Shown: positions 1 to 22,069 of the stretch, piece after piece | Numbering within the stretch: the stretch's first letter is position 1 | Layout of the letters: the number at the start of each line of letters is the position of its first letter | IMG/VR virus record: IMGVR_UViG_3300030101_000571 | Span: 1-22,069 of that record | Direction: 5' to 3' (one strand) | Length of the DNA stretch: 22,069 bases | Origin: a virus | Notes under the pieces: model-generated | The model's database searches: none | The model's input: the letters and a program-made list of their open reading frames with translations, nothing else | What the model was told of the DNA's origin: nothing | Position numbers and translations under genes: made by a program

Positions 1-1823
1 CAGAGGTAAATATATTTACTAGCAAAGCATTTACTGAGGATAATTTTAAAGAATTTGGATCTGGAAAGTTTAGACTTACAGCCCAACAAGGAGCAGCAAT
101 AACACTTCCAAATGGCAATACAGTACAAAAAGCATTTAGAGGCATAGCGGAATCTTCAGCACAGAAATTAGATTTAGCTGTCAGGTCGGGAGTCTTTTCT
201 GGAGAGACACTAGACCAGATCAGTAGGAGATTAATTGGCAGACTTAGCTTTTCACAAAAAGGTAATGTCAAACAAATTGCACTTGCTGGTGGTGAATTAA
301 CAAAACTAGCCAATCATCAGATCCAAACTATTGTTAGAACATCTGTTAATCAAGTTACAAATCAAGCATCACAGGCTGTTTATGCAGCAAATAAAAAGGT
401 ATCACCTAAATATGAATATGTTGCAACGCTGGATTCTCGAACAAGTGTTATATGTCAGCGACTTGATGGACAGACATTTGATTACAATAATGGCCCGACA
501 CCACCGCAACACTTTAATTGTCGATCTACTACTGTCCCTGTTGTGGACTTTGATGGTTTACAAAAGAAATATCCTAACCTTGAAAAGCCGCCAGCAACAC
601 AGTTTGACACCAGACCATCAGCTACAGGCAGAGTTCCGCAGGGAACAACATACGGAAACTGGTTATTAAATCAAGATAGAAAGCTGCAAGTTAAGACTTT
701 AGGAAGCGAAGGTAAAGTTAGAATATTTAAAAAATTAGCAAAAAGGGAAGGATCAGGACAGGCAGCTTTAAGAAAGATGATTCGCAATGATGGAACAGAG
801 GTATCACTTGCAAAATTAAAACAATTATATGGAAAGCCCACTGTAGTCAAGCGTAAACCAACTGTTGCCCCACCCAAACCGAAAGCAGTGGTCGGAACTG
901 CTGTGGCATCTGACTTTATTAAATCTAAGCCACTTAAAAAGCTTACTGAGAAAGAGTTGTTGGCTGACCTTAAAAAATTCAGAGAGCATGAAATAAAAAT
1001 ACAAACTTTGAGAGGCATCAAGAATCCATATACAGGGCCAATAGATTTCAAGATTCAATCTTTAGAGCAAGGTTTGAGCATAGAAAAAGTGATTACAAAA
1101 GATTCTCCTATGTACAACGATTATCTTTTCTGGAAACAGGGTTTTAATAAAAGACCGACAAGGGTTAAAAATGTTCAAGCATTAAAAGATAGAAAAGATT
1201 TAGTAAAAGGTGCTGATGGTGAAAACCTTGTTTTATATCGAGGAGTTTCAAATGATAATTGGAATGACCAGTTTAAGGGTATAGGTAAGGCTGGCGACAA
1301 TTACTTTGCTGGTGAAGGTATATATGGCAACGGAACGTATGCCGCAGCTAGAAATCTTCATGGAACAAAAGCAACTTTATCAAAAAGTACAAAAAATGCC
1401 ATTGAAATAGCTGAAAACTACACTCAGAGCAATAGGTTTGCAGAAGCATTAACTGTTGCTGAAAAGAAAAAAAGAATTACTGCATTTGGATTAAAAAAAG
1501 ATGCAAACTTTAAAACTTGGGAGAAGGGTTCAAGTACAAAAAATTTAAAGTTTGAACACGCATTTCCAGATTCAAATTGGTACAAACAAACCTTCCAGAA
1601 ATGGGAAGATGAAACTATTGCTAAAGCAAAAAAACTTACAGGGTATGATATAGAGACAGTCGGTGAAGCTTGTAGCATTTTGGGGATAGATGGATACCAA
1701 GTGCCGTTGCCCCTAGTTGAGCTTGTTAAGGAAGGTGGTCAGGAACTAATGCACTTTGATGCTGACTATTGGGTAATACTCAATAGATCAGCTATAGTAG
1801 TTAGTGATACAGTAGATATATGA
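1..1823 (+). CDS. MuF-like minor head protein with C-terminal ADP-ribosyltransferase-like domain (5' partial)
   Basis: The reading frame is open from base 3 to the TGA at 1821-1823 and its start lies outside the window, so at least 606 residues are visible. Residues 144-175 (bases 432-526) carry the MuF signature: LDSRTS, then C151, then a DG pair, then PPQHFNCR with H170 and C173. MuF (Mu gpF / SPP1 gp7) proteins are minor head proteins at the portal, some of which are ejected with the DNA. A lysine/proline-rich linker follows. The last roughly 200 residues contain LYRGVS (Arg codon at 1242), GEGIYGNGTY (about 1314-1343), LGIDGY and VILNRSAIVV (about 1773-1802), in the order seen in ADP-ribosyltransferase folds. 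The in-frame ATG at 543 is internal, because the MuF motif lies upstream of it. The MuF call is strong; the ART call is motif-based inference and no catalytic Glu was assigned. The likely upstream neighbour is the portal gene, outside the window. Confidence 0.8.
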   Translation, partial: EVNIFTSKAFTEDNFKEFGSGKFRLTAQQGAAITLPNGNTVQKAFRGIAESSAQKLDLAVRSGVFSGETLDQISRRLIGRLSFSQKGNVKQIALAGGELTKLANHQIQTIVRTSVNQVTNQASQAVYAANKKVSPKYEYVATLDSRTSVICQRLDGQTFDYNNGPTPPQHFNCRSTTVPVVDFDGLQKKYPNLEKPPATQFDTRPSATGRVPQGTTYGNWLLNQDRKLQVKTLGSEGKVRIFKKLAKREGSGQAALRKMIRNDGTEVSLAKLKQLYGKPTVVKRKPTVAPPKPKAVVGTAVASDFIKSKPLKKLTEKELLADLKKFREHEIKIQTLRGIKNPYTGPIDFKIQSLEQGLSIEKVITKDSPMYNDYLFWKQGFNKRPTRVKNVQALKDRKDLVKGADGENLVLYRGVSNDNWNDQFKGIGKAGDNYFAGEGIYGNGTYAAARNLHGTKATLSKSTKNAIEIAENYTQSNRFAEALTVAEKKKRITAFGLKKDANFKTWEKGSSTKNLKFEHAFPDSNWYKQTFQKWEDETIAKAKKLTGYDIETVGEACSILGIDGYQVPLPLVELVKEGGQELMHFDADYWVILNRSAIVVSDTVDI

Positions 1824-1984
1824 TTGACAATGACATTTTTTTCTCCAGAGATCTAGCAAAATTAATGACAACTTTGCATTTGGATACTAAACAACGGAGA
1901 AAATGTATTGAAGAAGCTTCAAAAGCAAAAGATTTTGAGTCTTTTGTTCAAGATTTTAATGACGGAAAAATATCTTTTAATTGA
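1820..1984 (+). CDS. 54-aa hypothetical protein coupled to the MuF gene
   Basis: The ATG at 1820-1822 overlaps the MuF stop codon (ATGA), the arrangement expected for translational coupling, and the frame runs to TGA at 1982-1984. The 54-residue product starts MIDNDIFFSRDLAKLM and is near charge-neutral (about 10 acidic, 9 basic residues). It looks helical and has one cysteine (C29), with no signal peptide or membrane segment. I do not recognise a family. Because it sits directly behind a MuF protein with an ART-like tail, an immunity or chaperone role is conceivable but is only a positional guess. Confidence 0.55.
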   Translation: MIDNDIFFSRDLAKLMTTLHLDTKQRRKCIEEASKAKDFESFVQDFNDGKISFN

Positions 1985-2009
1985 CTTGTTACTTTTTTAG
2001 TTGTAATCT
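1981..2009 (+). promoter_or_regulatory. Weak candidate sigma70-type promoter
   Basis: TTGACT (1981-1986, 5 of 6 to the -35 consensus) overlaps the end of the 54-aa gene. A 17-base spacer leads to TAATCT (2004-2009, poor -10). TCTAAT at 2007-2012 is a better -10 but with a 20-base spacer. It lies in the 48-base gap before the 82-aa gene, the first sizeable gap after the MuF gene. Confidence 0.2.
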
Positions 2010-2032
2010 AATTTCAGATAGAAACTTTCGCA

Positions 2033-2281
2033 ATGAACAACTTTTTCACAACCTTTTTTAAGGAAAAGAATTTAGACTTTCAATACTACACAGTTAATTC
2101 ACCAAACGGAACTCCAAACCTTATTCCATCTACTGTTGTTATTGATGCAATCAAAAATACAAAAGGACAAGAGGCTGCAAAGATCAAAGATACATTAATT
2201 AAAATTGATTTTATAAATGGCAATATTCACAATTATTTGCAACACTTAGCCCAAGCATTAGCAAAGGATTTAAACTTTTAA
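2033..2281 (+). CDS. 82-aa phage protein of unknown function
   Basis: This 82-residue protein starts MNNFFTTFFKEK and ends with a helical segment containing KIDFINGNIHNYLQHLAQALAK (residues 57-78). That pattern, a short N-terminal helix, a strand with VVIDAI and then 'IDF-NG' followed by a helix with LA, resembles a small phage protein family often found near head genes; I know of no established function. The ATG at 2033 follows a 48-base gap without a clear Shine-Dalgarno site. The TAA stop (2279-2281) overlaps the next ATG (TAATG), so it heads a coupled run of small genes. Its composition is ordinary, unlike the lysine-rich genes that follow. Confidence 0.75.
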   Translation: MNNFFTTFFKEKNLDFQYYTVNSPNGTPNLIPSTVVIDAIKNTKGQEAAKIKDTLIKIDFINGNIHNYLQHLAQALAKDLNF

Positions 2282-2430
2282 TGCCTCTCAAAAAAGGTAA
2301 GTCACAGAAGTCTATCAGTGCCAATATAAGGCTACTTATGAGAGAAGGCCGCACATTAAAGCAAGCTCAGGCTATAGCACTATCTACAGCGGGTAAAAAA
2401 AAGAAAGCTAAAAAACGCAAAAGGAAGTAA
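2281..2430 (+). CDS. 49-aa lysine-rich small phage protein
   Basis: The ATG overlaps the preceding stop (TAATG). The 49-residue product begins MPLKKGKSQKSISANIR, continues with an amphipathic helix containing LMREGRTLKQAQAIALS, and ends in a K/R-rich tail (AKKRKRK). By count it has 18 K/R and one acidic residue. The arrangement 'PLKKGKS..S-I-S-x-N-I....M-x-x-G-x-x-x-K-Q-A-x-A-I-A-L-S' is one I recognise as a recurrent tiny protein of tailed phages, usually between portal/MuF and capsid genes, with no assigned function. The charge suggests nucleic-acid contact (inference). It starts the array of small basic genes. Confidence 0.75.
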   Translation: MPLKKGKSQKSISANIRLLMREGRTLKQAQAIALSTAGKKKKAKKRKRK

Positions 2431-2455
2431 TATATAGGCAGCTACTTTTATTGTC
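2428..2455 (+). promoter_or_regulatory. Candidate -10 box and U-rich leader before the 25-aa gene
   Basis: TAATATATA begins on the stop codon of the preceding gene (TAA 2428-2430) and gives a TATATA box at 2431-2436. The start codon at 2456 is preceded by TACTTTTATTGTC with no Shine-Dalgarno sequence. The same layout recurs before the tail tube and tape measure genes. No -35 element is visible. Confidence 0.3.
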
Positions 2456-2533
2456 ATGCCTAGAGGTGTCGGCTACGGTTCTTCCATGAAGCCAAAAACA
2501 AAGAAGAAAAAGAAAAAAGGAGGCAAGAAGTAA
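2456..2533 (+). CDS. 25-aa glycine/lysine-rich micro-protein
   Basis: ATG at 2456, TAA at 2531-2533, with the stop overlapping the next ATG. The product is MPRGVGYGSSMKPKTK followed by a run of lysines ending GGKK: 10 lysines and 1 arginine among 25 residues and no acidic residue. Tiny proteins of the form 'MP-[RK]-G-V-G-Y-G' plus a lysine tail occur in other phage genomes in similar positions, which is the main support besides the stop-start overlap downstream. Function is unknown; it could bind DNA or the negatively charged capsid interior (inference). Confidence 0.55.
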   Translation: MPRGVGYGSSMKPKTKKKKKKGGKK

Positions 2534-2622
2534 TGGCTAAAACATTTTTTGAAAAACTTAATGAGTACAAGGCAGAAAAGTCAAAGCCAAAGCAGTCAAA
2601 ACCTAAAAAAGACAAAGACTGA
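2533..2622 (+). CDS. 29-aa lysine-rich hypothetical micro-protein
   Basis: ATG at 2533 overlaps the preceding TAA, and TGA at 2620-2622 overlaps the next ATG at 2622, so it is coupled on both sides. The product starts MAKTFFEKLNEYKAEK and ends in KPKKDKD, with 10 lysines and 5 acidic residues, probably one short helix. I recognise no family. The stop-start overlaps at both ends are the evidence that it is translated rather than a chance ORF. Confidence 0.5.
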   Translation: MAKTFFEKLNEYKAEKSKPKQSKPKKDKD

Positions 2623-2846
2623 TGGTTCGCAGACGTTTCCGCAAAGTTGCAAAAGATAAAAAAACAGGTGTTGCTAAGAAATACCTTAGCGGTGCAAAAA
2701 ATAAAGCTGCAAAGGCAGCGGAGATAAAACGTACATCAGCAGCTTACAAGAGAGGAGAGTTTATAGATATTCAAGCTGTATCAAAATCGCGGACTAAACA
2801 AAATGCCAGCAAGAAAAAAAAGCGTAAAAAAAGCACCACCCGCTAG
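2622..2846 (+). CDS. 74-aa basic phage protein (KDKKTGVAKKYLSG type)
   Basis: ATG overlaps the previous stop (ATGA). The 74-residue product begins MVRRRFRKVAKDKKTG, continues with KKYLSGAKNKAAKAAEIKR and a 'YKRG' turn, and ends in a K/R-rich tail. The pattern 'KD-KTG-x-x-KKY-x-x-G....EI-x-x-T-x-x-x-Y-x-x-G' belongs to a small conserved family of unknown function in marine phages and some other viruses; I think it is a catalogued DUF but cannot confirm the number. The 3' end overlaps the next gene by 44 bases in another frame. Confidence 0.7.
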   Translation: MVRRRFRKVAKDKKTGVAKKYLSGAKNKAAKAAEIKRTSAAYKRGEFIDIQAVSKSRTKQNASKKKKRKKSTTR

Positions 2847-3072
2847 ACCTTTAAGTGCCACAGTCGTGGAAACACTTAGAAAGAAAGCAAAAAATTCAAG
2901 ATTTACCCTTACTCAGCTAAAAGCTGTTTACAGAAGAGGTCAAGGAGCTTATTTGTCTGGTGGATCAAGAAATGTTCCTATGGCTGCATGGGCTATGGGC
3001 AGAGTAAATAGTTTTATTAGTGGAAAAGGTGGAGCTAGAACAGCAGATGCTGATATTATGAGGAAAAAATAA
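2803..3072 (+). CDS. 89-aa conserved phage protein (DUF5824-like)
   Basis: After a basic N-terminus (MPARKKSVKKAP), residues 33-88 carry a highly conserved block: FTLTQLKAVYRRGQGAYLSG, then GSRNVPMAAWAMGRVNSF, then a DAD near the end. The invariant-looking 'VYRRGQGAY-x-S-G-SR' and 'WAMGRVNSF' stretches match a family known to me from marine phages and large viruses (I believe DUF5824). Its function is unknown; the Arg/Gly/aromatic pattern would suit binding nucleic acid or a capsid partner (inference). The start lies 44 bases inside the previous gene, so the overlap is genuine dual coding if both starts are used. Confidence 0.75.
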   Translation: MPARKKSVKKAPPARPLSATVVETLRKKAKNSRFTLTQLKAVYRRGQGAYLSGGSRNVPMAAWAMGRVNSFISGKGGARTADADIMRKK

Positions 3073-3073
3073 A

Positions 3074-3229
3074 ATGAAACTTACTACAAGACAAAAGAAC
3101 ACACTTAAGAAGCATCAGGAAACGCATGGTCATACAAAGGCACACATGGAATATATGAAGCGTAAGATGAGAGAAGGCATGAGTTTTACGCAAGCTCATA
3201 GGATGGCAATGAGTAAAAAAGGCAAATGA
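3074..3229 (+). CDS. 51-aa basic, histidine-rich small phage protein
   Basis: ATG at 3074 lies one base after the preceding stop, and TGA at 3227-3229 overlaps the next ATG (ATGA). The product begins MKLTTRQKNTLKKHQETHGH, followed by THMEYMKRKM-like helical sequence (HMEYMKRKMREGMSFTQAH) and a basic C-terminus. The motif 'MKLT-R-Q-K-x-T-L-K-x-H ... H-M-x-x-M ... M-x-x-G-x-x-F-x-x-A-H' recurs in small proteins of other phages in this neighbourhood. The 'R-E-G-x-x-x-x-Q-A' helix resembles that of the 49-aa protein at 2281, so the two may be distantly related (inference). Function is unknown. Confidence 0.7.
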   Translation: MKLTTRQKNTLKKHQETHGHTKAHMEYMKRKMREGMSFTQAHRMAMSKKGK

Positions 3230-3510
3230 GCAAAGATCCGAGACTTAAAAGATTTGGATTGTCTGGTTTTAATAAACCCAAGAGAACCCCATCACATCCA
3301 ACAAAGTCTCACGTTGTTTTGGCAAAAGAAGGCGATAAGGTCAAATTAATCAGGTTTGGTATGCAAGGAGCAGCTACAAAACCACCAAGAAAGGGTGAAT
3401 CTGACGCAGATAAGGCAAAAAGACGCAGTTTTAAGGCTAGACACGCAAAAAATATTGCAAAAGGCAAAATGTCAGCAGCTTTTTGGGCAGACAGAACCAA
3501 GTGGAGCTAA
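3226..3510 (+). CDS. 94-aa basic conserved phage protein (RHAKNIAKGKMSAAFWA type)
   Basis: ATG overlaps the previous stop. The 94-residue protein has two conserved blocks: KPKRTPSHPTKSHVVLAKEG with KLIRFGMQG (residues 17-49), and RRSFKARHAKNIAKGKMSAAFWADRTKW near the C-terminus. Both occur in a small family of phage and viral proteins of unknown function that I recognise by pattern, probably a catalogued DUF. The protein is strongly basic. It closes the array of seven tiny basic genes and sits just upstream of the scaffold gene, so a role in head assembly, packaging or DNA condensation is plausible but unproven. Confidence 0.75.
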   Translation: MSKDPRLKRFGLSGFNKPKRTPSHPTKSHVVLAKEGDKVKLIRFGMQGAATKPPRKGESDADKAKRRSFKARHAKNIAKGKMSAAFWADRTKWS

Positions 3511-3539
3511 CATTGTGAATAATTGTAAATTTTTAATTT

Positions 3540-4214
3540 ATGGCAGACGAAGCAATTAAGCCTGACAACTCAGCGGAAATGGCTGCACTTAAGGCAGAAG
3601 TAGACAGACTAAGAAAGTCTAATTCTGAAATATTAGATGATTATAAAAAAGCAAAAGAGGCGGCAAAAGCTGTTCCCCCTGATGTAGATGTAGATGCTCT
3701 CATTGCCTTTAAACAAAAAAAAGAACAGGAGGAGCTTGAGGCAAAAGGTAGATATGAAGAGGCCACAGAAAAACTGGCAACTCAATACAGGCAAGCCGAA
3801 GAACAACAAAAGTTAAAAATACAAGAGCTTGAAAAAAGGCAGAGAGAATTAGAAGTTGAAGCTCCAGCAGTTACAGCCCTTGCTGATGTTGTGCATGATC
3901 CCCAATATGTGCTATCTCGCATTAGCAAGGATCAACTAACAAGAGAGGCTGATGGAACAGTAGTTGTAGTTGATGGATATAACAGAACACCTGTCAAAGA
4001 ATGGGCTATGTCTCAAATGCCTCAATGGGTACAGAAAAACCCAAGACCACAAGGAGGTGGAGCTACAACAACAAAAGTACAGACAGAATTTGTTGCTGCG
4101 ACTGGTGACAAAAACCCATTTGCAAAGGAATCATTTAACTTAACAGAACAAGCGAGATTATATAAAACAGATATTAATAAATATAATATGCTCAAAAACG
4201 CAGTTACAGGTTAG
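3540..4214 (+). CDS. Head scaffolding protein
   Basis: This 224-residue, Glu/Lys/Gln-rich protein sits directly upstream of the major capsid gene, the usual place for a scaffold. Coiled-coil segments are visible at about residues 12-45 (alternating hydrophobics in MAALKAEVDRLRKS) and 60-112 (EQEELEAKGRYEEATEKLA onward). The C-terminus has NPFAKESFNLTEQARLYK near residues 193-210, a short block common at the end of phage scaffolds, where the terminal helix binds coat protein. It would direct procapsid assembly and then leave. The start is preceded by a U-rich leader (TTTTTAATTT) with no Shine-Dalgarno site, as before several other genes here. Confidence 0.8.
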   Translation: MADEAIKPDNSAEMAALKAEVDRLRKSNSEILDDYKKAKEAAKAVPPDVDVDALIAFKQKKEQEELEAKGRYEEATEKLATQYRQAEEQQKLKIQELEKRQRELEVEAPAVTALADVVHDPQYVLSRISKDQLTREADGTVVVVDGYNRTPVKEWAMSQMPQWVQKNPRPQGGGATTTKVQTEFVAATGDKNPFAKESFNLTEQARLYKTDINKYNMLKNAVTG

Positions 4215-4281
4215 TATATAGACAACGTGGTTGTGCCATGTCAGAGGTTGTGCCTCGAAGTAAACATATCTATTAATTCAC
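4215..4281 (+). promoter_or_regulatory. Capsid gene leader: TATATA box and two hairpins with identical UUGUG loops
   Basis: TATATA lies at 4215-4220 just after the scaffold stop. Hairpin 1 pairs ACGTGG (4225-4230) with CCATGT (4236-4241), including one G-U pair, around loop TTGTG (4231-4235). Hairpin 2 pairs GAGG (4244-4247) with CCTC (4253-4256) around the same loop TTGTG (4248-4252). If the TATATA box is a -10, transcripts would begin near 4226-4228, so the hairpins would form the 5' end of the capsid mRNA. There is no U-run after them, so they are not a standard terminator, and no Shine-Dalgarno site precedes the ATG at 4282. Confidence 0.45.
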
Positions 4282-5319
4282 ATGGCGACAGTTCGCAGTG
4301 ATTTAATTATTCCAGAGGTGTTTACACCCTATTTGATCGAGGCTACTACTCAGACTGATAGCTTTCTTCAAAGTGGGGTTGTGCAACCTTTGGCTGAATT
4401 AAATCTTTCAGCAGAAAGAGGTGGCGACTTTGTAAAGATCCCATCATATTCTGCAAACTTATCAGGCGATTTTGAAGTTTTAACAGACTCAACATCATTA
4501 ACTCCAGCAAAGATAACAACAGGCGACCAGATTGCGGCTGTTCTTCACAGAGGACGAGCATTTTCCGCAAGGGATTTAGCTAGTCTTGCTGTTGGCAGTT
4601 CAACTGATCCTATGGCTGCTATTGCTCAAAAGATGGCGGCATACGTCAACAACCAGAAACAGAAGGATTTATATTCTTGCTTAACTGGTGCATTTGGTTC
4701 TATCAACAACAACTCAAGTGCTTCAGCATTGTTTGATTTAACAATCGACAGCGAATCTGGAGACACACCTACAGCATTGAGTCCTAGACACGTTGCTAAG
4801 GCACAGTCATTACTTGGCGATCAAGGTGGCAAGCTTACAACGATTGCAATGCACAGTCGTGTTTACTACGATCTTGTAGAAAGAAGAGCAGTTGACTTTG
4901 TTGCAGCAACAGATATCAACGGTGGTGGTGCTACAGCATCAGGTGGTTCTATTGAGAACGCATTTGGGAATCCAACAGTTCCCACATTCATGGGACTTAG
5001 AGTAATAATTTCAGATGATATTCCAAAAACTGGAAGCGGCTCAACAACTGAGTACAGCGTGTTTATGTTCCAAAACGGAGCAGTTGTAACAGGCGAACAA
5101 GCTCCAATAAGAACACAGACAGATAGAGACATTCTTGCACTTGAGGAAGCTATGGCAGTGGATCTCCACTACATCTATCACCCTGTCGGTCTTAAGTATG
5201 CTGTATCAACAGTAAACCCAAATAGAACAGTCTTAGAGACAGTTGGTTCATGGTCGAGAACTTACGAATTAAAGAATATCGGTATCGTAAGAGCTACCGT
5301 TGTTTCAAATAACGACTAG
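4282..5319 (+). CDS. Major capsid protein (Gp13-like family)
   Basis: This 345-residue protein follows the scaffold and precedes the connector genes. Its N-terminus (LIIPEVFTPYLIEAT, residues 8-22) and the blocks GGDFVKIPSY (47-56), LTPAKITTGDQ (73-83) with LHRGRAFSARDLA (88-100) and DPMAAIAQKMAAYVNNQKQ (109-127) match the siphovirus coat family with the sequence layout of Gp13-like major capsid proteins, which adopt an HK97 fold. Length fits the family. It forms the icosahedral shell. No protease domain or delta domain is visible in it, consistent with the separate scaffold gene. The ATG is chosen because it gives the family-typical N-terminus; it follows a structured leader and has no Shine-Dalgarno site. 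Confidence 0.92.
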   Translation: MATVRSDLIIPEVFTPYLIEATTQTDSFLQSGVVQPLAELNLSAERGGDFVKIPSYSANLSGDFEVLTDSTSLTPAKITTGDQIAAVLHRGRAFSARDLASLAVGSSTDPMAAIAQKMAAYVNNQKQKDLYSCLTGAFGSINNNSSASALFDLTIDSESGDTPTALSPRHVAKAQSLLGDQGGKLTTIAMHSRVYYDLVERRAVDFVAATDINGGGATASGGSIENAFGNPTVPTFMGLRVIISDDIPKTGSGSTTEYSVFMFQNGAVVTGEQAPIRTQTDRDILALEEAMAVDLHYIYHPVGLKYAVSTVNPNRTVLETVGSWSRTYELKNIGIVRATVVSNND

Positions 5320-5331
5320 AGGTAATCAATC

Positions 5332-5697
5332 ATGTCATCTTTATTTGATGTAACTGCTGGGTCATTAATCGGCCCAACAACAGGCGGCACTGTAACTCAG
5401 GCATCTAATAAGTCAACAGGTGTGACTTTAAATGCTGAGTCTGGTCAAATCACCATGAACGGTGCGGCTTTAGGTGCTGGAGCAGAAGTTAGCTTCACTG
5501 TCACTAATAGCAAAATCTCAGCTACTGACGTTGTTCTTGTAAACCATAGTTCTGGCGGTACTGCTGGAGCATATATGGCTCAAGCTAACTTAATTGCTGA
5601 CGGATCATTTAAAATATCTGTTACCAATTTGACAAGTGGATCTGAGTCTGAAGCAATTGTTCTTAGCTTTGTAGCCCTTAAAGGTGCTTCAAGTTAA
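5332..5697 (+). CDS. Probable capsid decoration (head) protein
   Basis: The 121-residue product is a predicted all-beta protein with many G, S, T and V residues. The block GGTVTQASNKSTGVTLN (residues 18-34) and the downstream 'G-Q-I-T-M-N-x-A-A-L' and 'SGGTAGAYMAQA' segments belong to a domain I recognise as a common phage head decoration/structural module placed right after the capsid gene, sometimes fused to other head proteins. A good Shine-Dalgarno (AGAGGT) precedes the ATG. It probably binds the outer surface of the mature capsid and stabilises it (family knowledge plus position). The TAA stop overlaps the next ATG. Confidence 0.65.
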   Translation: MSSLFDVTAGSLIGPTTGGTVTQASNKSTGVTLNAESGQITMNGAALGAGAEVSFTVTNSKISATDVVLVNHSSGGTAGAYMAQANLIADGSFKISVTNLTSGSESEAIVLSFVALKGASS

Positions 5698-5855
5698 TGT
5701 CAATTTACGCTTTTAGGCGTATGAGGGAACAAAACGAAGCTGCTCAAAAGGCGGCTTCAGTTTCCACATCAAAGCCAAAACGCAAACGCAAGTCACAAAA
5801 GGAATCAGTAAATGGCGATCTCAATAGTAGCGACAGTCGGAAGTGCGTCAGCTAA
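5697..5855 (+). CDS. 52-aa basic small phage protein (FRRMRE type)
   Basis: ATG overlaps the preceding TAA (TAATG) and the frame ends TAA at 5853-5855, inside the next gene with a 44-base overlap. The product begins MSIYAFRRMREQNEAAQKAA, then has a K/R cluster (SKPKRKRKSQK) and a hydrophilic tail. Small proteins starting '[AS]-x-Y-A-F-R-R-M-R' followed by a Lys/Arg/Pro-rich stretch occur in other phages between the decoration and connector genes. Function is unknown. The overlap suggests the tail residues (after about residue 38) are under dual coding. Confidence 0.6.
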   Translation: MSIYAFRRMREQNEAAQKAASVSTSKPKRKRKSQKESVNGDLNSSDSRKCVS

Positions 5856-6372
5856 CAGCTATGTCACACTAACTGAAGCTCAAGCTTTTATAGATGGGCA
5901 AGTTGAATCTGATGACATAGTGGCATGGGGGAATAGCACTGACGATCAAAAAAACAGGGCATTATTTAGCTCAACCCAAAGGATTGATCGTGAGGAATTT
6001 TTAGGGGCAAAAGTCTCTGACACTCAAGCTCTGGAGTGGCCGAGATCAGGAGTAAGGAAACCTGACACATACACCAACCTTTATGGGTTAAGCTTTCCAA
6101 ACAGATTGGTTGCTGACTATTACTTAGACACTGAAATCCCAGATCGTGTTAAACACGCTCAGATTGTTCTTGCTGTTTATTTAAACAATAATAAGGACGG
6201 TATAGGATTAAGTGGTCTTGAGGATTTTGCTGCTGTAAGTATTGGTAATATAAATATCACTCCTAGATTCTATGGGGCTGTGGGCATTGATCGTATTCCA
6301 CCAATCGTTGACCACTATTTAAAGGGTATTAGAATAGGTGGAAGAGCAAACTTATCAATCAAGAGGTCTTAA
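5812..6372 (+). CDS. Head-tail connector/adaptor protein (DnaT-like family)
   Basis: The 186-residue product contains SANSYVTLTEAQAFIDGQ (residues 13-30), a W in VAWGNSTDD, KNRALFSSTQRIDREEFLGAK (48-68) and ALEWPRSGV (73-81). This pattern, NSY-(V)-(S/T)-L-x-E-A followed by A-L-x-x-x-T-x-x-(I/L)-D and L-x-WPR-x-G-V, is typical of phage proteins annotated 'putative DnaT-like ssDNA binding protein'. By genome position these behave as head-tail adaptors of the HK97 gp6 type below the portal. The database name does not prove ssDNA binding. The start at 5812 has a Shine-Dalgarno (AAGGA) about 9 bases upstream. Confidence 0.75.
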   Translation: MAISIVATVGSASANSYVTLTEAQAFIDGQVESDDIVAWGNSTDDQKNRALFSSTQRIDREEFLGAKVSDTQALEWPRSGVRKPDTYTNLYGLSFPNRLVADYYLDTEIPDRVKHAQIVLAVYLNNNKDGIGLSGLEDFAAVSIGNINITPRFYGAVGIDRIPPIVDHYLKGIRIGGRANLSIKRS

Positions 6373-6615
6373 ATGTACGGTTACGAATATCCATCAGCAA
6401 TAATCATCACAGATCATACTCAGGCTTTTACTGGTAGATTTGGCAAAGTTGTTGCATTAAAAAATTCAACTGTTGATTTAGTTGCTGAAAACATTACAGA
6501 AAACACATCTACAACTATTTCTGGAATACCTTTACATCATTCAGCAGAGATATGTGGTGTGATTACAAGTGTTCAAGTTGCAAGTGGTGACGCTGTTATT
6601 GTTTACCGCTTATGA
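6373..6615 (+). CDS. 80-aa probable virion structural protein
   Basis: ATG begins on the base after the previous stop. This 80-residue, mostly beta protein has a tract GRFGKVVALKNSTVDLVAENI (residues 21-41) and ends ITSVQVASGDAVIVYRL. The closing pattern 'I-x-G-x-I-T-x-(I/V)-x-(L/V)-x-S-G-x-(A/V)-I-x-Y-R' recurs in small proteins within phage head-tail gene clusters. Its place between the adaptor and the head-closure candidate suggests a structural role, but I cannot assign it to a lambda function. The TGA stop overlaps the next ATG (ATGA). Confidence 0.65.
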   Translation: MYGYEYPSAIIITDHTQAFTGRFGKVVALKNSTVDLVAENITENTSTTISGIPLHHSAEICGVITSVQVASGDAVIVYRL

Positions 6616-6965
6616 GTATCTCAAACGCATTAAAAAAAGCAGCTTCTAAAACAATTAAAGTTCTTGGTGGTGATATAACTTACAGGCGAATCACTACTGG
6701 TATATATAATCCTACAAACGGATCTATGAGCGAAGTTAAAGCGGATGTCAGTATTAAGGGTGTCGTGAGCAACGTGGCGAGATCTGAGGTGACTGACCTT
6801 GTTTCTAGTCAGGACAAACGACTTACCATAGCTGCTGGAGATATAACTTTTACCCCTACGACATTTGATCGGGTTGTTATTAGTGGCACAGAATATAAGG
6901 TCATTCAAATTAATACAAATGAGCAAAGTAATACAGCTATAAGCTTTGATCTGTTTTTGAGGTAA
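6612..6965 (+). CDS. Probable head-closure (head-tail joining) protein
   Basis: This 117-residue protein starts at an ATGA overlap. It begins with a helix (ISNALKKAASKTIK) and continues as a beta-rich domain with ITYRRITTGIYNP (residues 22-34), SIKGVVSN (47-54), SSQDKRLTIAA (65-75) and FDRVVISGTEYKVIQI (85-100), ending FDLFLR. The layout 'I-x-G-V-V ... D-x-x-(L/V)-x-I-A-A ... D-x-V-x-I-x-G-x-x-Y-x-V-I-x-(I/V) ... L-R' is that of small head-closure/joining proteins (lambda gpFII / SPP1 gp16 type). Order and size agree. It would seal the connector and provide the tail docking surface. Confidence 0.65.
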   Translation: MSISNALKKAASKTIKVLGGDITYRRITTGIYNPTNGSMSEVKADVSIKGVVSNVARSEVTDLVSSQDKRLTIAAGDITFTPTTFDRVVISGTEYKVIQINTNEQSNTAISFDLFLR

Positions 6966-6967
6966 GG

Positions 6968-7330
6968 ATGACAAGAAAAATAGAACTTACTCAGATGGAT
7001 GATTTTTTTCAAGAAAAAATAATTGATATTGTTCAAGCAACCACTTTAGAATGGACAGCTAGAGTTAAAAGGGCGACCCCAGTTGACACAGGTAGATTGC
7101 GGGCTGCATGGCAAACAAAAATACCTTTAGCAAGTGGTTCAAGAAATAGAAACAGTTTTATTGGTTTAATTTCAAATAATGTTGTTTATGCTGAACCTGT
7201 TTGCTATGGAATAAATAAACCCCCTTCATGGGGAGGAGTATATAGAACAAGACAAAATACTGTTGAGGGATTTCCAGAATTAATTGGAAAAGAATTAGAA
7301 CAATATATAAGACGACAGTTTGGGAGGTAG
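6968..7330 (+). CDS. Tail completion protein, gpZ / HK97 gp10-like
   Basis: The 120-residue product contains RATPVDTGRLRAAWQTKI (residues 35-52). 'P-V-D-T-G-x-L-R-x-(A/S)-W' is the hallmark of the HK97 gp10 / lambda gpZ-like neck and tail completion family. A C-terminal helix (GFPELIGKELEQYIRRQF) is also typical. It acts at the tail's upper end during head-tail joining. A Shine-Dalgarno-like GAGG followed by AAGG lies just upstream of the ATG. Immediate neighbours are the head-closure candidate upstream and the tail terminator downstream, matching the usual order. Confidence 0.82.
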   Translation: MTRKIELTQMDDFFQEKIIDIVQATTLEWTARVKRATPVDTGRLRAAWQTKIPLASGSRNRNSFIGLISNNVVYAEPVCYGINKPPSWGGVYRTRQNTVEGFPELIGKELEQYIRRQFGR

Positions 7331-7334
7331 ATAA

Positions 7335-7757
7335 ATGGCCGAAGTAAATTTAAACACAGTAAGATCAACTATTGAAACAAGATTAAGGGATGAATTTAGG
7401 ACAGGGCGACCAGTTCCAATAGTTTTTTCAAATGTTCCTTTTGATGCTTCAAATGTTGATACTTTTATCCAATGCACTATAAGTTTTGCATCAAATGATT
7501 ATTTAACTCAGGGCGGCAGTACAAACTCCACAAACTTTTTAGCTGGTTTAGTTGTAATAAATGTATTCACAAAACAAGGTGTCGGCTCAGGAGATAACTT
7601 TACTATTTGCAAACGAATTAGAGACTTATACAATAGGACTACAGTTTCAAATGTCATTTTTGATTCACCTGTAGGCCCAGAAGTTTCTGAGTCAAATCCA
7701 GAGGGAAAGTTTCAAACACAAATCAGAGTGACGTTTCAAATATTCGAGGATCTTTAA
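7335..7757 (+). CDS. Tail terminator protein, gpU-like
   Basis: The 140-residue protein begins EVNLNTVRSTIETRLRDEF, an N-terminal helix typical of tail terminators, then has PVPIVFSNVPFD (residues 27-38), TFIQCTISF (43-51) and a central beta region, ending with QTQIRVTFQIFEDL. The arrangement matches the phage tail terminator-like (DUF4128-type) family that caps the tail tube and binds the connector. A GGGAGG Shine-Dalgarno lies 8 bases before the ATG. Position right before the tail tube gene supports the call. Confidence 0.78.
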   Translation: MAEVNLNTVRSTIETRLRDEFRTGRPVPIVFSNVPFDASNVDTFIQCTISFASNDYLTQGGSTNSTNFLAGLVVINVFTKQGVGSGDNFTICKRIRDLYNRTTVSNVIFDSPVGPEVSESNPEGKFQTQIRVTFQIFEDL

Positions 7758-7759
7758 TT

Positions 7760-7903
7760 ATGGAAATCACAGAAGAAATGCTTGACGCTATCGAGGCTGT
7801 AAAAGGCAGAAGAGAACCACAATACTGGGATCATCAATGCAGACGATATATGGAAAAACAAAAAGCAGAGGCAAAATCTGTAAAAAACCCAAAAAAAGGG
7901 TAA
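7760..7903 (+). CDS. 47-aa hypothetical protein
   Basis: ATG two bases after the previous stop, ending TAA at 7901-7903. The product is MEITEEMLDAIEAVKGRREP, then QYWDHQCRRYMEKQKAEA and a lysine-rich tail. It is likely two short helices around a turn, with one Cys and three aromatic residues in the middle. I recognise no family. The tight spacing to the terminator gene and the in-frame start support translation; its stop codon forms part of a TAATATAAT box before the tail tube gene. Confidence 0.6.
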   Translation: MEITEEMLDAIEAVKGRREPQYWDHQCRRYMEKQKAEAKSVKNPKKG

Positions 7904-7933
7904 TATAATTATAAATATTTATTTTTTATTGTT
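7901..7933 (+). promoter_or_regulatory. Candidate -10 box and U-rich leader of the tail tube gene
   Basis: A perfect TATAAT (7904-7909) follows the stop codon of the preceding gene, with the whole gap made of A and T apart from one G. The 16 bases before the ATG at 7934 are T-rich (TATTTTTTATTGTT) and contain no Shine-Dalgarno sequence. No -35 element at the usual distance is visible. The tail tube is a high-copy protein, so extra transcription here is plausible. Confidence 0.4.
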
Positions 7934-8353
7934 ATGGCTGCTGTAAAAGGTGATGTCGGGCAAGTCAAATTTGATGATGGCGGCTCTTCAGTAAACCCAG
8001 TACTAGGCACTAGATCTTGGTCTATGTCTATTACTAAAGATACACAAGAGACTACTGTGCAAGGTGATACTTTTAAATCATTTGTTGGTGGGCTTATAGA
8101 AGGTGAGGGAACTGCTGAGTTAGTCTATGACGCTGCGGCATCTGGCGAGACAGCTACTTTTGTTGATGGTGTATTAACTACTGGTGACGCTGGAACAGCA
8201 TCTTTTGAGCTTTTCCCTGATAGTGCAAGCGGAACTAAAAAAATAAGCTTCAGCGGTTTAATTACTAACTTTGAACAGAGTTCCTCTATAGGTGACGTAA
8301 ACACAATTAGCATTACATTTAAGCCATCTGGCACAATTACCTCAGCAATCTAA
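7934..8353 (+). CDS. Major tail tube protein, gpV-like
   Basis: The 139-residue beta-rich product starts MAAVKGDVGQVKFDDGG and contains GTRSWSMSITKDTQETTVQGD (residues 25-45), FVGGLIEGEGTAEL and a C-terminal ITNFEQSSSIGDVNTISITFKPSG (about 110-133). The pattern 'W-S-(M)-x-(I/V)-x-x-D-x-x-(E/D)-(T/V)-T-x-x-G-D-x-F' plus a closing 'S-x-x-x-(G/D)-D-V-x-x-(I/V)-S-(I/V)-T-F' is typical of siphovirus tail tube proteins. It sits exactly where gpV lies in lambda, before the assembly chaperones and tape measure. It polymerises into the tube around the tape measure. Confidence 0.85.
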   Translation: MAAVKGDVGQVKFDDGGSSVNPVLGTRSWSMSITKDTQETTVQGDTFKSFVGGLIEGEGTAELVYDAAASGETATFVDGVLTTGDAGTASFELFPDSASGTKKISFSGLITNFEQSSSIGDVNTISITFKPSGTITSAI

Positions 8354-8378
8354 AAAGTAAAATTCTTCGCATTTATTT

Positions 8379-8735
8379 ATGGCAACTCAAAGATCAGCAG
8401 ACATATTACTTGGAGCATTTCAAGATGAAATGGTCACAAGAAGAAAATTTGATGTAAAAAACTCAAAAGATGAAGTCATAATGACTTTGTACTTTAAACC
8501 TATTACTAGATATGCAAGAGTCAAAGCACAACAGCTAGCGGGTGCTAATGCTGATGCTTTAGTTATATCAACTCAACTTCTTTGTCAAATGGCAGAAAAA
8601 GAGGATGGGACTTTAGCTTTTGATATGTCAGATGCCCCAATATTGCAAAGACAATTACCAGAAAAAGTTTTGAATGAATTAGAACTTTTTTTAAATGATA
8701 TTGAACTAGATATAAATACAGCAAAAAAAGAATAA
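8379..8735 (+). CDS. Tail assembly chaperone, gpG-like
   Basis: The 118-residue, acidic protein between tail tube and tape measure fits the gpG position. It begins with 'RSADILLGAFQDEM', has FKPITRYARVKAQQLAGA (residues 39-56) and a helical C-terminal half, ending INTAKKE. It is thought to bind tape measure and tube subunits before tail polymerisation and is not expected in the virion. The start codon is preceded by ATTTATTT with no Shine-Dalgarno site. Codons 116-117 (AAA AAA) form the slippery site used to make the longer gpGT-like product. Confidence 0.8.
   Translation: MATQRSADILLGAFQDEMVTRRKFDVKNSKDEVIMTLYFKPITRYARVKAQQLAGANADALVISTQLLCQMAEKEDGTLAFDMSDAPILQRQLPEKVLNELELFLNDIELDINTAKKE
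8723..8729 (+). promoter_or_regulatory. Programmed -1 frameshift site A-AAA-AAA
   Basis: In the gpG frame the sequence reads GC[A AAA AAA] GAA TAA, a heptamer of the X-XXY-YYZ form ending 3 bases before the stop codon TAA (8733-8735). Slipping back one base continues as AAA AAA AGA ATA AGC GGG GAT into a 60-residue open frame. Two weak pairings downstream could stimulate it: AAGC (8734-8737) with GCTT (8744-8747), or TAAGC (8733-8737) with GCTTA (8749-8753). Tail chaperone frameshifting is conserved in lambda-like phages. Confidence 0.75.
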
Positions 8736-8911
8736 GCGGGGATGCTTGGCTTAGATTTGAGTTTTTCCTAGCAACAGAACTCGGCAAAACAGTTCAAGAA
8801 CTGAGACTCAACATGACTGAGGCAGAGCTTATCTATTGGGCTGGATATTATGAAATAAAAGCTGACGAAGAAAAAAAAGCTATGCAACGACAAAAACGTA
8901 ATTCAAGGTAA
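8729..8911 (+). CDS. gpT-like extension of the tail chaperone (gpGT fusion by -1 frameshift)
   Basis: After the slip at 8723-8729, translation continues in the -1 frame to TAA at 8909-8911, adding about 60 residues for a fusion of about 177. The extension reads GDAWLRFEFFLATELGKTV, QELRLNMTEAELIYWAGYYE and then a K/E-rich tail. The 'F-F-L-A-x-x-L-G-x-T-V-x-E-L-x-x-x-M-(T/S)-x-x-E-(L)' pattern is the classic start of gpT-type extensions, which recruit tail tube protein to the gpG/tape-measure complex. The only in-frame ATG (about 8813) lies inside the conserved region, so independent initiation is unlikely. Confidence 0.78.
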   Translation, partial: RISGDAWLRFEFFLATELGKTVQELRLNMTEAELIYWAGYYEIKADEEKKAMQRQKRNSR

Positions 8912-8936
8912 TATATAATAAAGATTCTTTTTATTT
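8909..8936 (+). promoter_or_regulatory. Candidate -10 box and U-rich leader of the tape measure gene
   Basis: TAATATATAATA begins on the stop codon of the gpT-like extension and contains TATAAT at 8914-8919. The start codon GTG at 8937 is preceded by TTCTTTTTATTT, without a Shine-Dalgarno sequence. This is the third occurrence of the G-TAATATA(T/A)A plus U-rich leader layout in the window. No -35 is visible. Confidence 0.35.
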
Positions 8937-10874
8937 GTGGCAGAGTCAGTCGTTAGGTTAAAAGTTGATGCTAGCGGTGCGACTAGAGCCTTAAATGGTG
9001 TACAGGCTCAGACAAATAAATTACAAAGTGCATTTGGTGGACTAAGAACTGCTATAGGTGGAATCGGTTTAACAATAGTGGCAAGGCAAGCGGTAAACGC
9101 ATCCGCTACATTTGATAAATTAAAAGTAAGACTAGGTTTACTTACAAAAGAAAATGGCTCTTTTGCTAAATCCTTACAAATTGCTAAAGATGCCCAAAAA
9201 GCTTTTGGACTAAGCACGATTGAAGCTCTCGAAGGAGTCACAGATATTACAGCTAGATTAGCTCCACTTGGTACAGGAGTCGAAGATATTAAAACTGTTT
9301 TTTTTGGATTTAATACAGCGGCAAAATTAGCTGGATCATCTGCACAGGAATCATCTAATGCATTTAGGCAATTAGCTCAAGCTCTTGGCTCAGGAAGGCT
9401 TGCTGGTGATGAGTTTAGAAGTGTTTCTGAACAAGTGCCGACAGTTCTTGCTCCAATAGCTGATGAATTAGGAGTGACTATAGGAGAACTTAAAAAATTA
9501 GCTGCTGATGGAGAATTAACAAGTGATGTTGTTTTAAGAGCCTTAGCAAGGGTTGGCACTGAAGGAAGTGGCTTTTTGAAAGATTTATTGAAAAACGATC
9601 CTACTCAAGTATTTAAAAACTTTAGTAATGCTACACAAGATCTTTCTATCGCTTTTGGTGCTGAGTTAAGACCAGCAGTTGAAGGTGTGACTAAATTGCT
9701 TACTAATTTTATTAATGGTATTACTGAATTTGTTTCTACAGATCAAGGTCAAGCAGCAATATTAATAACAAAAATAGCTGTAGCTGTTAAATTGTTGGGC
9801 ATAGCTATACCGATTGCAACAGGAGCATTTAAAGCTTTGTTAATTGCTGTTAATGCAGTAGGTGTCCAAAGCCTTATAACATCAGGAGGTCTTACTGCTT
9901 TACAAGCATCTGCACTGTTGGCCGCTGGTGGAATAGGAAAGACAACTCTTGCTCTTGGTGCTTTGAAAATAGCTATGGCAACAACTGGAATAGGTTTGCT
10001 TGTTGTTGGTGTTGGAGCTTTAGCAACTGCATTTATGAGGGCTAGAAGAAAAGCAAAAGAATTTCAAGATTTAGTTAGTGAAGGTGGAGAAAAAGAAGTT
10101 ACAGAAGCTTTAGAAAAACAAAAAAAAATAGTTGAAGAATTAGAAAAAAAGATGGAAAAAGCTAGAGGAAACGCAAAAAGAGGGGCAGCAAGAAAACTTG
10201 AAGAGGCACAGAAAGCACTTGAATTGTTAGAAACAAGAGACAAAACACTTAAAAAAGAACAAGAAATTACTGAGGAAAAAGAAAAGCAAAATGAAGAAAA
10301 TAAAAAAATTGAAGAATCTTTGAAAAAACAACAGGAAGAAACAGATAAATTGAAAGAAAAGATGGCTGCTGTTGGTGAAGAAATTGAAGGAAGTATTAAA
10401 AATAATCTTAGGGACGCAATTACTGGAGCGAAAACATTTGGAGAGGCTATGACAAATGTATTAAACCGTATCAGAGACAAAATACTTGATGCTCAAATAG
10501 ATAAGCTTATTGGTGGCTTTGGAGAGGCTTTTGGTGCGGGATCTACTGGTGGAGAGAAAAAAGGTTTAGGAGGATTTCTTGGTGGACTAATTGGAGGACT
10601 GTTTGCAAACGGTGGTCAACCACCTGTGAATAAAATTTCAGTAGTTGGTGAGCGTGGGCCTGAGCTATTTGTTCCCACGACAAAAGGCACAATTATTCCT
10701 AACGGTGGATTTGGTGGTGATTCTGTTACAAATGTGATTACTGTTAATGTGGATGCAAAAGGCTCTTCAGTGCAGGGTCAAGACGCTGAAGGCAATCAAC
10801 TTGGGCAGCAAATAGCGGTTGCGATACAATCAGAGTTAGTTAAACAAAAACGTGCGGGAGGTTTATTAGCATAA
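8937..10874 (+). CDS. Tape measure protein, gpH-like
   Basis: At 645 residues this is the second largest protein here, in the position of gpH. The N-terminus is VVRLKVDASGATRALNGVQ, followed by SATFDKLKVRLGLLT (about 54-68) and a region with SSQESSNAFRQLAQALGSGRLAGDEFRSV typical of tape measures (TMP_2-like, about 135-165). Hydrophobic segments lie at about 274-310 and 341-366, a K/E coiled coil at about 380-480, and a C-terminal FANGG with VVGERGPELFVP near 555-579, the usual tape-measure tail. It sets tail length and may help DNA entry through the inner membrane. The start is GTG, chosen because no in-frame ATG precedes the conserved N-terminus and a stop lies close upstream. The stop overlaps the next ATG. 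Confidence 0.9.
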   Translation: MAESVVRLKVDASGATRALNGVQAQTNKLQSAFGGLRTAIGGIGLTIVARQAVNASATFDKLKVRLGLLTKENGSFAKSLQIAKDAQKAFGLSTIEALEGVTDITARLAPLGTGVEDIKTVFFGFNTAAKLAGSSAQESSNAFRQLAQALGSGRLAGDEFRSVSEQVPTVLAPIADELGVTIGELKKLAADGELTSDVVLRALARVGTEGSGFLKDLLKNDPTQVFKNFSNATQDLSIAFGAELRPAVEGVTKLLTNFINGITEFVSTDQGQAAILITKIAVAVKLLGIAIPIATGAFKALLIAVNAVGVQSLITSGGLTALQASALLAAGGIGKTTLALGALKIAMATTGIGLLVVGVGALATAFMRARRKAKEFQDLVSEGGEKEVTEALEKQKKIVEELEKKMEKARGNAKRGAARKLEEAQKALELLETRDKTLKKEQEITEEKEKQNEENKKIEESLKKQQEETDKLKEKMAAVGEEIEGSIKNNLRDAITGAKTFGEAMTNVLNRIRDKILDAQIDKLIGGFGEAFGAGSTGGEKKGLGGFLGGLIGGLFANGGQPPVNKISVVGERGPELFVPTTKGTIIPNGGFGGDSVTNVITVNVDAKGSSVQGQDAEGNQLGQQIAVAIQSELVKQKRAGGLLA

Positions 10875-11221
10875 TGGCAACATTCCCCTCTATAAGCCCT
10901 CAATATTCAACCCAAGAAACTGTAAAACAAGACAATTTAGTTGTAGAACTTGGTGACGGATTTCAGCAGCGTTTAGTTTTTGGTTTGCCAGCCAATAAAA
11001 GATTAATTTCTCTGAACTTAACATTTAATATTTCTACAACAGACGCTGCAACTATTGACACTTTCCTTGATTCAAGATTTGACGATCAAGCGAGTTTTGA
11101 CTTTACTCCACCACATCACTCATCAGCATTAAAGTTTGTTTGCACTAGCAGAACTAGAACAGCAATACTTTCAAATCGAGTGATAATGAATCTAAGCTTT
11201 CAACAAGTAGCAGAACCATAA
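10874..11221 (+). CDS. Minor tail protein M-like (tail tip)
   Basis: The 115-residue protein starts at a TAATG overlap with the tape measure gene. It contains LVVELGDGFQQRLVFGLPAN (residues 22-41), 'ISLNLTFNIST' and FDFTPPHHSSALKFVCTSR (about 75-93), closing with LSFQQVAEP. 'V-x-x-(G)-D-G-Y/F-x-Q-R' near the N-terminus and a 'F-x-(F/W)-(T)-P-P' block are the gpM family signature, and the length is close to lambda gpM. gpM links the tail tube end and tape measure to the tip. The next gene begins on its last stop base (TAATG), so M and L are coupled. Confidence 0.85.
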   Translation: MATFPSISPQYSTQETVKQDNLVVELGDGFQQRLVFGLPANKRLISLNLTFNISTTDAATIDTFLDSRFDDQASFDFTPPHHSSALKFVCTSRTRTAILSNRVIMNLSFQQVAEP

Positions 11222-11841
11222 TGGCAATACCTACATCTGAATTACAATCATTAAATCCGAGTTCAATTATAGAACTTTTTAAGCTCCAACTAATAGAGGG
11301 TATGCATTTTGCTACAGGAAATCCAGATTCAGTGCCGACCGTTTTTAGATTTCATGCTGGAACAAGTATGAATAGTAATTCAGACATAATATGGCAGGGT
11401 GAAACATATCAAAGGTTTCCAATTTCTGCTGATGGGTTTGAGTTTACAGGAACTGGATCAATCCCCAGACCTCAATTAGTTATGAGTAATCTTGGGGGTA
11501 TAACTAGAAACAATGTAGTCATTTCAGTTACAGATTTAATGATTATTGTTAATTTGACAACTCCAAATAATGATTTATTAAATGCAAAACTTACAAGATT
11601 ATCAGTCCTTGCAAGTAGTTTAGATAATGCTAATTTTTTAAGTGGAAGTAATCCTTTTGGCACACCAAATTCAAATGAGTTGCCGCAAGAAATATTTTTT
11701 ATTGATAGAAAAATGAATGAAGATAGAGAAGCGGTAGGGTTTGAATTAGTATCAAATCTTGACACTGAAAATAAAAAAATCCCAGCAAGACAAATTACAA
11801 GAAAAGACTTTCCAGCAGTTAATTCTTTTTTAAATAGATAA
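11221..11841 (+). CDS. Minor tail protein L-like, lacking the C-terminal cysteine domain
   Basis: The 206-residue product has IELFKLQLIEGMHFATGNP (residues 17-35), TSMNSNSDIIWQGETYQRFPI and FTGTGSIPRPQLVMSN (about 74-89), all gpL family landmarks: 'W-x-G-x-x-Y-x-x-x-P-I' followed by 'G-S-I-P-R-P-x-L-x-(I/V)-(A/S)-N'. Lambda gpL continues into a C-terminal domain with four cysteines that bind a [4Fe-4S] cluster. This protein has no cysteine and ends at about where that domain would begin (KIPARQITRKDF, then 9 more residues). No continuation exists in other frames because the next gene starts at 11843. It forms part of the tail tip ring that joins gpM to gpJ. Confidence 0.82.
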   Translation: MAIPTSELQSLNPSSIIELFKLQLIEGMHFATGNPDSVPTVFRFHAGTSMNSNSDIIWQGETYQRFPISADGFEFTGTGSIPRPQLVMSNLGGITRNNVVISVTDLMIIVNLTTPNNDLLNAKLTRLSVLASSLDNANFLSGSNPFGTPNSNELPQEIFFIDRKMNEDREAVGFELVSNLDTENKKIPARQITRKDFPAVNSFLNR

Positions 11842-11842
11842 T

Positions 11843-12190
11843 ATGGAACAATGGAAAAAAGATGCTTTTAAACACGCTTCGGATTGTAAGCCAAATGAAT
11901 GTTGTGGGCTTTTATACACAAATAAAAAAGAGATAAAATATGGGCCTTGCAAAAATTTAGCTTATGAAGAACCTGAGACAAGTTTTGTTATTGACCCATT
12001 AGATTGGGTTAAATATGAAGATATTGCAGATGAAAACGAAGGAGAAATTATTGGAATTATTCATAGTCATCCAGACGGAGATTTACAATTTAGTGAAACA
12101 GATATTGCATCATGTAATTTTTTAGAAGTTGACTTTTATCTTGTTGACCCATCAACAGAAAGTATTATTAGTATAAAGCCAAAAAAATGA
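11843..12190 (+). CDS. Tail tip assembly protein K-like, JAMM (MPN) domain only
   Basis: The 115-residue protein has the complete JAMM metalloprotease motif: E19 in NECCGLL, then H74-S-H76-P, S84 and D87 (H-x-H-x7-S-x2-D). These residues would bind zinc and activate water. In lambda gpK the JAMM domain is followed by an NlpC/P60 peptidase domain; here the ORF stops right after JAMM, and the next gene overlaps it (ATGA at 12187), so the second domain is absent. In lambda gpK is needed for tip assembly and not found in the virion. The protein has five cysteines, unusual next to a cysteine-free gpL. Confidence 0.85.
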   Translation: MEQWKKDAFKHASDCKPNECCGLLYTNKKEIKYGPCKNLAYEEPETSFVIDPLDWVKYEDIADENEGEIIGIIHSHPDGDLQFSETDIASCNFLEVDFYLVDPSTESIISIKPKK

Positions 12191-12762
12191 AAAAAATTAA
12201 ACTTTACGGAAAGCTTAGAAAAATGGTTGGACAGAGTATTTTGGAAGCAGATATTAATAGTCCATTAGAAGCCTTAAGCTTTTTAAATTGTAATTATAAA
12301 GGAATACAAGAACACATGGCTTTACAGCCATATCAAATTATTTGTGGAGATTTAGTAGTTTCAAAAGATATATTAAATGTTCAAACTGACCAAATGATAA
12401 AAATAGTGCCTATTGCACATGGCAATTTTTTTAGTTTTATTATTGGAGCAGCTTTAAAATTTGTAGCAAAAAAAGTTGTTTTACCAAAACTTTTAACTAC
12501 AGTCATATCAACTATTGGAACACAAATGATTTTTAATGGAATTAATAATATTTTGACACCACAGAGGAAAACAAATCAAAGTCCAACATCCCAAATGGAC
12601 AGACAAGATCCCTCAGCCTTTGCAGCAAACTATTCATTTACTGGTCTTACAAACGTCAGTCAAGCTGGTGTTCCAATAAATTTAGTTTTTGGAGAAATTT
12701 TGGTTGGCTCTGTAACAGTTTCTAATGGTGTTGATACTGTCCAAGTCGAGGGTAATAATTAA
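12187..12762 (+). CDS. Tail tip assembly protein I-like
   Basis: The 191-residue product starts KKIKLYGKLRKMVGQSI, a ubiquitin-like beta-grasp start seen in gpI (KI-x-L-x-G-x-L), followed by PLEALSFLNCNY and YQIICGD (about 49-55). A hydrophobic, glycine-containing segment runs from about residue 80 to 120 (FFSFIIGAALKFVAKKVVLPKLL). The C-terminal part has YSFTGLTNVSQAGVPINLVFGEILVGS (about 149-175), the strongest gpI family landmark ('S-(F)-x-G-x-x-N-x-x-x-x-G-x-x-(I/V)-P-(I/V)-x-(Y/F)-G'). gpI is an assembly factor for the tip with gpK and gpL. It is coupled on both sides (ATGA upstream, TAATG downstream). Confidence 0.85.
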   Translation: MKKIKLYGKLRKMVGQSILEADINSPLEALSFLNCNYKGIQEHMALQPYQIICGDLVVSKDILNVQTDQMIKIVPIAHGNFFSFIIGAALKFVAKKVVLPKLLTTVISTIGTQMIFNGINNILTPQRKTNQSPTSQMDRQDPSAFAANYSFTGLTNVSQAGVPINLVFGEILVGSVTVSNGVDTVQVEGNN

Positions 12763-15700
12763 TGAGTATTAAAGAATTTGACCAAAATACCACTCTTTCA
12801 AATCCTGATTTACCGTCTGATGCTTTATCTAGCAAACAATTTATAACTATCGTGGACGTTATTTCAGAAGGTACTATTGCTGGATTTGCTACACCTCACA
12901 AAAGAGGAATAGCTACAACAAATTCAGCTTATAAAAATGCTTGCAAGACTGATATTTTTCTAAATAAGACTCCTATCTTAAATGTGTCATCAGGCTTAAA
13001 TGATAGTCAATTTTTAAGTAAAGTACAAAACCCAAATGATACTGACTTCAATTTTAAAAATGTTGGTTTTGATTTTAGATTAGGGACAGCAAATCAAACT
13101 TTTATAAGTGGTATTAAAAATATTGAAAGCGAGAACCCTATTGGAACAACAGTAACAACTTCAACCCCTGTGACTCATACTGTGACTCAAACTAATATTA
13201 ATGCAGTGAGAGTAACAGTAAGATTTAATTCTTTACAAAAATTTGAAGATGATGGAGATATTACTGGAACTCAGGTTGAACTTAAAATAAAAACTATTGA
13301 AAATGACGGAACAACCACAAGAGTTATCTCTGATACAGTAAAAGGAAGATCTTCAAATGCTTACTTTAGAGATTATCTTGTTAAATTTTCAAGTGGTACT
13401 TCATTTCCTGTGCAAATTAGACTGGAAAGAGTAACTGCTGATAGTACTGATACAAGCCTTGTAAATGCTTTTAGTTTTCATTCAGCGACAGATATAATTT
13501 TTGAACAAAATGCATATCCAAATACTGCTCATTTAGCATTAAGACTTGGAGCAGAACAATTTCCAAGAGTTCCAAACAGAGTATTTAGACTTAGGGGAAT
13601 TAAAGTCAAAATTCCTCATAATGCAACTGTTGATCTTGTAACTGGAAGAATAACCTACTCTGGGACATTTAACGGAACTTTTAAAACAGATAAAGAATGG
13701 ACAACAGACCCAGCTTGGATATTGTATGACGTTTTAAGTAATGACCGTTATGGGTGTCAGATTCCAGAAACAAGTTTAGATAAATTTACTTTTAAGACTG
13801 TTAGTGAATATTGTGGAGAGTTGGTAGATGATGGAAAAGGTGGTCAAGAGCCACGCTTCTCACTTAACGTAAATATCACTCAGCAACAGGCCGCATTTGA
13901 CATGGTTAATGATCTTTGTTCTGTGATGAGAGCCATGCCTTTTTACAATGCAGGGACAATAAATATAAGTCAAGACTCTCCAAAATTACCTACATTTTTG
14001 TTTACTAATGCCAATGTAACGAAAGAAGGGTTTCTATACACTGGTTCAAGTCTTAAAACTAGACATACTGTAATCAATGTAAGTTATTTTGATCTAGAGA
14101 CTCAAGATATTGATGTAGAAACTGTGGAAGCAGAAGCATCAGTTCAAGCAAAGTACGGAGTCGTGACAAAAAATATAAACGCATTTGGTACAACTTCAAG
14201 GGGGCAAGCTCAAAGATTTGGTAAATGGTTTTTATTTAATGAACAAAACTCTGGAGAGACGATTGCATTTACTACAACGATTGATGCTGGAGTTAGTGTA
14301 AGATGTGGCGATATTATAGAAGTTTCTGATTCTCTTAAAGTGGGAGAAAGAAGAGGAGGAAGGATTAAAAGTGTTAGTGGAACAACAGTTACTATTGATG
14401 ATTTTGAAAATACAGATATTCCTGATGTAAATTTAAGTCCAACGATTTCAATAATGTTGCCTGATAACACTTTTGAAACAAAAAATATAACTAATGTAAA
14501 TAACAATGTTTTAACAATAAATTCAGCTTTTTCTAGTGTTCCAAACTCAAATGCTATTTATATTCTTGAGAGTACTGGTATATCAACAACGACTTGGAGA
14601 GTAATTACTGTCAAAGAAAATGAAAATAGAACTTTTACAATCACAGGTTTGAGCCATGATAATAACAAATATGATTCAGTTGAAGATGGAGTTCCATTAC
14701 CAGTAAAAAGAATTTCTACTATCACTGCTCCAGCAACACCGCCTAATGGATTGACCGCCACTGAAAAAATTGTTGAAATAAATAAACGTGCAGTTCCAAA
14801 AATTATTGTTGATTGGCAAAATGTTTCTGGTGCATCAAAATATAGAGTTTACTATAGATTTAACAATGGTGATTTTACACAAATAGAAACTACTTCAAGT
14901 AATTTAGAACTAATAAACACTAAAGAGGGTTTATATGAATTTAAAGTATATACATATAATGGCTTAGGTGAGGTTTCTGCAAATCCAAGTAGTTTATCTT
15001 TAAATGCAGAGGCTTTTTCAACACTTCCAGAGGATGTTCAAAATCTTACTTTTGAACCTATTAATGACGATCAAATAAGGCTCAGATGGACACAGACTAC
15101 CTCTATTGACGTTAAGTTCGGAGGACAGGTTTATATACGTCACAGCCCAAGAGTTGACGGATCTGGTACTTTTGCAAATTCTACTGATATTATCGAGGCA
15201 ATTTCTGGAATATCTACAGAGGCAACTGTTCCAGCAAAAGATGGGGAGTATGTTCTTAAATTTCGTGATTTAAAGGGAAATTTTAGTTCTGGCGAGGCAT
15301 CAGTAATACTTTCAAGTCCACAACCATTAAGAGAAAGACTTGCTTTACCAACTATTAGAGAGCAAACAGCTTTTAGTGGTACAAAAACAAATACAACTGT
15401 TAGCTCAAATCAATTAACACTTACAAATCCAGCTTCAAATGCATCTGGTTCATATAATTTTGCAAATGTTTTGGATCTTGGAGCTACTTTTTCTTTAAAA
15501 ATTAAATCTCATATTATTAATACTTCAGCAAATGTATCAGATTTATTTGACGATATACCAAGCGTGGACGCAAGAATTACATTTGATGGGGCGGCTGCTG
15601 AAAAAGTTAATGCGGCTTTGCTTGTTAGAACTAGCACAGATGGAACAAGTTTTGGATCTTTTAATAAGTTTCAAAGTGGTACATTCAAGGCAAGAGCTTT

Positions 15701-16064
15701 TGATTTCAAATGTGAATTAGATACTGATGATACAAACGAAAATATATTAATACAAGAACTAGGAGTTGATGCTTTTTTAGAGTCAAGAGTTGAACAAAGT
15801 ACATCAATTATTGCATCAGGGACAGGGGCAAAAGATGTCACATTTGCAGCACCATTTTTTTCGGGGACTTCAGCGATAGGAGGAAGCACTTCGGCATTTC
15901 CACCAAGTATCGGTATCACAGCACAAAATATGGCTAGTGGTGATTTTTTTGAAATTACAAACATAACTGGCAGCGGCTTCAGAATAACTTTTAAAAATTC
16001 ATCAAATGCCGCAGTTGATAGAAATTTCAGCTATTCAGCGGTAGGATATGGGCGTGGAGGCTAA
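12762..16064 (+). CDS. Tail tip / host specificity protein J-like
   Basis: This is the largest gene (1100 residues) and the tip attachment protein. N-terminal landmarks are FITIVDVISEGTIAGFA (residues 27-43) and CKTDIFLNKTPILN (61-74). The central block (about 280-410) has YSGTFNGTFKTDKEWTTDPA, ILYDVLSNDRYGCQIP, YCGELVDDGKGGQEPRFSLN and ending FYNAGTINISQDSPKLP, all gpJ hallmarks. Residues about 655-750 and 755-850 look like two fibronectin type III modules (GASKYRVYYRFNNGDF; YEFKVYTYNGLGEVS). The last 250 residues are Ser/Thr/Asn-rich beta sequence likely to contact the receptor or anchor the following fibres. Its start overlaps the gpI stop. Confidence 0.92.
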   Translation: MSIKEFDQNTTLSNPDLPSDALSSKQFITIVDVISEGTIAGFATPHKRGIATTNSAYKNACKTDIFLNKTPILNVSSGLNDSQFLSKVQNPNDTDFNFKNVGFDFRLGTANQTFISGIKNIESENPIGTTVTTSTPVTHTVTQTNINAVRVTVRFNSLQKFEDDGDITGTQVELKIKTIENDGTTTRVISDTVKGRSSNAYFRDYLVKFSSGTSFPVQIRLERVTADSTDTSLVNAFSFHSATDIIFEQNAYPNTAHLALRLGAEQFPRVPNRVFRLRGIKVKIPHNATVDLVTGRITYSGTFNGTFKTDKEWTTDPAWILYDVLSNDRYGCQIPETSLDKFTFKTVSEYCGELVDDGKGGQEPRFSLNVNITQQQAAFDMVNDLCSVMRAMPFYNAGTINISQDSPKLPTFLFTNANVTKEGFLYTGSSLKTRHTVINVSYFDLETQDIDVETVEAEASVQAKYGVVTKNINAFGTTSRGQAQRFGKWFLFNEQNSGETIAFTTTIDAGVSVRCGDIIEVSDSLKVGERRGGRIKSVSGTTVTIDDFENTDIPDVNLSPTISIMLPDNTFETKNITNVNNNVLTINSAFSSVPNSNAIYILESTGISTTTWRVITVKENENRTFTITGLSHDNNKYDSVEDGVPLPVKRISTITAPATPPNGLTATEKIVEINKRAVPKIIVDWQNVSGASKYRVYYRFNNGDFTQIETTSSNLELINTKEGLYEFKVYTYNGLGEVSANPSSLSLNAEAFSTLPEDVQNLTFEPINDDQIRLRWTQTTSIDVKFGGQVYIRHSPRVDGSGTFANSTDIIEAISGISTEATVPAKDGEYVLKFRDLKGNFSSGEASVILSSPQPLRERLALPTIREQTAFSGTKTNTTVSSNQLTLTNPASNASGSYNFANVLDLGATFSLKIKSHIINTSANVSDLFDDIPSVDARITFDGAAAEKVNAALLVRTSTDGTSFGSFNKFQSGTFKARAFDFKCELDTDDTNENILIQELGVDAFLESRVEQSTSIIASGTGAKDVTFAAPFFSGTSAIGGSTSAFPPSIGITAQNMASGDFFEITNITGSGFRITFKNSSNAAVDRNFSYSAVGYGRGG

Positions 16065-16068
16065 TTAA

Positions 16069-16860
16069 ATGGCAAGAGTAAATTCTACTGGCAAAGAAAC
16101 ATCAAGTAATTTTAGTCCAGCTAACGGAACAGGGCTTGCAGTAAGGACAGCAATAAAAGATGTCCTTGAATCTTTAAGAACAGTTAATAGTGCCTCAGGA
16201 GACCCATCTGGTTCAGCTAATCTTGCTGCCTACCAACTACATATTGATTCAGATACAAATTTATTAAAAATAAGAAACGCTGCTAATTCGGCTTTTGTTA
16301 CTCTTGGTAATGTGAGTTCAACAAATTTAGGTCTTTTGCCCATAGCTGGTGGAACTATGACAGGTGTTTTGGGTTTATCAAATGCTTCAGCCTCAGCACC
16401 ATCTGTTCATTTTGGAGACAGTACGACTGGTTTTTTTAGAAGTGGCAGTAATCAAATCGGTCTCACATTTTCTGGAACTCAAAAATTATTTTTTGACCAA
16501 AATGGTTTAACTTTACAGGCTCAGTCAGATTTAAGATTTGCTGATTCGGATAGCAGCCATTTTATTGCTTTACAAGCTCCCGCAACTATTTCAAGTAATG
16601 TAACTTTAACACTTCCAGCTACTGATTCTCCTGTTAATGGTTATGCACTTGTATCAGATGGTTCTGGAACTTTATCATGGGGTGCGGCTGGCGGTGCTGA
16701 GGGTAATGGAACAAACGAAATTTTTTGGGAAAACGATCAAACTGTCACAGGGGATTATCAGATTACTAACAACAAAAATGCTGGAAGTTTTGGCCCTATT
16801 ACTATTGGAAACGGAGTAACAGTTACAGTTAATGCTGGTGAAACATGGACTGTAGTATAA
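16069..16860 (+). CDS. Tail fibre protein (263 aa)
   Basis: A GGAGG Shine-Dalgarno lies 8 bases before the ATG, within the end of the J gene. The N-terminal 100 residues (FSPANGTGLAVRTAIKDVLESLRTV; YQLHIDSDTNLLKIRNAANSAF) form a recurrent fibre attachment module of marine phages. A PIAGGTMTGVLGL segment (about 91-103) and 'GDSTTGFFRSGSNQIGL' are low-complexity shaft repeats; LTLPATDSPVNGYALVSDGSGTLSW is a common fibre module. The C-terminus (about 224-263) carries NNKNAGSFGPITIGNGV and ends GETWTVV, shared with the fibre at 20621. Expected role is host receptor recognition, attached to the tail tip. Confidence 0.8.
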   Translation: MARVNSTGKETSSNFSPANGTGLAVRTAIKDVLESLRTVNSASGDPSGSANLAAYQLHIDSDTNLLKIRNAANSAFVTLGNVSSTNLGLLPIAGGTMTGVLGLSNASASAPSVHFGDSTTGFFRSGSNQIGLTFSGTQKLFFDQNGLTLQAQSDLRFADSDSSHFIALQAPATISSNVTLTLPATDSPVNGYALVSDGSGTLSWGAAGGAEGNGTNEIFWENDQTVTGDYQITNNKNAGSFGPITIGNGVTVTVNAGETWTVV

Positions 16861-16873
16861 AAGTGTATATAAT
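16846..16873 (+). promoter_or_regulatory. Candidate promoter before the first fibre-like paralogue
   Basis: TGGACT (16846-16851, 4 of 6 to -35) and a perfect TATAAT (16868-16873) are separated by 16 bases, spanning the end of the fibre gene. A Shine-Dalgarno-like AAGGA follows, before the ATG at 16894. This is the only TATAAT box in the window with a passable -35 at normal spacing, and it would drive the three-paralogue cassette separately. Confidence 0.35.
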
Positions 16874-16893
16874 AAATTCAAGGATATGAAGTT

Positions 16894-17430
16894 ATGAGTA
16901 CTTTAAAAGTCAATAAAATAATTCCCACTGCTGGAGTACCGACAGGCGGTGGTGGTGGAATAATTCAAGTAGTTCCAGCAATTAAAACAGATACTTTTAC
17001 AACGACAGCAGCTATAAGTAGTCCAGCCGCAGTAACAGGATTATCTTGTACGATAACTCCCACTTCAAGTTCGAGCAAAATTTTAATAATGGCTCATGTC
17101 GGAAGTTCCAGTTGCACTAATGGTGACTTTGCTGCAAGATTTCATTTATTCAAAGGAGGAAGTGAGATTAGCGGAGCAAAAGGAGATGCTGCTGGAAGTA
17201 GAACAGTAATGGCTTTTTGTGCAAGACATAGTGCAAGCAACCGATATTCTTCACAATCAATGACGTATTTAGATTCACCTTCAACAACAAGTGCCACAAC
17301 ATATCAACTTCATATGTCTGTTGAACCTAGTGGAGGTAGTGCTTGTTTAAATAGATCAGGCAATGATGGAAACCAAGAAGCTTTTTCTAGAACAATTTCT
17401 ACCTTAACAGTAATGGAGGTGTCAGCATGA
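16894..17430 (+). CDS. Fibre-like protein, paralogue A (SxLKVN family)
   Basis: This 178-residue protein starts MSTLKVNKIIPTAGVPTGG, then GGGGIIQVV. The body has LSCTITPTSSSSKILIMAHV (about 50-69), LFKGGSEISGAKGD, and YLDSPSTTSATTYQLHM near 124-140, ending STLTVMEVSA. 'ITP-x-S-x-SK-(I/V)-L-(I/V)-x-A' and 'D-(S/T)-P-x-T-x-S-x-T-x-Y' are repeat features of small beta-jellyroll-like tail fibre proteins of marine phages. It is a close paralogue of 18228-18773 and a distant one of 17779-18231. Probably a receptor-binding or distal fibre subunit (inference from family and place). The ATGA at its end starts only an 11-codon ORF. Confidence 0.7.
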   Translation: MSTLKVNKIIPTAGVPTGGGGGIIQVVPAIKTDTFTTTAAISSPAAVTGLSCTITPTSSSSKILIMAHVGSSSCTNGDFAARFHLFKGGSEISGAKGDAAGSRTVMAFCARHSASNRYSSQSMTYLDSPSTTSATTYQLHMSVEPSGGSACLNRSGNDGNQEAFSRTISTLTVMEVSA

Positions 17431-17464
17431 TTACTTCCATGTATAATCTAATTAAAAACTAACT

Positions 17465-17782
17465 ATGGGATTAGATCACGAAGCAATACGCAAAGCTTAT
17501 CCAAACGCTGTAACTATTGATGATGGTGCGGGAGCGTTTGATGCAAGCGGTAACTCAATTTCTCTTGACCAAACCAAAATAAATGAAGCTAGAGCTACTT
17601 TAGATGCTGAAGCTGCTGCGATTTTGTATCAGAAACAAAGAACAGGGGAAGCTGGCACAACAGACACTATTTATGCTTCTGTGGGTGACCAGTTAGATAT
17701 GCAGTACAAAGATTCTGTTAATGGAACGACAACATGGAAAGATCACGTTGCAGCAGTAAAAGCCAAATATCCTAAGCCATGA
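17465..17782 (+). CDS. 105-aa phage protein with GDQLDM / VKAKYPKP C-terminus
   Basis: The 105-residue product begins with 'AIRKAYPNAVTIDDGAGAFD' (residues 7-26), has LDQTKINEARATLDAEAA (34-51) and closes with VGDQLDMQYKDSVNGTTTW and VAAVKAKYPKP. The C-terminal 'GDQLD-x-x-x-(K/H)-D-x-x-x-x-(T)-x-W-x-x-x-(I/V)-x-x-V-K-x-K-(Y/F)-P-K' block is a recurrent module in phage fibre-region proteins. It is found here between two fibre-like paralogues, and the TGA overlaps the next ATG. Function is unknown; it may be a fibre chaperone or accessory structural protein (inference). It has no cysteine and is predicted to be part helical, unlike its beta-rich neighbours. Confidence 0.7.
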   Translation: MGLDHEAIRKAYPNAVTIDDGAGAFDASGNSISLDQTKINEARATLDAEAAAILYQKQRTGEAGTTDTIYASVGDQLDMQYKDSVNGTTTWKDHVAAVKAKYPKP

Positions 17783-18231
17783 GTACATTAAAAGTAAATC
17801 AATTATTAGATACTTCTGGAAATAATTTAGACAGAATTGGTCAAATAAAATTTGGTTCTACTACAAGTCAAATTTCAACAACTTCTAGCAGTTACGTTCA
17901 AATTTCAAGTGCGTTAAATCAAACTTTAACACCAACGGCAGCATCAAGTAAATTTTTACTTTTGTTTAGTAGCACAGGTCAAGTAAACTCAAATAGAGCT
18001 AGATATGATGTTCTTTATAGTGGAACAGGTTCTACTTTAAGCGGTGCTAACGCAATGACATCTTTTGAAGGAAATAATATAAATCATGTCGTAGCTTGGT
18101 CTTTTCTTCACTCTCCAAATACGACAAGCAACGTTACATACACTCCTGTACACCAGAATGGGAATGGTAGTTCAACTTTTACTGGTACTGCCAATATTAC
18201 CAGTTTTACTGTTATTGAGATTTTACAATGA
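17779..18231 (+). CDS. Fibre-like protein, paralogue B (SxLKVN family)
   Basis: ATG overlaps the previous stop (ATGA). The 150-residue product starts MSTLKVNQLLDTSGNNL, then GQIKFGSTTSQI. Its body has TLTPTAASSKFLLLFSSTGQ (about 53-72), SFLHSPNTTSNVTYTPVH (about 109-126) and ends ITSFTVIEILQ. The 'TP-(T)-x-x-SSK-(F/I)-L', 'SP-x-TTS-x-x-T-Y' and 'T-x-x-E' blocks align with paralogues A and C, although the GGIIQ stretch is replaced by 'IGQIKFG'. Predicted beta-rich, with no signal peptide or membrane segment. It probably forms small distal fibre or tip adhesin trimers (inference). Confidence 0.68.
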   Translation: MSTLKVNQLLDTSGNNLDRIGQIKFGSTTSQISTTSSSYVQISSALNQTLTPTAASSKFLLLFSSTGQVNSNRARYDVLYSGTGSTLSGANAMTSFEGNNINHVVAWSFLHSPNTTSNVTYTPVHQNGNGSSTFTGTANITSFTVIEILQ

Positions 18232-18773
18232 GCCAACTTAAAGTTAATTCAATAGTTCCTGTAAATGGTTTACCTAGTGGAGCAACAGGCGGGGGAATTA
18301 TTCAGTGTGTTCAAACGGTGAAAAAAAATACTTTTAGTGAAAGTTTAAGTATAAATACTTTTTCTGGGGATACTGGTTTGAATGTTTCAATCACACCTCA
18401 ATCTAATTCAAATAAAGTTTTAATAATGGCAAGTGTTGTTTGCTCATTAGCTCAAGATAATGATGTGATAGCTATAGCTTTATTTAAAGGTGGTAGTAAA
18501 TTAACAACTGCTGCTGGAGATTCTTCTGGTAATAGAGTAACAGTTGGGTCAGCGGCTTTTGCTGATAGTTTTGGTGGTGAAATAAGAACTATTCCATATA
18601 ATTTTATAGATTCCCCTGCGACAACAAGTGCTACTACTTACGGAATTAGGCTTGGATATTTTGGAGGCGGGAGTTCTAGCACTGTTCACATGAATAGAAC
18701 TGAATCTGATGATAATAGTGCATTTAGAGTAAGAGGAATTTCCTCAATAACAGCTTTTGAGATTTCAGTTTAA
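18228..18773 (+). CDS. Fibre-like protein, paralogue C (SxLKVN family)
   Basis: ATG overlaps the previous stop (ATGA), and the TAA overlaps the next ATG (TAATG). The 181-residue product starts MSQLKVNSIVPVNGLPSG, then GGGIIQCV. Shared blocks with paralogue A include ITPQSNSNKVLIMASV (about 55-70), ALFKGGSKLTTAAGD (about 84-98), FIDSPATTSATTYGIR (about 130-145) and a C-terminal ISSITAFEIS. Sequence identity is scattered along the whole length, so A and C look like an old duplication that has diverged at the tips. Role as for A: probably a receptor-binding subunit (inference). Confidence 0.7.
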   Translation: MSQLKVNSIVPVNGLPSGATGGGIIQCVQTVKKNTFSESLSINTFSGDTGLNVSITPQSNSNKVLIMASVVCSLAQDNDVIAIALFKGGSKLTTAAGDSSGNRVTVGSAAFADSFGGEIRTIPYNFIDSPATTSATTYGIRLGYFGGGSSSTVHMNRTESDDNSAFRVRGISSITAFEISV

Positions 18774-19114
18774 TGGCAATCAATCCAGCCCAAAAAGATT
18801 TCACAGTGCAACGCAGGGCTGATTTTCCTTTGACGCTTACTTTTAAAGACGGAAACGGTGATGCAATAAACTTGACTGGATATACTGTTGCGGCTCAGGT
18901 TTACAACGAGGATAGGTCAACAAAATTTGCGGATTGGACTGTTGCTTATACGAATAGAACAAGCGGAATAGTAGATATTAAACTTACTGACACGCAAACA
19001 GCAACTTTTAGTCCTAATGAACTTAAATATGATGTTTTATTAACAGAACCTAGTGGTGACAAAAATTATTATTTAGAGGGTACACTATATATAAGCGAAG
19101 GTTACACCGCATGA
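18773..19114 (+). CDS. Baseplate/fibre-attachment-like protein (BppU N-terminal type)
   Basis: The 113-residue beta protein has FTVQRRADFPLTLTFKDGNG (residues 9-28), LTGYTVAAQVYNEDR (about 34-48) and VDIKLTDTQTATFSPNELKYDVLL near 69-92. The pattern 'R-G-D/A-D-(F)-x-x-x-(L/F)-x-(F/L)-x-D-x-x-G-x-x-(I/V)-x-L-(T)-G-(Y/A)-x-x-x-(A/M)-x-(V/I)' is seen in small phage proteins at the start of baseplate and fibre attachment domains (BppU-like). Here it is free-standing. Coupling at both ends (TAATG in, ATGA out) ties it to fibre production. It may be an adaptor between tip and fibres (inference). Confidence 0.6.
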   Translation: MAINPAQKDFTVQRRADFPLTLTFKDGNGDAINLTGYTVAAQVYNEDRSTKFADWTVAYTNRTSGIVDIKLTDTQTATFSPNELKYDVLLTEPSGDKNYYLEGTLYISEGYTA

Positions 19115-19329
19115 GCAGTCCTAATTCTGTAACTGTAAGTCAAGTATCAGATGTGACCACAGTTGAAATCACCACAGTAGGGCCACAAGGCCCAGCCGCT
19201 GCTGGTTTTACGTTTGATGGTTCTAACAAAGTAAATGATTCTATTATTTACTACGACTCATCTTCTGATACATTTAAAGCAGATACAACGACAACCAAAC
19301 TCACACTTGTTAATGGAGGTAATTTTTAG
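19111..19329 (+). CDS. 72-aa short fibre protein with collagen-like GPQGP segment
   Basis: ATG overlaps the preceding stop (ATGA). The product begins with SVTVSQVSDVTTVEITTVGP, reads GPQGPAAAG (about 24-32), and continues with FDGSNKVNDSIIYYDSSSDTF to end LVNGGNF. The single GPQGP triplet pair and 'D-S-I-I-Y-Y-D-S-x-x-D-x-F-K-A-D' block are a common short tail-fibre unit of marine phages, found either free or as an N-terminal piece of longer fibres. Its size suggests a trimeric linker (inference). A GGAGGT near its end may serve the next start at 19333. Confidence 0.65.
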   Translation: MSSPNSVTVSQVSDVTTVEITTVGPQGPAAAGFTFDGSNKVNDSIIYYDSSSDTFKADTTTTKLTLVNGGNF

Positions 19330-19332
19330 ATC

Positions 19333-20601
19333 ATGTCTAATACTATAAGAATTAAAAAAAGAGCAGCCAGCGGATCTGCTGGAGCACCATCTAGCTTATC
19401 TCCATCAGAATTGGCATTTAATGAAGCGGATTTAAAATTATATTATGGTTTTGGTGATAATGGATCAACCCCACCATCTGCAAGTTCAATCATTACTGTA
19501 GGTGGTGCTGGAGCGTTTTTTAATAAGACAGATACAAGAGCAGCAAATACAACTTTAGTAGGCCCTGCCAGTGGTTCAGATGCAGCCCCAACTTTCAGAG
19601 CTTTAGTTGCAGCGGATTTATTAAAGCTTAATGAATTTACTGCTCCTGATGGGGCAGTTAGTCTAAACAGTCAAAAGATTACAAACTTAGCTACGCCCAC
19701 AGCTGATGGTGATGCGGCAAGTAAGTCGTATGTTGACGGTGTTTCTCAAGGTTTAGATGTCAAAGCCAGTTGTGTCGCAGCAACTACAGGGAACATAACA
19801 ATCTCTACTGCTCTAAATAATGGTGACACTTTAGATGGAGTTTCTCTTTCTACAAATGATCGAGTGTTGGTCAAAGACCAGTCTAGTGCGTCCGAGAACG
19901 GTATTTACATAGTCGGATCATCACCAGCAAGGGCTGATGACTTAGCTGCTGGGTCTGATGCGGCTGGTATGTTCACCTTTGTGGAGAAAGGTACTATTAA
20001 TGCTGATAATGGATTTGTTTGCACATCTGACAAAGGATCAGCGGTTGTTGGGACTAATAACCTAGCTTTCTCTCAATTCTCTGGGGCTGGTCAAATTACA
20101 GCGGGTGATGGTTTAGATAAGTCAGCAAATACTTTATCCGTTGATCTCAAATCAAATGGTGGTTTAGTTATTGAGTCAACTGAAATCGCTGTTGATCTTG
20201 CAGCAAGTTCGATTACTGGAACACTAGCAATATCTGATGGTGGAACTGGAGCAACCTCAGCATCAGCAGCAAGAACAGCTTTGGGCTTAGTTATAGGAAC
20301 TGATGTTGAACCTCATTCAGACAAACTAACAGAGCTTGCAACTATGGGGCAAACTACAGCAGCCGCTTTAGCAGATTTATCAGAGGCTGAAGTTCAAATT
20401 CTTGATGGTGCAACGGTAACGACTGCTGAATTGAACGTCATGGACGGTGGAACATCTGCAACATCAACTACTCTTGCAACAGCAGATCGTATGGTTATGA
20501 ACGATAACGGAACAATGAAACAAGTAGCATTAAGTGATCTAGTTACATTTTTGGAGGACGGATCGACTTCTGGCTTTGATATTAATGGCGGAACATATTA
20601 G
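19333..20601 (+). CDS. Tail fibre protein (422 aa)
   Basis: The N-terminus (SNTIRIKKRAASGSAGAPSS, ELAFNEADLKLYYGFGD) is a module shared with the downstream fibre. Residues about 135-255 form a well-recognised cyanophage/pelagiphage fibre domain: YVDGVSQGLDVKASCVAATT, then DTLDGVSLSTNDRVLVKDQ, then SENGIYIVG, RADDLAAGSDAAGMFTFVE, and ending FSQFSGAGQITAGDGL. After it come LAISDGGTGATSASAARTALGL (about 299-320) and a DGATVTTAELNVMDG unit, both typical shaft repeats, then a C-terminus ending DINGGTY. It is Ser/Thr/Gly/Ala-rich. It is probably a side or central fibre that helps host binding. GGAGGT lies 12 bases before the ATG. Confidence 0.82.
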   Translation: MSNTIRIKKRAASGSAGAPSSLSPSELAFNEADLKLYYGFGDNGSTPPSASSIITVGGAGAFFNKTDTRAANTTLVGPASGSDAAPTFRALVAADLLKLNEFTAPDGAVSLNSQKITNLATPTADGDAASKSYVDGVSQGLDVKASCVAATTGNITISTALNNGDTLDGVSLSTNDRVLVKDQSSASENGIYIVGSSPARADDLAAGSDAAGMFTFVEKGTINADNGFVCTSDKGSAVVGTNNLAFSQFSGAGQITAGDGLDKSANTLSVDLKSNGGLVIESTEIAVDLAASSITGTLAISDGGTGATSASAARTALGLVIGTDVEPHSDKLTELATMGQTTAAALADLSEAEVQILDGATVTTAELNVMDGGTSATSTTLATADRMVMNDNGTMKQVALSDLVTFLEDGSTSGFDINGGTY

Positions 20602-20620
20602 AGCTAGGAGGTAAAAGCTC
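20601..20620 (+). promoter_or_regulatory. Shine-Dalgarno site in a hairpin loop before the last fibre
   Basis: GAGCT (20601-20605) and AGCTC (20616-20620) are perfect inverted repeats flanking the loop AGGAGGTAAA. The loop contains the strongest Shine-Dalgarno sequence in the window (AGGAGG, 20606-20611), 9 bases before the ATG at 20621. The stem begins on the last base of the previous stop (TAG 20599-20601). It may present, or at times limit, ribosome access. Confidence 0.4.
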
Positions 20621-21898
20621 ATGCCAAATACAATTAAATTAAAAACTGGTAGCGGTAGTGATCCAAGTGCTAGTGATTTAATAGTTGGTGAAATAGCTAT
20701 CAGGACAGATTCTGGCAAGTTATTTACAAAAAAAGATGATAATTCTGTAGCTGAAATATCAGGTGGTGGGATTGATGATGGCGATAAAGGCGATATTACA
20801 GTATCGAACTCAGGTGGGACATTCACTATAGATAATGATGTGGTGTCATTTGCAAAAATGCAAAATGTTAACACATCAAGAATTTTAGGGAGAATAACAA
20901 GCAGTAGTGGAAATCTTGAACAATTAACTGCATCAAATGTAAGAACATTAATTAACGTAGAAGATGGTGCTACAGCCGATCAATCTGCAAGTGAGATCAA
21001 AACTGCATACGAATCTAATAGTGATACAAATGCTTTCACTGATGCTCTTTTATCTAAATTAAATGGAATCGCTGCTAGTGCTACTAATGTCACTAACAAT
21101 AATCAACTTACAAATGGGGCTGGATATATTACTTCAACTCTTACAGAGGAACAAGTAGAGGATTTTGTTGGAGGCATGGTTACAGGTAACACTGAAACAG
21201 GTATAACAGTAACTTATCAAGATTCTGACGGAACTCTTGATTTTGTTGTTGCCAGTCAAACAGATAATAATTTCACAACAACACTCAAAAATAAATTAGA
21301 TGGAATTGCTACAGGGGCAACTAATGTCACTAATACAAATCAATTAACAAATGGAGCAGGCTTTATAACTGCGACTTTAACTAATGAGCAAGTCCAAGAT
21401 ATTGTCGGAGGGATGGTCACTGGTAATACTGAGACAGGAATTTCAGTTACTTATCAAGACGGTGACGGAACATTAGATTTTGTTGTAGGCACACTCAATC
21501 AGGACACAACAGGAAATGCAGCAACAGCGACAGCCCTTGAAACTGCAAGGACTATTGCAGGGGTTAGCTTTGATGGGTCAGCAAACATATCTCTTAATAA
21601 CAACGCAATCACAAACGGTGCTGGATATATTACTGGATCTTCTTTAAATGCAAGTAATCTATCATCTGGAACAATCCCTGATGCACGTTTTCCATCTACG
21701 TTGCCAGCAGTCAGTGGAGCTAATTTAACAAATATTTCTGCAACTGTAGCTGGTGGGGCTGCTTATGAAAATACTCAAACGATAAGTTCAGACTATACTG
21801 TAGGAAACAACAAAAATGCCATGAGTGCAGGGCCAATAGAAATTGCAAGTGGTGTTACTGTTACTATTGGTTCTGGTGAAACTTACACTATAGTCTAA
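20621..21898 (+). CDS. Tail fibre protein with internal repeat (425 aa)
   Basis: Residues 1-50 form the shared N-terminal module (NTIKLKTGSGSDPSASDL, VGEIAIRTDSGKLFTKKD). KGDITVSNSGGTFTIDNDVV and NTSRILGRITSSSGNLEQLT (about 56-104) are known shaft units. Two repeats follow, residues 145-210 and 224-289, each reading K-L-x-GI-A-(S/T)-x-ATNVTN, then QLTNGAGYIT-like sequence, then VGGMVTGNTETGI and T-Y-Q-D-x-DGTLDFVV. A third, shorter NGAGYIT copy is near 332. The C-terminus (about 385-425) has NNKNAMSAGPIEIASGV and GETYTIV, shared with the 16069 fibre. It is probably a trimeric host-recognition fibre. It has the strongest Shine-Dalgarno in the window. Confidence 0.82.
   Translation: MPNTIKLKTGSGSDPSASDLIVGEIAIRTDSGKLFTKKDDNSVAEISGGGIDDGDKGDITVSNSGGTFTIDNDVVSFAKMQNVNTSRILGRITSSSGNLEQLTASNVRTLINVEDGATADQSASEIKTAYESNSDTNAFTDALLSKLNGIAASATNVTNNNQLTNGAGYITSTLTEEQVEDFVGGMVTGNTETGITVTYQDSDGTLDFVVASQTDNNFTTTLKNKLDGIATGATNVTNTNQLTNGAGFITATLTNEQVQDIVGGMVTGNTETGISVTYQDGDGTLDFVVGTLNQDTTGNAATATALETARTIAGVSFDGSANISLNNNAITNGAGYITGSSLNASNLSSGTIPDARFPSTLPAVSGANLTNISATVAGGAAYENTQTISSDYTVGNNKNAMSAGPIEIASGVTVTIGSGETYTIV
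21053..21487 (+). repeat. Tandem 79-codon repeat within the fibre gene
   Basis: Copy 1 at 21053-21250 and copy 2 at 21290-21487 are in phase with a 237-base period. At the protein level the copies are highly similar; at the DNA level they differ mainly at third positions, with short exact shared words such as ACTAATGTCACTAA. This is old, selected duplication rather than a recent one. Confidence 0.8.
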
Positions 21899-21901
21899 AT
21901 T

Positions 21902-22069
21902 ATGAAAAACATTATTCAAAAACAAATTCTTGAATGGAAAGAAGAATTAGCAAGACAAGTTAAAACAAAAGAACAAGCAGAAAAAGTTTTAGCTGAAGCT
22001 AATAGAACTATTTTAATGATTGAGGGCGGTTTACAGGCGAAGGAAATGTTGTTGAAGAAGATCGAACAA
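21902..22069 (+). CDS. Small coiled-coil protein (3' partial)
   Basis: ATG at 21902, three bases after the fibre stop, open for 56 codons to the right edge. The visible product begins MKNIIQKQILEWKEELARQV and is one long, charged helix (EQAEKVLAEANRTILMIEGG, LQAKEMLLKKIEQ) with heptad-like hydrophobics. The 'A-x-x-x-x-x-x-(I/L)-x-x-I-E-G-(A/G)-(L/I)-Q-x-x-x-x-(L)' ending resembles short coiled-coil proteins that often follow fibre genes in marine phages, without known function. An in-frame stop must lie outside the window. Confidence 0.65.
   Translation, partial: MKNIIQKQILEWKEELARQVKTKEQAEKVLAEANRTILMIEGGLQAKEMLLKKIEQ

Follow-up and report, generated by a model that had tools for sequence, protein, structure and literature searches.

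What are two hairpins with different stems and an identical loop doing in the leader of a phage capsid gene? The window, i.e. the whole stretch of DNA analysed here, is a 22-kb viral contig (22,069 nt) that carries, from position 543 onward, cyanophage siphovirus head and tail genes, comprising those for head morphogenesis, scaffold, major capsid, head-tail adaptor and major tail protein. Its isolated relatives are the Prochlorococcus phages MED4-117, MED4-184 and P-HS2, with a capsid identity of 83%, and the Synechococcus phages KBS-S-2A and S-H1, with 64-67% capsid identity. Capsid relatives also turned up inside a single-cell Alphaproteobacteria assembly and a Flavobacteriaceae MAG (L230, L231), probably as stray cyanophage contigs. 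Based on natural variation among relatives, we surmise that the twin hairpins are very probably an RNA operator recognised by the scaffolding protein of the phage itself, by which capsid output would be tuned to the level of free scaffold. The features of the locus are compiled in Table 1.

Table 1. Features of the scaffold-capsid region, in window coordinates
Feature	Position	Strand	Evidence or remark
Head scaffolding protein gene, candidate RNA-binding partner	3540..4214	+	PHROG 206, E 8e-26; loop coevolution
Codons of scaffold residues 11-43, predicted N-terminal helix with loop-tracking E20, R25, S29 and D33 (D34 less strictly)	3570..3668	+	
TAGTAT (stop codon of the scaffold gene and the next three bases), candidate -10 element 5' of hairpin 1	4212..4217	+	
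Hairpin 1, capsid leader: ACGUGG-UUGUG-CCAUGU, loop 4231-4235, one G-U pair	4225..4241	+	Covarying stem kept in relatives
Hairpin 2, capsid leader: GAGG-UUGUG-CCUC, loop 4248-4252	4244..4256	+	In all 406 leaders; covariation
GUAAAC, 3' of hairpin 2	4260..4265	+	Largely conserved across both clades (sequence comparison)
Major capsid protein gene, downstream target	4282..5319	+	PHROG 247 and Pfam Gp13-like

An earlier note on this DNA had pointed to one repeated word topping two different stems. This was exact, as GGTTGTGCC occurs in the window exactly twice (4229-4237 and 4246-4254; 0.12 copies expected), and 0/100 shuffles reached two copies. The folding energy of the leader by itself was not significant (z -0.61) and, because this energy is ordinary, one sequence is unable to decide the matter. 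A 12-codon ORF (ATGTCAGAG...TAA, 4238-4276) overlaps both hairpins in the window. A third GGTTGTG lies inside the capsid gene, at 4377 within 4375-4388 (GGGGTTGTGCAACC), where a small hairpin is possible; this copy, which is variable between relatives of the UUGUG type, has the look of plain coding sequence.

The significance of the twin hairpins derives from the relatives, since these keep the pair and its stem covariation beats 500 shuffles. Twin hairpins with matching loop cores were present in 406/406 leaders (180 unique, the preferable count because the pool contains repeated retrievals of single contigs), a pool assembled from capsid-similarity searches and DNA-pattern matches and found partly by hairpin patterns; several subsets, as well as the 48 further leaders of the final search (see below), were obtained by capsid similarity alone. 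Automatic picking recovered hairpin 1 with the shared loop core in 176/180 unique leaders; in the remaining four (L109, L500, L505, L564), the program took another hairpin and the CUACG loop is visible in the sequence. At the loop centre, the purine-pyrimidine pair (GC, GU, AC and later AU) is identical between both hairpins while the outer loop bases may differ, the loop pairs including UUGUG/UUGUG, CUGCG/CUGCG, CUGUG/CUGUG and CUACG/UUACG as well as UUUGCA/UUUGCA, UGUGCG/UGUGCG, UGUGCG/UUUGCA and UUUGUA/GUUGUC. In leaders with six-base loops, the hairpin 1 stems (CUAG/CUAG, CAAC/GUUG, CUAC/GUAG) gave a covariation score of 0.495 vs. 0.165 in shuffled alignments (0/500 as high); hairpin 2 scored 0.310 vs. 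0.112 (0/500), with a count of both-side-changed pairs that was not unusual; all these alignments were short and anchored on loops, not fitted to stems. Swapping in a foreign 3' arm, across all types, shifted the mean fold from -5.33 to -2.15 kcal/mol, the own 3' arm being better in 87% of 10,120 swaps. Hairpin 1 of the Synechococcus type often contains an internal loop and has a variable outer stem. Chance repetition does not account for the twin hairpins, which are real. The RNA structure that the earlier note had suspected is thus upheld by covariation in the capsid leaders of related phages, and what it had named as contrary evidence, relatives devoid of conserved pairing and loops, came out opposite, both being conserved.

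The element was found, chance matches aside, to be confined in DNA scans to the position before this capsid gene. A scan for twin CUGCG hairpins across 2.9 million viral contigs returned at least 76 new loci; of those 76, all except L234 lay in capsid-leader context, with either a capsid match or a contig end just past the leader. Scans with UUACG and UUUGCA agreed with leader placement, barring matches in coding or unrelated sequence. For the twin UUGUG pattern, which the earlier note had proposed to look for elsewhere, the DNA-pattern scan of viral contigs had a high background, as most matches were repeats in coding sequence that contain the motif. Type-matched hairpins lying up to 1.5 kb from the capsid start were concentrated in two places, the leader and the surroundings of the scaffold start. 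Among distant capsid homologues with roughly 25-38% identity (Pasteurella, Terrisporobacter, Bacillus, Enterococcus, cyanophage S-2L, Vibrio, Salmonella and Alteromonas), the annotated scaffold-capsid spacing is mostly too small for the element, as judged by spacing alone. With Rfam 15, no covariance model scored above the gathering threshold in the window and six relatives, and the sole sub-threshold match in the leader was on the opposite strand (E 2.3). Two known motifs were ruled out, namely CsrA/Rsm binding sites, given loops of YNRYG or six-base forms without GGA, and the TwoAYGGAY RNA, given a loop sequence that differs from AYGGAY and no Rfam match. We found no description of the element or of a scaffold-RNA code in the open-access literature, of which coverage was incomplete, so earlier work may exist.

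Variation in the loop is tracked by the scaffold protein. The nearest neighbour by scaffold shared the loop type in 75/75 Prochlorococcus-type cases, compared to 70/83 by capsid and lower values by other well-covered genes. Coevolution was analysed in 221 unique scaffold-leader pairs over 218 scaffold alignment columns, with columns 80, 85, 89, 93 and 94 corresponding to E20, R25, S29, D33 and D34 in the window. At column 85, E/D goes with loop C (165 pairs) and R/K with loop U (56 pairs), and at column 80, S/R goes with loop C vs. E with loop U; columns 80 and 85 split loop U from C in 221/221 pairs and also in the two clades separately. Columns 89, 93 and 94 split loop A from G, and none of the other columns among the 218 separates loop classes in all sequences. 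Association with the loop was 0.97-1.00 at the scaffold N-terminus and 0.72-0.87 toward the C-terminus; for the first capsid window it was 0.72 and 0.54 in the two clades (baselines 0.55 and 0.44). The sequences are mutually related, leaving a modest number of independent events: on a capsid tree of 184 sequences, the loop pyrimidine and column 85 each changed 16 times, with 8/8 independent contrasts on supported branches in agreement (p 0.008), and each purine column agreed in 6/6 contrasts (p 0.03); when the tree was built from capsid together with the C-terminal part of the scaffold, column 80 agreed in 10/10 (p 0.002). Residues 11-43 are predicted to form a helix in an AlphaFold2 model of moderate to modest confidence, and a search of solved structures returned weak coiled-coil matches at most.

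The residue-base rule was fixed before a final capsid-similarity search in which no hairpin pattern was used. All 48 previously unseen leaders from this search had twin hairpins with a common loop core. Columns 80, 89 and 93 fit the rule in every one of the 35 unique pairs from this search, with column 80 having D besides E for U; column 85 fit in 33 pairs and had a neutral Q in the other 2, and column 94 (residue 34) failed in 7/28 new G-type pairs. In a new loop class, UUAUG, columns 80, 85, 89, 93 and 94 were occupied by E, K/Q, Y, G and K, respectively, which is the residue set to be expected if the pyrimidine and the purine are each read separately.

Hairpins of the same kind were also present around the scaffold start of Synechococcus-type relatives. 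A loop-matched hairpin precedes the scaffold ATG in 108/125 unique starts (control windows 5/2170), mostly ending 3-4 nt upstream, with 17/125 lacking a matched hairpin; a hairpin of another loop class was seen at 0 starts, and the stems covary (0.549 vs. 0.183 shuffled, 0/500). In the new set, 21/28 scaffold starts examined match, 0 mismatch and 7 have no hairpin, loci without a usable start having been left out; the seven hairpin-less starts apparently reflect a misplaced start codon. A second matched hairpin, within the first scaffold codons, was found in 83/131 unique Synechococcus-type genes (control windows 0/655), 82 of the 83 also having the pre-ATG hairpin. Coevolution of hairpin and regulator protein, a mark of autogenous translational operators in phages, was observed in the comparison of loops and scaffold residues above. 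As for the Prochlorococcus type, including the window, neither scaffold-start hairpin was found, and autogenous repression is therefore not indicated for this phage. In KBS-S-2A-like loci (L087, L088, L099, L114, L277, L335), another possible hairpin, GCAAU...AUUGC, replaces CUGCG at the scaffold start, and upstream of the scaffold start in L575 and L577 the stem UUAACC/GGUUAA is kept with a loop of UGUUU or AGUUU.

With respect to the start of the capsid transcript, the TATATA that the earlier note had placed at 4215-4220 is present, and the stop codon of the scaffold gene, taken with the three bases after it, conforms to TANNNT in 166/167 unique leaders. A sigma-70 promoter scan yielded nothing beyond chance, and a putative promoter just before hairpin 1 is weakly supported; no intrinsic terminator, with a GC-rich stem and a run of T after it, was found in 3400-5800. 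The capsid ATG at 4282 indeed lacks a Shine-Dalgarno site, as the earlier note had remarked, but the proposed tie of this lack to the element did not hold, because Synechococcus-type relatives combine a GAGGA-like site with the same hairpins.

Among the roles that had been suggested for the pair, a protein-binding site is favoured because the loop bases coevolve with scaffold residues, and such a site may well control capsid output. We postulate that the N-terminal helix of the scaffold (residues 11-43) contacts the two central loop bases, and that a scaffold dimer, or two subunits, engages both hairpins together; joint engagement would account for both loops staying alike. The bound scaffold would then adjust capsid mRNA output to the free scaffold pool. 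Binding to the capsid leader could repress, activate or stabilise, and a direct block of the ribosome at the capsid gene is uncertain because the hairpin pair ends ~25 nt 5' of the ATG; at the scaffold start of the Synechococcus type, binding should block translation initiation, i.e. autogenous repression. Control by sensing of scaffold would suit the need for scaffold/capsid balance. The observed part of this model comprises the hairpins, their covariation, the concordance of the loops, the residue-base coevolution, the out-of-sample fit and the extra hairpins of relatives; physical binding, the dimer reading, a translational effect and the direction of control are what we infer. On a broader scale, we lean toward a reading, probable rather than assured, in which the scaffold acts as a sequence-specific RNA-binding regulator across cyanophages and sets the scaffold:capsid ratio through a modular residue-to-base code, with residues 20 and 25 reading the pyrimidine and residues 29 and 33 the purine, on the capsid message and, in the Synechococcus type, on its own message as well.

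We also weighed the notion that the partner of the hairpins is some other protein or RNA, of phage or host origin, with the scaffold association reflecting co-inheritance of neighbouring DNA. The scaffold gene does adjoin the leader and phage modules do recombine; however, plain linkage is no explanation because the association is at its highest ~600 nt away, at the N-terminal helix of the scaffold, and is lower in the sequence directly adjoining the leader. Coupled with the weaker association of capsid and other well-covered genes, a single residue rule that spans two clades, independent tree contrasts and new loop classes, and the matching hairpins at the scaffold start of relatives, this makes co-inheritance unlikely in our judgment. 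A structural 5' stabiliser, or an RNase processing site, protecting or creating the 5' end of the capsid mRNA without a specific protein partner, would be in keeping with the location of hairpin 1 just 3' of the conserved TANNNT and with the common stabilisation of mRNA by 5'-end hairpins, but stability alone would not require the loops to be identical or to change in a coordinated way, nor would it require residue-base coevolution, and hairpin 1 energies are weak in several leaders; we regard this role as quite improbable.

Even less probable is a pair of operator sites in the DNA, bound by a repressor or another DNA-binding protein. The two hairpins are adjacent and imperfectly palindromic; nevertheless, DNA operators would be expected to have conserved half-sites and a free centre, whereas here the centres match and the arms differ, and some stems use G-U pairs, with pairing only in the coding-sense RNA. 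Kissing loops, in which mutual loop pairing forces the match, could form two base pairs with GC/GC cores, but AC/AC cores are kept identical despite being unable to pair mutually, and coevolution with the scaffold is left unexplained, so we attach hardly any credence to this possibility.

Binding of the twin hairpins by the scaffolding protein, our preferred reading, bears on the RNA-level balance of scaffold and shell in tailed phages, which is little understood even though autoregulation of the P22 scaffold was reported in the 1980s. Here, natural variation alone points to the RNA that is targeted, to its protein partner and to residues that may make the contact; the hosts of the phages concerned are very abundant marine photosynthesisers. 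If true, assembly scaffolds would join the known RNA-binding regulators, and there would be a residue-to-base code open to direct testing, with four or more specificities occurring in nature, possibly providing a set of orthogonal protein-RNA pairs.

The P22 scaffolding protein, whose autoregulation was reportedly described by Wyckoff and Casjens in 1985 (a reference listed in PMC5744158), resembles the present case in that a phage scaffolding protein is involved, that of P22 controlling its own synthesis. To our knowledge, a twin-hairpin RNA target has not been established for P22; here, there is an RNA element with a loop code, with the pair placed before the capsid gene, and the two are likened by function, not sequence. 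The coat protein dimer of MS2/R17 recognises a hairpin loop and represses translation. Our proposal shares with it a virion assembly protein acting as a dimer on a hairpin loop, but MS2/R17 differs in being an RNA phage with a single hairpin, another protein fold and another target gene. TwoAYGGAY RNAs consist of two adjacent hairpins with the same loop, and we know of no partner for them. This motif (listed in PMC2864571) is like ours in its paired adjacent hairpins with a common loop and unlike ours in loop and hosts. The DNA polymerase of T4, gp43, binds an RNA hairpin and controls its own synthesis, with a loop that varies among relatives (UAAA in RB49; PMC3014915). In that system, one hairpin is paired with a DNA polymerase, whereas here we propose binding between paired hairpins and the helix of a scaffolding protein.
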